NCBI GenBank assembly: GCA_902524245.1
Contig: CABZCN010000006.1
Span: 1-64,000 of the forward strand
Source: an uncultured Alphaproteobacteria bacterium
GTDB taxonomy: Bacteria > Pseudomonadota > Alphaproteobacteria > HIMB59
Direction of reading: 5' to 3'
DNA: 64,000 bases
A program made the position numbers and the translations under genes. Every line of letters begins with the position of its first letter. Within the stretch, counting starts at the first letter, position 1. Shown here one piece after another: positions 1 through 64,000 of the stretch. The notes under the pieces were generated by a model. The model saw nothing but the letters and a program-made list of their open reading frames with translations. It had not been told where the DNA came from and ran no database searches.

Positions 1-1236
1 AAAAACAAACAAGGTTATGAACAAGTTGTTCGCCCTAGAAGCTCAGATCTTTTTAGAGAATTTGAAATAAACAAAGAAATTTATTATTTATGGTGTACTT
101 TCAGCCACGATCAAGTTGACTTTAACTTTAAAAATCCTGAGGTTTTATTTTTTTTTATTAAGTTAATTCATTTATATCTTAAAAATGGTGTTAGAGTATT
201 TAGATTAGATGCTATTGCTTTTCTTTGGAAAGAATACGACACTAACTGTCTAAATTTACCTCAAACTCATGAAGTTGTTAAATTAATTAGAACACTTTTG
301 AATGCATTTAGTAAAAATACATTGCTCATAACTGAAACAAATTTACCTAATTTAGAAAATCTAAGTTATTTCGGGGAAAACGATGAAGCAAATGCTGTAT
401 ATAACTTTGCTTTACCTCCATTGCTACTATGGACTCTTGTTATGGGAGATAGCACAGCTCTTCGAAAATGGTCAATGAGCATGCCTCCTGCAAAAGATCA
501 CACATCTTATTTCAATTTCATAGCCTCTCATGATGGTATTGGCCTAAGACCGACAGAGGGAATTTTAACAGAAAAAGAGAGGAATAATTTAGTCGATATC
601 ATGACTGATTTTGGAGCAAAAACTACAAAAAGAAAAAAAACTGATAACACCGAGACTGTTTATGAAATAAACATCTCACTCATAGATGCAATGAAAGGAA
701 CATTTCAAGGTGTTGATCATTTGCAAATTGAAAGGTTTATTTGTTGTCATGCTATTATGTTAGGACTGGAGGGAATACCAGCATTTTACATACATAGTAT
801 TTTGGGCTCCACAAATGACTATGAAAGGTTAGATCAGACTAAAAGTAATAGATCTATAAATAGAAGATCCTGGAAATATGGAGAAATTGATGGATTGCTT
901 ACAAACACTGATAGTTTTAATTCAAAAATATATAATCAATTATCAAAATTAATTGAAATTAGAAAAAACCAATCTGCATTTCATCCAAATGCTACACAAT
1001 TTACATTTAATTTGGGTAAAAATTTTTTTGGCTTTTGGAGACAAAGTCATGACAAAAGGCAATCAATATTTTGTGTAAGCAATGTAACTAATGTGTTTCA
1101 ATATTTAGATTTGTCAGAATTAAATCTAATTGCGTCAAATGAATGGTGGGATTTAATCTCTAATGAGATAATTATTGATATCAAATCAACGATTACTCTA
1201 AAGGCCTATCAAACCATGTGGATTACAAATTATTAA
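1..1236 (+). CDS. GH13 sugar phosphorylase (sucrose/glucosylglycerate phosphorylase-like), 5' truncated by window
   Basis: The reading frame is open from base 1, so the start lies outside the window and about 411 codons are visible. GH13 motifs are present in order: FRLDA with the nucleophile Asp codon at 208-210, ITETN with the acid/base Glu codon at 334-336, and ASHDGIG with the transition-state Asp codon at 532-534. The upstream TFSHDQVDFNF stretch and the SHDGIGLRPTEG motif fit subfamily 18 (sucrose, sucrose-6-phosphate or glucosylglycerate phosphorylase) better than amylases. Such enzymes phosphorolyse a glucoside to glucose 1-phosphate in the cytoplasm. The SHDGIGxRP form makes me favour the glucosylglycerate-type clade over classical sucrose phosphorylase; that choice is inference. 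The class is secure, the substrate is not. Confidence 0.82.
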   Translation, partial: KNKQGYEQVVRPRSSDLFREFEINKEIYYLWCTFSHDQVDFNFKNPEVLFFFIKLIHLYLKNGVRVFRLDAIAFLWKEYDTNCLNLPQTHEVVKLIRTLLNAFSKNTLLITETNLPNLENLSYFGENDEANAVYNFALPPLLLWTLVMGDSTALRKWSMSMPPAKDHTSYFNFIASHDGIGLRPTEGILTEKERNNLVDIMTDFGAKTTKRKKTDNTETVYEINISLIDAMKGTFQGVDHLQIERFICCHAIMLGLEGIPAFYIHSILGSTNDYERLDQTKSNRSINRRSWKYGEIDGLLTNTDSFNSKIYNQLSKLIEIRKNQSAFHPNATQFTFNLGKNFFGFWRQSHDKRQSIFCVSNVTNVFQYLDLSELNLIASNEWWDLISNEIIIDIKSTITLKAYQTMWITNY

Positions 1237-1243
1237 TTAAAGA

Positions 1244-1284
1244 TTATGTCTTTTCGACATAAGCCTTAAAACTGAGACTTTTTT
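1244..1284 (+). terminator. hairpin after the sugar phosphorylase gene, possible terminator
   Basis: A perfect 7-bp stem (TTATGTC 1244-1250, GACATAA 1256-1262) with a 5-base loop lies 8 bases after the stop codon. A run of six T follows at about 1279-1284, but it is separated from the stem by 16 bases, so this is not a textbook intrinsic terminator. It lies in the 86-bp gap before metY, where a leader element would also be possible. Confidence 0.3.
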
Positions 1285-1322
1285 CTATTACTTTCATTAA
1301 AAAATTTGTGTTATATTTTGTC

Positions 1323-2636
1323 ATGACCGATCCTAAAACATACAAATTTAACACTAAAACCTTACATAGTGGGCATCAGCCAGATAAAAATTTTGGCTCG
1401 CGTGCCGTTCCAATTTATCAAACAACATCATACTTATTCCAAGATGCAGATCACGCAGCTGCTTTATTCAATCTAGAGGAGGGTGGCCATATCTATAGCA
1501 GAATATCCAATCCAACTATATCTGTTCTTGAAGAAAGAGTTGCAGCTTTAGAAGGCGGCTCTGCTGCTTTAGCTACTGCCTCTGGTATGAGTGCAATGAT
1601 GCTAGCTCTTCTAAATATTTGTAGTGCAGGCGATCATATTGTTTCCTCATCGCAATTGTATGGAGGCTCTTTTAACTTACTGAGACTAACTTTAAAAAGA
1701 TTTGGTATTGAAACAACTTTTGTCAAGCCTAGAGACACAGAGGGTTTTAAAAAAGCAATTCAACCAAATACAAAATGTATTTGGGGTGAGTTGATTGGTA
1801 ATCCTGGTATAGAAATTATGGATTTACCTGAAATTTCCAAAATAGCAAAAGAGGCAGGTATTCCTTTAATGGTCGATGGAACATTTAACACACCATATTT
1901 GTGTAATCTCTTTGAATTAGGTGCAGATATAATCACACACTCTCTAACAAAATGGATGGCAGGTCATGGCACTTCTATGGGTGGTATAATTGTTGAAAAG
2001 GGTGACTTTGATTGGACTAAGGGAGATAAGTTTCCAACAATGACTGAACCATATGATGGTTATCACGGTCTTTCTTTTGCAGAAGAATTTGGTCCAGCAG
2101 CATTTACTATGAGAGCAAGGGCAGAGGGCATGAGAGACTTTGGTCCATGTATGAGTCCAACAAATGCATTTAATATTTTAATAGGAATAGAAACTCTTTC
2201 AGTGAGAATGGAAAAGCATTTATCCAATACTAAAATAATGGTTGATTACTTAAGTAACAACCCAAGTGTTTCTTGGGTAAACCATCCAAGCTTACCGGAT
2301 CACCCTGATCATAAAGTTGCTGCAAAATTAATGCCTAAGGGTGCCGGCTCAATGATAGCGTTTGGAATTAAAGGGGGCAAAGAAGCTGGTCACGCATTTA
2401 TAAACTCTTTAAAACTAACATCACATTTAGCTAACGTTGGCGACGCAAAATCACTAGTCATTCATCCAGCATCCGCAACTCACTCTCAAATGGATAAAAA
2501 ATCATTAGAGTTGGCAGGTCTAACTGAAGATATGATACGTTTTTCTGTTGGCTTGGAAGACATGGATGACATTATTAATGACTTTGAAAATGGTTTCAGA
2601 GCATCTCAAAAGCCAAGACTTGTAGCTTCTAAATGA
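1323..2636 (+). CDS. metY: O-acetylhomoserine aminocarboxypropyltransferase (homocysteine synthase)
   Basis: PLP enzyme of the Cys/Met metabolism family that makes homocysteine from an O-acylhomoserine and sulfide. The protein is 437 residues, the usual MetY length and longer than MetB/MetZ. It carries SRISNPT, the substrate-binding loop at about 60-65, and THSLTKWMAGHG with the Schiff-base lysine near residue 210. I start at ATG 1323 (MTDPKTYKF), which matches family N-termini, rather than the in-frame codon 15 bases upstream. The stop overlaps the next gene by four bases (ATGA), so the two are translationally coupled. The 86-bp leader has no recognisable SAM-II or SAM-V core. O-succinylhomoserine could be the true substrate. 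Confidence 0.9.
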   Translation: MTDPKTYKFNTKTLHSGHQPDKNFGSRAVPIYQTTSYLFQDADHAAALFNLEEGGHIYSRISNPTISVLEERVAALEGGSAALATASGMSAMMLALLNICSAGDHIVSSSQLYGGSFNLLRLTLKRFGIETTFVKPRDTEGFKKAIQPNTKCIWGELIGNPGIEIMDLPEISKIAKEAGIPLMVDGTFNTPYLCNLFELGADIITHSLTKWMAGHGTSMGGIIVEKGDFDWTKGDKFPTMTEPYDGYHGLSFAEEFGPAAFTMRARAEGMRDFGPCMSPTNAFNILIGIETLSVRMEKHLSNTKIMVDYLSNNPSVSWVNHPSLPDHPDHKVAAKLMPKGAGSMIAFGIKGGKEAGHAFINSLKLTSHLANVGDAKSLVIHPASATHSQMDKKSLELAGLTEDMIRFSVGLEDMDDIINDFENGFRASQKPRLVASK

Positions 2637-3442
2637 AGCTTAAAGTTAACGGAAAAGAGGCATATTACACATCTAGTGGAAGAGAAATAGATAAAAATCA
2701 ACCCTCGATTGTATTTGTTCATGGTAGTGGTCTGAGCCATGTCACATGGGTGCTTCAAACAAGATACTTTGCATTTCATGGTTACAATACAATTGCATTA
2801 GATCTACCCGGTCATGGTGACTCAGAAGGACCACCATTAAAAACTATCGAGGAGATGGCTGATTGGGTTGCAGACCTATTAACATCTTTGGGTATTGATA
2901 AAGCCTCGTACGTCGGTCATTCACAGGGATGTTTGGTGGGATTAGAATTTGCACAAAGACATCCTGAGAAATTAGATTTACTTGCACTAATCAATGGATC
3001 TATGTCAATGAAGATGAACACTGAACTTTTAGACTTAGCATTAAATAAAGATCAAAAAGCAGTTGATCTTATGATGGATTGGGTGCATGGACCTTTAGGG
3101 CATAAAGGTGGCCATCCTGTTCCAGGATTAAGCCATTTAGGTATGGGTGGTCAGCTAGTATCTTCAAATAATGACGGAACTCTTGGTGCAGACTTCAATG
3201 CTTGCGATAAATACACTAATGGTGAAGCTGCTGCTAAAAGCATTAAACACCCAACTTTATGTATCGTAGGTAAACATGATAAAATGACTCCTAAAAAAGT
3301 GGGTCTAGAATTAGCTTCAAATATAGAGGGATCAAAAACAGTCGTTTTAGAAGAGTCTGGACATATGTCTATTTTAGAAACGGCGAGTGAAACTAAAAAT
3401 ATTTTAAAAAATTTCTTTAAAGAAAATAGCCGTGCTTCATAA
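2633..3442 (+). CDS. alpha/beta hydrolase
   Basis: A 269-residue alpha/beta-hydrolase fold protein with the oxyanion HGSG at 30-33, the nucleophile elbow GHSQG with Ser97, an acid candidate in GKHDKMTP near 220, and the catalytic His244 in ESGHMS. No signal peptide is visible, so it is probably cytoplasmic. It overlaps metY by four bases and the next gene by eleven, so the three form one operon. Substrate is unknown. An esterase or a hydrolase acting on a small metabolite is likely from the fold, and linkage to sulfur amino-acid metabolism is only suggested by the coupling to metY. Confidence 0.82.
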   Translation: MKLKVNGKEAYYTSSGREIDKNQPSIVFVHGSGLSHVTWVLQTRYFAFHGYNTIALDLPGHGDSEGPPLKTIEEMADWVADLLTSLGIDKASYVGHSQGCLVGLEFAQRHPEKLDLLALINGSMSMKMNTELLDLALNKDQKAVDLMMDWVHGPLGHKGGHPVPGLSHLGMGGQLVSSNNDGTLGADFNACDKYTNGEAAAKSIKHPTLCIVGKHDKMTPKKVGLELASNIEGSKTVVLEESGHMSILETASETKNILKNFFKENSRAS

Positions 3443-3776
3443 AGGATCGTGTCACTGTAAAGCTATTGAGTTTGAGATTGACTCTGATCTTGAAAAAATA
3501 TTGCAATGCAATTGCTCCATTTGTATTAGAAAAAATGCAAAAATGATAATGGTTCCTAAATCTAATTTTAAACTTTTAAAGGGAAAAGAAGATCTATCTC
3601 TTTATCAATTTAATCTAAACTTAGCTGAACATTTTTTTTGCAAGCATTGCGGGATATACACTCACCACAATAGAAGAACTGATCCAAATGGTATGGGTAT
3701 TAATCTAGGGTGCTTAGATGATGTAGATCCACTAGACTACGAAGCTGGTCTCAATGACGGAAGAAAACTATCCTAG
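3432..3776 (+). CDS. GFA (CENP-V/Gfa) family zinc protein
   Basis: A 114-residue protein with the cysteine pattern of the glutathione-dependent formaldehyde-activating enzyme family: CHC at 7-9, CNCSIC near 27-32 and CKHC near 69-72, expected to bind two zinc ions. The start is GTG 3432, eleven bases inside the upstream hydrolase gene. Family members are usually annotated as Gfa or CENP-V-like, but the formaldehyde activity is not established for most of them. Here it completes a three-gene unit with metY and the hydrolase. Function beyond zinc binding is unknown. Confidence 0.78.
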   Translation: MLHKGSCHCKAIEFEIDSDLEKILQCNCSICIRKNAKMIMVPKSNFKLLKGKEDLSLYQFNLNLAEHFFCKHCGIYTHHNRRTDPNGMGINLGCLDDVDPLDYEAGLNDGRKLS

Positions 3777-3798
3777 TCAGATCTTGATTTTAATATAA

Positions 3799-6817
<3,019 letters not shown>

Positions 6818-6821
<4 letters not shown>

Positions 6822-7246
6822 ATTTAGATATTTCAAAATTATCAATTGATGAATTAAAAACATTTAAAAAATTTAATAGAGAATTTTTACCAAAAATTAA
6901 AAAATTAGATTTTGATTTTGCTGATATGAAAAAAGGAGAATTAATGCTCATATCAACCCCAAAAGATATTATAAAATTTATTAAAAAAACTCCCTCTACC
7001 AAAAAGTATAACTTTAAGGATATTAGGCTAAAGTTAGCTAAAAAAAGAAAAGCGGATAACACTTGTCCAGTAACTTTTGGTATATTTTTAAGATTGGCAA
7101 TAGAATATTCACTTATAGAAACAAAATATTTAAAACTTGAATACCCAAATTTTCCTTTTTGGAAAGTTGAATATGATAAAAAAAGTAATGTTTATAAAAA
7201 AATAAAAAATTTTAAAAATCTACTAAAGAAATATGATGGTCATTAA
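6818..7246 (+). CDS. uncharacterised 142-residue protein
   Basis: I do not recognise this protein. It starts at ATG 6818, overlapping the guaA stop (ATGA), which makes it translationally coupled to guaA. It is lysine-rich, without a signal peptide or membrane segment, and carries a compact conserved-looking stretch KADNTCPVTFGIFLRLAIEY near residues 83-102. It lies exactly between the two copies of the guaA 3' end, so it could be the surviving cargo of an excised or decayed island, or simply a gene that later became flanked. No integrase-type motif is present. AT-rich base use is similar to its neighbours. Confidence 0.6.
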
Positions 7247-7315
7247 ACTTACACAAAACTTACACACTTTTAAAAGTGGCTTCGGAATGGTTGATATACA
7301 ATGACTCTACAAACA

Positions 7316-7336
7316 TCTACTATTGAGTGGGAATGA
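7316..7336 (+). repeat. direct repeat copy 2: vestigial guaA 3' end
   Basis: In frame these bases read Ser-Thr-Ile-Glu-Trp-Glu-stop, the same C-terminus as GuaA, 515 bases after the first copy. Similarity falls off immediately upstream, so this is not a second guaA gene. It looks like a recombination half-site left behind by integration at guaA. Confidence 0.72.
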
Positions 7337-7389
7337 GTAAATGATTTAACTGATAATTCCATTATTAAAGTATAAATTGGAATGTAATT

Positions 7390-9342
7390 ATGAAATATAA
7401 ACCAGAAATTGATGGTTTAAGAGCCCTTGCGGTATTACCAGTAATTTTCTTTCATGCTGGTTTTGAATTATTTAATGGAGGTTTTGTTGGTGTTGATATT
7501 TTTTTAGTTATTAGTGGTTATCTAATAACAAATATTATTATTTCAGAATTATCTTCAGGTAAATTTAGCATATTAAATTTTTATGAGCGTCGTGCTCGCC
7601 GTATTTTACCAATTTTATTTTTTGTAATGCTTGCATGTTTGCCTTTTGCTTGGTTATGGCTTGCTCCTAGTGACCTACAAGATTTTGGACAAAGTCTAGT
7701 AGCTATCTCTACTTTTTCCTCAAACTTTTTATTCTGGAAAGAAAGTGGTTATTTTGATACTGCAGCTGAGTTAAAGCCTTTATTACACACTTGGAGTTTA
7801 GCTTTAGAGGAGCAATACTACATTATATTCCCAATATTTTTATTAATAATATGGAGAATAAAAATAAAATTTATCCTATTTTTATTCTCTTTAATTTTTC
7901 TCACAAGTTTGTTTCTTGCGCAATTGGGTTCCTATTATAGCCCATCTGCATCTTTCTATTTACTTCCAACTAGAGGTTGGGAGTTACTCATAGGTGTTTT
8001 TTTGGCAATTTATCTTAAACACAAAGAGTATTTTAAATCTCAAATTGTAAACCAATTACTGAGTGTAATTGGTTTTGGTATGATCTGTTACTCAATATTT
8101 TTTTTTGATGAAAATACACCTTTCCCTAGTTTATTAACTCTCATACCTACAATTGGTACTGGTTTATTATTGCTCACAGCAGTTCCTAAAACATTCATTC
8201 ATAATTTATTGTGTTTCAGACCTTTTGTTTCTATAGGTTTGATATCTTATAGTGCTTACCTTTGGCATCAGCCTTTATTGGCTTTTTCAAGGCACAGACT
8301 ATTAGGAGAACTATCTCATGCTCAATTAATAATGATATGCTTTTTATCATTATTTTTAGCAAGATTAAGTTGGCAATTTATTGAAATACCTTTCAGAAAA
8401 AAGTCAATAATTTCAAAAAAAATAATATTAATTTTTTCAATATTAGGCATTTTAGCTTTTAGCTTTACAGGTTACATAATTAATCTAAATGATGGTTTTT
8501 CAAATAGAGCCGATTTTTCAAATGAATTAAAACAATCTTTTAAAAGACCAACCTTGGATAATTGTTTTGATACATCTTTTAATCACTCAGCTAAATTATG
8601 GGGATGTAATTTAGGAAAAAAAAAAGATACAATTGATTTTATTCTTTTTGGTGACTCCCACGCTCTTAGTTTAAAAGAATTAATAAACGATAGAGCTAAA
8701 AAAGCAGATATCAATGTTTTTTTTACTGGTTCATCAGGGTGCTTACCTTTTATCGGAATTTATCCAAAGAGAGGTGATCAGTACGAAAGAAATTGTAATC
8801 TTTTAAATGAGAGAGTTTACAAATTTGCACAACAAAATAAAGTAAGTGGCATTATACTATCAGCAAGATGGTCATATTATACTTTAGGAAATTATCAATA
8901 TAAAGGTTCACAACTAATTTCAGATAGCAAGAAAGGACCTTTTAATCTTAGACATAGCATTGATACTTTTTCAAAAGCTTTTAATACTACTGTAAATAAT
9001 TATAACAAAATAAAAGTTCCAATACATTTAATTACACAACCTCCACATCAAAAATACCCAGCAGAGTCATTATATTTTTTTAAGAGTAAAGGTTTTGGAG
9101 ATTTAGATACTTTATCTATTAATAAAAAAAAATTTGATAAACTTAATGAAATACCATTAACAACTTTTGAAACAAGAATTGATGAAATAAATTTATACAA
9201 TATTACAGACCTTTTTTGCGATAATAATATATGTAGTATTGGTACAACTAATAGAAGTTTTTATTGCGACAGTAATCATCTATGTAAATATGGTGCAGCT
9301 AAATTAACTAATATAATAGATAAAATATTATCTAAATTATAA
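7390..9342 (+). CDS. membrane O-acyltransferase with C-terminal SGNH domain (OafA family)
   Basis: A 650-residue integral membrane protein. Residues 1-360 form an acyltransferase-3 domain with about ten membrane segments; it opens with YKPEIDGLRALAVLPVIFFH (conserved His) and has the FVGVDIFLVISGYLIT motif. After a linker, residues about 400-650 form a periplasmic SGNH domain with the block I motif FGDSHAL (nucleophile Ser) and a C-terminal DSNHL (Asp and His). Such proteins O-acetylate lipopolysaccharide or other surface polysaccharides, taking acyl groups across the inner membrane. The gene stands alone directly after the guaA repeat, the kind of surface-modifying cargo common in variable islands; island membership is inference. 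Confidence 0.87.
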   Translation: MKYKPEIDGLRALAVLPVIFFHAGFELFNGGFVGVDIFLVISGYLITNIIISELSSGKFSILNFYERRARRILPILFFVMLACLPFAWLWLAPSDLQDFGQSLVAISTFSSNFLFWKESGYFDTAAELKPLLHTWSLALEEQYYIIFPIFLLIIWRIKIKFILFLFSLIFLTSLFLAQLGSYYSPSASFYLLPTRGWELLIGVFLAIYLKHKEYFKSQIVNQLLSVIGFGMICYSIFFFDENTPFPSLLTLIPTIGTGLLLLTAVPKTFIHNLLCFRPFVSIGLISYSAYLWHQPLLAFSRHRLLGELSHAQLIMICFLSLFLARLSWQFIEIPFRKKSIISKKIILIFSILGILAFSFTGYIINLNDGFSNRADFSNELKQSFKRPTLDNCFDTSFNHSAKLWGCNLGKKKDTIDFILFGDSHALSLKELINDRAKKADINVFFTGSSGCLPFIGIYPKRGDQYERNCNLLNERVYKFAQQNKVSGIILSARWSYYTLGNYQYKGSQLISDSKKGPFNLRHSIDTFSKAFNTTVNNYNKIKVPIHLITQPPHQKYPAESLYFFKSKGFGDLDTLSINKKKFDKLNEIPLTTFETRIDEINLYNITDLFCDNNICSIGTTNRSFYCDSNHLCKYGAAKLTNIIDKILSKL

Positions 9343-9460
9343 AATTTATATTATTCATTTGTATATTTATATTAAATGAAATCATAAGTATTACTTACAA
9401 CACGATAACTTAAAATAATTTTTTTCTTCAGATATTGATAAAAATAACTATTTTATAAAT

Positions 9461-10648
9461 GTGAAAGATGAATTTAATAGAATTGATAGATTGCCACCTT
9501 ACATATTTGGTGAAATAAATAAACTTAAAGCAAGGCTCAGAAAGAATGGCAAAGATATAATTGACTTCGGTATGGGTAACCCTGATATGCCTACACCAAA
9601 ACATATAAGAGACAAATTAAAAGAAGTTACTGATAAACCTGGTACTGGAAGATATTCAGTTAGTAAAGGAATAGCAGGTCTAAGAAAAGCTCAAGCAAAG
9701 TATTATCAAAAGAGATTTGGTGTAAAATTAAATCCAGATAATGAAGTTATTGTAACTTTGGGCTCAAAAGAGGGCTTAGCTAACTTAGCTCAAGCAATTT
9801 CAACTCCTGGTGACATCATTATCTCTCCCAATCCCTCATACCCAATACATCCATATGGATTTATTATAGCAGGAGCCTCTTTGAGACATTTACAGACAAT
9901 GAAAGATGGAGTTTTTGATCCTGAAACTTATCTTGAAAGATTAGACCGATCTATAAGAAATAGTACTCCGTCTCCAGTAGCTCTAATTGTATCCTTTCCA
10001 TCAAACCCAACAGCGCAAGTAGTTGACTTAAATTTTTACAAAGAAATAGTTAAGATGGCCTTGAAATATAATGTTTATGTTTTATCAGATCTTGCCTATG
10101 CTGAGATATACTTTGATAAGAAACCACCTCCTTCAGTTCTCCAAGTAAATAGAGCTAAAGAAATAGCTGTTGAATTTACTTCTATGTCAAAAACTTACGC
10201 TATGGCCGGTTGGAGAATAGGATTTGCTGTTGGAAATAAAAAACTAATTGAAGCTCTCACAAAAATTAAATCTTATTTAGACTATGGGGCTTATACACCG
10301 GTCCAAGTTGCAGCAGCAACAGCACTTAATGGTCCTCAAAGCTGTGTCTCAAGTATTCGAGCAACTTATAAGAGTAGGCGAGATGTTTTAGTTGCGTCTA
10401 TGTCAAGGTCTGGCTGGGATATACCTAGTCCTTCAGCTAGTATGTTTGCATGGGCTCCAATACCTAAAAAGTACCAAAATAAAGGATCTTTAAAATTTGC
10501 TAAAGATTTAATGGTTAAAGCAGATGTAGCTGTTTCTCCTGGCATTGCTTTTGGTGAATATGGTGAAGGTTTTGTTCGTATAGGACTGGTTGAAAATGAG
10601 CAAAGAATTCGTCAGGCAGCTAAAAATGTACGTAATTTAAAGCTTTAG
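9461..10648 (+). CDS. alaC: alanine-type aminotransferase (AlaC-like, class I)
   Basis: A PLP fold-type I aminotransferase of 395 residues in the AlaC/YfdZ group, which mainly makes alanine from pyruvate and glutamate. Visible motifs are FGMGNPDMPTP near 36-46, GSKEGLANL, SNPTAQ near 181-186 and SMSKTYAMAGWR with the PLP lysine K244. The start is GTG 9461. Upstream is a 118-bp gap, so it probably has its own promoter. Related LL-diaminopimelate aminotransferases share much of this sequence, but the N-terminal FNRIDRLPPYIFGEI stretch is typical of the alanine aminotransferase group. The symbol is a family-level assignment. Confidence 0.82.
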   Translation: MKDEFNRIDRLPPYIFGEINKLKARLRKNGKDIIDFGMGNPDMPTPKHIRDKLKEVTDKPGTGRYSVSKGIAGLRKAQAKYYQKRFGVKLNPDNEVIVTLGSKEGLANLAQAISTPGDIIISPNPSYPIHPYGFIIAGASLRHLQTMKDGVFDPETYLERLDRSIRNSTPSPVALIVSFPSNPTAQVVDLNFYKEIVKMALKYNVYVLSDLAYAEIYFDKKPPPSVLQVNRAKEIAVEFTSMSKTYAMAGWRIGFAVGNKKLIEALTKIKSYLDYGAYTPVQVAAATALNGPQSCVSSIRATYKSRRDVLVASMSRSGWDIPSPSASMFAWAPIPKKYQNKGSLKFAKDLMVKADVAVSPGIAFGEYGEGFVRIGLVENEQRIRQAAKNVRNLKL

Positions 10649-10698
10649 TATAAATTTTAAACATATTTCAAATTAAATAAAATATTGCTTATATTCTT

Positions 10699-10704
10699 TA
10701 TAAT
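10699..10704 (+). promoter_or_regulatory. candidate -10 box before the P-loop/ArgC-like operon
   Basis: A perfect TATAAT lies 20 bases upstream of ATG 10725, within a 76-bp gap. No convincing -35 hexamer stands at the expected distance. Base composition makes chance matches likely. Confidence 0.3.
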
Positions 10705-10724
10705 TATATAAAACCAACCTTAAG

Positions 10725-11771
10725 ATGATTAACACAAAAAAAATAGGCTCTGTTCTTAAAAACATCAATAATATTGATGAATTGAGCATTTCAGATGTAA
10801 TTGATTGTAATCAAGGTCAGTTAATTGCTGTTAAAGTAATTTCAGTCAATCCAAATTATAATAAATTGGAGTTAGTATCTGGCAGAATTACTGAATTAAC
10901 TGAGGGAGATATTATTGTTGGTGCATTGGGTAATAGAATTGCCTCCTCAGGAATGACAGGTTCTGTTCCTACTGAATTAAATAAACACGACAAAATTCAT
11001 ATTTTAAATTTAGGAGGAGTAATTGGTAATTGTAAAGATTTTAATATTCTTCTGGGACCAGCTACAGAATGTGAAGTCCTTGGATCGGTTGTAGATAATA
11101 GTAACAAACTATTGAATCTAGTTGATTATTCAAAAATTAAAGAAATGAAAATTAAAAATAAAGTACCATCTATTGCAGTCATAGGAACAGGTATCGACTC
11201 TGGTAAAACTACTGTTACATCCTTTATAATCAAAACTCTTAGTAATTATTTTAAGAAAATTAATGCATGTAAACTAGCAGGTACCGCTTCACAAAAAGAT
11301 TTATATTCTTATGAGGATAATGGTGCTTATAAAACATCAGATTTTGTAGATTACGGTCTGCCGAGTACCTGTATGAATGATAAAAAAACCATACAAAGTT
11401 GTTCAGCATCAATTATTAGCAATATGTCTGAGGACGCTGAGATAATTCTAATGGAATTAGGTGATGGTTATCATGGCGATTATGGAACTAAAGAAATAAT
11501 TCAAAATACTGATATTACAGAGTCAATTGAAGTTATTGTAATTTGCGCTTATGACGTATCAGGAGCAGTAAATATTATAGAAAATTTAAAATCAAATAAT
11601 TTAGATAACAAATTACTGATAATTAGTGGCCCTGTAACTAATAATGTATCTGCTTATAAGCAATCAATTGATAAGTTCTCTATACCTAATTCAGATTTTT
11701 TAAATATTTATAATTCAACTAACCATGTCAATGTTTTTGCTAAGATAATTAATAGGATTAATAATGATTAA
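10725..11771 (+). CDS. P-loop protein, DUF1611/DgcN-like, first gene of the ArgC/ArgB-like operon
   Basis: A 348-residue protein. Residues 1-140 look like a beta-rich domain; residues 148-348 form a P-loop domain with GTGIDSGKTT at 154-163 and MELGDGYHGDYG near 238-249. The arrangement recalls DUF1611 proteins, whose member DgcN is a D-glutamate N-acetyltransferase, and the dethiobiotin-synthetase fold. It overlaps the ArgC/LysY-like gene by eight bases, and an acetylglutamate-kinase-like gene follows, so it probably works in the same pathway. I infer that it supplies the N-acyl group or another activation at the start of the route, because no ArgA, ArgJ, LysX or LysW is visible nearby. Family membership is by eye and needs a profile search. 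Confidence 0.55.
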   Translation: MINTKKIGSVLKNINNIDELSISDVIDCNQGQLIAVKVISVNPNYNKLELVSGRITELTEGDIIVGALGNRIASSGMTGSVPTELNKHDKIHILNLGGVIGNCKDFNILLGPATECEVLGSVVDNSNKLLNLVDYSKIKEMKIKNKVPSIAVIGTGIDSGKTTVTSFIIKTLSNYFKKINACKLAGTASQKDLYSYEDNGAYKTSDFVDYGLPSTCMNDKKTIQSCSASIISNMSEDAEIILMELGDGYHGDYGTKEIIQNTDITESIEVIVICAYDVSGAVNIIENLKSNNLDNKLLIISGPVTNNVSAYKQSIDKFSIPNSDFLNIYNSTNHVNVFAKIINRINND

Positions 11772-12756
11772 AGTAGGCATAATTGGAGCAAATGGTTATT
11801 TAGGCGTTGAGTTAATACGAATTCTCTCTGTACATCCCGAAGTAAAATTATCAAAAATCTTTCAAAGAGAAATGGAAATAGATGAGGAATTTCCACATTT
11901 ACAGTCTTATAATTTAAAAGATTTACAGACATCTAATCTTGATGATTTTAAAAATCTTGATTGTGTTTTTTTATCACTACCTCATGGTTCAGCACATGAA
12001 TATGTCAAAGAATTATTATCAAAAGTTAAAATCATAGACCTAAGTTCAGATTTTAGAATTTCTAATCAAGAGGATTATAACAAATATTACAAATCAAATT
12101 TTGATGCTGACATTCAAAGTAAGTTTCAATACGGATTTATTGAAAATTCAATCGATGACATAAAAAAATCTTCTAACATATCCAATCCTGGTTGCTTTGC
12201 GCTAACGGCTCAACTATCTTTATTACCATTTCAATCTATAATTAAAAAAGTATCTATTACTGCTATTACTGGTTCAAGTGGTGGTGGTAAAAATCCTTCT
12301 TTGAAAAATCATCATTCTACAAGATCTAAAGATATTTTTTCATACAACATAAATTCACATAGACATTTAGCAGAAATTTATCAATCTTTTCCGAATTTAA
12401 AGGAGACTCTATCATTTGTTCCACTGTCAGGACCTTTCTCTAGAGGTATATATCTTACAAGTCACATAGAAATAAATGAAGTTTCAACTTATGAGACCTT
12501 AAATTCCATTTTAATTGATTTTTTTAAATCATCTCCTTTCATTAGAGTACAAGATAATACTAAGCTTTCTAACGTAGTAGGTTCAAATTATTGTGATATT
12601 TCAATGTCTTATAAAGATGAGAGACACTTCGTTGTAGAGGCTTGTTTAGATAACTTAGTTAAAGGTGCCTCAGGTAACGCTATTGAGTGTATGAATATAA
12701 TCTTTGATCTTGATCAAACTTTGGGATTGAAACAAATGATACCTTTATATCTATAA
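11764..12756 (+). CDS. N-acyl-gamma-glutamyl-phosphate / aminoadipyl-phosphate reductase (ArgC/LysY family)
   Basis: A 330-residue NADPH-dependent acyl-phosphate reductase. It has a Rossmann motif GANGYLGVEL (8-17), SSDFR (94-98), the catalytic cysteine in NPGCF (C144), the HRHLAEI histidines (199 and 201) and the C-terminal DNLVKGASGNA. Residues about 170-190 read GSSGGGKNPSLKNHHSTRS. As I recall the families, this HHxxRS form is closer to LysY (the LysW-carried aminoadipate/glutamate route) than to standard ArgC. It overlaps both neighbours, by eight bases upstream and one base downstream. Reduction of an N-blocked glutamyl or aminoadipyl phosphate to the semialdehyde is well supported; which substrate is not. 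Confidence 0.82.
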   Translation: MIKVGIIGANGYLGVELIRILSVHPEVKLSKIFQREMEIDEEFPHLQSYNLKDLQTSNLDDFKNLDCVFLSLPHGSAHEYVKELLSKVKIIDLSSDFRISNQEDYNKYYKSNFDADIQSKFQYGFIENSIDDIKKSSNISNPGCFALTAQLSLLPFQSIIKKVSITAITGSSGGGKNPSLKNHHSTRSKDIFSYNINSHRHLAEIYQSFPNLKETLSFVPLSGPFSRGIYLTSHIEINEVSTYETLNSILIDFFKSSPFIRVQDNTKLSNVVGSNYCDISMSYKDERHFVVEACLDNLVKGASGNAIECMNIIFDLDQTLGLKQMIPLYL

Positions 12757-13604
12757 TGAAAAATCAAAGTTTTTACCAATCGATATTACAAAATTCCATT
12801 CTTGTCATAAAAGTAAGTGGTAAGATATGTGATAACCAAGATAATATCGATAATGTTATAAGCGACATAAAAGAATTATTGAATTCTATTTCGAAGTTAA
12901 AAGTTGTTTTAGTCTTTGGATTTGGACGACAGCTAGATAACTATATGATCAATGTACATGGTATTGAGCCAAAAAAAATAAATGGTAGAAGAGTAACATC
13001 TCCCACAGACATAGAGGCAGCCAAAAAAATATCTGGTCAAATTTTAATAGATATTTTTAGTTTGAGCTCACGATATAATATCAGAAATTTTCCAATTCCT
13101 ATTTCAAAGAAAGACTTTATTGCAGCAAAAAAAAGAGATGTAGTTGATAACATTGATTATGGTCAAGTAGGGGACGTCGTTTCAGTTGATGCTTTACAAA
13201 TTAAAAACCTATTGAAAGAACATGATATGATAATTATGCCAAGTTTAGTTTTAGATAAAAACACATCTGAAGTATTGAATGTAAATGCAGATACAATAGC
13301 TACAGAATTGGCGATTAATCTTTCTGCAAGTAAATTAATTTTTATTTCAGATGTTGCATATATTAAAGATTTAGAGGGAAAAAGAATTTCTTCTGTTGAT
13401 GAAAATGTTGCAAAAAAACTTTTTGAAGAAAATATTATATCTGAAGGTATGGTTGTTAAAGTTGAAAATTCATTAAAGGCTTTAAACAAGGGTATTCAAA
13501 AGATTCATATTATTAGTGGAGAAATAAAAAATGCCTTAATAAATGAACTTGAAACTGAAGAAGGTATCGGTACAGTTTTTCAAAAAAACGAACTTGAATA
13601 CTAG
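12756..13604 (+). CDS. acetylglutamate-kinase-like amino acid kinase (ArgB/LysZ family)
   Basis: A 282-residue amino-acid-kinase fold protein expected to phosphorylate the side-chain carboxylate of an N-blocked glutamate or aminoadipate. Seen: VIKVSG at 17-22, NGRRVT at 76-81 (GLRVT in ArgB), GQVGDV at 136-141, VNADTIA at 176-182 and TEEGIGTVF near the C-terminus. The loop that is usually VHGGGPQ reads VFGFGRQ (53-59), so one of the glycines that orient the substrate is a phenylalanine. It shares one base with the reductase gene and overlaps the convergent lyase-like gene by four. I leave the symbol empty because the altered loop and the LysY-like partner make the substrate uncertain. Confidence 0.75.
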   Translation: MKNQSFYQSILQNSILVIKVSGKICDNQDNIDNVISDIKELLNSISKLKVVLVFGFGRQLDNYMINVHGIEPKKINGRRVTSPTDIEAAKKISGQILIDIFSLSSRYNIRNFPIPISKKDFIAAKKRDVVDNIDYGQVGDVVSVDALQIKNLLKEHDMIIMPSLVLDKNTSEVLNVNADTIATELAINLSASKLIFISDVAYIKDLEGKRISSVDENVAKKLFEENIISEGMVVKVENSLKALNKGIQKIHIISGEIKNALINELETEEGIGTVFQKNELEY

Positions 13605-15121
13605 TTTTTTAACTTAAAAACAATTCCAATAATTTCTTTTTCTTCATCGTCCCAAGGTCCTTCAGCATAATAATTACCGTCTTTATTTTTTGTTGTGGAA
13701 CCAACAATTTCCATTGGTTCAGTTTCTCCATCTGAGGCTAGGTCTAAATTTGCACTAATCAAAATTAAACCATCTTCTGTTTTGAAATTTATTTTTTCTC
13801 TATTCTTGCTTTGAATATCATTTTCCATTTCAAATGATTTATTTAATTTGGTAAATGTTAGCATTCCGTTTCTAATAGTTGCTTGATCTGAACCTAAATA
13901 ATCATCTTGTTCTAGTTTTCCATTATCATCGTATATTTTCCAATACCACATTAACTCATAATCGCCGTCTTCAAATTTTTCATTTGAGGCAATGGATGAA
14001 TATTTTGATTTATTTATTATAACTTGAGAATAATCAGACTTCACATCTTTTTCTCTATTAGAATAAATCCATTCTGTATCAATAACAGCTAATGATTTAG
14101 GGGCTGATTGTTTAATTAATTCGTCGCAATTATAGCCTAAATTTTCAATTTTGAGTTTTTCGCATGACCTTGCTAGACTCAATTCATCATAGGCCACAGC
14201 CATTTCATGACCCCTGAATTTTGTATATATGCCGTATTTATAGTCCCAAACCAAGTCCTCATTTGCATTAAAGCCTGGCATCTTGCTCCAATTTGTTCTG
14301 CCTTTATGATCGATTATTAAATTACCGTTAATCCAAACTTTTATGTATCCTTTCTCAATATCGTCGTCAAAATTTATATTTTGAACTACATCAATCCATT
14401 TATCTTTTTCAATTTCATTCCATTCTAAAGCTAAAAGTTCTAAGTCTTTTAAATGACAGTATTTTCCAGAATTACAATAAGGGTTATCATCATCTACAAT
14501 TTGTATACCCATACTAGTTTCAGTTCTGAAGACCAGGCCAAACTCTTTCCTAAAACCAAATCCATGCATAGGAGGAGTGAATTCATTTCTTGTATGCCAT
14601 TGCTGAATATATACTAATTCAGGCGACCATTCTTCAAGTTCGCTGACTATTTTGAATGAGAAAGATGTCCAAGCATTATCTTTAAATTTTCCATAATAGT
14701 TAATGGGAGAAAATTCTGCTCTAGTATAATCGCCACTATCAGGTTCTCCTCTTGCACAGTCTGCTTTAATTCCGATACAGTCTTTTCCTACTCTAAAAAC
14801 AAGAGCTGTTTCACCATATCTTGTATCTTCAGTTAAGACAGATAGAATATTATAATCTATCTTTTTCATTATATTTTTATATGTCGAGTATCTATTTTGT
14901 AAATTTTTACTTCCAAGCTCAGAACCACCTGGAATATTTAAAGTTGTATCTTCACCTGCTAATCCTGCATTTTTCAATAGAAAGACATCGCCATTATTAG
15001 TACTTGTTAAGTTAGATGTTGACTCTTCTGAGGAACTAGAAATTTTTCCGTCATCGCCAATAGTTAGTCCTAACAAAATTTTTGGTAATAAAAATAGAAT
15101 TAAAATGAATAACTTAATCAT
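13601..15121 (-). CDS. secreted polysaccharide-lyase-like protein
   Basis: A 506-residue protein with an N-terminal signal peptide (hydrophobic 3-19) followed by a Ser/Thr/Asn-rich stretch. Residues about 85-330 resemble the concanavalin-like polysaccharide lyase domain (PF14099, heparin/glucuronan-lyase-like): IQQWHTRNE, FGLVFRTE, WIDVVQNINF, GYIKVWINGNLI and a YGIYTKFRG strand near the end. Residues about 345-506 form an extra beta-rich domain I do not recognise. It may cleave or bind a uronic-acid-containing polysaccharide outside the cell. A secreted carbohydrate enzyme is unexpected inside an amino-acid gene cluster and in a compact genome. Catalytic residues cannot be assigned by eye. 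Confidence 0.6.
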   Translation of the reverse strand: MIKLFILILFLLPKILLGLTIGDDGKISSSSEESTSNLTSTNNGDVFLLKNAGLAGEDTTLNIPGGSELGSKNLQNRYSTYKNIMKKIDYNILSVLTEDTRYGETALVFRVGKDCIGIKADCARGEPDSGDYTRAEFSPINYYGKFKDNAWTSFSFKIVSELEEWSPELVYIQQWHTRNEFTPPMHGFGFRKEFGLVFRTETSMGIQIVDDDNPYCNSGKYCHLKDLELLALEWNEIEKDKWIDVVQNINFDDDIEKGYIKVWINGNLIIDHKGRTNWSKMPGFNANEDLVWDYKYGIYTKFRGHEMAVAYDELSLARSCEKLKIENLGYNCDELIKQSAPKSLAVIDTEWIYSNREKDVKSDYSQVIINKSKYSSIASNEKFEDGDYELMWYWKIYDDNGKLEQDDYLGSDQATIRNGMLTFTKLNKSFEMENDIQSKNREKINFKTEDGLILISANLDLASDGETEPMEIVGSTTKNKDGNYYAEGPWDDEEKEIIGIVFKLKN

Positions 15122-15162
15122 TGAAATATTATTTTTAAAATATTTTATAAATAAAAAAAAAA

Positions 15163-16317
15163 TTACAACGATTTAGAGATTATATCTAAACCATTATTTA
15201 ACTCTTTTTTGTTAATTATTAGAGGAGGGGTTATTCTTATAATGTTACCCTGAATAAGTGTAGTGATAAGTCCATTATTAGCCATTTTTGTAAATGTTTT
15301 TAAGGCAATTTCATTCGTTTTAAATTCTATACCAGCCATGAGACCTAAGCATCTGGTATCAACAATTTTATCTTTATGATTGTTATGCATTTTTTTAAGT
15401 AAATTTGATAAAAATTTACCATTAATTTTCACTTTATTTAAAAAAGCCTTTTTGTTTATAGATTTCAATACATTATATGAAACTCTAGTTTGAAGCATAC
15501 CACCGCCAAATGTAGAACCATGAAAACCAGTTGAAATCATCTTAGATATATATTTTTTTACTATTGTTGCGCCAATAGGAATACCAGAACCTAATCCTTT
15601 AGCTGAGGTTATAATATCCGGATTAACACCATAATGTTTGTATGCAAAAATTTTTCCAGTTCGACCTATACCGCCTTGTATTTCATCTCCGATAAGTAAA
15701 ACTTTCTTATTTATACATATCTCTTTTATAGCTTTAGCGAAATTCTTACTGCAAATATTTATTCCACCATCTCCTTGAACAAATTCTATTATTATTGCTA
15801 CCGTTTTTTTATTTACTAATTCTTTGAGATGAGAGACATCATTAAATTTACAAAACTTTACTTTACCTGGAACAGGCCCTATGTCAGATTTGTATTTTTT
15901 ATTACTGCCGACTGATAAGGCTCCAATTGTTCTTCCATGAAAAGAGGAAGTCATAGCAATAATTTCATCTTTGCCCTTTTTACTTCCATAGTTTCTTGCT
16001 ATTTTTAATGCAGCTTCAATGCTTTCTGCACCTGAATTAGAAAAGAACACATCACCTTTGTTAGAATTTTCAGATAATAATTTAGATAATTTAGTCTTGA
16101 ACTCATGCATTTGAGAACCCGATAAATGAGTAATGCCAGTTTTTACTTGATCTTGTAAACTTTTTCTTACAACTGGGTGATTATAGCCAAGAGAATTGAC
16201 TGCAACTCCTGCTGAGAAATCCAATAATTTTCTTTTATCAGAGGTGTATAAATAACAACCATTACCTTTTACTACTCTAAAATTACTAAACTTGTATGTT
16301 TTTAATAAGTTATTCAT
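15163..16317 (-). CDS. argD: class III aminotransferase (acetylornithine aminotransferase-like)
   Basis: A PLP-dependent class III aminotransferase of 384 residues, the ArgD/LysJ size. Seen: SNSGAESIEAALK (94-106), SSFHGRT (124-130), IGDEIQGGIGRTG (209-221) and the PLP lysine K240 in TSAKGLGSG. It transfers an amino group from glutamate to an N-blocked semialdehyde, which is exactly the step after the reductase encoded at 11764. It is on the opposite strand with the lyase-like gene between, so it is not in the same transcript, but the four enzymes make a consecutive route. The usual DEVQ/DEVM is DEIQ. The symbol is family-level; a LysJ role is possible. Confidence 0.82.
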   Translation of the reverse strand: MNNLLKTYKFSNFRVVKGNGCYLYTSDKRKLLDFSAGVAVNSLGYNHPVVRKSLQDQVKTGITHLSGSQMHEFKTKLSKLLSENSNKGDVFFSNSGAESIEAALKIARNYGSKKGKDEIIAMTSSFHGRTIGALSVGSNKKYKSDIGPVPGKVKFCKFNDVSHLKELVNKKTVAIIIEFVQGDGGINICSKNFAKAIKEICINKKVLLIGDEIQGGIGRTGKIFAYKHYGVNPDIITSAKGLGSGIPIGATIVKKYISKMISTGFHGSTFGGGMLQTRVSYNVLKSINKKAFLNKVKINGKFLSNLLKKMHNNHKDKIVDTRCLGLMAGIEFKTNEIALKTFTKMANNGLITTLIQGNIIRITPPLIINKKELNNGLDIISKSL

Positions 16318-16360
16318 GTTTTTTATTTATATTTTTAATAAAAAAAGAAAATTTTGATAG

Positions 16361-17254
16361 TCAAAATCTCCACTGGCTTATTTTATTCATAAGAAAATCT
16401 CTAAAAGCTATTAATTTTAAACTTCCTTTTAGATTTTCATGATAAACCATATGAACATCGTAACTTGGTCCTTCTATATCTGGTAATACTTTAACAAGAT
16501 GGGCTTTATGTTGAGCCATATAATCAGGTAATGCAGCTAATCCTGCACCAGTTTCAACAGCTACTAACAAACCATATAGATTATTAATTGTAATATGAGG
16601 TCTTCTATTTTTTTGGTTTTTTTTAACACCAGTTTTTAGTATCCAATTGGTATCAGAAAGGGGGGATGGTTTCCCAATGCCATATGTGATTAATCTATGA
16701 CTATTAAGCTCTGATCTTCTCAAAGGCATACCCATTTCATTTATATAATTCGCTGATCCATAAATATGGTATTTGATTGTTGCTATGTGCTTTGAAACTA
16801 AATCTAAATGTCTTGGTTTTCTCATCCATAAACCAATATCATAATCTTGGCGAAGCATATCTTGCTCATCTTCAGAATAGTTTAGTTTAAGATTAATTTC
16901 TGGGTATTCATGAATAAATTCATTGATTCTTGGGCTAAGCCACATCGATCCAAAAGCAACTGTAGTATTAATAGAGAGGTTACCAGTGGGAACTGACTTA
17001 TATTCAACTATCTTTTTTTCAATAGAATTTAAATCAGCAAATATTTTTTCAGTTTCTTCAAAAAGATAAGAACCTTGCTCTGTAAGAGTTATACCTTTTG
17101 TGTGTCTTTTAAATAGTTTGGTTTTTAAACTATGCTCAAGAGATTGAATTTGTCTAGTAATAGCAGATTGACTGAGGTGAATAGTATCCATAGCTCTAGA
17201 GATGCTACCAGCTGTAGCTACGTGATAAAATGTTTTAAGTCTATCCCAATCCAT
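16361..17254 (-). CDS. LysR-family transcriptional regulator
   Basis: A 297-residue LysR-type regulator. The N-terminal winged helix-turn-helix spans residues 1-60 with SISRAMDTIHLSQSAITRQI and LFKRHTKGITLTEQG; the co-inducer-binding domain covers about 90-290. It starts 14 bases inside the 3' end of the TolC-like gene upstream on the same strand, so it may be read through from that gene. It lies 43 bases from the class III aminotransferase start but is transcribed in the same direction, not divergently, so its target cannot be read from the layout. Confidence 0.88.
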   Translation of the reverse strand: MDWDRLKTFYHVATAGSISRAMDTIHLSQSAITRQIQSLEHSLKTKLFKRHTKGITLTEQGSYLFEETEKIFADLNSIEKKIVEYKSVPTGNLSINTTVAFGSMWLSPRINEFIHEYPEINLKLNYSEDEQDMLRQDYDIGLWMRKPRHLDLVSKHIATIKYHIYGSANYINEMGMPLRRSELNSHRLITYGIGKPSPLSDTNWILKTGVKKNQKNRRPHITINNLYGLLVAVETGAGLAALPDYMAQHKAHLVKVLPDIEGPSYDVHMVYHENLKGSLKLIAFRDFLMNKISQWRF

Positions 17255-18515
17255 TAATAATTGTATTCAAATCCCCGTTTAATATCAGAATATCTATTAA
17301 ATAATATTTTTTTGAGGATTTCAAATCCAATAAAATATTGTGTGCATCATTTAATTCATTCTTACTTTCAATAAGTTGTGTAATATCTATTTTTTGGGCT
17401 TTATATAAAATTTCGTTTCCTTGTAATTTTAATTCTAAGCTATCAATTATTTTTTCTTGGTTGTTTATTTTATTTAAATAAAAATCATAATTGTTCCAAG
17501 ACTCTAAGTAAGTATTAAGTAAGTCTCTCTTTAAGTCTTTATGTTCTAATAATTTCTTTTGATAATTATATTCCTCAATATTAAAATTATTTTCATCTTT
17601 ATAGCCGTCATAAATAGGAACGCTAAAAGATAGTGACAAAGAAGAGGATCTTCTATGATCAATTACTGCAGAATAATTATCACTCTCACTAAGGGAATAT
17701 GTAAGGTCAACAGAAGGTCTCAAATCTTTTTTGCTCATCTCTAGTTCAGGTAAATATGTGTTTTCAATAAAAGAGAGATATTGGCCATAAGAGGAATTCA
17801 TCAATTCTGAAAATAATTTCTTACTAATTTGTGAGTTAGATACGTCTATCACATAATCAAAATTTACATCCTCATCATAAATTTCTAAATCAAGTAACTT
17901 ACTAACTTGAAGCATTAAATTATCTATTTTTCTATCATAATCTAAAGACACAGATTGTGCTTCTAATAGCTCATTTTCTAAATCTAATACCTCTGTTTTT
18001 GTAACTCTGTTTGCCTTAAATAATATTTCAGCTTCTAAAACTTTTTTTCTATAAAATTCTAAATTGAGTTGTTGATTTTTCTTTTTAAAGATTAATGTCT
18101 GTAAATTACTATAACCGTTTAGGAGTTCTTTGATTAATAACTCTTTTTGATACTCTCTAAGATAGTCATACGCTTGATTTCTAGTTTGCGTAGTAATTAA
18201 ATTTAACTGGCTAAACCCACCGTTATAGAGGTTGACTGTGGCGCTTAATGTATGAGTATTTGAATTAAGCGTAGAAGTAGTATTAGTACTAGTAGTACTG
18301 TTTGAAACATTAAATGAATAATCAATTTCTGGTATGTAGAGTGTATCAGCTAATTCTAAATTTTTATCATCAATTAGATTATCGTACTTAAATTTAGAAT
18401 TTGTTTCATTTTTTTCGACAAGAATTTTAATTAAATCAGTTATTTCATAGGATAAAATACCTTTTGAAAAAAATAAAAGGAATGTACTTAAAAAAATTAT
18501 TTTGATTTTTGCCAT
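17241..18515 (-). CDS. TolC-family outer-membrane efflux protein
   Basis: A 424-residue protein with a signal peptide (about 1-22) and long alpha-helical repeats separated by short beta regions, the TolC trimer architecture with two internal repeats of about 200 residues. Seen: NSNTHTLSATVNLYNGG and SSSLSLSFSVPIYDGYKDE, which match the membrane-strand and hairpin turns (NLYNGG and PIYDGG-like). It would form the outer-membrane channel of a tripartite exporter or type I secretion system. No membrane-fusion protein or inner-membrane pump lies beside it. It overlaps mazG upstream by 19 bases and the LysR gene downstream by 14. Confidence 0.82.
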   Translation of the reverse strand: MAKIKIIFLSTFLLFFSKGILSYEITDLIKILVEKNETNSKFKYDNLIDDKNLELADTLYIPEIDYSFNVSNSTTSTNTTSTLNSNTHTLSATVNLYNGGFSQLNLITTQTRNQAYDYLREYQKELLIKELLNGYSNLQTLIFKKKNQQLNLEFYRKKVLEAEILFKANRVTKTEVLDLENELLEAQSVSLDYDRKIDNLMLQVSKLLDLEIYDEDVNFDYVIDVSNSQISKKLFSELMNSSYGQYLSFIENTYLPELEMSKKDLRPSVDLTYSLSESDNYSAVIDHRRSSSLSLSFSVPIYDGYKDENNFNIEEYNYQKKLLEHKDLKRDLLNTYLESWNNYDFYLNKINNQEKIIDSLELKLQGNEILYKAQKIDITQLIESKNELNDAHNILLDLKSSKKYYLIDILILNGDLNTIINGLG

Positions 18516-19270
18516 TCTCTCTCCAAATTATTCAAATTCCATTTCAATTTTTTTTTATTCATTGTTTTTTCCATTTTTTTAAATCTTTTCTCAAATTTCC
18601 TATTAGAGTCCCTAATAACTGTTTCAGTATCTAGGCCTAATTTTCTCGATAAATTAATACAAGAAAATAATAAATCTCCTAATTCTTCTTTAATTTTTCT
18701 TTTATTTTTTAGTCTTATTTCATTTGAAAGTTCAATTAATTCCTCTTTCACTTTCTTTAACGTTCCATTTGCATTTTTCCAATCAAATCCCTCTTTTGCA
18801 GCTCTTTTTTGAAGTTTAAGTGAGCGAGTAACAGCAGGCAGGTTTACACTTACACCATCTAAAACAGACTTAGCACCTTTCTTTTTTCTTTCAAATTTTT
18901 TTTGTGTTTCCCAAAAATCATTTACATCTTGAACAGTTTTGATTGACTCATCACGCATAAAAATATGAGGATGACGAGATTTCATTTTTTTTACACTTGT
19001 ATCAATGACATCATCAATAGAAAATTTCTTTTTTTCAGCAGCAATAACTGAGTGATAAATAACTTGTAGTAATAAATCGCCAAGTTCTCCTTCTAGCTCT
19101 TTATTATTATTTGACTCAATTGCTTCGATAACCTCATAAGCTTCCTCTAAAGTATACTTTGCTAATGATTTGGAAGTTTGTTGTATATCCCATGGACATC
19201 CATTTTTTGGATTTCTTAGTCTCTTAACTACATCAATTAAATCATTTAATTTGTTCTTTTTTTTTACCAT
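18497..19270 (-). CDS. mazG: nucleoside triphosphate pyrophosphohydrolase
   Basis: Hydrolyses nucleoside triphosphates to monophosphates and pyrophosphate, cleaning damaged nucleotides. The 257-residue protein has the N-terminal CPWD motif (near 26-29) and two MazG domains with EExxE/ExxD metal-binding helices: LEEAYEVIEAIE and GELGDLLLQV in the first, KEELIELSNEI and EELGDLLFSCINLSRKLG in the second. The length is typical of E. coli-type MazG. It overlaps the gamma-glutamyltransferase-like gene upstream by seven bases and the TolC-like gene downstream by 19, so expression is probably coupled by position only. Confidence 0.92.
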   Translation of the reverse strand: MVKKKNKLNDLIDVVKRLRNPKNGCPWDIQQTSKSLAKYTLEEAYEVIEAIESNNNKELEGELGDLLLQVIYHSVIAAEKKKFSIDDVIDTSVKKMKSRHPHIFMRDESIKTVQDVNDFWETQKKFERKKKGAKSVLDGVSVNLPAVTRSLKLQKRAAKEGFDWKNANGTLKKVKEELIELSNEIRLKNKRKIKEELGDLLFSCINLSRKLGLDTETVIRDSNRKFEKRFKKMEKTMNKKKLKWNLNNLEREWQKSK

Positions 19271-21015
19271 GCTAATGCCTGTGCTTGAAATATTTGACTC
19301 TTATAACTTCTAATATCTGCATATGCATCATAAATTTTATCTTGTTTTCTAGCGCATAAAATAAAACCTTCGCTCCAGTCTGTAGTTTTAAGGCATTTAT
19401 GTCCTTTTTTATTTAATTGAGAAATAAAGGGCGAAAGTCGCTCTTCTAATAATAATTGTTTCAAATTTGGATCATGAGGGTGAAAAAAAGCAGGTAAATG
19501 CTCTGATGAAACTCTGGGTTCATTTAAAGCTTGGTCAATAGGCATATTTGAAAATATATAATTCATTAAAAATTGTGCTTGCCATTGATCTTGAGCGTCA
19601 CCGCCCATAGTCCCACAACTTAAAATTTCTCTCTTTTTTTGATTGATAATCAAAGTAGGGCTCAATGTTGTCCTTGGTTGTTGTACAGGTGCTATAAAAT
19701 TTACGTGACCTGGTTTTGATAAATAAAACGTCATTAATCTATTACCTAGGGGAAATCCTAATTCATTGATTACTTCATTAGATCTGATCCATCCACCACT
19801 TGGTGTGCACGAAATAGCATTATTATCTTTATCTATAATACTTATATGAACTGTGCCAGCGCCCCATGGTTTAATATCATTTTCAATTGGGAGTAATGAT
19901 TTCTTGGATATGGGGTTCCCTGGAATTATAGAGTCAATTGCCTTATCTTTAATTAATTGCATTCTTTTATTTAGGTAAGAGTCATCTAATAGGTGATTTG
20001 CTTTGACTTTTGAATTGTACTTCCCAGTAAAATACATCTCTCTGTCAGCAAAAGTTAATTTTAAAATTTCTGTAAATTTATGAATATCACCAGCTGAATT
20101 AAGTGATTTAATTTTTTGTTTGTTAAGCATTTTCAACATCATTAAACTAGTCAATCCTTGTCCCCAGAAATTAGTTTTATGAACTTGGTAATCACCATAT
20201 TTTTCTGAAATTGTTTTTTCAAATTTCACATTAAAATTTTCAAAATCTTCTTTTGAAAGTAGACCTTCATTTTTTTGTGAATATTTTAAAATTGAGTTTG
20301 CAACATCACCTTTATAAAAAGCATCATGCAATTTATTAAATTTATTATTTCGAGATCCTGTAATCTTTTTCTCATAATTACCAAGATAATCAATTAAGTT
20401 TGCGTAAGCCGAATTTCTGAATAAACTTCCTACTTTTGGAATTTTATTATTTTTTAAATATAATTTAGCAGAATTTTTCCACTCTCTTATAAATTTACCT
20501 TTTAGACTTTTTAACCCAAATTTATTTTGGTTTATTATTCCAGTGTGTAAAGGATATCCTTCTTTTGCGTATTCTTTTGCATATTTAGAAATAGTCCTAA
20601 AATCTAATGTTCCATATAATTGTAACATTCTAAAAATACTAGAAAATGCAGCTGGAACTCCAGCACATAATACTCCTTCATCTGGAACTTCTGTAAAACC
20701 CCTGGTAACTAAATTTAAAAAATTAAATTTTCTTGGCGATAAAGTATTTCCATTTAACACAACAGGGTTTTGGTTTTTGGGTTTTAATATCATCACACCT
20801 TCACCACCCATTCCAAACATTTGAGGATTTACAAGACCTTCAACTAACATTGCTCCAGCAGCAGCATCAAATGCATTACCTCTGTCTTGATTTAAAATAT
20901 TATAGGCTGTCATTGAGGATAAATTTGAATGTGTTGCTACTGCACCATTAGTACCAGAGTAACTAGGTATAAAACTATTAGAGTTATTATCTTCAATTCT
21001 ATAAGATCTATTCAT
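19264..21015 (-). CDS. gamma-glutamyltransferase family protein
   Basis: A 583-residue member of the N-terminal-nucleophile gamma-glutamyltransferase/cephalosporin acylase family. The self-cleavage site is visible at GAG-T388-VHISIIDKDNN, with Thr388 as the expected new N-terminus and nucleophile of the small subunit; CGTMGGDAQ near 476-484 is the conserved glycine loop. Family members hydrolyse or transfer gamma-glutamyl or acyl groups. No signal peptide is seen (MNRSYRIEDNN), so unlike periplasmic Ggt it appears cytoplasmic, and an acylase-like role on another substrate is possible. It is the first gene of the minus-strand run ggt-like, mazG, tolC-like, lysR. Confidence 0.82.
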   Translation of the reverse strand: MNRSYRIEDNNSNSFIPSYSGTNGAVATHSNLSSMTAYNILNQDRGNAFDAAAGAMLVEGLVNPQMFGMGGEGVMILKPKNQNPVVLNGNTLSPRKFNFLNLVTRGFTEVPDEGVLCAGVPAAFSSIFRMLQLYGTLDFRTISKYAKEYAKEGYPLHTGIINQNKFGLKSLKGKFIREWKNSAKLYLKNNKIPKVGSLFRNSAYANLIDYLGNYEKKITGSRNNKFNKLHDAFYKGDVANSILKYSQKNEGLLSKEDFENFNVKFEKTISEKYGDYQVHKTNFWGQGLTSLMMLKMLNKQKIKSLNSAGDIHKFTEILKLTFADREMYFTGKYNSKVKANHLLDDSYLNKRMQLIKDKAIDSIIPGNPISKKSLLPIENDIKPWGAGTVHISIIDKDNNAISCTPSGGWIRSNEVINELGFPLGNRLMTFYLSKPGHVNFIAPVQQPRTTLSPTLIINQKKREILSCGTMGGDAQDQWQAQFLMNYIFSNMPIDQALNEPRVSSEHLPAFFHPHDPNLKQLLLEERLSPFISQLNKKGHKCLKTTDWSEGFILCARKQDKIYDAYADIRSYKSQIFQAQALAW

Positions 21016-21109
21016 TACGCATAAAGTTTAGTATTAATAATTAAGTTAAATAGTTTATGAAATTTCATAAAATATTTCTTTTTTTAAAGATTGCATTATA
21101 AAGTTATAT

Positions 21110-21547
21110 ATGACCTGGAAGTTAATATCAAAATCTTCATATACACAATTACTTGGTGAATTAGAGACAAAATCAGAAAATAATCAGGATAAATATCGAA
21201 TGTTTGTTACTGAAAAACATCTTAACTCAGGAAAATTTGCACATGGAGGTTTCTTAATGTCTTTTTTAGATAATGTTATGGGCAATGCTGCTTATAAGTC
21301 TTTTGGGAATAAACCTTGTGTTACTATATCCATGAACACTCACTTTACATTTTCAGCTCAAAAAGGAGATGAACTAATAGGCTTACCAACTATAGAGAGA
21401 ATGACTAAAACACTATGTTTTGTTAATTGTAAAGTCTTTTCAAAAAATGAAATTATTGTTTCTGGAAGTGGTATATGGAAATTAGTTAAAACTTCATCTA
21501 TTAAATCTGTTAAAGACAAAAAAGCAGATGATGATGGTGGTTGGTAG
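21110..21547 (+). CDS. PaaI-like hotdog thioesterase
   Basis: A 145-residue single hotdog-fold protein with the acyl-CoA thioesterase motif GKFAHGGFLMSFLDNVMG near residues 41-59; the HGG turn and the following Asp match PaaI-type enzymes. It would hydrolyse a small or aromatic acyl-CoA in the cytoplasm; the substrate is unknown. The C-terminus is charged and low in complexity (KDKKADDDGGW). It is divergent from the gamma-glutamyltransferase-like gene across a 94-bp gap, and followed after 18 bases by an MFS transporter, so the two may be cotranscribed. Confidence 0.82.
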   Translation: MTWKLISKSSYTQLLGELETKSENNQDKYRMFVTEKHLNSGKFAHGGFLMSFLDNVMGNAAYKSFGNKPCVTISMNTHFTFSAQKGDELIGLPTIERMTKTLCFVNCKVFSKNEIIVSGSGIWKLVKTSSIKSVKDKKADDDGGW

Positions 21548-21565
21548 CTATTTAATTAATCGATT

Positions 21566-22714
21566 TTGAAATTAAAGAGTAATTTTTCAGAGGCTAATGC
21601 GTGCAAAGCATTATTTTTCTCAATTTCTTTTTTTGTTGGACTTTGGGCAGTAAGAATACCAGATATAAAAGATCAAATTAATGTCGATTATACAGGTATG
21701 GGATATTTGTTTGTAATTTTTTCAATTGGCTCTGTTTTAACTATGATAGTTACACCAAAAATAACACAAATATATCCCTCAAAACAAATCTCACTGTTAT
21801 CAGGTCTTGCTATAAGCATTCTTTGGCTTTTAATTCCATTTGCTCAATCTTTTATAATTATGGCAATATTGAGTTTTATTTTCGGTATTTGTTACGGACT
21901 ATTTGAGGTAATTCTTAATGTTCAAGCTACTTCTTTAGAAAAAAGATTTAAAAAACCTATGATGTCAGGATTTCATGCCTTTTGGAGTATTGGATTATTA
22001 TCTGGATCTTTGTTAACTAGTTTATTTCTGGAATTTAAAATAAGCTTTATAATAAATTCTATTATATTTGTAATAATCTTATCACCATTAATATTTCTAG
22101 GTAGTTTAACTATAAAACAAAATAAATCAGACTCTTTATCTATTTTATCTATATTTTTCAATTGGCCCTTATTTCTTGTAATCTTATTTATTTTATCAAT
22201 TACAGCAGTATTTTTGGAGGGTGGTACTGACTCTTGGGGTTCTTTATATATGAGAGATTACATTAATGCAGATGGTTTTAATATTGGACTTGCTGCTATA
22301 GCATTTAATGGGAGTATGGTTATTGGTAGATTAATTGGAGATAAGTTAAAAGAAATATTTGGTATTTATAATTTTCTTGTTTACTCAGTGATAGGTTCAT
22401 TACTGGGTTCATTAATTATAGTTTTAAGTAGTTCTATATCATTAGCAATAATTGGTTTTATAATTGCTGGTTTTAGTGTTTCTTCAATTATTCCTATTTG
22501 TTATACGTTTGGGTCTTCTATTAAAAATGTTAATGCTACGGTAGGGATAACTATAATTACAATAGGTGTTTATGGGGTCTTTATGATTGCACCACCAGCT
22601 TTAGGTTATGTTGCTGATATCTTCGGTATTGAATTCGTCTATATTCCGATGTTAATACTTTTTATAATATCGAGCATAATAGTAACTTCTCAACAAAAGT
22701 TGTTTAAGAATTAA
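21566..22714 (+). CDS. MFS transporter
   Basis: A 382-residue, approximately 12-helix major facilitator protein. It opens with a helix containing FSISFFVGLWAVRIPDIKDQ, the pattern of the YbjJ-like/FucP-neighbour MFS group, and has GGTDSWGSLYMRDY near the seventh helix. TTG 21566 is the start. Substrate unknown. Its stop overlaps the end of the convergent EamA gene by four bases. Position after the thioesterase suggests export or import of a small organic acid, but nothing in the sequence proves that. Confidence 0.8.
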   Translation: MKLKSNFSEANACKALFFSISFFVGLWAVRIPDIKDQINVDYTGMGYLFVIFSIGSVLTMIVTPKITQIYPSKQISLLSGLAISILWLLIPFAQSFIIMAILSFIFGICYGLFEVILNVQATSLEKRFKKPMMSGFHAFWSIGLLSGSLLTSLFLEFKISFIINSIIFVIILSPLIFLGSLTIKQNKSDSLSILSIFFNWPLFLVILFILSITAVFLEGGTDSWGSLYMRDYINADGFNIGLAAIAFNGSMVIGRLIGDKLKEIFGIYNFLVYSVIGSLLGSLIIVLSSSISLAIIGFIIAGFSVSSIIPICYTFGSSIKNVNATVGITIITIGVYGVFMIAPPALGYVADIFGIEFVYIPMLILFIISSIIVTSQQKLFKN

Positions 22715-23583
22715 TTTCTTTTTAATATTAATATATTTCCAAACAATACAAGAATTGCACCGACATACAAATTTAAGTCCCACTCCAAACCTTCAAATAT
22801 CGTAGAAATAATTAGAGCAATAAGAGGCATAATTATAGCAATGTATGCGGCATCATTTGCGCCAATATTTTTAATTACTGATAAATAAAGAATGAAACCA
22901 AATACACTCCCAAAAATAGCCAAATACAATAATGAAAAGACGTATCTGTAACTGAAATCAAAATTAAGTTCAATACCAGTTAATAAAAGATAAATTAACA
23001 GTGTTATTGAGCCATACAACATCCCATATCCTGTAACAGCAATAACATTTAATTTAATTTTAGAGGTATACTCTGAAATTAAGTTACCAATAGATGCAAA
23101 ATATGTCGCCAATACACCAAGTAAAATTCCAATACTAGTTCCTTTTGAAAATTCAAAATTGATTATTTCATCATAAAATATGAAAAGTAATCCTAACGTT
23201 CCGATAAAACCTCCAACCAAAGTCATAATTTTTGGAAATTTACCTTTAAAAATAATATTATTAATTACATTTAAAAATAATATTGAAGAAAAACATAAAG
23301 CAACAAATCCACTTATTAAATGAACTGTAGATAGATAAAACAGTACATAATTTATATTGAATAAAGAGACTCCTAGAGCAGCTATAAAGAAATGCTCTTT
23401 TAATGAAAATCTCAGATTTATTTTTTTTAATACACAAAATACTAAAATAATGATCGAAGATAAGAAAAAGCGATAAAAAACCGATGTCATTGGATCGACA
23501 ATGCCTAGTTGAAATTTAATTATATACCAGGTTGGTCCCCAAACTATTAGTGTTGAAATAAATAAAAATATTGTATTGTTCAA
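22711..23583 (-). CDS. EamA/DMT-family transporter
   Basis: A 290-residue drug/metabolite transporter with ten predicted membrane segments in two EamA halves (about 1-135 and 150-288), opening with STLIVWGPTWYIIKFQLG, where the W-G-xx-W motif is typical. Probable exporter of amino acids or other metabolites; substrate unknown. The start is TTG at 23583-23581, only two bases from the ATG of yajQ on the other strand, so neither gene has room for a promoter outside the other. Confidence 0.82.
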   Translation of the reverse strand: MNNTIFLFISTLIVWGPTWYIIKFQLGIVDPMTSVFYRFFLSSIIILVFCVLKKINLRFSLKEHFFIAALGVSLFNINYVLFYLSTVHLISGFVALCFSSILFLNVINNIIFKGKFPKIMTLVGGFIGTLGLLFIFYDEIINFEFSKGTSIGILLGVLATYFASIGNLISEYTSKIKLNVIAVTGYGMLYGSITLLIYLLLTGIELNFDFSYRYVFSLLYLAIFGSVFGFILYLSVIKNIGANDAAYIAIIMPLIALIISTIFEGLEWDLNLYVGAILVLFGNILILKRN

Positions 23584-23585
23584 TT

Positions 23586-24071
23586 ATGCCTTCTTTTGAT
23601 GTTGTCTCGTCACCAGATATTCAAGAAATTGATAATGCCATCAATAATACAAAAAGAGAAGTTGATAATAGATTTGACTTTAAGAACACTAATTCAACAA
23701 TCGAACGAAACGATTTCTCTATTACAATAGAGACAACCGACAATACTAAATTAACTCAATTTAATGATATTTTAAAAAATAATATTGTAAGAAGAAAAAT
23801 AGATCCAAAATTTATTCACCTAAAATCAACTGAAACAGCTTCCGGAAATAGAGTAAGACAATTTATTGATATTTTGAATGGAATATCAAAAGAGGACTCA
23901 AAAAAAATAACAAATCTTGTTAAATCATCGAAAGCAAAGGTTCAAGCTTCAATTAATGGAGATGAAGTAAGAATAACTGGAAAGAAAAGAGACGATCTAC
24001 AATCAATGATCGAATTATTAAAATCAAGTGATATTAAAATTCCTTTACAGTTTCAAAATTTCAGAGATTAA
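23586..24071 (+). CDS. yajQ: YajQ family nucleotide-binding protein
   Basis: A 161-residue member of the YajQ/UPF0234 family, two ferredoxin-like domains that bind nucleotides; the Xanthomonas homologue binds cyclic di-GMP. Seen: MPSFDVVSSPDIQEIDNAI at the N-terminus, TKREVDNRFDFK, and GNRVRQFIDI. I start at ATG 23586 because MPSFDVVS is the near-universal family start; an in-frame TTG 15 bases upstream would run into the divergent transporter gene. The 3' end overlaps the convergent deacylase gene by eleven bases. Confidence 0.93.
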   Translation: MPSFDVVSSPDIQEIDNAINNTKREVDNRFDFKNTNSTIERNDFSITIETTDNTKLTQFNDILKNNIVRRKIDPKFIHLKSTETASGNRVRQFIDILNGISKEDSKKITNLVKSSKAKVQASINGDEVRITGKKRDDLQSMIELLKSSDIKIPLQFQNFRD

Positions 24072-24579
24072 TTACTTCCATAGTCGTAAAATCAATTAAT
24101 CGCACAGTTGTAATTGTTTTTAGAAATTTAATACAATCCTCTGTTTTTACTTGAATTGTTTTAGTGTTGTCTAGTGGGTGAAAATTGCATAATTCATAAT
24201 CATTTATTTTTTTATCTAAATAAAAACTTACATCCTTATCTACATTATTGATTAAAGAGTAGGGACTAACTGAACCTGGTTTGACTCCAAGTTTATCATA
24301 TAAATATTCTGCACTTCCAAAGGAGAGATTTCCTTGACACTGTATAGTGTTTTTAATAATTTTTAGGTCTACTTCAGTGCTATCTAAGCATGAGAGTAAG
24401 TAAAAATTTCTCTTTTTGTCCCTTAAAAAAAGATTTTTTGTATGCGCACCTTGCATATTCAAATCTGATTTTAATTTGCTAGACTCCTCGACAGTAAAAA
24501 AAGCCTCGTGTTCAAAAAGTTTATATTCAACTTTTTGTTCATTAAGTGCGGCTAATAAACTTTTTGCTTCTAATTTCAT
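24061..24579 (-). CDS. aminoacyl-tRNA editing deacylase, ProXp-ala/PrdX-like
   Basis: A 172-residue YbaK/ProX-superfamily domain. Seen: HEAFFTVEESS near 24-34, GAHTKNLFLRDKKRNFYLL near 45-63 with the catalytic lysine candidate in TKNLF, and the late GSVSPYSLIN loop. This form matches free-standing ProXp-ala (PrdX), which deacylates Ala-tRNA(Pro) and is used where ProRS lacks its own editing domain, as in many alphaproteobacteria. It is cytoplasmic. The 5' end is 37 bases from the divergent TRAP receptor start. Another YbaK-type protein is encoded at 32769-33227. Confidence 0.85.
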   Translation of the reverse strand: MKLEAKSLLAALNEQKVEYKLFEHEAFFTVEESSKLKSDLNMQGAHTKNLFLRDKKRNFYLLSCLDSTEVDLKIIKNTIQCQGNLSFGSAEYLYDKLGVKPGSVSPYSLINNVDKDVSFYLDKKINDYELCNFHPLDNTKTIQVKTEDCIKFLKTITTVRLIDFTTMEVINL

Positions 24580-24616
24580 TTTTATTTATAAAGTGTTATC
24601 TTATTTATATAAAAAT

Positions 24617-25699
24617 ATGAAAAAGAAAATTAACAGAAGAAATTTTATTAAAAAAGCCTCAATTCCTGTACTCGGTGCAGCTGCACTCTCTAGTTTTAAT
24701 GTACACGCAAGCACCATAACAGAGTTGAATATGGTTACATCATGGCCAGAGAATTTTCCTGGTATAGGTTTAGGTGCAAACAGGTTGGCTCAGCGAATTG
24801 AGAACTTATCTAATAAAAGAATAAAAGTTAATGTTTACTCAGCTGGTGAACTAGTCCCACCGTTTGGAGTGTTTGATGCCGTGTCATCTGGAACAGCTGA
24901 TTTATATCACTCAGCAGAGTTTTATTGGGGAGGAAAGAACAAAGCCTATCCTTTTTTTGCTGCTGTTCCTTTTGGAATGACTGCTGAGGAATTTAATTCA
25001 TGGATATATTCTGGCAATGGTCAATCATTATGGGATGAATTAGGTTCTAATTTTAACATTAAACATTTTTTAGTTGGTAATACTGGATCTACATTATTTG
25101 GTTGGTTCAAAAACGAATTAAATAGTCTCGAGGATGTTTCTAAACTTAAAATAAGAAGCCCTGGTATGGGAGGAGATCTATTAAAGACTATGGGGGCAAC
25201 TTCTATAAATATACCAGGAGGTGAAATTCTTCAGTCTTTAGCAAGTGGGGCTATAGACGCTGCAGATTGGTCTAATCCAGTTATGGATTTAGCTTTTGGT
25301 TTTTATAAAGTAACAAATTACTGTTATTATCCAGATTTTAAAAAACCTACAGTTTCTATTTCATTAGGAATGAATTTAGATAAATGGAACTCTTTTGATA
25401 ATGAAGCTAAGAGCATCATCGAGTATGCTTGTCAGTCAGAAAATCAAGAAATGTTGTCTGATTTTATGTATAAAGAGGTTGTGGCTATAGAAAAATTGAG
25501 GTCACTTGGTGTAGAATTCAGGCAACTACCTAACGATATTGTCATTGAAGCCAAAAAAAATATCAATGGTGTTTTAGATAATTATACTGATACCTCTCTT
25601 GGGAAAAAAATTAGAGATGATTATTTTCAATTTTTAGGTTTAAGAACTTCATATAAGGACTTTGATATTTCTAACTACTTGAATTTTAGAAAAATTTAA
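24617..25699 (+). CDS. TRAP transporter solute-binding protein (DctP/TakP-like)
   Basis: A 360-residue periplasmic receptor for a TRAP transporter. The N-terminus NRRNFIKKASIPVLGAAALSS is a Tat-like signal ending at VHAS. The mature part opens with ELNMVTSWPENFPG, and KIRSPGMGGDLLKTMG near 190 is the conserved carboxylate-binding arginine region (R in KIRSPG). The sequence pattern resembles TakP, the alpha-keto-acid receptor. No DctQ/DctM membrane genes lie nearby, so the partner must be encoded elsewhere. I start at ATG 24617; the open frame upstream runs through the divergent deacylase gene. The SRAP gene follows after two bases. Confidence 0.88.
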   Translation: MKKKINRRNFIKKASIPVLGAAALSSFNVHASTITELNMVTSWPENFPGIGLGANRLAQRIENLSNKRIKVNVYSAGELVPPFGVFDAVSSGTADLYHSAEFYWGGKNKAYPFFAAVPFGMTAEEFNSWIYSGNGQSLWDELGSNFNIKHFLVGNTGSTLFGWFKNELNSLEDVSKLKIRSPGMGGDLLKTMGATSINIPGGEILQSLASGAIDAADWSNPVMDLAFGFYKVTNYCYYPDFKKPTVSISLGMNLDKWNSFDNEAKSIIEYACQSENQEMLSDFMYKEVVAIEKLRSLGVEFRQLPNDIVIEAKKNINGVLDNYTDTSLGKKIRDDYFQFLGLRTSYKDFDISNYLNFRKI

Positions 25700-25701
25700 T
25701 A

Positions 25702-26271
25702 GTGTGCGGAAGATATTCGCTAAATCTTAAAGATAATCACTCCTCTTTTAAGAAGGAAACTATAAATAACTTCAAATCAATATTTGATTATAAAAATGAA
25801 GATATTTGCCCTACCAATAAAGCGCCTATTGTCTTTAATCTAAACTCTAAATTTGTATTTAAACAATCAAGTTGGGGTTTGTCATTTGATTGGCTTCCGA
25901 AAGGAAAAACACTTTTCAATATTCGATCAGAGACAGTACACGAGAAATCTTTTAGTAATAGCCTCATTGCAAATAATCGCTGTTTGGTACCTTTTAGTAG
26001 TTATTTTGAATGGTTGAAAACCCAAGAATTGAAAGAAAAATATAAATTATTTACCAAAACTCCTGTCAGTTTTTTTGCAGGTGTATATAAATTAATAGAA
26101 GATACTGTTTATTATTCAATTTTAACTAAATCTTCTTTGGAAAATATAGAATTTATTCACAATAGAAATCCAGTCATTATTAATAAAAATAATGTAAGAA
26201 AATGGTTTTCGGACAGTTATGAAGAACTACTAAGATCTTCAGATGTCATAAATTATGAGTTATCGAAATAG
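25702..26271 (+). CDS. SRAP/HMCES abasic-site shielding protein (YedK-like)
   Basis: A 189-residue SRAP domain. Removal of Met exposes Cys2 (MCGRYS), which forms a thiazolidine with abasic sites in single-stranded DNA. Other active-site landmarks are seen: NIRSET (Asn), FSSYFEWLK (Glu in the FEW motif) and FIHNRNPVI (His). The usual HDRMPVIL reads HNRNPVII here. The start is GTG 25702, two bases after the TRAP receptor stop. The two are probably only positionally coupled, since their functions are unrelated. Confidence 0.9.
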   Translation: MCGRYSLNLKDNHSSFKKETINNFKSIFDYKNEDICPTNKAPIVFNLNSKFVFKQSSWGLSFDWLPKGKTLFNIRSETVHEKSFSNSLIANNRCLVPFSSYFEWLKTQELKEKYKLFTKTPVSFFAGVYKLIEDTVYYSILTKSSLENIEFIHNRNPVIINKNNVRKWFSDSYEELLRSSDVINYELSK

Positions 26272-26490
26272 TTATTTTCTAAATTTAAAGAAAGATAAAA
26301 GCTTTTCGATACCAGAAAAATGTTCCTCTAGTCTAGAATAAACTTTATCTATTTTGTTGATATGACCGTCTAGTCTTTCATAGAGGTTATCGATTTTCTT
26401 ATCAAGTTTGTTTAGCTTACTGTTTAGCTGTTTTATGCTATCGGAGTCGCTTGATTTAGACTGCTTTTTTAACTTAATAACTTTGTTCAT
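26272..26490 (-). CDS. small coiled-coil protein
   Basis: A 72-residue, Lys/Ser/Asp-rich protein. Residues about 18-65 show a regular heptad-like pattern of Leu/Ile (IKQLNSKLNKLDKKIDNLYE, then ERLDGHINKID) typical of a coiled coil. No signal peptide or membrane segment. It ends next to the SRAP stop in convergent orientation with no gap. Function unknown. The tidy heptads and the tight fit against its neighbour support a real gene. Confidence 0.55.
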   Translation of the reverse strand: MNKVIKLKKQSKSSDSDSIKQLNSKLNKLDKKIDNLYERLDGHINKIDKVYSRLEEHFSGIEKLLSFFKFRK

Positions 26491-26542
26491 ACATAAAATA
26501 TATTAAATTTCTGATTTGTTTGAAGTATGACAAAACAACGCT

Positions 26543-27346
26543 TTAGGTAAATCTTAAATCAACTTCAGGTATCCAGTTTTTAAGCTTTTCAATACGATTT
26601 TTGGGGGAAGGGTGCGTAGATAGAAACTCTGGTGGTGCGTTTCCTTTTTGAGCCTCAGCCATTCGCTGCCAGACTTTATATGACTCATGATTGTCGTATT
26701 TTGCCATAGTCATAAAGGCCAAGCCTAAATAATCAGCCTCCGATTCTTGTAATCTGTTAAATGGTAAAGATAGACCTAAATTTACTAAATAATCATCAGC
26801 TGAGGTACTCGAAAGGGCACCCTCTAAGGCAATATCCAAGATAGTAGTGCCAACATTTATTGCTAATGCTTGACTGGCCCTTTCAACACTATGGCGAGCA
26901 ACCGCATGAGCAATTTCATGTCCCATTATTGAGGCCAAACCATCATTATTTGCAGCAACATCTAAGATCCCTGTGTAAAAAGCTATTTTACCACCAGGCA
27001 TACACCAAGCATTAAGTGTGTCCTTGTCATCAATTAAGATAAATTCCCAATTATAATTTTTTATAGACTCTGATTGACCCATTTTTAAAAAATACTCTTC
27101 TACTGACTCTGTAACTCTGAGACCTACCTCTCTTACTGCTCTAAAATTTTGCCCAGACTCTATTAAATTTTCTTGTTTTTTGACTTGTTCGTAGGCTTGA
27201 AGAGCTTGTTTGTTGATACTTTCATCTGAAATAATAGAGAGTTGTTTACGATTTGTAATAGCTACCTCAGTACAAGAAGGTAAAAATAAGGGCGCACAAC
27301 ACGCACATGATAATTTTTTAATAAAATCTCGTCTTTTAAGATTCAT
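26543..27346 (-). CDS. M48 zinc metallopeptidase, putative lipoprotein
   Basis: A 267-residue periplasmic protease of the BepA/LoiP type. The N-terminus KRRDFIKKLSCACCAPLFLPSC combines a twin-arginine-like motif with a lipobox ending at Cys25, so it is probably exported and lipid-anchored. The zinc site HEIAH is at 143-147, with the third ligand Glu in ESEADYLG near 210; STHPSPKNRIEKL at the C-terminus is typical. Such enzymes degrade misassembled outer-membrane proteins. The N-terminal cysteines at 14, 16 and 17 leave some doubt about which residue is lipidated. It is divergent from the D-amino-acid transaminase gene, 29 bases apart. Confidence 0.88.
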   Translation of the reverse strand: MNLKRRDFIKKLSCACCAPLFLPSCTEVAITNRKQLSIISDESINKQALQAYEQVKKQENLIESGQNFRAVREVGLRVTESVEEYFLKMGQSESIKNYNWEFILIDDKDTLNAWCMPGGKIAFYTGILDVAANNDGLASIMGHEIAHAVARHSVERASQALAINVGTTILDIALEGALSSTSADDYLVNLGLSLPFNRLQESEADYLGLAFMTMAKYDNHESYKVWQRMAEAQKGNAPPEFLSTHPSPKNRIEKLKNWIPEVDLRFT

Positions 27347-27375
27347 GGTATTAATATAATCAAAAAGATATTCTT

Positions 27376-28218
27376 ATGACAACCTGTTATATTAATGGAA
27401 AATATAAACCTCTAAATCAATCGTATGTCAGTGTAACAGATAGAGGTTTTCAATTCTCTGATGGGGTTTATGAGGTCATTGCTGTATTCAAAGGTGAATT
27501 AGTAGATTTAAATCTTCATTTAAACAGATTGTTTGTTTCATTAAAAAAAATGAACATGAAAATTAAATTCAATAAAAATCAAATAATTAGTATCACCAAT
27601 AAAATCAAAAAATTAAATAATTTAAAAATGGGTATAATTTATATTCAAATTACAAGAGGGGATCAAAACCCAAGGGAACATAAATACCCTGATAAACTTA
27701 AGCCTAATATTATTATATACTCAATTAATAAAAACTTTGAATATTTGAATAAGTTAGCACTAAAAGGTGTAAAAACATCTCTTTATCCAGATATAAGGTG
27801 GCATAGGTCAGATATTAAAAGTATTTCTCTATTAGGTAATGTTCTAGCTGCAAATCATGCAAAAGAGAATAAATCACATGAAGCAGTATTATTTGATAAT
27901 AGAAATATGATAACTGAGGGTAATTCCTCAAGTATTTGGATTATAAAAAAAAATAAATGTATTACGCACCCACTTAACTTTAGAATTTTAAAGGGATGTA
28001 CAAGGCATAAATTAATATCAATTTTAAAAAAAAATAAATTTAAATTTGAGGAAAAAAAATTTTCTATTAAATCTCTTCTTGATGCAGATGAAGCATTCAT
28101 GACAAGTGCTACTAATTTTGTAATGCCTATAGTTAAAGTTGATAAATTTACTATTTCAAATGGTAAGCCCGGTCTAAATACATTGAAGTTTCGTAATTTA
28201 TTTATCAACGCAATATGA
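27376..28218 (+). CDS. dat: D-amino-acid transaminase (class IV)
   Basis: A fold-type IV PLP aminotransferase of 280 residues, matching D-alanine aminotransferases: VTDRGFQFSDGVYEV near 21-35, HLNRL, RWHRSDIKSISLLGNVLA with the PLP lysine in DIKSIS, and TEGNSSSIWII near 178-188. It interconverts D-alanine and D-glutamate, feeding peptidoglycan synthesis. It shares an ATGA overlap with msrA, which overlaps the DnaJ-type gene the same way, so the three are a coupled operon. Branched-chain aminotransferase or aminodeoxychorismate lyase are less likely, given the D-AAT-like DRGFQFSDGVYE start. Confidence 0.85.
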   Translation: MTTCYINGKYKPLNQSYVSVTDRGFQFSDGVYEVIAVFKGELVDLNLHLNRLFVSLKKMNMKIKFNKNQIISITNKIKKLNNLKMGIIYIQITRGDQNPREHKYPDKLKPNIIIYSINKNFEYLNKLALKGVKTSLYPDIRWHRSDIKSISLLGNVLAANHAKENKSHEAVLFDNRNMITEGNSSSIWIIKKNKCITHPLNFRILKGCTRHKLISILKKNKFKFEEKKFSIKSLLDADEAFMTSATNFVMPIVKVDKFTISNGKPGLNTLKFRNLFINAI

Positions 28219-28790
28219 TCTTTAGACTTTTCCTTTTCTTATTTTTGTTACCTATTACAGCTTACGCAAAAATTAATACAATTTACTTAGCTGGTGGGTG
28301 TTTCTGGTGTGTTGAAGAGGTTTATGAAAAATTAAAGGGTGTAATTGATGTTAGATCTGGTTATTCAGGAGGTCATGTTGAAAATCCAACTTATCAAGAA
28401 GTTGTCAAGGGTGATACAGGCCATATAGAAGTGGCTGAAATTATTTTTGACTCAGATATTGTTAGTTTAGATAAGATCATTAGGGTTTTTTTTGTCAATA
28501 TTGATCCTTTTGATAGTGTTGGTCAATTTTGTGATAAAGGTTATTCATATAAAAGTGCTCTTTTCAGCAATGACCAAATTGTTATAGATAGATTTAACTT
28601 TTACATAGATAAAATTCAGGAAAATCACAAACAGAAGGTTGAAACAATGATCTTACCTTTTAAAAATTTTTATGTTGCAGAAGAGTATCATCAGGATTAT
28701 TACAAAAAAAATCCAATAAGATATACATATTACAAGTACAATTGCGGAAGAGAGCAGAGGATTAAACAATTAAAAATTAATTTGGGATGA
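28215..28790 (+). CDS. msrA: peptide methionine sulfoxide reductase A, exported
   Basis: Reduces methionine-S-sulfoxide in proteins. The 191-residue protein has a signal peptide (LFLFLFLLPITAYA, about 1-18), then GGCFWC with the catalytic Cys29, RSGYSGGHVENPTYQEVVKGDTGHIE and the EYHQDYYKKNP motif, all standard for MsrA. The signal peptide places it in the periplasm, unlike the E. coli enzyme. No MsrB or MsrB fusion is seen. ATGA overlaps couple it to dat upstream and to the DnaJ-domain gene downstream. Confidence 0.93.
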   Translation: MIFRLFLFLFLLPITAYAKINTIYLAGGCFWCVEEVYEKLKGVIDVRSGYSGGHVENPTYQEVVKGDTGHIEVAEIIFDSDIVSLDKIIRVFFVNIDPFDSVGQFCDKGYSYKSALFSNDQIVIDRFNFYIDKIQENHKQKVETMILPFKNFYVAEEYHQDYYKKNPIRYTYYKYNCGREQRIKQLKINLG

Positions 28791-29446
28791 TTAAACTCTT
28801 ATTATTATTTTCAATTGTAGCTATATGTATCTTTGTTTTCTTTGGTAATCAATTATCATCTCGTTATAAAAAATATTTAATTATTTCATTAATAATAATT
28901 CTAGGATGTTTTTTAATTTTTTCAGGAAAATTAAATTTTCTACCTGTTGCCTTAGCTCCTGCTTTGCTTTTTTTTCGAAGGATCTCATCATTATTAACTA
29001 TATTAAACTTGTTTTCGCGATCTTCTTTTGGCAGTAAGTTCAAACCAAAAATTAATACGAAGTATCTACAAATTGAAATTGTTTTACAATCACGTCAAGC
29101 TACAATTAATATTAGAGAGGGAGTCTTTAAAGGCCGTTCTTTTTCCTCCCTATCTCAAAATGAGGTATCGAAGCTCTTAGAGGAACTAAAAATAAATGAT
29201 CCTCGTGGATTTAATATTTTAAATGTAATTATTAGTCAAAATAAACAATCTACATCTTCCTCAGACAAGTCACAAATGACAGACGAGGAAGCACTATCAG
29301 TTTTAGGTCTTAAAAAAGGTGCTTCTGATGATGATATTAAAAAATCATATTATGACTTAATGAAGAAGTTCCATCCTGATAAAGATGGTAATAACTATTT
29401 ATCTAATTTAATAACTGAAGCAAAAAATAAGCTTTTAAATAGTTAA
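28787..29446 (+). CDS. membrane-anchored J-domain protein
   Basis: A 219-residue protein with two or three N-terminal membrane segments (about 2-20, 27-45 and 48-66) and a C-terminal J domain at about 163-219, where the KKFHPDKDG motif keeps the HPD tripeptide that stimulates DnaK ATPase. The middle has SRQATINIREGVFKGRSFSSLS, typical of alphaproteobacterial proteins of this type. It should recruit DnaK to the cytoplasmic face of the inner membrane. It is the last gene of the dat-msrA unit. Confidence 0.85.
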   Translation: MIKLLLLFSIVAICIFVFFGNQLSSRYKKYLIISLIIILGCFLIFSGKLNFLPVALAPALLFFRRISSLLTILNLFSRSSFGSKFKPKINTKYLQIEIVLQSRQATINIREGVFKGRSFSSLSQNEVSKLLEELKINDPRGFNILNVIISQNKQSTSSSDKSQMTDEEALSVLGLKKGASDDDIKKSYYDLMKKFHPDKDGNNYLSNLITEAKNKLLNS

Positions 29447-29472
29447 TTTTAATCTATAAGACACCTATCTCA

Positions 29473-31290
29473 ATGAACGATATTAAGAATCTTGCAATCA
29501 TTGCTCATGTGGATCATGGGAAAACCACTCTTATTGACAATTTATTGAAGCAATGTGGAATTTTTAGAGATAATCAAGAAATATCAGAAAGAATTATGGA
29601 CTCTAATGATTTAGAAAAAGAGAGAGGCATAACTATTTTAGCAAAGCCTACCTCTATAATTTTTCAAGATATTCGAATAAATATAATCGATACACCTGGA
29701 CATGCAGATTTTGGTGGAGAAGTAGAACGTGTCTTATCAATGGTTGATGGTGTTATCTTACTTATTGATTCTTCAGAAGGTCCGATGCCTCAGACTAAAT
29801 TTGTTTTAGGAAAGGCTTTAAAACAAGGACTTGAGCCTATAGTAGTAATCAACAAAATCGATAAATCTGACTCAAGACCAGACGATGTGTTAAACGAAGT
29901 TTTTGATTTATTTGTCTCTCTTGATGCAAATACTCAACAATTAGACTTTCCAGTTTTATACGCATCAGGTAGAAGTGGATGGTGTGTTAATGATTTGTCA
30001 GATGATAGATCAAGCCTAACACCTCTGTTAAATAAAATTATTAGTCATGTACCATCACCAGATGTTGATAATACTAGACCTTTTGCAATGTTATCAACAC
30101 TTTTAGACTATGATCCATACTTAGGAAGATGTCTAATTGGAAGAGTAGAGCAGGGATCTGCAAAAATAAACGACAGCGTTCATGCTTTAAACTTATCAGG
30201 TAAAATCATTGAAACTGGAAGACTTACTAAACTTTTAAAATTTGAGGGAACTAAAAAAATAACTGTTAACTCAGTTAACACTGGAGATATAGTTTGCATA
30301 GCAGGTTTATCAATCACATCAGTATCAGATACAATTTGTTCAACTGATATAGAAACACCAATAAAATCTACACCAATAGATCCTCCTACTATGTCAATAA
30401 ACATTATGGTTAATGACTCACCATTAGCTGGAACTGAAGGGAAAAAAGTAACATCAACTTTAATAAGAAATAGATTAATAGCTGAGGCTGAGACAAACGT
30501 TGCTATTACCTTCTCAGAAAATCAAAATAAAGACTCATTTGAAATTGGAGGAAGAGGTGAATTGCAATTAGGTGTTTTAATAGAAACCATGAGACGAGAG
30601 GGTTTCGAATTATCTCTTTCTAGACCTAAAGTAGTTTACAAAGATGTAGAGGGGACAAAGTGTGAACCCTATGAAGAGGTAACGATAGATGTAGATGAAG
30701 AGTTTTCTAGTATTGTTATTGATAACATGAATCAAAGAAAAGCTGATATGTTAGACATGAGAAAATCTGGAGTTGATAAAACTAGGTTATTATTTATTGC
30801 CCCTTCTAGAGGACTAATTGGCTATCAAAGTAAGTTTTTAACAGATACAAGAGGAACTGGTGTTTTAAACAGAGTGTTTCACTCGTACAAACCATTTAAA
30901 GGGGAGATTACAGAGAGAAGGGCAGGCGCATTAATCTCCACAGGAAATGGTAGAGCTATAGCATATGCAATTTGGAAGCTTCAAGATAGAGGCGTAATGT
31001 TTGTTAAGCACCAAACACCTGTTTATCAAGGTATGGTAGTCGGTGAGCATACCAGAGATAATGATTTAGAGATAAATGTTCTAAAAGGTAAACAATTAAC
31101 AAACGTCAGAGCATCTGGGTCTGATGAGGCCGTAAATTTAACCGCTCCTAGGATGATGTCACTTGAGGAAATGATGACTTATATCAATTCTGATGAATTA
31201 TTGGAGGTTACTCCTAAAAATTTAAGATTAAGAAAAAGGTATCTTGATCCAAACGAGAGAAAAAAATTTTCTAAAGTTGGAAATTTATAA
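29473..31290 (+). CDS. typA: translational GTPase TypA/BipA
   Basis: Ribosome-binding GTPase involved in stress adaptation and 50S subunit assembly. Full length at 605 residues: G1 AHVDHGKT (11-18), switch I region [13 protein letters not shown]3 [15 protein letters not shown]4 [12 protein letters not shown], then EF-G-like domains II, III and V and the TypA-specific C-terminus ending in [13 protein letters not shown]. The start is ATG 29473, 27 bases after the DnaJ-domain gene. It is followed by the only long gene-free stretch in the window. Confidence 0.96.
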
Positions 31291-31807
31291 ACTGTATTAT
31301 AATTTACATTAAATATTTATAATAAAATATTGTATTTACTAGCTATATTTTAATTTATTCTTTATTCTATTTATAAAGAAAAAATAATCTGACTAAATCA
31401 AAAATAAAATAAACATAAAATGAGATATTAAGCATAAATATTGAGAATTAATTAAATTTTGGAGGAATTAAACTAGTATTCACACATTTTTTATTTGATT
31501 AAATAGAAATTAGAGCACTAAATTAAGTGATAGTTATCATTACTTGCTAATAAAACTATCAAGACAGTTATTCAAATCTATGATTTCAAAAAAACTATAA
31601 AAAAACATTAAAATCGGACATTTTTAGCTTAAAAACCTTATGTAAATTGCGACACTAGCAAAATTTAGGAAATATTTGGATTTTGAGCTGAAAGATTATC
31701 AATATTTTTTTTAGTAAATCAATAGTCAAATTCATAAAATTACCTAAGGATTTATACTTAATAAAATTTCAATATACCTAAAAACGCAAAAAAATTGAAA
31801 ATAGACA
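31291..31807. other. 517-bp gene-free convergent gap
   Basis: This lies between the 3' ends of typA (+) and the DsbA-like gene (-), so no promoter is expected here, yet it is by far the longest non-coding stretch in the window. It is very AT-rich and all six frames are short. I can point to a Shine-Dalgarno-like GGAGG at 31461-31465 with no start codon at a usable distance, an inverted repeat (GATAGTT 31529-31535, AACTATC 31554-31560) and the near-palindrome TGATAGTTATCA at 31528-31539. It may be a decayed gene or an unrecognised RNA. No known RNA family is recognised. Confidence 0.6.
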
Positions 31808-32401
31808 TTATTTTGAAAGCCATTTTATGGCATCTTCACATCTGTCATCACCCCAAAAAACTTCATTTTCAACGATAAATGTGGGACTTCCAAAAATACC
31901 TTTATTTTTAGCCATTTCTGTGTTTTTTAAATATTTTTGTTCAATTTCGTCTGTTTGAGCTTGTTTTATTAAATTATCTGAATCAAGTCCAATTTCTTTG
32001 AGAGTAGAACTCAGATTTGGTTCTGATCCAGGCTCCAAATGCTCTAAAAACCACTTTTTATATGTTAAAATAGTATATTCTTTGATCCACCCTTGATCTT
32101 TTCCCAAAATTGCAACTTTGTTGGCTAAATCGAATTCTTTAAGTGGGTAGGGAGCAGGAACTTTTGCATTAAATCCATAGAAGTTAGCTCTTCTCTGAAC
32201 ATCCCGCCACATATAATCAATCTTATCTCTTTTTTTTTCAGCCATAAAAGGGACATTCTCCATTTCAATCATTCTTGATCTCACACTGAAAGGACACCAT
32301 TCAAATACAACTTCATTTTCAGTCTCTATCTGCGCTAATCTTTGCGTGGAGAGGTAAGTATATGTACTTCCAATTGAGTACCAGAATTCTATTTTTCTCA
32401 T
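31808..32401 (-). CDS. DsbA-fold 2-hydroxychromene-2-carboxylate isomerase-like protein
   Basis: A 197-residue thioredoxin-fold protein of the DsbA/HCCA-isomerase group (kappa GST-like). It opens with KIEFWYSIGSTYTYLST, where the FWYSxxSxYTYL pattern replaces the CxxC of true DsbA, and ends with GIFGSPTFIVENEVFWGDDR, the cis-proline loop and the conserved W-G-x-DR. It probably uses glutathione in an isomerase or transferase reaction; substrate unknown. I choose ATG 32401 because homologues start at the MxKIEFW stretch; the frame is open for 19 more codons upstream. Confidence 0.8.
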   Translation of the reverse strand: MRKIEFWYSIGSTYTYLSTQRLAQIETENEVVFEWCPFSVRSRMIEMENVPFMAEKKRDKIDYMWRDVQRRANFYGFNAKVPAPYPLKEFDLANKVAILGKDQGWIKEYTILTYKKWFLEHLEPGSEPNLSSTLKEIGLDSDNLIKQAQTDEIEQKYLKNTEMAKNKGIFGSPTFIVENEVFWGDDRCEDAIKWLSK

Positions 32402-32481
32402 AGGTTCTAACTTAACTGAAATAATTGAAATTATTATTAAAATAAGTGATCTGGTCACATCTGTCGCATGTATAAAAGGCC

Positions 32482-32754
32482 ATGAAAAACATGTTTATGC
32501 AAATTTACAGTGGAGTGATGGACGCTGATTGGAATCCTCTAAGAAAAATACCTAGTGTGGCCCTGAGACACCTCATTATGCAACTTTTAGCATGGATGTG
32601 GTGTATCATTTTTTCACTATATTTTGGCTCTTTTTTGATTTTTGGCATCACAGCTAGCGCTCATTTTCTACTTATTTTTGGAACTTTTATGACAGCGGCT
32701 ACTTTTGCAACTGCTCCAAAAATTGTAAAATCTAAGTATAATAACAGTAAATAA
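32482..32754 (+). CDS. small integral membrane protein
   Basis: A 90-residue protein with two membrane helices, about 31-53 and 57-77, preceded by a short amphipathic N-terminus (DADWNPLRKIPSVALRHLIMQ) and followed by a lysine-rich tail, which suggests that the tail faces the cytoplasm. I do not recognise the family. It has its own small space between a divergent isomerase-like gene and a convergent YbaK gene, and the coding signal (alternating hydrophobic and charged regions) looks real. Confidence 0.6.
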   Translation: MKNMFMQIYSGVMDADWNPLRKIPSVALRHLIMQLLAWMWCIIFSLYFGSFLIFGITASAHFLLIFGTFMTAATFATAPKIVKSKYNNSK

Positions 32755-32768
32755 TATACTGTTTTTAC

Positions 32769-33227
32769 TTACTTTTTACATACATCAACTTCAAAAGCAC
32801 TAGTTAATTCTATAAGCCTTTTTGTTTGAACTTTTACAGAACTATTGGTAGATCCTGCTGCTGGTATAACGATTTCAAAGTTATTTAAGGACTTATCGTA
32901 ATATATATCTAATTTATTTGGTAATCCAAAGGGACAAACCCCTCCAATAGGGTGAGAGGTGATTTGCAATGTCTCATCAGCAGTCAACATTTTTGCCTTT
33001 TTTTTAAAGAAATTCTTATATTTTTTATTATCGATTTTTACATTTCCAGAAGTCATTAACAAAATTGGTTTTTCTATAATTAAAGCAATTGTTTTGACTA
33101 TTTGTCCTTTCTCAACATTATGAGCATTTGCAGCTTGTTCAACAGTTGCTGTAGACTCTTTAAATTCTGATATCTCTAGGTCAGGGGCTATAATACTAAG
33201 ATGATCTTTGACTGATTTTATTGACAT
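32769..33227 (-). CDS. YbaK/ProX-family aminoacyl-tRNA deacylase
   Basis: A 152-residue YbaK-type editing domain: ESTATVEQAANAHNV near 22-37, GQIVKTIALII with the conserved lysine in VKT, and the active-site loop SHPIGGVCPFGLP near 91-103, followed by PAAGSTNSSVKV. The GGVxPxGxP loop is typical of the free-standing ProXp/YbaK group that clears mischarged tRNA. The specificity (Cys-tRNA(Pro), Ser, Ala or other) cannot be read. It is more divergent from, and complements, the ProXp-ala-like protein at 24061-24579. Confidence 0.83.
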   Translation of the reverse strand: MSIKSVKDHLSIIAPDLEISEFKESTATVEQAANAHNVEKGQIVKTIALIIEKPILLMTSGNVKIDNKKYKNFFKKKAKMLTADETLQITSHPIGGVCPFGLPNKLDIYYDKSLNNFEIVIPAAGSTNSSVKVQTKRLIELTSAFEVDVCKK

Positions 33228-33266
33228 TTACACATTTATTTGTTGCATAATATATATTATAAGAAT

Positions 33267-34049
33267 CTAGATAGTAATTTTAAGTCCATCGTAAGCTGGA
33301 TATATATTATTATTAAACAGTTTTTTATATTCAGTTTCATAATCAATATGGGCAGTCATATGACTAAGAAAGGTTTGTTTTGCGTTAACTTTTTTTGCCC
33401 AATCAATTACTTTAGAATAACTGGCATGAGATGGATGTTCATCATATCTCAAACAACCAAGAAACCAGCATTGAATACCTTTGATTCTATCTAAATAATC
33501 CTCATCATAAAAATACTTAATGTCTAAATTATAAGCTATTTTACTATCAAAAATGAAACCATAGGAGTCAATATTTCCATGATTTTGTCGAATAATCTCA
33601 ATTTTAAAACCCTCAATCTCAGTATCATTCCCATTAAGAACATTAGCATTTAAAATGGGTTCATAACCATGGGTGGATGACTTTGAAAACAAATAAGAAA
33701 AGCTATTTTGAAGAGTCTCTAAAGTTATTTTATCAGCATAAATTGGTATTTTTTTTCTATTTATCATTGAAATAGTCCTTAAATCATTAATTCCATGTAT
33801 GTGATCAGCATGAGAATGTGTGTAAATAACTGAGCCAACATTATCAATTTTATTGTCGATTAACTGTTTCCTTAAATCAGGGCTAGTATCAATTAGTATT
33901 GATTTTCCTGCTTTTTTTAAAAGTATTGAAGGTCGTGTTCTTTGGTTTTTAGGATTTGATTTATCACAATTACCCCATATGTTATGAGATAAAGGGACTC
34001 CAAAACTTGAGCCACATCCTAATACATTTATTTCAGTTATTTCAGTCAT
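33267..34049 (-). CDS. MBL-fold metallohydrolase (PhnP-like phosphodiesterase)
   Basis: A 260-residue metallo-beta-lactamase-fold hydrolase. It opens with NVLGCGSSFGVPL and has the metal site THSHADHIHGIND (HxHxDH), with later His residues at QNHGN and FLSHMTAHI. This form matches the PhnP/RNase Z-like group (phosphoribosyl cyclic phosphate phosphodiesterases). In alphaproteobacteria this gene regularly follows metG-tatD, as here, where no phosphonate genes are seen, so its natural substrate is probably not phosphonate-derived. It overlaps tatD by eight bases. Confidence 0.87.
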   Translation of the reverse strand: MTEITEINVLGCGSSFGVPLSHNIWGNCDKSNPKNQRTRPSILLKKAGKSILIDTSPDLRKQLIDNKIDNVGSVIYTHSHADHIHGINDLRTISMINRKKIPIYADKITLETLQNSFSYLFSKSSTHGYEPILNANVLNGNDTEIEGFKIEIIRQNHGNIDSYGFIFDSKIAYNLDIKYFYDEDYLDRIKGIQCWFLGCLRYDEHPSHASYSKVIDWAKKVNAKQTFLSHMTAHIDYETEYKKLFNNNIYPAYDGLKITI

Positions 34050-34824
34050 TTATTTTAAATAGCTTTTTGTAATTATAAGTACTAATTTCGCATGTATTAA
34101 TGTAGTCGTTTCCAGTAATTTCACAATATTTTTCAACTATATTTTTTAAATAGCTTGGTTTATTAATTTTACCTCTTAAAGGGTCTGGCGTAAGATAAGG
34201 ACTATCAGTTTCAAAAATAATTTTTTTAATTGGTAGTATTTTAATCGTATCTCTTAATTTATTTGCATTTTTAAACGTAATAATGCCCGACAAGGAAAAA
34301 AAACAACCTAAATCAATACATTTTTTTGCAAATTCTTCACTTCCAGTGAAACAATGTATAAGAATATCACCTATTTTTTTTGAGTATTTAGTTAAAATTT
34401 TAATCATATCTTCTTCAGCATCTCTCATATGAATTATACACGGTAAATTATAAACACTAGCTGTATCTAAATGTATCTCTAAGCTTTCTATTTGCTTATT
34501 TTTAGGAATATCATAATGATAATCCAAGCCTGTTTCCCCTATTCCAACAATTCTATCTTTAAATTTTTTAATATTTTCATTCAAAAGAGTCTTTATTTCC
34601 TCAGGTTTGATATCAAGAGTATTATTTGGGTGATGACCTAAAGTGATATCGACAAAATTAAAACCTTCAATTAAATTAATATCTTTCTGAAACTCGTATA
34701 TATTAGAATTTATACTTAAAATTCTCTCTATGTTATTTTCTAGAGCATCTTTACAGATATCTGATACTGAATTTTTAAGTAATTCATGACCAAAATTTAC
34801 ATGACTGTCTATTAAATTACTCAA
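34042..34824 (-). CDS. tatD: TatD-family metal-dependent hydrolase
   Basis: A 260-residue TIM-barrel nuclease-like protein. Conserved sites are present: GIGETGLDYHYD near 102-113 (metal-bridging Glu), IHMRDA near 138, IHCFTGS near 161 and FETDSPYLTP near 211. The N-terminal metal motif, usually DSHCH, reads DSHVNF, so the second histidine of the HxH pair is Asn10. That substitution occurs in some TatD relatives, but its effect on activity is uncertain. Homologues act as 3'-5' exonucleases or deacylases. It overlaps metG by eight bases, within the conserved block metG-tatD-MBL. Confidence 0.9.
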   Translation of the reverse strand: MSNLIDSHVNFGHELLKNSVSDICKDALENNIERILSINSNIYEFQKDINLIEGFNFVDITLGHHPNNTLDIKPEEIKTLLNENIKKFKDRIVGIGETGLDYHYDIPKNKQIESLEIHLDTASVYNLPCIIHMRDAEEDMIKILTKYSKKIGDILIHCFTGSEEFAKKCIDLGCFFSLSGIITFKNANKLRDTIKILPIKKIIFETDSPYLTPDPLRGKINKPSYLKNIVEKYCEITGNDYINTCEISTYNYKKLFKIND

Positions 34825-36337
34825 TTTTAGTAAATAGAGGTTCAGGTTGTCGTATTTTTAGAAATTTTAAGTTAATTAATTCTTTAAAATTATCAAAAAT
34901 ATCTAATTTAATATTATTCGTATTTTCGAATAAATTGAATACTTCTGAGGTTTTTGAAGGCATAAAAGGAACTAAATATTGACTAACCCTGATAATGCAC
35001 AGGCAAATATTAGCCAAAACTTTTTTCATTTGTTCAGGATCTGTTTTTTTTAATACCCAGGGAGCAGATTTATCGACATAATTATTTAAATCATTCATAA
35101 ATAAAAATAATTTTTTAAGGTACTCGTCATATTTGTAATTTTCCATATGCTCAAACAATTCTTTTTCAGAGTCATTAATTTGTTTTAAAATTTCAAAATT
35201 AAAATTATCTTCAGTTAAATCAATATTTTGTTCTAAATTTTTACATATGAAACTAAGTATTCTTTGTATTAAATTTCCATAGTTATTTGCCAATTCACCA
35301 TTAATTCTATTTTTGATAGCCACCTTTGAAAAATCACCGTCATTGCCAAATGGAACTTCTCTAAAAAGAAAATATCTTACTGAGTCTAGACCGTATTCAT
35401 CAATCAATTCTTTAGGGTCAATTACATTACCAAGACTTTTACTAATTTTTTGACCCTCATTTGTCCACCAACCATGCGCTACGATCTGCTTTGGTGGATC
35501 TAACTCTGCAGCCATTAAAAAAGCAGGCCAGAAAATAGCATGAAATCTTATTATATCCTTCCCTACTACATGTATCCCAGGCCAATATTTTTTATATAAA
35601 TCAGAATTTTTATTTGGATAATCTAAAGCTGAAATATAGTTAGTTAGTGCATCTAACCAAACATAAACAATATGTTTCTCATCTGTAGGGACATCAATTC
35701 CCCATTTAAATGTTGTTCTAGAAACGGATAGATCTTTCAACCCTGACTCAACAAATTTAATAACTTCATTAGATCTAGATTTTGGGACTATAAAATTTGG
35801 ATTATTTTTATAAAAATCTAACAGTTTGTTTTGCCATCTAGAAAGTCTAAAAAAATATGACTCTTCTTCAACCCAAGATAATTCAGATCCAAAACTGTTA
35901 TATTTTTTACCATTTTTTTCAACTATTTCATTATCAGCTACAAAAGCTTCATCTCTTACAGAATACCATCCGCTATATTTGGACAAATAAATTTCATCTT
36001 TTTCCAACAGAACTCTCCATAGATTTTGAACAGACTTTTTATGTCTTTCTTCTGTTGTTCTTATAAAATCATCATTAGATAAATTTAATAAATTACTTAA
36101 ATCTTTAAAATTTTCTGAAACCATATCCGTAAATTTTTGAGGATCAATATTTTTTTTTTGAGCGGCTCTTTCAACTTTTTGTCCATGCTCGTCTGTTCCT
36201 GTTAGGAAATAAGAATCGAGACCTCTACAATCATAAAATCTTTTTAATATATCAACAGCAATTGAGGTGTAGGCATGTCCAATATGGGGTTTATCGTTCA
36301 CATAATAAATCGGAGTTGTAAAATAAATATTAGACAT
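34817..36337 (-). CDS. metG: methionyl-tRNA synthetase
   Basis: Charges tRNA(Met) with methionine. A class I synthetase of 506 residues with HIGH as PHIGHAYTS near 17-25 and the KMSKS motif as KISKSLGN near 300. There is no C-terminal tRNA-binding (EMAP-like) domain, so this is the short form common in alphaproteobacteria. The anticodon-binding helical domain runs from about 370 to the end. It overlaps both holB and tatD by eight bases, in a run of overlapping genes. Confidence 0.96.
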   Translation of the reverse strand: MSNIYFTTPIYYVNDKPHIGHAYTSIAVDILKRFYDCRGLDSYFLTGTDEHGQKVERAAQKKNIDPQKFTDMVSENFKDLSNLLNLSNDDFIRTTEERHKKSVQNLWRVLLEKDEIYLSKYSGWYSVRDEAFVADNEIVEKNGKKYNSFGSELSWVEEESYFFRLSRWQNKLLDFYKNNPNFIVPKSRSNEVIKFVESGLKDLSVSRTTFKWGIDVPTDEKHIVYVWLDALTNYISALDYPNKNSDLYKKYWPGIHVVGKDIIRFHAIFWPAFLMAAELDPPKQIVAHGWWTNEGQKISKSLGNVIDPKELIDEYGLDSVRYFLFREVPFGNDGDFSKVAIKNRINGELANNYGNLIQRILSFICKNLEQNIDLTEDNFNFEILKQINDSEKELFEHMENYKYDEYLKKLFLFMNDLNNYVDKSAPWVLKKTDPEQMKKVLANICLCIIRVSQYLVPFMPSKTSEVFNLFENTNNIKLDIFDNFKELINLKFLKIRQPEPLFTKIE

Positions 36338-37118
36338 GTTTAATAAGATTAGAATTTAATCTTGTAAAATAGATTGAAATTAGGTCATTTGTTAATGTAT
36401 TGAATTTTAAACTTTCATCTACATCAATTAAATAATCTGAATGAAGTTTTAATAGGTACTTGTAAAGTTTTTTATTATTTAAATTACTTCTTAAATAGTA
36501 ATTGAGTATTTTTAAAAATATTAATGAACATATGCTTATTTGATCTTTATTAAATAGTTTAATCTTTTCAAAAAAATCAGTACTTTTTAAATCAAAGAAG
36601 GGGTTTATAAGAGAGTGTATTAATTCCTCTGAAATATTTTGATTTTGTCTTACAATGTCTTCTTTCATTGAATTTAAATCACTAAAATTTATCTTTGAAT
36701 TCAAATCTCTGATAACTCTGGCCCTTGAAATTATCGTTTCAGGTAAGCTTATTAGGTTTTTAGAACAAAAAATAAAATAGGTTTTTGATGGTATTTCTTC
36801 GATGATTTTTAAAAGTCCATTTAAAGCATTAATATTTAAATAATTTACCTCTCTGACAAATATTACTTTGCTAAGGTTTAATACGTTTGTATGTAGAAAC
36901 TCTTTTTTCATTTTTCTTACTTGGTCAATTGTTATAAATTTTGATTTTTCTTCGGGCTCTAGAACAATAAAACTTGAGTCTATTTCATATTGTTTCTCAT
37001 AGAAACTATTTAAAATTTGTTCCTCTAAATATGAAATGCTCTCACTATTAGTAGTCTCTAATAAATAAAAGCCACTACTCTCAGATTTTATAGTATTTAC
37101 TACTTTATCAATTTGCAT
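36330..37118 (-). CDS. holB: DNA polymerase III delta' subunit
   Basis: A clamp-loader subunit, recognised mostly by position (between tmk and metG, as in other alphaproteobacteria) and by the AAA+-like pattern: KVIFVREVNYLNINALNGLLKIIEE (the NxxxNALLKxLEEP-type motif near 95-107) and SRARVIRD. At 262 residues it is shorter than usual (about 300-350). It lacks a clear Walker A and zinc cysteines, as delta' subunits commonly do not bind ATP. It overlaps tmk by 19 bases. Confidence 0.85.
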   Translation of the reverse strand: MQIDKVVNTIKSESSGFYLLETTNSESISYLEEQILNSFYEKQYEIDSSFIVLEPEEKSKFITIDQVRKMKKEFLHTNVLNLSKVIFVREVNYLNINALNGLLKIIEEIPSKTYFIFCSKNLISLPETIISRARVIRDLNSKINFSDLNSMKEDIVRQNQNISEELIHSLINPFFDLKSTDFFEKIKLFNKDQISICSLIFLKILNYYLRSNLNNKKLYKYLLKLHSDYLIDVDESLKFNTLTNDLISIYFTRLNSNLIKHV

Positions 37119-37699
37119 TTTTTTAGATTTAATATGATTTTGTCATGTACTTCATTAGCAGATAGTGATGCATCAATAGCAACAAACTTACGTTCACCTA
37201 TTTTTATTTTAGATATTTCTTCATAATTTTTTTGAATTCTTGAGAATTGTCCAAAATATTTTTTATCAAATTTATTTGAATATAATCTTTTATCTTTCCT
37301 TCTTATTAAATTTTTTTTATCTAACTTCAAATAAAAAGTTATCTTTGGGATAAAATTCTTATCAATTAACTTAATTAAACTGATAATAAGTTTTTTTTCT
37401 TTAGAATTATATTTTTGATAAGCATAAGTAGAGTCAAAAAATCTATCAAATACAATGAAATCATTCTTTTTAATTGAAGATATTAATGCAAATCTAGATG
37501 CAAAGAAAAACATTATTAAACTTAAATTATTGAAATTAGACTTTAAAATCACATTTCTTATCTTTTCTAGATCTTTATTACCTCCAGGCTCTCTAGTAAA
37601 AGTAGATTTGATATTATTTTTTATAAAATATTTCTTTAAAAGTTTTATCTGTGTCGATTTTCCAGAATATTCGAAACCCTCAAAACTGATTACTTTCAT
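37100..37699 (-). CDS. tmk: thymidylate kinase
   Basis: Phosphorylates dTMP to dTDP. The 199-residue protein has the P-loop FEGFEYSGKSTQ near 6-17, TFTREPGG near 34-41 and the FDRFFDSTYAYQ (DRY-like) motif near 84-95. The lid region RRKDKRLYSNKFD near 132-144 is arginine-rich. It is lysine-rich throughout, reflecting the AT bias. It sits between dac and holB in the conserved order and starts 15 bases downstream of the dac stop. Confidence 0.93.
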   Translation of the reverse strand: MKVISFEGFEYSGKSTQIKLLKKYFIKNNIKSTFTREPGGNKDLEKIRNVILKSNFNNLSLIMFFFASRFALISSIKKNDFIVFDRFFDSTYAYQKYNSKEKKLIISLIKLIDKNFIPKITFYLKLDKKNLIRRKDKRLYSNKFDKKYFGQFSRIQKNYEEISKIKIGERKFVAIDASLSANEVHDKIILNLKKCKLIK

Positions 37700-37714
37700 T
37701 CTATATGATATTAT

Positions 37715-38842
37715 TTAGTTAGATCCAAGAATGATATAATAAATAGCTGAAAATATTCTTGAAAAGAAATTCTTTTGCTCTATGTCCTCACCTGAAAATA
37801 AAGGAAATTCAGTATTCTTATCAGCAAACGATATTTGAAGTTTGGCTATTTGGTCGCCTTTTTGAATAGGAGTTGCAATAGGCTCCTCAACTATCACATT
37901 AACTTTAGCAGAAGATAGTTGTGCTTTTGGAATGCTCACACTTATATCGTTTAAAGCAACTAGGTCTACTTTGTTGTCTTTACCTAGCCAAGTATCAGCT
38001 TCTTGAATAACCTCATTTTTTTTAAAAAAATCTACTAATTGAAAATTGTTGAAACCCCAATCCATTAATCTTAGTGACTCCTGGGCCCTTGATTTGGAAG
38101 AGTCTAGTCCATTTAGAACAATAATCAGGCGCCTATCCCCTCTTTCTGCAGATCCAACCAAACCGTAGCCAGCTGCTTCTGTATAACCTGTTTTAAAGCC
38201 ATCAGACCCCTCAAATGTATATAGGAGTGGATTTCTGTTATCTTGTTTGATCCCGCTATATGTAAAATCACTTAATTTGTACATTTGATATAATTCATAA
38301 TGATTTTTAATCGTGTACTCAGCTATTTTTGCAAGATCTTCAGCTGTTGTGTAATGATTGTCATCAGGCCAGCCACTACTATTTGTAAAATTAGTCTCTG
38401 TGAGTCCTATTTTTTTACCTAAATTATTCATCTCAACAGCAAAAATTTCCTCAGAGCCAGATATACCCTCTGCTAAAGCAATCGAGGCATCATTTCCGCT
38501 CTGAACGATAATTCCTAGTAACAAATCATAAACTTTGACTCTTTTGTCTACCTCTATGAACATTTTCGAACCGCCCATTTTCCATGCCTTTTTACTTACT
38601 AAAAACTCTTGATCTAATGATAAAGTACCATTTTTGATTTTTTCAAAGGCTACAAGAGCGGTCATCATCTTGGTCATACTTGATGGATATGTTTTGGCTT
38701 TAGAGTTTTTTTCTAAAAGAACTTCGTTTGTTGATAAATCGATTACAAGGGCCGTTTTTGCCAAACTTTCAATAGTAAGAGATTGTTTAGGAAATAGAAT
38801 AATAATTGCTATAAATAATAAATTAATGGGTTTTTTTTGCAT
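37715..38842 (-). CDS. dacC: D-alanyl-D-alanine carboxypeptidase (PBP5/6 type)
   Basis: Trims the terminal D-Ala of peptidoglycan stem peptides in the periplasm. It has 375 residues with a signal peptide (about 1-23); catalytic SxxK at SMTK (Ser55, Lys58); SGN in IVQSGNDAS near 113-119; and KTG in FKTGYTEAAG near 217. A C-terminal PBP5-like domain and an amphipathic tail (FFSRIFSAIYYIILGSN) that could anchor it to the membrane are visible. The gene order rlpA-dac-tmk is standard. It overlaps the RlpA-like gene by 20 bases. Confidence 0.93.
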   Translation of the reverse strand: MQKKPINLLFIAIIILFPKQSLTIESLAKTALVIDLSTNEVLLEKNSKAKTYPSSMTKMMTALVAFEKIKNGTLSLDQEFLVSKKAWKMGGSKMFIEVDKRVKVYDLLLGIIVQSGNDASIALAEGISGSEEIFAVEMNNLGKKIGLTETNFTNSSGWPDDNHYTTAEDLAKIAEYTIKNHYELYQMYKLSDFTYSGIKQDNRNPLLYTFEGSDGFKTGYTEAAGYGLVGSAERGDRRLIIVLNGLDSSKSRAQESLRLMDWGFNNFQLVDFFKKNEVIQEADTWLGKDNKVDLVALNDISVSIPKAQLSSAKVNVIVEEPIATPIQKGDQIAKLQISFADKNTEFPLFSGEDIEQKNFFSRIFSAIYYIILGSN

Positions 38843-39596
38843 TCAAATATCCATTTTTAATCAGAAAATCTAACTTAAGATTTATATCACTCTTTAGAAA
38901 TGGGCCAGCAAAAACCTTAACTCCCTCTTCATTTTCTTCATAAAACAATCCTAAATTCTTGATTTTATTAGTTTTAAGCTTTGCTATTTTTATATCTTTA
39001 TAAATTTCAACTAATATAGTGTTTTGTTTCTTAGAATTTTTAATATCTAGAGTTTTAATTTTCTCATAATCAAGTTTTTCACTAATTTCAGTTTGATCTT
39101 GATCTAACTGTTCAAATGAAATTTCTGTATCATCCATCTTTATCTTACTCTCTTCTTTTGAGTCAACAACATTTCTTAGAATTATTGATTCATCTTTTAA
39201 ATATTCTAAATATACTTTTGTATTTAGTGATATTTTATCAATAATTTCTTGACTTAATGAAAGTCTATTTTCAGTATCTAACTTAATGTTTCTAACAATA
39301 ATATTGTTATCTAGGTTGCTGGGATCTGACAGTTTTACCACACTTGGTATAGGCAAATTAGAATGATGGATATTATTGCCTTTAATTCTTTCATCTATAA
39401 CAAACTTTTCCATAACACTTAGCTCAATATTGTAGTCATCAAGTGGTGATATAATAACTTCTGATTTTTTAAAGTATTCTTGAGTTGCGACCTCTTCATC
39501 TATTTTTTTATCATCGACAGTTTCAATAGAAGTAATTGTACATGATGATAAAAACAGTAAAAACAGTATTTTATTAATATTATTTAAATTTATCAC
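38823..39596 (-). CDS. divergent RlpA-like lipoprotein with C-terminal SPOR-like domain
   Basis: A 257-residue lipoprotein (lipobox LFLSSC, Cys19). In its position between mltB and dac, other alphaproteobacteria carry rlpA. Residues about 75-125 (NIHHSNLPIPSVVKLSD, then NIIVRNIKLDTENRLSLSQEIIDKI) align by eye to the RlpA double-psi barrel (AHRTLPLPSVVRVTN, then VVVRVNDRGPF, then IIDLSRRAA). The catalytic NDRGPF is replaced by NIKLDTENR, so lytic activity is probably lost. The last 75 residues (LVEIYKDIKIAKL to VKVFAGPFLKSDINLKLDFLIKNGY) look like a SPOR peptidoglycan-binding domain. I infer a binding or division role. Confidence 0.6.
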   Translation of the reverse strand: MINLNNINKILFLLFLSSCTITSIETVDDKKIDEEVATQEYFKKSEVIISPLDDYNIELSVMEKFVIDERIKGNNIHHSNLPIPSVVKLSDPSNLDNNIIVRNIKLDTENRLSLSQEIIDKISLNTKVYLEYLKDESIILRNVVDSKEESKIKMDDTEISFEQLDQDQTEISEKLDYEKIKTLDIKNSKKQNTILVEIYKDIKIAKLKTNKIKNLGLFYEENEEGVKVFAGPFLKSDINLKLDFLIKNGYLNAKKTH

Positions 39597-40635
39597 TTAA
39601 CAATCCAACTGAAAGACCATAATAATTAGAACAGTTGTAAGAGAGAATATTTAAATAATTATCATAAACAATAAAATACCTGTAATCACCCTCTTCCCTA
39701 CCCATCCTTAATAAATAGCTATTAATATCTAAATTATCTAGAGAATTACCATTCATCTTTTTAAAATTCATTAGTCTAAATTCATTTAAAGGTAATTTTT
39801 TTGATAATTTTTTTACTGCTAAACAACCTTTTTCTCTTTTTACAAACAACTTAGGCTCTAAAGATTTAACATTTTCTGGGGGGATAACTTCTCTACCCCA
39901 AGTGTAATTTGGATCCCATTTATTTGACCCTACCCCTTGTAAATATCTTGCAATAGAAGCGAGTGAGTCCTCTGTGTCAGTCCAAATATCCTTCTTGCCA
40001 TCATTATTAAAATCTTGAGCGTAGTTTAAAAAACTTGAAGGCATAAATTGATTTTGACCCATAGCTCCTGCCCAAGAGCCCTTGAAATCAATTACATTAA
40101 TGTGTCCTTGCTCGAGAATTTTAAGAGCGTTATATAATTCTTTAGTGAAATATCTTCTTCTTCTTTCGTCATATGACATGGTTAAAAGGCTTTCTAATAC
40201 AGGATAATTGCCTGTAATTTTTCCGTAAGCAGTTTCTAAACCCCATATAGATAAAATAAATCTTGATTGAACATTATAATAGTTATCAATTTTATCTAAT
40301 AAATTACTGTATTTACTTTTATTATTAATTCCATTTTGAATTCTTGTATCTGAATTTCTTTTTTCAATATATTCTGAAAAAGTTAAAGTAAATTCTGGCT
40401 GGCACTTATCATTTTCAATAACTCTTTTATTTACCTCATATGGTGCAATTAATTTTGATACAAAATCCTCATCTAGCCCAAATTCGTTCGATCTATTTAC
40501 AACTTCAATTTTCCAGCTTTCAAAACCAGAAAAATCATAGTTTTGAAGCACGTCACAATTTTTTGGGTCATGTGCATGCAAATTTAGAGTAAATAAATAT
40601 ATAAATACTGATTTTAATAATAATTTGATGAACAT
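39580..40635 (-). CDS. mltB: lytic murein transglycosylase B
   Basis: Cleaves peptidoglycan to 1,6-anhydro-muropeptides. It has 351 residues with a signal peptide (about 1-22), then the MltB catalytic domain: SIWGLETAYGKITGNYPVLESL with the catalytic Glu near 136, FKGSWAGAMGQNQFMPSSFLNYAQDFNNDGKKDIW near 180-214, and the WGREV region. No lipobox or C-terminal peptidoglycan-binding domain is seen. It is the first gene of the minus-strand run to the MBL gene, and overlaps the RlpA-like gene by 17 bases. Confidence 0.92.
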   Translation of the reverse strand: MFIKLLLKSVFIYLFTLNLHAHDPKNCDVLQNYDFSGFESWKIEVVNRSNEFGLDEDFVSKLIAPYEVNKRVIENDKCQPEFTLTFSEYIEKRNSDTRIQNGINNKSKYSNLLDKIDNYYNVQSRFILSIWGLETAYGKITGNYPVLESLLTMSYDERRRRYFTKELYNALKILEQGHINVIDFKGSWAGAMGQNQFMPSSFLNYAQDFNNDGKKDIWTDTEDSLASIARYLQGVGSNKWDPNYTWGREVIPPENVKSLEPKLFVKREKGCLAVKKLSKKLPLNEFRLMNFKKMNGNSLDNLDINSYLLRMGREEGDYRYFIVYDNYLNILSYNCSNYYGLSVGLLSDKFK

Positions 40636-40706
40636 AAGATTCTATTAAACAGTTTATATTATAAAATCTTTAAGATTAGTGACAACGACAGCAACTATAA
40701 TTTAAT

Positions 40707-41855
40707 TTACTTAAATTTAATATTATTGGTAGAAAGGTCAGATATTTTTTTACAGCCCATCAACTTCATATCTCGTTCCAACTCTGTTTTATAAATACTT
40801 AAAGCTTTTTCTACACCTACTTGTCCAGCAGCTGCCAATGCATATAAATAAAGTCTACCTCCAGCACAAGCTTTAGCTCCCAATGACAAAGCTTTAAGCA
40901 TATGAGTACCTCTTTGGATACCCCCTTCACAAATTACATCTACTTTATCTCCTACTGCCTCAACTATATCAGCTAACTGATCAAAAGGTGATCTCGCACC
41001 ATCTAATTGCCTTCCTCCGTGATTAGATACGACAATTCCAGTACATCCAATATCCACTGCTCTTTTTGCATCTTCTACACTTAGTATTCCCTTTAATGCG
41101 AAATGGCCACCCCAATCAGAACATAATTTTTCAGCATCTTTCCAATTCATATCTTGATCGAGCATAGTAGAAAAGTAATTACCAATTGAAATTGCTGTAT
41201 TAGTTCCCTCTTTTACATATTCTTGAAGATGTGGAAGTTCAAATTTGCCTTTAGTTAAATAATTAATTGCCCATGTTGGCTTAGTAACATAGCTGAATAT
41301 GCTTGATAAAGTAAATTTAGGAGGTGATGTAAAACCAGTTCTTATGTCTCTTTCTCTATTGCCGCCTGTTATAGTATCAACAGTCAAAGCCATAACATCG
41401 AAATTAGCATCTTTTGCTCTTTGAAGAATTGAATTGTTTAATCCCTTATCTTTGTGATAATAAAATTGAAACATCTTTGGCGTATCCACGAGGTTTGATA
41501 TTTCCTCTACACTTACTGTAGCCAAAGAAGACACACCAAACATAGTATTAAATTTTTGAGCTGCCTTAGCTACTGCTCTTTCTCCCTCGTAATGAAATAT
41601 TCTCTGGAGAGCCGTTGGTGAACAATAAAAAGGTAAATCTATTTTTTTTCCAAAAATAGTTGTAGATAAATCAACATCTTTTACACCTCTTAATACGTTT
41701 GGTATTAAATCAACATCATCAAAGGCCGATGTATTTCTTCTATATGTTACTTCATCATCTGCAGCACCATCGATATAATGGAATACGGGAGATGGAAGTT
41801 TTTTATTGGCTAACTTCCTGAAATCTTTAAAATTTAAGCAGTTATCTAATCTCAT
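40707..41855 (-). CDS. lldD: FMN-dependent alpha-hydroxy-acid dehydrogenase (L-lactate dehydrogenase-like)
   Basis: Oxidises a 2-hydroxy acid, most likely L-lactate, to the keto acid with FMN. The 382-residue TIM-barrel protein has the N-terminal DFRKLANKKLPSPVFHYIDGAADDE, the active-site VVSNHGGRQLDGA (catalytic His) near 277, and the phosphate-binding GGIQRGTHMLKALSLGAKAC near 312. LldD electron transfer goes to the quinone pool. Mandelate or glycolate specificity cannot be excluded by eye. It stands 41 bases from a divergent small membrane-protein gene. Confidence 0.88.
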   Translation of the reverse strand: MRLDNCLNFKDFRKLANKKLPSPVFHYIDGAADDEVTYRRNTSAFDDVDLIPNVLRGVKDVDLSTTIFGKKIDLPFYCSPTALQRIFHYEGERAVAKAAQKFNTMFGVSSLATVSVEEISNLVDTPKMFQFYYHKDKGLNNSILQRAKDANFDVMALTVDTITGGNRERDIRTGFTSPPKFTLSSIFSYVTKPTWAINYLTKGKFELPHLQEYVKEGTNTAISIGNYFSTMLDQDMNWKDAEKLCSDWGGHFALKGILSVEDAKRAVDIGCTGIVVSNHGGRQLDGARSPFDQLADIVEAVGDKVDVICEGGIQRGTHMLKALSLGAKACAGGRLYLYALAAAGQVGVEKALSIYKTELERDMKLMGCKKISDLSTNNIKFK

Positions 41856-41896
41856 AATAATTTTGCTAAAAAGCCTGTATTTGTTATAAATAACAT

Positions 41897-42283
41897 ATGA
41901 TTTTGACTAATACAGGCAAAAAGTTTGTTTATTCGGCTATTATTATGATGTTCCTATCCATGGTCCTGCCTTGGGAGTCCCTAGAGGACTACACATATGC
42001 TGAGTCAATGGGCTTATCGTTAAATGTTATCCCAGCAATAATTTTTGTTTGTGCAGCAGTCATAGTTGTATTGAAACCCTTAGCTGTACTTTTAAGTAGA
42101 ATTGGAACCAATTACATATTTCTATTACTTTGCCTACTCCAAGCAATAATTCTGTACATAGGTATGCAGTATTATCCAGATACATACACGATTGGTTATC
42201 TTTTATTTCCCGCTTCAGTTATTGTATTTATGTTAGGTGCTATTTACAGCACTAATAGAATAGACGGAACCACTGGTAATTAA
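41897..42283 (+). CDS. small membrane protein with four helices
   Basis: A 128-residue protein with four predicted membrane segments (about 10-27, 40-62, 70-88 and 98-118) and short loops. No recognised motif. It is divergent from lldD (41 bases apart) and convergent with the TauE/SafE gene. Hydrophobic blocks in regular spacing and a plausible ATG support coding. Function unknown; a role next to lactate oxidation is not implied by sequence. Confidence 0.6.
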   Translation: MILTNTGKKFVYSAIIMMFLSMVLPWESLEDYTYAESMGLSLNVIPAIIFVCAAVIVVLKPLAVLLSRIGTNYIFLLLCLLQAIILYIGMQYYPDTYTIGYLLFPASVIVFMLGAIYSTNRIDGTTGN

Positions 42284-42293
42284 TTCGTTTCAA

Positions 42294-43049
42294 TTACAAA
42301 ACACCATTAATTAAAATTACCCCACTCATCAATAATAACATAATATAAAATAACTTTTTAAATAGTATTTCTGAAACGTATCCTCTAATTATTTTTCCTA
42401 AAAAAAAACCTATTACAACTGGTATGGATACAATTAATGAAGGAATAATTGTGCTCATATCAATTAGCTTTAAAAATGTAAAAGAAAAAAATTGCATTAA
42501 ACTATAAAGTAAAAAAGCCAATCCCATAAATTGAACAGTTTTTTCTTTTTCATATTTTAGTGATTGTAATAAAAATACAAAAGGCATGGTATAAATACTT
42601 GTTAGACCAATAATAAATCCATTAAAAGATCCTGTTATCGATTGAATTATTAAACTTTTGTGATTAGGTATTGAAATAATTCTATTTGATAAAAAAAGTG
42701 AAGAATTAACAAAAAGTAAAATCGCTATAAATATTAAAATTAAATCCGATTGTAGTGTTTTAAGTAATATTACTCCTGGAATGATGATTAGAGTTGAAAA
42801 AATTAAAAAAAATTTTGTATCAATAGAAATTTTCCTCAAATTATTTCCATTTATCATCTGAAAAAAACTAGTAATAATTGTTGGTATTATCACAAGAGCT
42901 ATTGTTTCTTTTACATCCACGACAAATGAGAGTAAAGAAATTACAACTGTGATTAGTCCAACACCAAGTATACCTTGGGTAATGCCACCAATAAAATATG
43001 CTAATAAAATATAAAAAAAAGTTAATGTTGGTAGATTACTTAAAATCAC
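42294..43049 (-). CDS. TauE/SafE-family permease
   Basis: A 251-residue sulfite-exporter-family membrane protein with about eight helices. It has the typical opening FIGGITQGILGVGLITVVISLLSF (two repeated glycine-rich halves) and VIPTIITSFFQM. TauE/SafE proteins export sulfite, sulfoacetate or other organosulfur anions, or import small organic acids; the substrate here is unknown. It ends ten bases from the convergent small membrane-protein gene and starts about 105 bases from tRNA-Ser. Confidence 0.85.
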   Translation of the reverse strand: MILSNLPTLTFFYILLAYFIGGITQGILGVGLITVVISLLSFVVDVKETIALVIIPTIITSFFQMINGNNLRKISIDTKFFLIFSTLIIIPGVILLKTLQSDLILIFIAILLFVNSSLFLSNRIISIPNHKSLIIQSITGSFNGFIIGLTSIYTMPFVFLLQSLKYEKEKTVQFMGLAFLLYSLMQFFSFTFLKLIDMSTIIPSLIVSIPVVIGFFLGKIIRGYVSEILFKKLFYIMLLLMSGVILINGVL

Positions 43050-43106
43050 TTAAAAACATAACATGAGTGGCAAAAGAATATATCAACTAATAATATAAAA
43101 TTACGA

Positions 43107-43134
43107 TTGATTTAAAAATAACGTAATATATACA
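43107..43134 (+). promoter_or_regulatory. candidate promoter of tRNA-Ser
   Basis: -35-like TTGATT (43107-43112), 16-base spacer and -10-like TATACA (43129-43134). Transcription would start near 43141, about 14 bases before the mature tRNA 5' end. Chance matches are common in AT-rich DNA; position is the best support. Confidence 0.4.
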
Positions 43135-43154
43135 TTCTAGACGTTTATGACATC

Positions 43155-43244
43155 GGAAGGATGGCTGAGCGGTTGAAAGCACCGGTCTTGAAAACCGGCA
43201 AAGGGGCAACTCTTTCCTGGGTTCGAATCCCAGTCCTTCCGCCA
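43155..43244 (+). tRNA. tRNA-Ser (anticodon UGA)
   Basis: A complete 90-nt class II tRNA with a long variable arm. The acceptor stem GGAAGGA (43155-43161) pairs with TCCTTCC (43234-43240), with discriminator G and encoded CCA (43242-43244). The anticodon stem CCGGT/ACCGG encloses the loop CTTGAAA, giving the anticodon TGA. The T arm reads GGGTTCGAATCCC. It decodes UCA and other UCN codons. Confidence 0.97.
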
Positions 43245-43295
43245 TTTGATCTAACTTCAATTTTCAAAATGTATAATTATTATTATTTTTTATTT

Positions 43296-43303
43296 AAAAG
43301 GAG
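43296..43303 (+). promoter_or_regulatory. strong ribosome binding site for the 43309 gene
   Basis: AAAAGGAG lies six bases before ATG 43309. Few genes in this window have such a clear Shine-Dalgarno sequence, so the protein may be abundant. Confidence 0.7.
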
Positions 43304-43308
43304 AAAAA

Positions 43309-43671
43309 ATGACTGATCGTGTATGTATAAATCTTTCCTATGCTGTACCAAATGATAAAGCTGCTGAAGTTGAAAATATTTTTAGCACCCATGGAAAATG
43401 GATGACTGAATTTTATTCTGATGGGACAGATCATTTATTAAATGCTTACTTTACTAAAGCACCAGAGTTTAAAGACCCTACCGATCCTAGTAAGGGTGAA
43501 ACTGGAAACACATTATTTACAATAAATGAACAATTTGCATCTATGGAGAGTGTTCAAAGACATGTCGAAAATGCCAGTAAAAATGATTATTTCCCAGATT
43601 TTGCAAAGTTACTAGAGGACTACGGTAAAGTTTTAAGTATGGGTGGCAGTGTATATGTTTCGATAAGATAA
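43309..43671 (+). CDS. small alpha/beta protein, possibly dimeric alpha-beta barrel
   Basis: A 120-residue soluble protein without signal peptide. It begins VCINLSYAVPNDKAAEVENIFSTHGKWM, a beta strand then helix with conserved-looking residues; VQRHVENASKNDYFPDFAKLLEDYG forms the second helix; and SMGGSVYVSIR ends the sheet. The pattern is like ferredoxin-fold monooxygenase-like proteins (ABM), but without a catalytic motif I can name. A strong ribosome binding site precedes it and tRNA-Ser is 64 bases upstream. Function unknown. Confidence 0.55.
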   Translation: MTDRVCINLSYAVPNDKAAEVENIFSTHGKWMTEFYSDGTDHLLNAYFTKAPEFKDPTDPSKGETGNTLFTINEQFASMESVQRHVENASKNDYFPDFAKLLEDYGKVLSMGGSVYVSIR

Positions 43672-43735
43672 AAAGGGAAGAAATAAAAAAAAGACAGAAA
43701 TTAAATAGTCGAACAGTTTGAATATTATTTATATA

Positions 43736-44176
43736 TTAAAATTTATCTTTTAAAGTTCTCATTATGTCTAAATGCTCAGTTAAAGCCTCAAAAGATACAG
43801 CTAGTTCATATACAAGAGTGACTAATGCCAATAATACTAATAAAAGATGAATACCAAAACTTATAGCAGAGATAAAGCTGTAATTTAATAACAAAAATAA
43901 TAAGCTTGTGCACAATGCTATCCCTCCAAAAAGAGATAAGTAAAGTGTGTAACGTAATAATTTAAGTCTTTTTTCATAATGCAAGATATGAAAAGAATAT
44001 TCACTTTGACTTTTAAATCTTAATTTATTTGTTTCAATATTAGATCGAGAGTCTCTAATTAATTTTGCAAGAGTTGCATACCTAGCTATAACCAATGTTA
44101 TATAAATAGTGCAAGCAAAGAACATTGTCCCTAACATATTACTACTTAATAATATCTCGTGATTTACTATGTCCAT
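43736..44176 (-). CDS. DUF2721-family membrane protein
   Basis: A 146-residue protein with three membrane segments (about 11-31, 77-103 and 107-128) and a cytoplasmic positively charged loop between the first two (RYATLAKLIRDSRSN, then HYEKRLKLLRY). The sequence pattern, with helix one followed by a long helical Arg-rich loop, matches DUF2721. Function of the family is unknown. It is followed 24 bases further left on the same strand by the IsdG-like gene. Confidence 0.75.
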   Translation of the reverse strand: MDIVNHEILLSSNMLGTMFFACTIYITLVIARYATLAKLIRDSRSNIETNKLRFKSQSEYSFHILHYEKRLKLLRYTLYLSLFGGIALCTSLLFLLLNYSFISAISFGIHLLLVLLALVTLVYELAVSFEALTEHLDIMRTLKDKF

Positions 44177-44200
44177 TGATAAAAAATAGGTGATATTTAC

Positions 44201-44503
44201 TTAAATTACTACCTCAAAACCTTCAAACTGCGGGTGATCCAAATATACTGTTTTATGTTCACCAGCATTTTTATGAGCCATCCTAAAAGCTTCTGATTTA
44301 GTCCAATTAATAAAATCTTGCTTTGACTCCCATTCACTGTGAGATGCATAGAGTGTATATTCTTCATTAGACTCACTTTTTATTAAATTAAATTTTTTAA
44401 AACCAGGAACTTCATTTAAGTGTGTATCTCTATTTTTCCATAGTTCTTCAAAATAAATCTCTTCTCCTAATTTTACTTTAAAACGATTCATAGCAATAAA
44501 CAT
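44201..44503 (-). CDS. IsdG-type haem-degrading monooxygenase-like protein
   Basis: A 100-residue antibiotic-biosynthesis-monooxygenase fold protein. It opens MFIAMNRFKVKLGEEIYFE and has PGFKKFNLI near 33-41. The three residues of the IsdG/IsdI haem-degrading triad fall at nearly the same numbers as in the staphylococcal enzyme: Asn6, Trp67 and His77. That agreement suggests oxidative haem breakdown to release iron, an inference from the residues. No haem uptake genes or Fur box are seen nearby. It lies between DUF2721 and a lipoprotein gene on the same strand. Confidence 0.75.
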   Translation of the reverse strand: MFIAMNRFKVKLGEEIYFEELWKNRDTHLNEVPGFKKFNLIKSESNEEYTLYASHSEWESKQDFINWTKSEAFRMAHKNAGEHKTVYLDHPQFEGFEVVI

Positions 44504-44516
44504 TATTTATCTATAT

Positions 44517-44975
44517 CTATTCAGATATAATTATTCTGGTATTAGCACCGATAGCAATAGTTACTCTAGAACCTATTGGAATTTGCTCTTTGCCTGACTG
44601 TACAATTGAAATATCATCATCAGTGTCATCAACATCAACTACATACTGAAAACCTGTGTGATCACCTAATTTAGAACCTGCAACATATCCAACAATAGCT
44701 CCTCCGATTGTACCAACAACTGCGGCAGCATCTCTACAGTCATCATCTAAAATACCCTCTCCACATCCTACAACAAAACCAATAAGGCCACCTGTAAGAG
44801 CGCCTATCCCAGTGCTTTCACCGGTTATTTTTACTGGTTCAGCTGCTACAAGTGTTCCATATTTTACAGTATTGATTTTTTGTGTGTCTGACTTTTTTAC
44901 ACCAGTATTAAAGCCACCACATGCAGTTATGAAAGCAAATAAAAATAAAAAAGATAATTTAGGCAGGCCTATCAT
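44517..44975 (-). CDS. glycine-zipper outer-membrane lipoprotein
   Basis: A 152-residue lipoprotein. I choose ATG 44975, because it starts a normal lipoprotein signal (SFLFLFAFITAC, lipobox near 18); the longer frame runs into the oxygenase gene. The mature protein contains a glycine-zipper segment (GIGALTGGLIGFVVG and AVVGTIGGAIVGYVAG) like the SlyB/17-kDa antigen family, expected to insert into the outer membrane, followed by a short beta domain (VTIAIGANTRII). Its 5' end overlaps the upstream oxygenase stop by 17 bases. Confidence 0.75.
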   Translation of the reverse strand: MIGLPKLSFLFLFAFITACGGFNTGVKKSDTQKINTVKYGTLVAAEPVKITGESTGIGALTGGLIGFVVGCGEGILDDDCRDAAAVVGTIGGAIVGYVAGSKLGDHTGFQYVVDVDDTDDDISIVQSGKEQIPIGSRVTIAIGANTRIIISE

Positions 44976-45936
44976 ATTCAACAAATTTTTTAAGTGAATT
45001 GGTGAGAAAATTTTCATAATTATCAATATTATAATTGATATTATCATAAATATCCAAATGTTTTGGGTCTAGAATAAAATCATAAGCAGGTTCAAAAAAG
45101 AAAGGTATTGAAATACGCTCCTCCTGATTAAAAAGAACTCTGTGATTAGTTGCTTTCATTTGACCATTTGTTAAAAACTCCAAAGCTAAACCCGTATTAA
45201 TTACAAAAGCATTTGGATCATGAGGAACATCGTACCAATCCAATGAATGTCTATTTTGAACTTGTAAGCCACCTTTTTTATCTTGATATAAAATAGTCAT
45301 TATCCCACTATCTACGTGGGTTTCACAACCTAAAGCAACACCGTCTTGTGAAGAGACTTCAACAGGTTTTTCTTGTTTGGGATAGTAATTAAATCTCAGA
45401 GTTGACAATGTTTTAGGTCTTTGAAAGGCCTTTTCAGCTAATGATAAATCTGAAGAAAATGAAGATATAATAGATTTAAATATTGTTATTCCTAAATTAT
45501 GAAGGTCATCAAAATAATTATTTATCGTAATTTGCCAGTCTGGATCAAGAAAAGACATATCATGATTAACTTCAAATTTTTCTTTCTTTAATAAATCAAC
45601 CATATTTTGCTTTAAAAGTGGATCTCCTATGTCTAAACCCTCTTTACCATTTACAGAACTAGGAAAATAACCTCTATAAACTGTGTTTGTATTGGGATTC
45701 CATTTTTTTGGAGCTATTTTAAGTTTCTCTTCCTCATTTAAGTAAAAAAATTTTTTACAAGTCTTTAAAAGATTATCAATTTTTGATATTGGAATACCAT
45801 GGTTTGTAACTGTAAAAAAACCAATTTCTTCAGATGCTTTTTTAATATTATTTGATACTTGTACAGCAGCATCACTATTAAGATCTTTATTAATAATATC
45901 CGCTAGATCTATATTTGGAATATAATTACTCTGCAT
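44959..45936 (-). CDS. isopenicillin-N-synthase-family 2-oxoglutarate/Fe(II) oxygenase
   Basis: A 325-residue double-stranded beta-helix oxygenase. Iron ligands are visible as HVD in CETHVDSGIM (His207 and Asp209) and HRVLF (His265), with the 2-oxoglutarate arginine in RISIPFF near 275. The N-terminal DIO-N-like domain (NHGIP near 45-50) is also present. It would hydroxylate or oxidise a small molecule; the substrate is unknown and no biosynthetic partner genes adjoin. I start at ATG 45936. It overlaps the small gene upstream by eleven bases and the lipoprotein downstream by 17. Confidence 0.87.
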   Translation of the reverse strand: MQSNYIPNIDLADIINKDLNSDAAVQVSNNIKKASEEIGFFTVTNHGIPISKIDNLLKTCKKFFYLNEEEKLKIAPKKWNPNTNTVYRGYFPSSVNGKEGLDIGDPLLKQNMVDLLKKEKFEVNHDMSFLDPDWQITINNYFDDLHNLGITIFKSIISSFSSDLSLAEKAFQRPKTLSTLRFNYYPKQEKPVEVSSQDGVALGCETHVDSGIMTILYQDKKGGLQVQNRHSLDWYDVPHDPNAFVINTGLALEFLTNGQMKATNHRVLFNQEERISIPFFFEPAYDFILDPKHLDIYDNINYNIDNYENFLTNSLKKFVEYDRPA

Positions 45937-46120
45937 CACCAATTTTAAAATATAGTTTTTTGATATATTTCTGTTTCCTTTTTATAGGAAGTTCATAAAA
46001 TTCATCAATTGAAATAGGTTCACCTATTTTTTTTTGATTTTCAGTAAGTTCGGCTATTATAGATTCATAATAGTTTGCCCATTCTACATTAGTTTTTGGG
46101 AGTTGTTGATCTTCCATCAT
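45926..46120 (-). CDS. small unknown protein between mfd and oxygenase
   Basis: A 64-residue soluble protein, acidic in the first half and lysine-rich at the end, containing DEFYELPIKRKQKYIKKLYFKIG. The start ATG is in an ATGATG context overlapping the mfd stop (ATGA type), and its end overlaps the oxygenase gene start by eleven bases. Tight coupling on both sides supports a real gene. No domain recognised. Confidence 0.5.
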   Translation of the reverse strand: MMEDQQLPKTNVEWANYYESIIAELTENQKKIGEPISIDEFYELPIKRKQKYIKKLYFKIGDAE

Positions 46121-49100
46121 TTTAATCCTAACTTTTTATAGAATAGATTTATAGTGTAAAATAAGTCCTTAGTGTCATTATTTTTGATCTGAATAGAACT
46201 GGAACTTTGCATTTTTATAATATTTTCTTGTGCCATTTTAATTAAATCATCTAGTATTTTTTGACTTGCTTTTTTAAAAGTAATATCAATAAAATTTCTT
46301 TTTATATTTATTTTTGAAATACCAAGGGTAAGAGATTTAATTTTAATAGTTAGTAAATTAAATAAATTAGTAACTTCAACTGGATAATTACCGTATCGAT
46401 CATATATCTCATCTAAAACATTCTTAAGCTCTTGAATATTCTTTGAATTAGTAAATTTACGATAAATAATCAACCTGGAAATATCATCAGATATGTAATT
46501 TTTTGGAATGTAATACTCGAAAAATGCATCGAATTCAAATTCATCATAATCATCTTCAATTTCTGCATTATTATTTTTCTGTCTTTCCACCTCATCTTTT
46601 AACATACTTTGGTAAAGCTCTATTCCAATATCTTTCACATGACCACTTTGCTCATCACCAAGTAAATTACCTGCGCCTCTTATTTCTAAATCCTCATTAG
46701 CTAACTGAAAATTTGATCCTAGATTTTCATAGTTAGCTAAAACTTGAAGTTTCTTTAGAGCTGTTTTATTGATTAATTTTTCACTGTCATGAAATAAATA
46801 GGCATATGCTCTTTTATTCGAACGACCTACCCTACCTCGCAATTGATATAATTGAGATAAACCAAATAAATTAGAATTAAATATTATTAGTGTGTTTGCA
46901 TTTTTAATATCTATTCCAGACTCAATAATATTTGTAGAAATAAGGCACTGTATCTCACCTTTTGTAAAAGATATGAACACATCCTCAATATCTTTTTCTT
47001 TCATTTTACTGTGACCTACTCCGTAAGAAAGATCTATATTTAATTTTTTAATTTCAGTTTCGACAAAAGGAATATGGCTTATTCTTGGTACAACAATAAA
47101 AATTTGTCCATTCCTTTCTAATTCATTCTTTATTGCTGAAATAAGGGCAACAGACTCATATTTTTGAACATAAGTTCTTATACTAATTCTATTTGATGGA
47201 GGTGTTCCAATAATACTTAAATCTTTTAAGCCTAATAAAGACATCTGAAGTGTTCTAGGAATAGGTGTGGCAGACAATGAAAATAAGTGAATAGTTGGGT
47301 ATTTGTTAATCAAATATTCCTTTTGATCGACACCAAATTTTTGTTCTTCATCTATTACCAGTGTGCCTAAATTATTAAATTCTATGTCTTTTTTAAAAAG
47401 ACTATGTGTTGCAATAAGAATTTGAATATCACCAGACTTTAATGAAATTAAAATTTCTTTTTTTTCTTTTGATGAAGTAAATCTTGATAAACATGCAACC
47501 TTAATGTTAAAAACTGAAAACCTCTCGCTAAATGTATTAGTGTGTTGCATTGCTAGTAATGTGGTGGGAACGACTATTACAAATTGAAAACCTGATAAAT
47601 ATGTTGCACACGCAATTCTTAAAGCCACTTCAGTTTTACCAAATCCTACATCACCGCATATAAGGCGATTAGATGGTTTATCTTGTTTTAAATCATTTAA
47701 AGATTGTTCAATTGAGTTTAATTGGTCCTCAGTTTCAACAAATGGAAATTGTTGATTAAATTTCTCAAGATCAGAATTATTATATTGAAACTCTTTGATG
47801 TTTATAGTGGATCTCTTTGCTGCATTTTTTAAAAGTTTATTAGCTAGAAAACGAATTTTCTTCTTAACTGAAGATTTTCTTAAAATCCAATCATTCGTGC
47901 CTAATTTATCAAGAAGTAGATTATTATCATCAAACCCATATCTTGAAATATAGTTTAAATTTTCAATTGGTAGTAAAAGCTTGTCGTTACCACGGTAAAT
48001 TAATCTAATAAACTCCCTAATTCGATTATTAATTTCAATATTATCAATGGATATAAATCTACCAATACCATGCTTTTGATGAACAACTGCATCTCCTAAT
48101 GAAAGATCATTAAAATTGATTATAGTGTCTAAATTCGTTTTTTTTGTAGTATGAGTGTATTTATTGAGGTGTACGATTCCATCAAATAGATAGTCTTTTG
48201 AGATTACAGATTTATAGAAATATAAATTATTACCATAATTTGGTTCAATATTTTTCTTTTGAAGAAATTCGTTTTCTATTGAGGAGGAATTTTTCCCACT
48301 ATGAAAATATATTTTATTACTCATTTTAGAAAATTCATCTAAAGAGGTATTTGGTGTAATTTTTAATGATTTAGGTGAGCTTGATAATATATTTGTAAAT
48401 TTAAAATTTTTAATTTTATTATCATCTAAGTAATAATTTGAAAAAGGGATCTCAGGTTGGACTTGATCAAAAATTGTTTTAAGAAAATTTAGCTTTTCTT
48501 TTAATATTATATCACTTCTATTAATTGTATAAATGGAATATCCCATAACGATATCCTCAAAATAACTATCTTTATTACTTGGCTCTAATAACTCAATATT
48601 AGGGTTAAATATATCAATCCTCTCTATCTCATCTTTAAAAGTAAGTTGTGTTTGAGGATTGAATTCTTTTATTGTTTCAATCACATTATCAAAGAATGAA
48701 ATTCTATAAGGATTATTATTACTATTATAAATATCTAAAATATCCCCTCTTAGTGAAAATTCGAGTTTATTATAAGCATTTGCTTGGCTTGAATGATTAA
48801 ATTCAACTAATTTTTCTAAAATTGTATTAGCTTCAATAGTTTGATTTTTAGTTAATGTTAAAAAATGGTTTGCATCTTTATTTATTTGAAATTTTTTTAA
48901 AAGATTATTGCAAGTTATTATTATTATATCATTATGAGTTAATGTCTGTAATTTTTCTGACCTATCAAGTAAAATATCAGATGATGAACTTTCAGAACTG
49001 AACGGTAAAGAGTCATGTGCTGGAAAATAACATATTTTCTTATGGGGATAATGTATATTTAGAATATTTTCATAGTCTAGAGCTACCTTATCATCTTCAC

Positions 49101-49146
49101 ATAATAAAATTGATTTATTGCCAAATTTAGAAATAGGATTTTCCAA
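46117..49146 (-). CDS. mfd: transcription-repair coupling factor
   Basis: Removes RNA polymerase stalled at lesions and recruits UvrA. It has 1009 residues, shorter than the roughly 1150 of E. coli. UvrB-like domain 1 covers about 1-200; the RNA-polymerase-interacting module with LGDAVVHQKHGIGRF lies near 340-355; the SF2 helicase has GDVGFGKTEVALR near 485 and DEEQKFG near 585; and the TRCF domain is C-terminal. The N-terminal UvrB-homology region is reduced, possibly streamlined. The neighbours sdhE and recG are the usual alphaproteobacterial companions. Confidence 0.95.
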   Translation of the reverse strand: MENPISKFGNKSILLCEDDKVALDYENILNIHYPHKKICYFPAHDSLPFSSESSSSDILLDRSEKLQTLTHNDIIIITCNNLLKKFQINKDANHFLTLTKNQTIEANTILEKLVEFNHSSQANAYNKLEFSLRGDILDIYNSNNNPYRISFFDNVIETIKEFNPQTQLTFKDEIERIDIFNPNIELLEPSNKDSYFEDIVMGYSIYTINRSDIILKEKLNFLKTIFDQVQPEIPFSNYYLDDNKIKNFKFTNILSSSPKSLKITPNTSLDEFSKMSNKIYFHSGKNSSSIENEFLQKKNIEPNYGNNLYFYKSVISKDYLFDGIVHLNKYTHTTKKTNLDTIINFNDLSLGDAVVHQKHGIGRFISIDNIEINNRIREFIRLIYRGNDKLLLPIENLNYISRYGFDDNNLLLDKLGTNDWILRKSSVKKKIRFLANKLLKNAAKRSTINIKEFQYNNSDLEKFNQQFPFVETEDQLNSIEQSLNDLKQDKPSNRLICGDVGFGKTEVALRIACATYLSGFQFVIVVPTTLLAMQHTNTFSERFSVFNIKVACLSRFTSSKEKKEILISLKSGDIQILIATHSLFKKDIEFNNLGTLVIDEEQKFGVDQKEYLINKYPTIHLFSLSATPIPRTLQMSLLGLKDLSIIGTPPSNRISIRTYVQKYESVALISAIKNELERNGQIFIVVPRISHIPFVETEIKKLNIDLSYGVGHSKMKEKDIEDVFISFTKGEIQCLISTNIIESGIDIKNANTLIIFNSNLFGLSQLYQLRGRVGRSNKRAYAYLFHDSEKLINKTALKKLQVLANYENLGSNFQLANEDLEIRGAGNLLGDEQSGHVKDIGIELYQSMLKDEVERQKNNNAEIEDDYDEFEFDAFFEYYIPKNYISDDISRLIIYRKFTNSKNIQELKNVLDEIYDRYGNYPVEVTNLFNLLTIKIKSLTLGISKINIKRNFIDITFKKASQKILDDLIKMAQENIIKMQSSSSIQIKNNDTKDLFYTINLFYKKLGLK

Positions 49147-49148
49147 TA

Positions 49149-49397
49149 TTATTTTGATAAATTTATAATTTTAAGGTACTTAATTCTATCTTCTTTGAAA
49201 GACTCATTAAAAAATACGTCAAATATGTATTGTGTTTCATTTTTTAATAAATCATCTAATTGATCAATTAGAGCCTCATCATTAGTATTTTCAAGTTTTG
49301 AATAAATTCTCTCAAAAATTACATCTAATTCTTTTATACCTAATGTTTGACATCGATATTTTATTTTTTTTAATTTATCTTTGTAGTAATTATTCAT
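49149..49397 (-). CDS. sdhE: succinate dehydrogenase flavinylation factor SdhE
   Basis: An 82-residue five-helix protein that assists covalent FAD attachment to SdhA. The family signature R-G-xx-E appears as CQTLGIKELDVIFERIY: the usual (W/R)RGTKELD has Leu-Gly-Ile-Lys-Glu-Leu-Asp here, so the first Arg before Gly is replaced. The position between mfd and recG is characteristic. The start is ATG 49397-49395; its CAT lies in a CATG that also holds the recG start on the other strand. An in-frame TTG three codons upstream is possible. Confidence 0.82.
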   Translation of the reverse strand: MNNYYKDKLKKIKYRCQTLGIKELDVIFERIYSKLENTNDEALIDQLDDLLKNETQYIFDVFFNESFKEDRIKYLKIINLSK

Positions 49398-51465
49398 GAA
49401 CGACAATAGTTTCGATTTTTTATATCAGAATGTAGAAAAACTTAAAGGAATAGGTCCAAAGAAAGCGTCCTATTTTAAAAATCTAAATATAAACACAGTT
49501 ATTGATATATTTTATAATTTACCGACTAGATCAATAGATCGTACTCAGGATATTGACTTTAAAAATCTTGAAAAAGGACAAACTATCACCACTCTCGTTA
49601 AGGTAAAAAAACATCATTTTCCTTTCAATCCTAAACTACCCTACGTGATTGAATGTGAAAAAGGATCTTTAATTATAAACATAATTTATTTTTCAATAAG
49701 AGGGAATTTTCTTAGAAAAAAATATCCTGAAAACAAAGAATTAATTATTAGTGGAAAAGTATCATTTTATAAAAGCAATCTTAGTGTAGCACACCCTGAT
49801 TACATAGAAGAGATAGAAAATGAGGATAAGTTAAGAACTTTTGAAAATATTTATCCTTTAACAAGGGGTATCACATTAAAAGATATCAGAATAGTTTTAA
49901 ATGACGCAAAAAATCATTTAAATAAATTTGATGAGTGGTTGAACGAAAATATTGTTAAAAAATATAATTTTTCAAGTTTCAATGAATCATTAATAAAAAT
50001 GCATTTTCCCTCTGTAAAAGAAGATATTGAAAGTAGAGAGAATTTTAGAAAAAGGTTAGCAGTTGATGAATTAGTATCAAATTATTTTGCTATTAGATAC
50101 TTAAAAGAAAAAACAAAAAGAAAAAATGAAAGTTTAAATCTTAATTTTAATTTACAAGAAAAATTGATAAATGAGCTACCTTTTGAGTTGACAAAAAATC
50201 AATATAAAATCATAAACGATATAAATAATTATAATAATACTCAATATCGAGAGACAGTACTATTACAAGGTGATGTAGGTTCAGGTAAAACTATTGTATC
50301 CTTATTAACAGCAATCCCTTTTATTCAAAAACATAAACAAGTTGCCTACATGGCACCTACAGAAATATTAGCTAATCAAATTTACAGTAATGTATTAAAT
50401 CACTTAGATAATATAGAAGTTAATCCTATATTGCTCACTGGAAGTAGTAAAAATAAAAGTGAAATTTATGAAAAAATAGAAAAAGGTATTTTTAATTTTA
50501 TTATTGGCACTCATGCTATTTTTCAAGAAAATTTAAATTTCTCATCCCTGGCATATGTAATAATCGATGAACAACATCGATTTGGTGTTCAACAAAGACT
50601 GTATTTAGCTGAAAAAGGAATAAACACAAATATTCTATTAATGTCTGCCACACCTATTCCAAGAACACTTGCATTAGCTCAATATGGTGAAATAGAACAG
50701 GTAATACTAAAAGAAAAGCCAGCTTTTCAAAAACCGATAATAACTAAAGTATCGAACATTGACAAAATTAAAGATATAGAAATTTTGTTAAAGAAAAAAA
50801 TTTCAAATGTATCGCAAGTTTACTGGATTTGTCCTTTAGTTGAAGCATCAGAGACACAAAAGTATAAAGATGTAGAAACACGATTTAAATCTTTGAAGAA
50901 TATATTTGGTTCAGAAGTTGAAATGTTACATGGTAAAATTAAGAGTGATAAAAAAGAAAGAATTATTCAAAATTTTCAAAAAGGAAATATAAAAATATTA
51001 GTTGCTACTACTGTTGTAGAGGTAGGTATAGATAATAAAAATGCAGATTATATTGTAATTGAAAATGCAGAAAAATTTGGCTTATCTCAATTACATCAGT
51101 TAAGAGGAAGAGTAGGAAGAGGTAACAATCAAGGCTATTGTTTTGCATTATATGGCAAGGATTTACCTGACAATACAATAAATCGACTAAAAATATTTAA
51201 AGAAAACTTAGATGGTTTTAAATTATCCGAAAAAGATCTCGAAATTAGAGGCACTGGTGACATATTAGGATATCGTCAAAGTGGTGACTCATTATTCAAG
51301 TTTGTAAATGTTTATCATGATCAAGAGCTGATAATAGATGCACTTCAATATGTAAAAAAATTAATTGAAAAAAAAGAGTATGAAAATGAAAAATTTAAAA
51401 AAGATATATATAAGTTACTTATGTTTTTTAAGCAGCAAGAAGCAATAAAACTATTATTTAGTTAA
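49396..51465 (+). CDS. recG: ATP-dependent DNA helicase RecG
   Basis: Remodels stalled replication forks and Holliday junctions. The full-length protein has 689 residues. The N-terminal wedge (OB-fold) spans about 60-155 and contains RSIDRTQDI; helicase motifs include GDVGSGKTIVS near 291-301, DEQHRFGVQQR, SATPIPRTLAL and QLRGRVGRG near 570. It starts at ATG 49396, sharing the CATG with sdhE. The 3' end overlaps the convergent DUF502 gene by twelve bases. Confidence 0.96.
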   Translation: MNDNSFDFLYQNVEKLKGIGPKKASYFKNLNINTVIDIFYNLPTRSIDRTQDIDFKNLEKGQTITTLVKVKKHHFPFNPKLPYVIECEKGSLIINIIYFSIRGNFLRKKYPENKELIISGKVSFYKSNLSVAHPDYIEEIENEDKLRTFENIYPLTRGITLKDIRIVLNDAKNHLNKFDEWLNENIVKKYNFSSFNESLIKMHFPSVKEDIESRENFRKRLAVDELVSNYFAIRYLKEKTKRKNESLNLNFNLQEKLINELPFELTKNQYKIINDINNYNNTQYRETVLLQGDVGSGKTIVSLLTAIPFIQKHKQVAYMAPTEILANQIYSNVLNHLDNIEVNPILLTGSSKNKSEIYEKIEKGIFNFIIGTHAIFQENLNFSSLAYVIIDEQHRFGVQQRLYLAEKGINTNILLMSATPIPRTLALAQYGEIEQVILKEKPAFQKPIITKVSNIDKIKDIEILLKKKISNVSQVYWICPLVEASETQKYKDVETRFKSLKNIFGSEVEMLHGKIKSDKKERIIQNFQKGNIKILVATTVVEVGIDNKNADYIVIENAEKFGLSQLHQLRGRVGRGNNQGYCFALYGKDLPDNTINRLKIFKENLDGFKLSEKDLEIRGTGDILGYRQSGDSLFKFVNVYHDQELIIDALQYVKKLIEKKEYENEKFKKDIYKLLMFFKQQEAIKLLFS

Positions 51466-52101
51466 CTTTTTAATTTTTTTCTTTTTAGGAAGAGCTTTTT
51501 TAATTTCCGGTGCTTTGGGTGTAACTAATCCTGCAGAAATGATGTATTTGATAGCTTGATCGACAGACATATTAAGTTTGGTACATTTTGATAATGGAAC
51601 AAACATTAAAAAACCTGTAGTTGGATTAGGTGTAGATGGCATGAAAACATTTATCATTTTTTGATTTTTTCTTTTTGCTATTTCCCCTTTTGTTTCACTT
51701 GTTAAAAATGCAAGAGCAAAAATATCTTTTTGAGGATATTCAATAAGAACTACCTCTTTAAAGGCATTAGACTGTGTCGTAGCAAATGTATCAATAATCT
51801 GTTTTACTGTGTTATAGATTGAGTTTAAGCCAGGAATTTTAGATAAAACAGCATCAACTACTCGATGATAAAGTTTTCCAAAAAAACTTCCAGCTATGGC
51901 TCCTAAAATTGTAAAAAATAAAAAAGCAACTATTAAACCAACACCAGGTATTTCAGATGGGATACCAAATTTATTTAGAGGTATAAAAGGTCTAAAAATT
52001 TTATCTGCAATACCAACTACTACCCATGCAACGTAAATAGATAAAGCTAATGGAGCAACAATTAATATGCCACTAATGAAATGGTTTTGAATTTTTTTCA
52101 T
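51454..52101 (-). CDS. DUF502-family membrane protein
   Basis: A 215-residue protein with two membrane segments: residues about 8-30 (FISGILIVAPLALSIYVAWVV) and about 53-75 (GVGLIVAFLFFTILGAIAGSF). The conserved cytoplasmic region contains IPGLNSIYNTVKQI and FPxTPNPTTGFLMFVP-like PSTPNPTTGFL. The length and motifs are typical of DUF502, whose function is unknown. The C-terminus is a run of Lys/Pro (KKALPKKKKIKKLTK). It lies in the usual recG neighbourhood and overlaps recG by twelve bases. Confidence 0.83.
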   Translation of the reverse strand: MKKIQNHFISGILIVAPLALSIYVAWVVVGIADKIFRPFIPLNKFGIPSEIPGVGLIVAFLFFTILGAIAGSFFGKLYHRVVDAVLSKIPGLNSIYNTVKQIIDTFATTQSNAFKEVVLIEYPQKDIFALAFLTSETKGEIAKRKNQKMINVFMPSTPNPTTGFLMFVPLSKCTKLNMSVDQAIKYIISAGLVTPKAPEIKKALPKKKKIKKLTK

Positions 52102-52106
52102 TTATA

Positions 52107-52286
52107 TTAATTTTTTATTTTATCTTCAAATTCAAAAACATTTTTATTATTAATTTCAAAAGATACTTTTATTGAGAGATCTTTTACGTCAGGGTTATTT
52201 TCAATAAATTGATTAAGCTCTTGTTGTGAACTAATCCCTAACCTTTTCAGAAATTTTCTAACTTTTAATTGTGTTTCATCATCCAT
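52107..52286 (-). CDS. small DUF6494-like protein (59 residues)
   Basis: This short gene runs from ATG 52286 to TAA 52107. The protein opens MDDETQLKVRKFLKRLG and continues ISSQQELNQFIE, and ends NVFEFEDKIKN. The pattern of an N-terminal helix (MNxExLxxxxRKFLKxxGI) followed by SQxEL recalls DUF6494 proteins, small proteins often found near DUF502/recG genes in alphaproteobacteria. It fits the 233-bp gap between DUF502 and the next gene well. Function unknown. Confidence 0.6.
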   Translation of the reverse strand: MDDETQLKVRKFLKRLGISSQQELNQFIENNPDVKDLSIKVSFEINNKNVFEFEDKIKN

Positions 52287-52334
52287 GAAAATGATAATAT
52301 GGTTTTTTTTTCATATTTGAAGGCTTTTAAACAT

Positions 52335-52682
52335 TCAAAAACTATAAATGATTGTTAGGATAGTCTTCAATTCTAAGATAGTTGTAGATATGCCTATTAC
52401 TACGATTAATCTAGCTAAAAAAGATAGTATTTTATTACCTTTATATTTTTGAGAACTTCTCCATACACCAATGCAAGATGTAAAGTAATAGATTAGATTT
52501 AATACAAGATATAATGAAAATGTATAAATAAAATTTTGTATATGTATTTTTGTAACGAGCAATAGTGGTGCCGAAATAAGGAAATTGACAAGCACGTAAT
52601 AAATCCAATAACTTTTGTATAAAGGTAAATTACCTTTAAAAAGCTCCATAAGGTTATTTTCAATTTTAAATATAAAATTCAT
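52335..52682 (-). CDS. small integral membrane protein
   Basis: A 115-residue protein with three to four hydrophobic segments (about 20-45, 50-75 and 85-112) and the charged stretch CIGVWRSSQKYKGNK between the second and third. I do not recognise the family. It overlaps the DUF2061 gene by four bases (ATGA), so it is coupled to it. Sequence is consistent with an inner-membrane protein of unknown function. Confidence 0.6.
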   Translation of the reverse strand: MNFIFKIENNLMELFKGNLPLYKSYWIYYVLVNFLISAPLLLVTKIHIQNFIYTFSLYLVLNLIYYFTSCIGVWRSSQKYKGNKILSFLARLIVVIGISTTILELKTILTIIYSF

Positions 52683-53110
52683 AATTTAGTTCTACCCCAT
52701 TGAATTTTATTCCAGACTCTCTCGTGAATATAATAAATTAATATACCGTTCATTATTTCAAAAATGACAATGGATTTTGTCCAATCTAAGTTTGATGTGA
52801 TAAACATAGCAGAAATAAATGTTATTGTAGATGCGGCTAATCTCCATGTGAGTGCCTTAAAAAATGATCTCAGTCTAATTACTTTTTGATTAAGTCTGCC
52901 ATATTTGTATAAATTCCATACTCTTTCATGAAAATAGTATGTAATCATTTTTAAAATTAAAACAATTAATGCTACATAGAAAGGAGAAGTTGCATCAAAA
53001 TTTTCTAAACCATTAGAAATAACAAAAAAACTTATCAGAAAAGTATTTATAAAACCGACTATTCTATAACTTATAGTTTTTAAGATTGATCTATTTTTTG
53101 TTACTTTCAT
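52679..53110 (-). CDS. membrane protein with two DUF2061 domains
   Basis: A 143-residue protein with an internal duplication. Residues 5-70 (RSILKTISYRIVGFINTF to YYFHERVWNLYKYGR) and 77-141 (RSFFKALTWRLAASTITF to YYIHERVWNKIQWGR) are two DUF2061 units. Each is a helix pair ending in HERVWN. Most DUF2061 proteins carry one or two such units; function unknown. It is between a DUF3108 and a small membrane gene with four-base and one-base overlaps. Confidence 0.87.
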   Translation of the reverse strand: MKVTKNRSILKTISYRIVGFINTFLISFFVISNGLENFDATSPFYVALIVLILKMITYYFHERVWNLYKYGRLNQKVIRLRSFFKALTWRLAASTITFISAMFITSNLDWTKSIVIFEIMNGILIYYIHERVWNKIQWGRTKL

Positions 53111-53859
53111 TATTGAAGAATTTCATATTCTTTCAAATGAAGATTAGCTTTAAATTTTTTTGAATTAATTCTAAATTTAGCAGGAATTTTAATTATTTCT
53201 TTTTCAAATGAATAAACCGTTATAACTTCTAAATTATTTTTTTTATTCTCTTTATAAAGACCTTTAAAAAAAGGAAATACTAAATCTATAACTTCAACGT
53301 TTCCCTTGTATATTGAAGGATTATTAGATTTTAAGTTTTCTGTATTTTTTGTAATTGATGATAATTCATAAATGTTAATTCCATCAATAATTAACCTTTT
53401 TGAATCTGTTTGGAAAATAAAATATTGAACTAATTGTGATATCGGATCAGTGAAAAATTGATAATCATTGATTAAATTATTTTGCAAATTTATCTGATCA
53501 CTGGAGAGTTCTTTTGAAATTTCAATATTTGATATAGTACCATTCTTGTTAAAAATAATATTTTCAAATCTATCCTGTCTAGAGCTTTTTGTTTTACTTT
53601 TGTAAATCATGGGATTGAAGTTATCATCTTTAATTTCTCCAGTAACTTTTGTAATAGACTCATACCCATAAATTTTGTCAGTCATGCCATAACTTTTAAT
53701 TGTGAAATCAATTTCATATAAATTGTCTTCAATTTTAATTTTCCAGAATAAGTCAGCTAGGTGAATTGATTTCCAATCAATTTCATATTTTAGATTTATT
53801 ACTTTAGAGTTGAGGTAATATGGATATATTATAAAAAAAATTATGAAAAATATGCGCAT
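53110..53859 (-). CDS. DUF3108-family periplasmic protein
   Basis: A 249-residue protein with a signal peptide (about 1-18) and a beta-rich DUF3108 domain: KYEIDWKSIHLADLFWKIKI, DFTIKSYGMTDKIYGYESITKVTGEI, and the late IYKGNVEVIDLVFPFF. Members are predicted periplasmic or outer-membrane proteins of unknown function, often annotated as similar to outer-membrane assembly proteins. Its start ATG 53859 overlaps the start region of mnmH on the other strand. Confidence 0.8.
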   Translation of the reverse strand: MRIFFIIFFIIYPYYLNSKVINLKYEIDWKSIHLADLFWKIKIEDNLYEIDFTIKSYGMTDKIYGYESITKVTGEIKDDNFNPMIYKSKTKSSRQDRFENIIFNKNGTISNIEISKELSSDQINLQNNLINDYQFFTDPISQLVQYFIFQTDSKRLIIDGINIYELSSITKNTENLKSNNPSIYKGNVEVIDLVFPFFKGLYKENKKNNLEVITVYSFEKEIIKIPAKFRINSKKFKANLHLKEYEILQ

Positions 53860-54883
53860 AAATAAAACATCGTATAAAAGTACTACTATCGATGATTATA
53901 ATACTATAATTGATGTAAGAACCCCATTAGAGTTTGATGATGACCATATCCCAAGATCAGTAAATTATCCTGTATTAACAAATAAACAACGTCATGAAAT
54001 AGGATTGAAATATAAAGAGAATTCTTTTTTAGCCAAAAAAGAAGGAGCAAGTATTATTAGTGCAAATATTTCCAAAATTATTAATAAAATAAAATTTGAT
54101 AAAAAAGATAAAACATTAATTTATTGTTGGAGAGGTGGTCTCAGATCACTTAGTTTATATTTAGTTCTTAAACAAATCGGTTACGACGTAACGTTATTAG
54201 AGGGTGGCTATAAGACGTACAGAGGTTATGTAGTAGATTTTTTTGAAAATAATACTGATAAATTTAAATTTAACCAAATTATGGGTGTAACAGGTGTAGG
54301 AAAAACACTTTTTATAAAAGAATTATCGAAAAAATATCAAGTGATCGATTTTGAAGGTTTGGCCAAACATAAAGGCTCTATTTTAGGAAATATACCCAAT
54401 ACTGTTCAACCATCACAAAAATTATTTGAAACATTGATTTACGAAAAACTTCATTCTTTCAATTCAAAAAAAAATATATGGGTTGAAGCGGAAAGTATCA
54501 AAGTGGGAAAGTTAAGTATTCCAAGTAAAATCTGGAAAAATATGCCTTTGGGTAAAAATGTAAAAATAAAGAGTAATTTAAACGAGAGGGTAAAATTCAT
54601 TTTAAAAGATTATAAATATTTTACAAATTCACCGGATTTAATGAAAAATGCACTTATTGTATTAAAAAAAATTATTCCAAAAGAAGAATTTAAACTTATT
54701 GAAATTAATTTAAAAAAAAAGGAATATTTTCAGTTTGTGAAATCATTAATTGAATATCATTACGATAGAGCTTATAGAAAGACACGAGCAGAAAATGACA
54801 GTAATATATATAAAGAGATATATCTAAATAAAATCAACATAATAAATATTAAAAGAGCTATTAAAGAGAATAATTATTTTTAA
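53843..54883 (+). CDS. mnmH: tRNA 2-selenouridine synthase
   Basis: Exchanges the sulfur of 2-thiouridine at the wobble position of some tRNAs for selenium via a geranylated intermediate. It has 346 residues; the rhodanese domain carries DVRTPLEFDDDHIPRSVNYP near 24-43 and the catalytic Cys95 in IYCWRGGLRS, followed by the P-loop GVTGVGKT at 148-155. ATG 53843 is given; an alternative ATG 53852 lies inside the octamer ATGCGCAT that also contains the opposite start. Selenophosphate synthase (selD) is not in this window. The 3' end overlaps thiL by 23 bases. Confidence 0.92.
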   Translation: MKNMRINKTSYKSTTIDDYNTIIDVRTPLEFDDDHIPRSVNYPVLTNKQRHEIGLKYKENSFLAKKEGASIISANISKIINKIKFDKKDKTLIYCWRGGLRSLSLYLVLKQIGYDVTLLEGGYKTYRGYVVDFFENNTDKFKFNQIMGVTGVGKTLFIKELSKKYQVIDFEGLAKHKGSILGNIPNTVQPSQKLFETLIYEKLHSFNSKKNIWVEAESIKVGKLSIPSKIWKNMPLGKNVKIKSNLNERVKFILKDYKYFTNSPDLMKNALIVLKKIIPKEEFKLIEINLKKKEYFQFVKSLIEYHYDRAYRKTRAENDSNIYKEIYLNKINIINIKRAIKENNYF

Positions 54884-55805
54884 AATGGTCAAATTTTTTT
54901 ACTTTACCAAGATTAAAATTTTTTAGATTTACACCCTTACCTTTTTCTACACTTCCAATACAAATAATCTTAATACCCCTTTCAATTAAAAGTTTTTTTT
55001 TATTTAAATATAATAAGTTTTTAGGTGAGGTAAAAACTGGAACATACTCTTCCCCACTGGATAAAATAAGTGAAATATATTTTTCTTCTTTAAAGAACTT
55101 ATAAAGCTTAGAATTAACAGAGTTGAGATTATTTAATTTAATTTTTTTTTTGGATTTCAAAGAAATAGTTTCTAAAGTTGATAAAAGACTATCTGATAAA
55201 TCCATACAACTTGTAATATTTAGATGCCTAAATATATCCTGATAAATATACATTTTAGGTTTTAAAAATTGTTTTACTGATAATTTTTTTAAATTATTAG
55301 GTAATTTAAACTTACTATATAAACTTAAGTATCCTAGTTTTGAATATCCAATACCTGAAAATGTATAAATTTTATCATCAATCTTAGCTTTAGATCTCTT
55401 TATTATTTTAGTATTATTAATTTTATCACTAATAATTGTTAAAGATAAAAATATTTTCTCAGAAGAAGTGGTATCTCCACCTATTATCTTGACCTTATTT
55501 CTAAGACATATTCTGTGAAAATTAGTGATGATTTGTTGCACAAACTTATAGTTTTTTTTTGGGAAACTAATATTTAGTAAAACATATTTAGATACGCCAC
55601 CTGAGGATTGAATATCACTATAATTTGAAAGAAAAAGTCTGTGTGCTATATTTTGAGGAGTAAAATGCTTTAAATCAAAATGCTTATTTTCAACTAAAGT
55701 ATCAGAAGAGATTAATTGTTTTGTTGTGTTTATATAAGCACAATCATCACCTATTTTCTTATAATTCTTTTCAAAATAATTAATAATTTTTTGCTCATAT
55801 GACAT
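54861..55805 (-). CDS. thiL: thiamine-monophosphate kinase
   Basis: Makes thiamine pyrophosphate from thiamine monophosphate. The 314-residue protein of the AIR-synthase/HypE fold has GDDCAYI near 18-24, SDTLVENKHFDLKHFTPQNIAHRLFLSNYSDI near 34-65 (metal- and substrate-binding), GGDTTSS near 119-125 and MDLSDSLLST near 206-215, matching ThiL. SelD and PurM share the fold, but the DTLVExxHF motif is ThiL. It is notably Lys- and Ile-rich. It is convergent with mnmH. Confidence 0.9.
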   Translation of the reverse strand: MSYEQKIINYFEKNYKKIGDDCAYINTTKQLISSDTLVENKHFDLKHFTPQNIAHRLFLSNYSDIQSSGGVSKYVLLNISFPKKNYKFVQQIITNFHRICLRNKVKIIGGDTTSSEKIFLSLTIISDKINNTKIIKRSKAKIDDKIYTFSGIGYSKLGYLSLYSKFKLPNNLKKLSVKQFLKPKMYIYQDIFRHLNITSCMDLSDSLLSTLETISLKSKKKIKLNNLNSVNSKLYKFFKEEKYISLILSSGEEYVPVFTSPKNLLYLNKKKLLIERGIKIICIGSVEKGKGVNLKNFNLGKVKKFDHFKNNYSL

Positions 55806-55846
55806 TAAGTAAATATAATTGAATATGAATTCAAAAACAGAGATAT

Positions 55847-57034
55847 TTAATTAATTTTTTTTCTTACCAAAGGAAATGAGTCTCTTTTTTTAGTTAAAAC
55901 TAGTTGGAAAATCACATTATCACCTTTAGTAAATGATAATTCACTTAAATTTAAATAAGCTTCCCACATCCTTATAAATCTATCATCATATAATTTAAGA
56001 ACTTCTTTTTCTTCTTTTTTAAAATTTTTAAACCAATGAGAAAGTGTTTTAGCATAATGTAATCTAAGAACCTCTATATCTGAGATTATAAGACCAGATT
56101 TTTCTACAGCTGGCATTATCTCAGACAAAGATGGTATATAGCCACCAGGAAAAATATATTTTCTAATAAAAGCAGGAGTCATTTTCGGAACTCTAATATT
56201 GCCGATTGTATGTACTACCGCTATGCCATCATCAGATAATAAATTATATATTTTTTTAAAATATGTTTTGTAAAAAGGTTTTCCTACATGCTCAAACATT
56301 CCAACAGAAACTATTTTTGTATAAGAATTCTCTTCATCTCTATAATCTTGTAAAGAATAAGATAAATTTTCTTTTTTATCTGACTTTTTAAGTTGGTCAT
56401 TACAGTATTTAATTTGCTCTTCAGATAATGAAACACCCTTTACTTTACAGTCATGATTATATGCAAAATGTCTACTAAGTGATCCCCAACCACAACCTAT
56501 GTCTAAAACTCTATCATTGGAATTTAATAATAATTTGTCAGCTAATCTGCTCATTTTATTAGTTTGAGCTTGTGTTAATGAGTCGTTTTCATTTTCAAAG
56601 TATGCGCATGAATATTGCCTAGTTTCATCCAAAAATAAGTCATACAACCTATCAGATAAGTCGTAATGACTTGCGACATTACTTTTTGAACTCTTAATGA
56701 AATTTAACTGAAATAGTGGATTAATGATTAAAATAATTCTGAATATTAGCGTATTTGATATTTTTTCAAGGTATTTATTATAATTTTCAATAAGTAATTC
56801 AGAAAACTCATAAAAAGTCGAATTGCTTAACTCGTAATCCTTATCCATATATCCTTCTGTAAGCACGAGAGAAGGTGCATAAAAAATTTTATTTAAAAAT
56901 TTCTTATTATTGATCTGTAAAATTAACGGATCTGTGCCGTTGTCAATAAGATGGTCATTTCCCTCTAATTTTATAATAACAGATCTTGTTTTGATTAAGT
57001 GTTTAATTAAAAATTTGAGTACCCTAAAAGACAT
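55847..57034 (-). CDS. cfa: cyclopropane-fatty-acyl-phospholipid synthase family methyltransferase
   Basis: A SAM-dependent methyltransferase of 395 residues adding a methylene bridge to unsaturated phospholipid acyl chains at the inner membrane. The SAM site is VLDIGCGWGSLSRHFA near 175-190, followed by VKGVSLSEEQIKYC and MFEHVGKPFYKTYFKKI (active-site residues). It is full length with an N-terminal lipid-binding domain. The gene has its own promoter region, 125 bp away from the divergent nadE. Confidence 0.9.
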   Translation of the reverse strand: MSFRVLKFLIKHLIKTRSVIIKLEGNDHLIDNGTDPLILQINNKKFLNKIFYAPSLVLTEGYMDKDYELSNSTFYEFSELLIENYNKYLEKISNTLIFRIILIINPLFQLNFIKSSKSNVASHYDLSDRLYDLFLDETRQYSCAYFENENDSLTQAQTNKMSRLADKLLLNSNDRVLDIGCGWGSLSRHFAYNHDCKVKGVSLSEEQIKYCNDQLKKSDKKENLSYSLQDYRDEENSYTKIVSVGMFEHVGKPFYKTYFKKIYNLLSDDGIAVVHTIGNIRVPKMTPAFIRKYIFPGGYIPSLSEIMPAVEKSGLIISDIEVLRLHYAKTLSHWFKNFKKEEKEVLKLYDDRFIRMWEAYLNLSELSFTKGDNVIFQLVLTKKRDSFPLVRKKIN

Positions 57035-57107
57035 AATTTTCTTATAAATATCTATATATACAAAATTTATAAAATTTTATCATATATTGATTGATAAAAT
57101 GAATTAA

Positions 57108-57139
57108 AATATCAATTAAATAGTTGAACTTTTGATATT
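57108..57139. promoter_or_regulatory. inverted repeat in the cfa/nadE divergent promoter region
   Basis: AATATCAA (57108-57115) and TTGATATT (57132-57139) form an 8-bp inverted repeat with a 16-base spacer, 20 bases before the nadE start. It could be an operator or chance in AT-rich DNA. Confidence 0.25.
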
Positions 57140-57159
57140 AAGCTAACGTAATACAAAAT

Positions 57160-57891
57160 ATGCATACCAAAGAAAAAATAGAATTTATATCAAATTGGAT
57201 AAAAGATTACGCACATTCAAATAATGTTGAAGCGTTAGTTATTGGTATTTCAGGAGGCATTGACTCTGCTGTTACAAGTACTTTGTCAGCAAAAACAGGC
57301 TTAAAAACTTTTGTTGCGAACATGCCAATACTTGATCACAAAACAACTAATGAAAGAGGTATAAATCACATAGACTGGTTAAAAAAGAATTTTAGTAATG
57401 TAACGGACTTTAAAATAGACCTCTCTCTTGTATTTGAAAGTTTTAAGTCAGCTCTTGATAAAAATGACTCAGAACACGGTTATGCAAATTCACAGGCTCG
57501 ATTAAGGATGATGACTTTGTATCAAATAGCAGCTAGCAATAACGGAATCGTTGTTGGTACAGGAAATAAAGTTGAAGACTTTGGAATTGGTTTTTATACA
57601 AAATACGGCGATGGAGGAGTTGATATTTCTCCAATCGCAGATTGTCTCAAAACAGAAGTATGGGATATGGGGAAGGTATTAAATATAAACCAAGACATAA
57701 TAGATGCAGCCCCAACAGATGGTTTATGGACTGATGGAAGATCTGATGAAGATCAAGTTGGTTTAAGTTACACTGAAATTGAAGAGGCAATGCTTAATGA
57801 GAAATCATCAAATAGACAAAAGTATCTTGAGATTAGAAAAAATAACGTTCATAAAATGAACCCAATTCCAGTTTGTATTATACCTAAATAA
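57160..57891 (+). CDS. nadE: NH3-dependent NAD(+) synthetase
   Basis: Amidates nicotinic-acid adenine dinucleotide to NAD(+). The 243-residue protein is the short form without a glutaminase domain. The PP-loop SGGIDSAVT is near 31-39; NSQARLRMMTLYQIAA near 109-124 and GTGNKVEDFGIGFYTKYGDGGVDISPI near 133-160 bind deamido-NAD and ATP. It is probably monocistronic with the ABC importer genes following after 56 bases. Confidence 0.94.
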   Translation: MHTKEKIEFISNWIKDYAHSNNVEALVIGISGGIDSAVTSTLSAKTGLKTFVANMPILDHKTTNERGINHIDWLKKNFSNVTDFKIDLSLVFESFKSALDKNDSEHGYANSQARLRMMTLYQIAASNNGIVVGTGNKVEDFGIGFYTKYGDGGVDISPIADCLKTEVWDMGKVLNINQDIIDAAPTDGLWTDGRSDEDQVGLSYTEIEEAMLNEKSSNRQKYLEIRKNNVHKMNPIPVCIIPK

Positions 57892-57947
57892 ATAAATTTT
57901 ATTTTAAATTTTTGAGTAAAATTAGTAGTCTGATATAAATACTAACT

Positions 57948-59069
57948 TTGAAAATAATAACTTTAATAATCTTTCTTTTTTTAACTAATAATGCATCTTC
58001 CATTGAAGTTAATTTTCATGCTTGGGGAGGATCAAATAATATCAATGACTACATAGGTAATTTAAGAGAGGATCTTGTCGACTATGGTATTGATTTAAAA
58101 CACACAAAAATAAGTGACACTGAGTCTAGTGTAAATTTAATTTTATCAGAAAGTATTAATAAAAAAAGTAAAGTTGACTTGATTTGGATAAATGGAGAAA
58201 ATTTTCAAAAATTAAAACTCAATAATTTACTATATGGACCTATTAATGACCTTAATAATTTAAAATTTATAAATCTAGAAGATGAAACACTCATAAATGA
58301 TTTTGGTATACCGACAGAAAATTATGAAATTCCTTGGGGGAGATCTCAATTTGTGTTTTTATATGATAAAGAACTTCTTGAAAGTCCACCAAAAGATATA
58401 TTTGAACTAAAGAAATTTATTATTATGAATCCTGGTCGTTTTACTTATCCAAAATTACCAAACTTTCATGGTACAACGTTTTTAAAACAAATTTTGTACG
58501 AATTAGGTCATTATAACTTGATGACTAATAAGTTTAACTTAGAGAATGATGATCATAAAAATGCAATTAAAGAATTATTGAATTTTGTGAATGAAATTAA
58601 TCCATATTTATGGAGTAAGGGCAAAAGATATCCAAAAAATAATATGGAAATGATGAAAATGCTTGCAAATAGAGAGATCTTTATATCTCTATCGTTTAAT
58701 CCTAATGAAGCGAGCGCTCAAATAATCAATGGTAACTTAAGGGAAAACACTGGTACGTTTATATTCAATAATGGAACTATTGCTAATACTCATTATCTAG
58801 CAATTCCAAAATATTCAAATAATATTGAAGGGAGTTTGATAGTTATTAATGAACTTTTAAATCCAAAATATCAGGCTCTAAAAATGAATCCACATATTTG
58901 GGGTGATCCAACAGTATTAGATTTAAAAAAATTAAATAGTGATCAACTAAGTCTATTTAAATTTGATTATCAAAATAATAATTTAGATAATAACGTAAAA
59001 AAAATGTTGGAACCTCATATTTCATGGACAGAAGTTATTGAAAAATATTGGATTGAAAACTTTAATTAA
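57948..59069 (+). CDS. ynjB: ABC importer solute-binding protein (YnjB-like)
   Basis: A 373-residue periplasmic binding protein with a signal peptide (about 1-18: LIIFLFLTNNASS). It matches YnjB of the YnjBCD system: NFHAWGGSNNINDYI near 22-36, DLIWINGENFQKLK near 81-94 and ENYEIPWGRSQFVFLYD near 124-140. The substrate of YnjBCD is not established; it belongs to the sulfate/thiamine/iron binding-protein cluster. The start is TTG 57948. It overlaps the permease gene by up to 32 bases. Confidence 0.85.
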   Translation: MKIITLIIFLFLTNNASSIEVNFHAWGGSNNINDYIGNLREDLVDYGIDLKHTKISDTESSVNLILSESINKKSKVDLIWINGENFQKLKLNNLLYGPINDLNNLKFINLEDETLINDFGIPTENYEIPWGRSQFVFLYDKELLESPPKDIFELKKFIIMNPGRFTYPKLPNFHGTTFLKQILYELGHYNLMTNKFNLENDDHKNAIKELLNFVNEINPYLWSKGKRYPKNNMEMMKMLANREIFISLSFNPNEASAQIINGNLRENTGTFIFNNGTIANTHYLAIPKYSNNIEGSLIVINELLNPKYQALKMNPHIWGDPTVLDLKKLNSDQLSLFKFDYQNNNLDNNVKKMLEPHISWTEVIEKYWIENFN

Positions 59070-60648
59070 CTCTATTTTAATTTTAATAATTGTCACGATA
59101 CTTTGTGTAATACTTAATTTTATTAGTAAAATATTTTTTATAGAAACTTTATTTGAGATACCAAACCTATTTTATCAATACAAAAACTCAATAAAATTAA
59201 CTTTTATTTTAAATACTAGTGTTATTTTACTTACAATAATCTTAGGTTTCCTAATATCTATTTATTTTTTTGTAAATAAAAAAGACACAATACTTAAATA
59301 TTTTATTCCATATCCACATATTTCATTTGCGATTGGTATTTTATTTTTTTTTTCAACAAGCGGTTTATTAAATAGATTTTTGAATTTTTATAATAAATCT
59401 GAAATACCACTAATTGATTATATGAGCAACAATGAGTATTCAATCCTATATATAATAAGCTTAACAATGAGAGAGCTACCATTTTTTATATTAGTTAGTA
59501 TTATGATTTTAAATAAAATAAATTTTCTTTTTTTACAAAAACACTCGGAAAATCTTAAACTTAAAAAGTTTAATTTTTATTTATCGGTTATTTTCCCCTT
59601 ATGGATAAAAAGAATGCTTTTACCAATATTAATTATAATATCTTTCTCTTATAGTAATTATGAATATAGCTTCATATTAGGTACACAATTTCCTGAATTA
59701 CTTAATCAAGAACTAGTAAATATATGGAAAAATGAATTTCATTATAATACACATAATTACAATGTATTAAGTTTGTTCATCACAATCTGTTTTATTTTTA
59801 CCTATTTATTTATTTATTTGATATTTCAAATAAATAGATACTTGTCTATTCATAATGTTTATAGAAAATTAAACATAAATTTAATACTAATTGGAAAATA
59901 TTTATATTTATTTTTGATATTTATTTTTGTTTCTAACTTTATAGTTTTATTAATAAATTCATTAAGCACAAATTGGTTTTTTCCAAATATAATTCCAAGT
60001 GGTTTTACAATTAATAATTTTTTAGAAATATTTGATAATAATTTAAACTTAATTATTAATTCAATAATAATAAGTATTTTTTTATCAATACTATCAATTA
60101 TTATATTTTTAAGTTATTTTCAATTAAAAATAAAATTAACAAGTAATTATTTAGAATATGTTTTATTTATTAGTGTTTTACTGATTTTAATTATTCCACA
60201 AAATATATTTTTAATTAACTTGAATATTATTTTTAATTATTTACCAATAGATAGTGAATTATTCTTTTATTTATTTAGTCTAATAATCTTCATTTTTCCT
60301 TATACATATTTTATGTTGAAAGAAAAATTCTCATCAGAATTATATAAAAGTTTATATTTACAAAAGGAAAATCTAAAACTATCTAATTATAAATTTTTAA
60401 GGAATATAATTTACCCTATTTATAAGGATACAATTATATTTATTACTCTTATTGGATTTAGTGTTTGTTATTACCAATTTTTGCAAAGTATATTTATTGG
60501 TAGTGGTAACCAACGTCTATTTAACAATGAGGTAATGGTGTTATTTTCTGGAGAGTCAGCTCAATTGTCCTCAGCAGCAGCAATTATTAATTTACTACCA
60601 TGCTTGGTGCTGTTTAAATATTTTAAATTTAACAATGTTAAAGTGTAA
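59038..60648 (+). CDS. ynjC: ABC importer permease, two fused halves (YnjC-like)
   Basis: A 536-residue inner-membrane protein with about twelve helices in two halves of the binding-protein-dependent permease type. The EAA-like loop motif is weak in both halves because of the Lys/Asn/Ile-rich composition. TTG 59038 and TTG 59053 are both plausible starts, each overlapping ynjB. The fused two-halves arrangement fits YnjC, and position between YnjB- and YnjD-like genes settles the assignment. It overlaps ynjD by 14 bases. Confidence 0.83.
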   Translation: MKNIGLKTLINSILILIIVTILCVILNFISKIFFIETLFEIPNLFYQYKNSIKLTFILNTSVILLTIILGFLISIYFFVNKKDTILKYFIPYPHISFAIGILFFFSTSGLLNRFLNFYNKSEIPLIDYMSNNEYSILYIISLTMRELPFFILVSIMILNKINFLFLQKHSENLKLKKFNFYLSVIFPLWIKRMLLPILIIISFSYSNYEYSFILGTQFPELLNQELVNIWKNEFHYNTHNYNVLSLFITICFIFTYLFIYLIFQINRYLSIHNVYRKLNINLILIGKYLYLFLIFIFVSNFIVLLINSLSTNWFFPNIIPSGFTINNFLEIFDNNLNLIINSIIISIFLSILSIIIFLSYFQLKIKLTSNYLEYVLFISVLLILIIPQNIFLINLNIIFNYLPIDSELFFYLFSLIIFIFPYTYFMLKEKFSSELYKSLYLQKENLKLSNYKFLRNIIYPIYKDTIIFITLIGFSVCYYQFLQSIFIGSGNQRLFNNEVMVLFSGESAQLSSAAAIINLLPCLVLFKYFKFNNVKV

Positions 60649-61237
60649 AAATATAAACATTAGTTTAAAAACAAAAAAATTAATAAGTAATTTTAATATT
60701 TCTATTTATCATAATGAAATTTGGACTTTAATGGCTCCTAGTGGATCAGGTAAAAGTACTCTCTTAAAATATATTTTAGGAAATAAAGAGTCAGATTTTT
60801 CTTATAATGGAGATATATACGTTAATGAAACAAAAATAAACAGAAGATCAATTACTGAAAGAGATATATCAATGATATTTCAAAATGACCTTTTATTTCC
60901 GCATATGACAATTATTCAAAATCTTAATTTTGTCAATAAATCGAGTAATTTAAAAGCTATTGATTTGTTAAAAGAAAACAAATTAGATCATATTGCTAAT
61001 TCTATGCCTGACAAAATATCTGGTGGTGAAAAAAGTAGAGTCCTATTGATAAGAGTTTTGTTATTAGAAACAAGTGTTATTTTATTAGATGAACCATTTA
61101 ATGGAATAGATACAGAAACAAAATTTAAAACTAAAGATTTTTTTAATAAAAATTTATTAAAATTTAACAAAATAACACTTATGGTAACTCACAATAAAGA
61201 TGATGTTATCGATAATAAAAAAATACTAAATCTATAA
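60635..61237 (+). CDS. ynjD: ABC importer ATPase (YnjD-like)
   Basis: A 200-residue ATP-binding subunit. Walker A is APSGSGKST (34-42), the Q loop MIFQNDLLFPHMTI is near 89-102, the signature ISGGEKSRV is near 129-137 and Walker B ILLDEPFNGID near 150-160, followed by the His switch in VTHNKDD. It is short, with no C-terminal regulatory domain. It completes the importer operon and overlaps the convergent aroQ by six bases. Confidence 0.9.
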   Translation: MLKCKNINISLKTKKLISNFNISIYHNEIWTLMAPSGSGKSTLLKYILGNKESDFSYNGDIYVNETKINRRSITERDISMIFQNDLLFPHMTIIQNLNFVNKSSNLKAIDLLKENKLDHIANSMPDKISGGEKSRVLLIRVLLLETSVILLDEPFNGIDTETKFKTKDFFNKNLLKFNKITLMVTHNKDDVIDNKKILNL

Positions 61238-61663
61238 ACTAACTATGTGCCTTAAGGCATAAATATAACCATTTTTGCCCATTCCTAAAATCGAACTATG
61301 GCAGGCATGAGCAATGATTGATTTTTGTCTAAAATCCTCTCTAGAATATATATTAGAAATATGTACCTCAATCTTTGGTATTTTTTTAATCTCTAGTGAG
61401 TCGTGAAGAGCAACAGAGGTATGAGTAAAACCACCGGGGTTAATTATTATTCCATTATAACTATCATCCAAATCATTAATTTTATTTATTAACTCTCCTT
61501 CAACATTATTTTGAAAAAATTCAACAATACAGTCTAACTTAGTAGCCTCTTTAGAAATTTCTTCCTCTAGGTCTTTTAATGTAAAATCGCCGTAAATATT
61601 TTCTTTTCTTTTTCCGAGCATTTCAAGATTTGGACCGTTTATTACTAAAATTTTTTTACTCAT
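61232..61663 (-). CDS. aroQ: type II 3-dehydroquinate dehydratase
   Basis: Third step of the shikimate pathway. The 143-residue protein has NGPNLEMLGKR near 8-18, IYGDFTL near 23-29 (catalytic Tyr), NPGGFTHTSVALHDSL near 75-90 and EVHISNIYSREDFR near 98-111 with the catalytic His. All active-site residues of the dodecameric type II enzyme are present. It is convergent with ynjD and 125 bp from the small gene downstream on the other strand. Confidence 0.95.
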   Translation of the reverse strand: MSKKILVINGPNLEMLGKRKENIYGDFTLKDLEEEISKEATKLDCIVEFFQNNVEGELINKINDLDDSYNGIIINPGGFTHTSVALHDSLEIKKIPKIEVHISNIYSREDFRQKSIIAHACHSSILGMGKNGYIYALRHIVSL

Positions 61664-61776
61664 AACTATTGTTCTTATATCAAAGATTTTTGCATTCCCA
61701 ATGGGTATAATTTTAAATATTTCTCTATTTTTTTGGTTAAAATCACTATATTTATGATATTTAGTTAATATTTAAT

Positions 61777-61783
61777 AGGAGGT
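61777..61783 (+). promoter_or_regulatory. strong ribosome binding site for the 61789 gene
   Basis: AGGAGGT lies five bases before ATG 61789, the nearest to a perfect anti-Shine-Dalgarno match that I see in this window. The small protein it serves may be abundant. Confidence 0.72.
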
Positions 61784-61788
61784 TAGTT

Positions 61789-62001
61789 ATGAGAAAATTC
61801 ATTATTGATATGACTATGTCATATGACTTTCAGGTAACTATTGAAGCTGAGTCTGAGGAAGCAGCTAAAGCAAAGTTTACAAATACACCATTAGAGCAAC
61901 TTGGTAGCTATAAATTTGGCTCATTTTATAAGACATTTAGAGGTATAAAATTAGATGAATTTGATCCAAGATTTTATAAGGACGAAGATAAAGTAAGATA
62001 A
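61789..62001 (+). CDS. conserved small protein upstream of bioY
   Basis: A 70-residue soluble protein with a beta strand (KFIIDMTMSYDFQVTIEAES), a helix (EEAAKAKF) and a later charged helix. The VTIEAESEEAAKAKF pattern recalls the small DpnD/PcfM-like fold, but I would not name it on this basis. It has a near-perfect ribosome binding site and the bioY start follows after seven bases, so the two are probably one transcript. Function unknown. Confidence 0.6.
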   Translation: MRKFIIDMTMSYDFQVTIEAESEEAAKAKFTNTPLEQLGSYKFGSFYKTFRGIKLDEFDPRFYKDEDKVR

Positions 62002-62008
62002 GAATACG

Positions 62009-62563
62009 ATGAGTAGAACTATTACAGAAAATCTCTTTGGTACACACTTCTTTTCCAAGTATTACCTAACTATACTAGGAGTGATTTTACTGACTATATC
62101 TTCTAAAATTTCTATTCCCTTTTACCCTGTTCCAATGACATTACAAACTTTGGTGGTTTTCTTTATAGCTGCCTCAATGGGCATGATTGGGTTTTATTCA
62201 ACATTTATTTACGTGGTTTTAGGTGTGCTAGGACTACCTTTATTCGCTAATGGTGGAGGAATTGGCTACATTTTTTCTCCAACATTTGGTTTTTTATACG
62301 GAATGGTAATTTCTTCGTTCATGATTGCATATATTCTCAAATCTGAAGTAAACACAGGTTTGATCAAATTATCGGCTACTATTCTTGCTGGTGCATTTGT
62401 AATATTTTTATGTGGTATTACTCACCTTTCGTTTTTTGTAGGTATTGAACAAGCTATAAATCTTGGTTTATTACCATTTTTGTATAGTGAATTCCTAAAG
62501 ATTGTATTGGCTATAGCTATAATTTTTGGGTTGATTCAAAGAGTTAATCAAAAAAGTTCATAA
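62009..62563 (+). CDS. bioY: biotin transporter BioY
   Basis: The substrate-binding membrane component (S subunit) of an ECF-type biotin importer, 184 residues with six membrane helices. Seen: ISIPFYPVPMTLQTLVVFFIAA (P-VPxTLQT motif near 32-46), FLYGMVISS and LGLLPFLYSEFLKIVLA at the end. BioY works alone in some organisms or with the BioMN energising module, which is not seen here. The gene follows the 70-residue protein by seven bases and its end overlaps the convergent deacetylase gene by six. Confidence 0.94.
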   Translation: MSRTITENLFGTHFFSKYYLTILGVILLTISSKISIPFYPVPMTLQTLVVFFIAASMGMIGFYSTFIYVVLGVLGLPLFANGGGIGYIFSPTFGFLYGMVISSFMIAYILKSEVNTGLIKLSATILAGAFVIFLCGITHLSFFVGIEQAINLGLLPFLYSEFLKIVLAIAIIFGLIQRVNQKSS

Positions 62564-63466
62564 ATAAGTTTTACTTACAGTTTCAAATATTGAGAAGTGC
62601 CGAGATGCCAATTCTTGTCTATTCTTACTGTATCCTCCACCTATAACAGTACAAAGAGGTATTTTTTTTTCTTTGAAATACTCACATACAATTTCATCTC
62701 TTTTTTTTATACCATAATCAGTAAGGTTTAAATTACCAAGATCATCGTTAGAGTGCACGTCAACTCCTGCATCATAAAAAACAATATCTGGCTTAAAATT
62801 AGACTCAATTTGATCAAGTGTTTTTATGAGGATATTTATGTATTCAACATCATTTACTTCATCATCTATTGGTACATCTAAATTGCTATTTTTTTTGTCA
62901 AATGGAAAATTATTTTTACAATGAATTGAACATGTAAAAATATTATCAATATTTTCACAAATAGAAGCAGTTCCATCACCTTGATGAACATCTAAATCTA
63001 AAATTAAAATTTTTTTTACTTTTTTTTGATTAAGTAAAGATATTGATGCATAGGCTAAGTCATTAAATACACAAAAACCAGATCCACAATCTTTAAATGC
63101 ATGATGAGTCCCGCCTGCTAAATGACATGCAACACCATTACCTAATGCCAATTGAGAGGTTTGTAAGGTACCTTGTATAGCTAAAAAAGACCTCCTAGCA
63201 AGTCTCTTACTCCAAGGAAGATTTATTTTTCTCTCATCAGCCCTAGAAAGACTGCCTTGTTTAACATTTAAAACATATTCACTTTTATGGACACATTGAA
63301 CATCACTTATAGGTGCTTCTATACTTTTATGAATGATTAAATTTTTATAGATATCTGAGTCTTTAATGTGGTTATAAAGGTCAGAAAATTTTGTTCCAAC
63401 AAATCTATGTCCATCTGGTAATGGAATGTCATAATTATGATTATAAACGACATTAAGATTACGCAT
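62558..63466 (-). CDS. histone-deacetylase-family amidohydrolase
   Basis: A 302-residue zinc amidohydrolase of the arginase/deacetylase fold. Seen: GGTHHAFKDCGSGFCVFNDLAYA near 117-139 (His-His and Asp/Asn), ILDLDVHQGDGTA near 151-163 (zinc ligands Asp and His) and YDAGVDVHSNDDLG near 229-242. Bacterial members deacetylate polyamines or other acylated amines. It lies next to a NAD(P)-binding gene on the same strand; substrate unknown. Confidence 0.87.
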   Translation of the reverse strand: MRNLNVVYNHNYDIPLPDGHRFVGTKFSDLYNHIKDSDIYKNLIIHKSIEAPISDVQCVHKSEYVLNVKQGSLSRADERKINLPWSKRLARRSFLAIQGTLQTSQLALGNGVACHLAGGTHHAFKDCGSGFCVFNDLAYASISLLNQKKVKKILILDLDVHQGDGTASICENIDNIFTCSIHCKNNFPFDKKNSNLDVPIDDEVNDVEYINILIKTLDQIESNFKPDIVFYDAGVDVHSNDDLGNLNLTDYGIKKRDEIVCEYFKEKKIPLCTVIGGGYSKNRQELASRHFSIFETVSKTYL

Positions 63467-63475
63467 TATTAAGTA

Positions 63476-64000
63476 TTAACTTATTCTCACTATTTCGTCG
63501 GACTCGTATGTTACTTGACTAAGGTTTTTTTTTATAATGTTAGACATAGCCTTGGCTACTGTGTTAGCATGAATTGGCTTCATTTTTTTTAGAGGACCTA
63601 TAAAAAAAGGGGATAAGAGTCTAAATATATATATTCCTATTGTTTCAAAAATTCTAAATTGTTTTCTCTTTCCCAATAAAAATGAAGGCCTTAAAATACC
63701 AAGGTTTTCAAAACTTAAAGATTTTAATTCCTCTTCAACAAGACCCTTAAACCTCAAGTATTCTCCAGAGTGATTTGGATTAGCGAAACCCGAAGAAACA
63801 AAGACAAATGAGCTTATTCCATTAGATTTACAAATTTGAGCTATATTTTTAGGTAATTCTAGCTCTATTCTTTTATATTCAAGTTTTTGTGGTGAATTTT
63901 TTTTTGTAGTTCCTATACAAAAAAAACAGCTATCAGCAGAAATTTTATCTTTCAAGCTCTCTATATTTATAAAATTTGTTTCTATAATTTCTAATTTATG
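63476..64000 (-). CDS. NAD(P)-binding oxidoreductase, HTATIP2/YbjT-like, 5' truncated by window
   Basis: The frame is open from the stop at 63476 to the window edge, so the start lies beyond 64000. The visible part lacks the N-terminal Rossmann loop. It contains FFCIGTTKKNSPQ, SFVFVSSGFANPNHSGEYLRFKG, and LGILRPSFLLGKRKQFR, matching the HTATIP2/YbjT-like atypical short-chain dehydrogenase group (NAD(P)-binding without the usual catalytic YxxxK). Function is unknown; a redox or structural role is possible. It precedes the deacetylase gene on the same strand. Confidence 0.78.
   Translation of the reverse strand, partial: HKLEIIETNFINIESLKDKISADSCFFCIGTTKKNSPQKLEYKRIELELPKNIAQICKSNGISSFVFVSSGFANPNHSGEYLRFKGLVEEELKSLSFENLGILRPSFLLGKRKQFRIFETIGIYIFRLLSPFFIGPLKKMKPIHANTVAKAMSNIIKKNLSQVTYESDEIVRIS

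Follow-up and report, generated by a model that had tools for sequence, protein, structure and literature searches.

The 64,000-nucleotide stretch of DNA analysed here (the window), from a HIMB59/AEGEAN-169-type alphaproteobacterium (own genome, G000), carries a gene cluster that most likely encodes the part of arginine biosynthesis leading to ornithine, as it operates in marine bacteria of the HIMB59 type. A P-loop protein very probably caps glutamate in this route, or is required for its capping, because ArgJ is absent where the P-loop gene heads arginine genes, in two lineages; that the protein is itself the capping enzyme is probable. The genes and their linkage, the exclusion of ArgJ, the predicted fold, the residues of the P-loop protein, and the tree and signatures of ArgC were all computed. 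The marine clade of the host has been described as ubiquitous (PMC10308909).

Gene content and conservation of the cluster

Three overlapping genes on the + strand encode, in order, a 348-aa P-loop protein (10725-11771), proposed here as the glutamate N-acylating enzyme, an ArgC-family N-acyl-glutamyl-phosphate reductase (11764-12756; 8-base overlap with the P-loop gene) and an amino-acid kinase resembling ArgB, the N-acylglutamate kinase (12756-13604; 1-base overlap with argC). A convergent gene for a class III, ArgD-like aminotransferase lies downstream (15163-16317, - strand). This arrangement had been described from the letters alone, and is borne out by the ORFs, by profile matches and by its retention in nine other loci of the genus (L035-L043). 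In these the P-loop gene, argC and the kinase gene are grouped, with argD convergent and adjoining the kinase gene (the module genes of L038 appear in split pieces), and identities to the window proteins are 62-86% (P-loop), 57-71% (ArgC) and 64-86% (kinase); conservation of the arrangement excludes chance as the cause of the cluster. A scan of the genome collection with two N-terminal peptides returned 40 loci, all at least 63% identical.

In L035-L043 nothing matches, at E≤1e-10, the polysaccharide-lyase-like gene (13601-15121, - strand) that separates the kinase gene from argD in the window; this gene is outside the module. An AlaC/LL-DAP-aminotransferase-like gene (9461-10648, + strand), 76 bases upstream of the P-loop gene, and a LysR-family regulator gene adjoining argD (16361-17254, - strand) have counterparts in 9/9 other loci of the genus, those of the former also upstream; the former is possibly linked to the module and a regulatory role in it is possible for the latter.

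The reductase scores 298.4 bits against TIGR01850 (argC, an N-acetyl model; cut-off 233.6). The kinase scores 91 bits against AA_kinase (cut-off 24.9) and 126.8 against TIGR00761 (argB), below the cut-off of 151.3; its C-terminal ELETEEGIGT fits the published NAGK/NAGS arginine-binding motif bar one position, and a domain search found no acetyltransferase (GNAT) domain in it. For the aminotransferase the scores are 329 bits against Aminotran_3 (cut-off 30.5) and 393.8 against TIGR00707 (argD), below the cut-off of 410.05. No second argB was found in the own genome, whose other three AA_kinase genes each pass one or more cut-offs as proB, an aspartate kinase gene and pyrH. Nor does it have a second argC above threshold: besides the reductase of the cluster, the argC profile matches aspartate-semialdehyde dehydrogenase and nothing else there.

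Distribution of ArgJ and the P-loop gene

The sequence-only reading had noted that the enzyme which usually blocks the amine is missing from the window, and the profile search for ArgJ (PF01960) extends this, finding nothing either in the own genome or across the genus (0/52 genomes); nor does the own genome have a canonical set elsewhere, as searched for argJ, argB and argC, which leaves that reading standing. Of the 110 other genomes of the order, 82 have ArgJ and none of the 110 has the P-loop gene. Within the genus the P-loop gene is present in 42/52 genomes, compared with 40.4 ± 2.9 expected from genome completeness if it were universal there. In evolutionary terms this mutual exclusion counts as roughly two events rather than 52. 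Two genomes of the genus (91% and 94% complete) are without the P-loop gene and ArgC, yet have OTC-family and ArgG matches; these, G126 and G139, were the two examined among the ten lacking the P-loop gene, and the absence may reflect an assembly gap or real loss.

Two genomes of another alphaproteobacterial family (loci L227 and L228) carry the order P-loop-argC-argB-argD-argF, with P-loop proteins 35-36% identical to that of the window; in L227 the operon continues with two small genes, argG, a membrane-protein gene and argH, and its kinase passes the TIGR00761 cut-off (154.4 bits). Both genomes are 99% complete and have no ArgJ, which is kept in 14/14 genomes with only other P-loop relatives. 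The two lineages come out as a single clade for each of three proteins, the P-loop protein (support 97/95), ArgC (99/95) and the kinase (97/98).

Family, fold and invariant residues of the P-loop protein

An N-terminal beta-rich domain (residues ~1-140) precedes a BioD/DUF1611-like P-loop domain (~148-346). The label 'DUF1611/DgcN-like' given in the sequence-only reading holds at superfamily level only: the protein is BioD/DUF1611-like in that broad sense and falls outside DUF1611 as scored. It reaches 25.0 bits against AAA_26 (cut-off 27) and has no match to DUF1611 (PF07755) at E≤0.1. At E≤0.1, 17 of 25 family members match DUF1611, and for several relatives, that of L227 among them (20.9 bits, E 0.00026), no Pfam family scores better; no relative exceeds 21 bits, the cut-off being 25; membership of DUF1611 was rejected since neither the window protein nor its relatives reach this value. 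Among the 25 members the best E value to bioD (TIGR00347) is 0.017. With a 25-row profile the best solved-structure match is dethiobiotin synthetase BioD (E 0.0027), and with an 8-row profile cyclic 2,3-diphosphoglycerate synthetase (E 0.034). A first structure model, from 8 sequences (pLDDT 61.9), gave nothing of use. By fold, BioD is among the best matches (E 6.7e-07; TM-score normalised to the query 0.33-0.40), and no entry named DUF1611 is found in the best 50 of 1667 Foldseek matches.

The Walker A motif, Lys183 and Asp192 have aligned counterparts in BioD, in which we take the Walker A Lys, a substrate Lys, and metal-binding Asp and Glu to be the functional residues, presumably with Glu244 as the equivalent of the last. 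Lys161, Lys183, Asp192 and Glu244 are invariant in 25/25 family members, as are Arg54 and Arg71. The protein differs from BioD in its extra N-terminal domain and in the lack of a biotin context. By analogy it might use ATP as BioD does, to cap glutamate with a group that bears a carboxylate (succinate, or CO2 as carbamate), which we regard as unlikely; we know of no arginine pathway with a cap put on in this way. A carbamate cap, if true, would need no deacylase, which would account for the absence of both ArgE and ArgJ.

The invariance of Lys183, Asp192, Glu244, Arg54 and Arg71, and the position of the P-loop gene at the head of arginine genes in two lineages where ArgJ is missing, make it rather improbable that the protein is an accessory (an activator, or a channeling or regulatory NTPase) to an unrecognised acyltransferase encoded elsewhere. 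Such a role would fit NCBIfam matches to P-loop proteins with helper roles, MobB for one (16/25 members, best E 1.3e-06), and a small conserved GNAT present in G000 and G111. Each of these two genomes has two PF00583 GNATs, one of them RimI-like and the other unassigned, both types below all cut-offs; the unassigned 142-aa GNAT, or one outside PF00583, could acylate glutamate instead.

DgcN is an acetyl-CoA-dependent N-acetyltransferase whose substrate is D-glutamate, and the P-loop protein could be an analogous N-acetylglutamate synthase, the pathway being the same with N-acetylated intermediates. The two have a P-loop domain and possibly glutamate N-acylation in common, and differ in genomic setting. 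Consistent with the analogy are the DUF1611 matches given above and the score of the reductase over the N-acetyl argC cut-off. Against it are the sub-threshold DUF1611 scores, the absence of a conserved ArgE from the genus (its conserved M20 gene being DapE), and ArgC signatures and phylogeny that point to a non-acetyl cap; we consider an acetyl cap put on in this way unlikely, though not remote. The DgcN-DgcA pathway is described as converting D-Glu into L-Glu (PMC10845958). A literature search on DgcN/DUF1611 and HIMB59 arginine metabolism found nothing helpful.

ArgC signatures and the proposed route

The reductase, left between ArgC and LysY in the sequence-only reading, passes the ArgC profile and, with the other ArgCs of these operons, joins Bacteroidota ArgC (99/98), not the LysW-type rows. 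It has Cys144 in NPGCF, presumably the catalytic Cys, the loop HHSTR (183-187) and FVPLSGPF (218-225). Arg at the position of Arg187 is found in 12/12 ArgC rows from these operons, Bacteroidota and LysW clusters vs 1/9 other rows, and the His of 'PH' in none of these 12 vs 9/9 of the others. These signatures, a point added here to the earlier reading, argue against an acetyl cap. The window-type ArgC has both features looked for in an N-succinyl-type enzyme, Bacteroidota clustering and common loop residues; grouping with these succinyl-pathway enzymes, together with two non-acetyl signatures, favours N-succinyl over N-acetyl, although the common residues may reflect shared ancestry with Bacteroidota rather than substrate. 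A succinyl cap is therefore put forward tentatively, at somewhat short of an even chance. The Bacteroidota N-succinyl pathway, to which the ArgC is closest, differs in having a GNAT gene at the head of the operon and an AOTC-family carbamoyltransferase, in place of the P-loop protein and OTC-type enzyme found here.

LysW-type ArgCs also have the Arg and lack the 'PH' His, and the LysX/LysW carrier pathway follows the same capped kinase/reductase logic, which would suit a LysW-like amino-group carrier with the P-loop protein in place of LysX. This is very improbable given the Bacteroidota grouping of ArgC and the search for small ORFs with two CxxC motifs, which found none in the window, L035, L036 or L227 and one unconvincing frame in L228; a LysW-type carrier near the operon was thus rejected. 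In a profile search none of the three operon genes matched an ATP-grasp family. Of the two roles offered for the P-loop protein in the sequence-only reading, the first step is very likely, given the ArgJ exclusion in two lineages, and the carrier function finds no support near the operon.

The route proposed, of which we infer every catalytic step, would begin with N-capping of glutamate by the P-loop protein instead of ArgJ or a GNAT-type ArgA. A carboxylate on the cap is most likely, and succinyl, from succinyl-CoA or from succinate and ATP, would be the simplest candidate. Judged by their families, the kinase would phosphorylate the gamma-carboxylate of the capped glutamate, the ArgC-type enzyme would reduce the acyl-glutamyl phosphate and the ArgD-type enzyme would transaminate the product. 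A desuccinylase, in a streamlined genome most likely DapE of the lysine pathway, would then free ornithine for OTC, ArgG and a putative ArgH. The cyclic ArgJ/ArgBCD pathway, which those genomes of the order that have ArgJ would be expected to use, agrees with this route in its kinase, reductase, aminotransferase, OTC and ArgG steps; here the P-loop protein replaces ArgJ, and ArgC is from another clade with a different signature.

DapE is proposed, as the likely decapping enzyme, because the genus has no other conserved M20 gene, and a conserved ArgE was rejected on the same ground. The dapE gene was found in 10/10 genus genomes examined, two of which have it in fragments, and lies behind dapD in G000 and G111 (dapD identified by score in G000 alone). 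G000 also has a further ArgE/DapE-like M20 (L106), which scores below all its cut-offs; nothing corresponds to it in G111, a single-contig genome in which the one M20 besides DapE is allantoate-amidohydrolase-like. G000 and G111 have an OTC-type gene (286.7 and 275.5 bits; cut-off 306); an AOTC-type enzyme was rejected, the same proteins scoring ~102 bits to AOTC. ArgG is over its cut-off in 9/10 genus genomes tested.

Retention of OTC and ArgG, the arginine operons of L227 and L228, possession of the genome's only argB and argC and a presence across the genus that fits a universal gene make it very improbable that the cluster yields a different diamino acid or a secondary metabolite in an organism that takes up arginine, as a relative in a phosphonate-type cluster of Priestia and others beside ABC transporter genes might suggest. 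That the route is non-standard, as envisaged earlier, is supported; OTC, ArgG and the relatives' arginine operons indicate that it most probably leads to ornithine and arginine rather than to lysine or a novel diamino acid.

N-acylglutamate synthases described include GNAT-related forms, ArgJ and C-NAGS (PMC4490483), and the Cabys_1732/Bacteroides type (PMC7311316). If the proposal is true, the committed step of arginine synthesis would have one more independent solution, in an enzyme of P-loop fold, streamlined genomes would be linked to sharing of enzymes between lysine and arginine pathways, and an unnamed family with a member in the Priestia cluster would gain a testable function; pathway annotation could wrongly call members of the clade arginine-auxotrophic. 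The P-loop family is present in several alphaproteobacterial families, and M20 genes are found near some of its members elsewhere.

The P-loop operon and its conservation within the genus

The window forms part of contig C6 of a 1.37 Mb genome (G000; 94.6% complete). The P-loop gene (10725-11771, forward strand) overlaps by 8 bases a gene (11764-12756, forward strand) scoring over the NCBIfam cut-off for argC, which overlaps by 1 base a kinase gene (12756-13604, forward strand) that is over the cut-off for AA_kinase and under that for argB. A class III aminotransferase gene (15163-16317, opposite strand) scores just under the NCBIfam cut-off for argD. The arrangement of P-loop, argC and kinase genes side by side, with argD convergent alongside, recurs at nine other loci of the genus (L035-L043), and the module is flanked in 9/9 by a LysR gene and an AlaC/LL-DAP-aminotransferase-like gene, the latter lying directly upstream of the operon there as in the window (9461-10648). 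In the window, kinase and argD are separated by a polysaccharide-lyase-like gene (13601-15121), for which these nine loci show no match at E<=1e-10. In L038 (genome G117) the operon genes are in split pieces in the assembly, possibly due to sequencing error. The genus is taken as the HIMB59/AEGEAN-169 group; the text of the AEGEAN-169 paper (PMC10308909) does not contain the word arginine.

ArgJ (PF01960) was not found in G000, and across the order it is present in 82/162 genomes and in 0/52 of this genus. The P-loop protein was identified in 42/162 genomes, all within the genus, where 40.4 +/- 2.9 of 52 would be expected from summed completeness if the gene were universal. Two of the ten genus genomes lacking it (G126 and G139) were looked at further and also lack ArgC; both still have OTC-family and ArgG matches, a pattern that an assembly gap and real loss fit alike.

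Besides the operon kinase, G000 has three AA_kinase genes, identified as ProB, aspartate kinase and PyrH; the second protein there that matches the argC profile is aspartate-semialdehyde dehydrogenase. Both G000 and a second genus genome, G111, carry an ornithine-type OTC gene slightly under its cut-off (the other OTC-family gene of G000 is PyrB), and ArgG is over cut-off in 9/10 genus genomes tested. Two PF00583 GNATs are present in each of G000 and G111, one RimI-like and one unassigned, none being over a named cut-off. In both genomes a small GNAT adjoins a cysE-like gene (L257:1456-1881; L258:1459-1905) and has no match over cut-off to a named family.

A second lineage with the same gene set

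A search of 385 alphaproteobacterial genomes with a profile of eight genus sequences gave 23 with matches. Four belong to the genus, three show nothing beyond weak matches (best E 0.002-0.007), and the other 16 hold distant relatives. Two of these 16, both from one other family (G477, locus L227; G396, locus L228), carry P-loop-argC-argB-argD-argF in the same direction. argF is over cut-off in both. Downstream of it in L227 come a pair of small genes, argG (over cut-off), a gene for a membrane protein and argH, which is truncated by the locus end and matches TIGR00838 over its length. ArgJ was not found in either genome (both 99% complete), and the same search identified it in all 14 remaining genomes with distant relatives, including two with contamination (G386, 10%; G397, 8%).

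The P-loop tree unites the operon-type proteins of both lineages in a clade (97/95) and separates them from the 19 other rows, the nearest being those of L239 (an unrelated alphaproteobacterium) and Priestia, both on very long branches; G396 encodes one protein of operon type and one other. The ArgC tree (99/95) and kinase tree (97/98, with very long branches) agree, which fits a P-loop/argC/kinase cassette that would have moved or been inherited as one unit. Such a history implies about two independent correlations with ArgJ absence, not 52. The sequence-only reading, that the P-loop protein heads an arginine-type cluster without a known first enzyme, was correct, and the whole-genome and second-lineage data strengthen it.

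A review of NAGS classes (PMC4490483) covers GNAT-type forms, ArgJ and C-NAGS, and the word P-loop is absent from its text. A literature search, mostly outside subscription papers, gave no title recognisable as a P-loop enzyme for the glutamate-capping step.

Predicted fold and relatives of the P-loop protein

No NCBIfam family was assigned to the window protein in the NCBIfam scan, and its Pfam match to AAA_26 reaches 25 bits (cut-off 27). An AlphaFold2 model built from 25 sequences has a mean pLDDT of 90.2 (61.9 from 8 sequences); among PDB entries Foldseek ranks HypB and dethiobiotin synthetase highest (E 6.7e-07, query TM ~0.4), followed mostly by SRP-type GTPases. The best solved-structure profile match is BioD (E 0.0027), with the Walker A loop, Lys183 and Asp192 aligned, while an 8-row profile gave cyclic 2,3-diphosphoglycerate synthetase (E 0.034). 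Arg54, Arg71, Lys161, Lys183, Asp192, Asp198, Thr215, Glu244 and Gly302 are invariant in 25/25 sequences; we take Lys183, Asp192 and Glu244 to correspond to the substrate Lys and metal ligands of BioD. DUF1611 is the top Pfam match of the L227 protein, and two plasmid relatives are annotated by NCBI as 'DUF1611 domain-containing protein' and one as 'dethiobiotin synthase', but no family member reached the DUF1611 cut-off in scans with scores shown. The DgcN label proposed earlier thus holds at superfamily level and no further.

An M20 amidohydrolase gene is next upstream in L227 and close by, past a gene on the opposite strand, in L228. In L239 (8333-10704) the genes for the P-loop relative and an M20-type hydrolase share one base, and on Priestia megaterium plasmid NZ_CP085446.1 (L280) a relative annotated as hypothetical (27% identical to that of L227) is part of a phosphonate-type cluster that also contains OTC, two ATP-grasp genes, M20, an LLM oxidoreductase and PEP mutase. 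Nearby M20 deacylases agree with, and do not prove, an N-acylating function. On Paracoccus and Sulfitobacter plasmids (L277-L279) the relatives are followed by an ABC transporter gene; in Paracoccus, genes for an alpha/beta hydrolase, an S8 peptidase and a sigma factor are also nearby. These loci may encode an uncharacterised export or modification system.

ArgC signature and the proposed acyl cap

Six ArgCs of P-loop operons were compared with 15 references (21 rows): three Bacteroidota operons that begin with a GNAT gene, three Streptomyces LysW clusters, three from f2, a family of the same order that bears ArgJ, E. coli, Ilyobacter (adjoining argJ), Azospirillum, Paracoccus, Amphritea and Monoglobus. 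Acetyl, succinyl and LysW labels rest on gene context or on general knowledge rather than on assays (Monoglobus has none); most Bacteroidetes apparently use succinylated intermediates, according to PMC7311316. The Arg187 position is Arg in 12/12 target, Bacteroidota and LysW rows versus 1/9 others (Paracoccus), and the 'PH' His is found in 9/9 other rows and 0/12 of the former. Target ArgCs group with Bacteroidota (99/98), away from f2. The LysW-type rows are placed in another part of the tree, whose backbone is weak; convergence may thus account for their Arg, favouring a functional reading in which an acyl cap would bear a free carboxylate. On the other side, the residues common to target and Bacteroidota rows could reflect shared ancestry. 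The cap is probably not acetyl. Succinyl would be the economical choice for such a carboxylate-bearing cap, since N-succinyl substrates are already used by DapE and ArgD-type enzymes in the lysine pathway.

G000 carries an M20 gene after dapD that scores over both DapE cut-offs, and this gene is present in 10/10 genus genomes (the other nine 69-97% identical to the G000 copy; in fragments in G119 and G150). Further M20 genes are scattered among these ten: two more in G000 and one each in G111 and G116.
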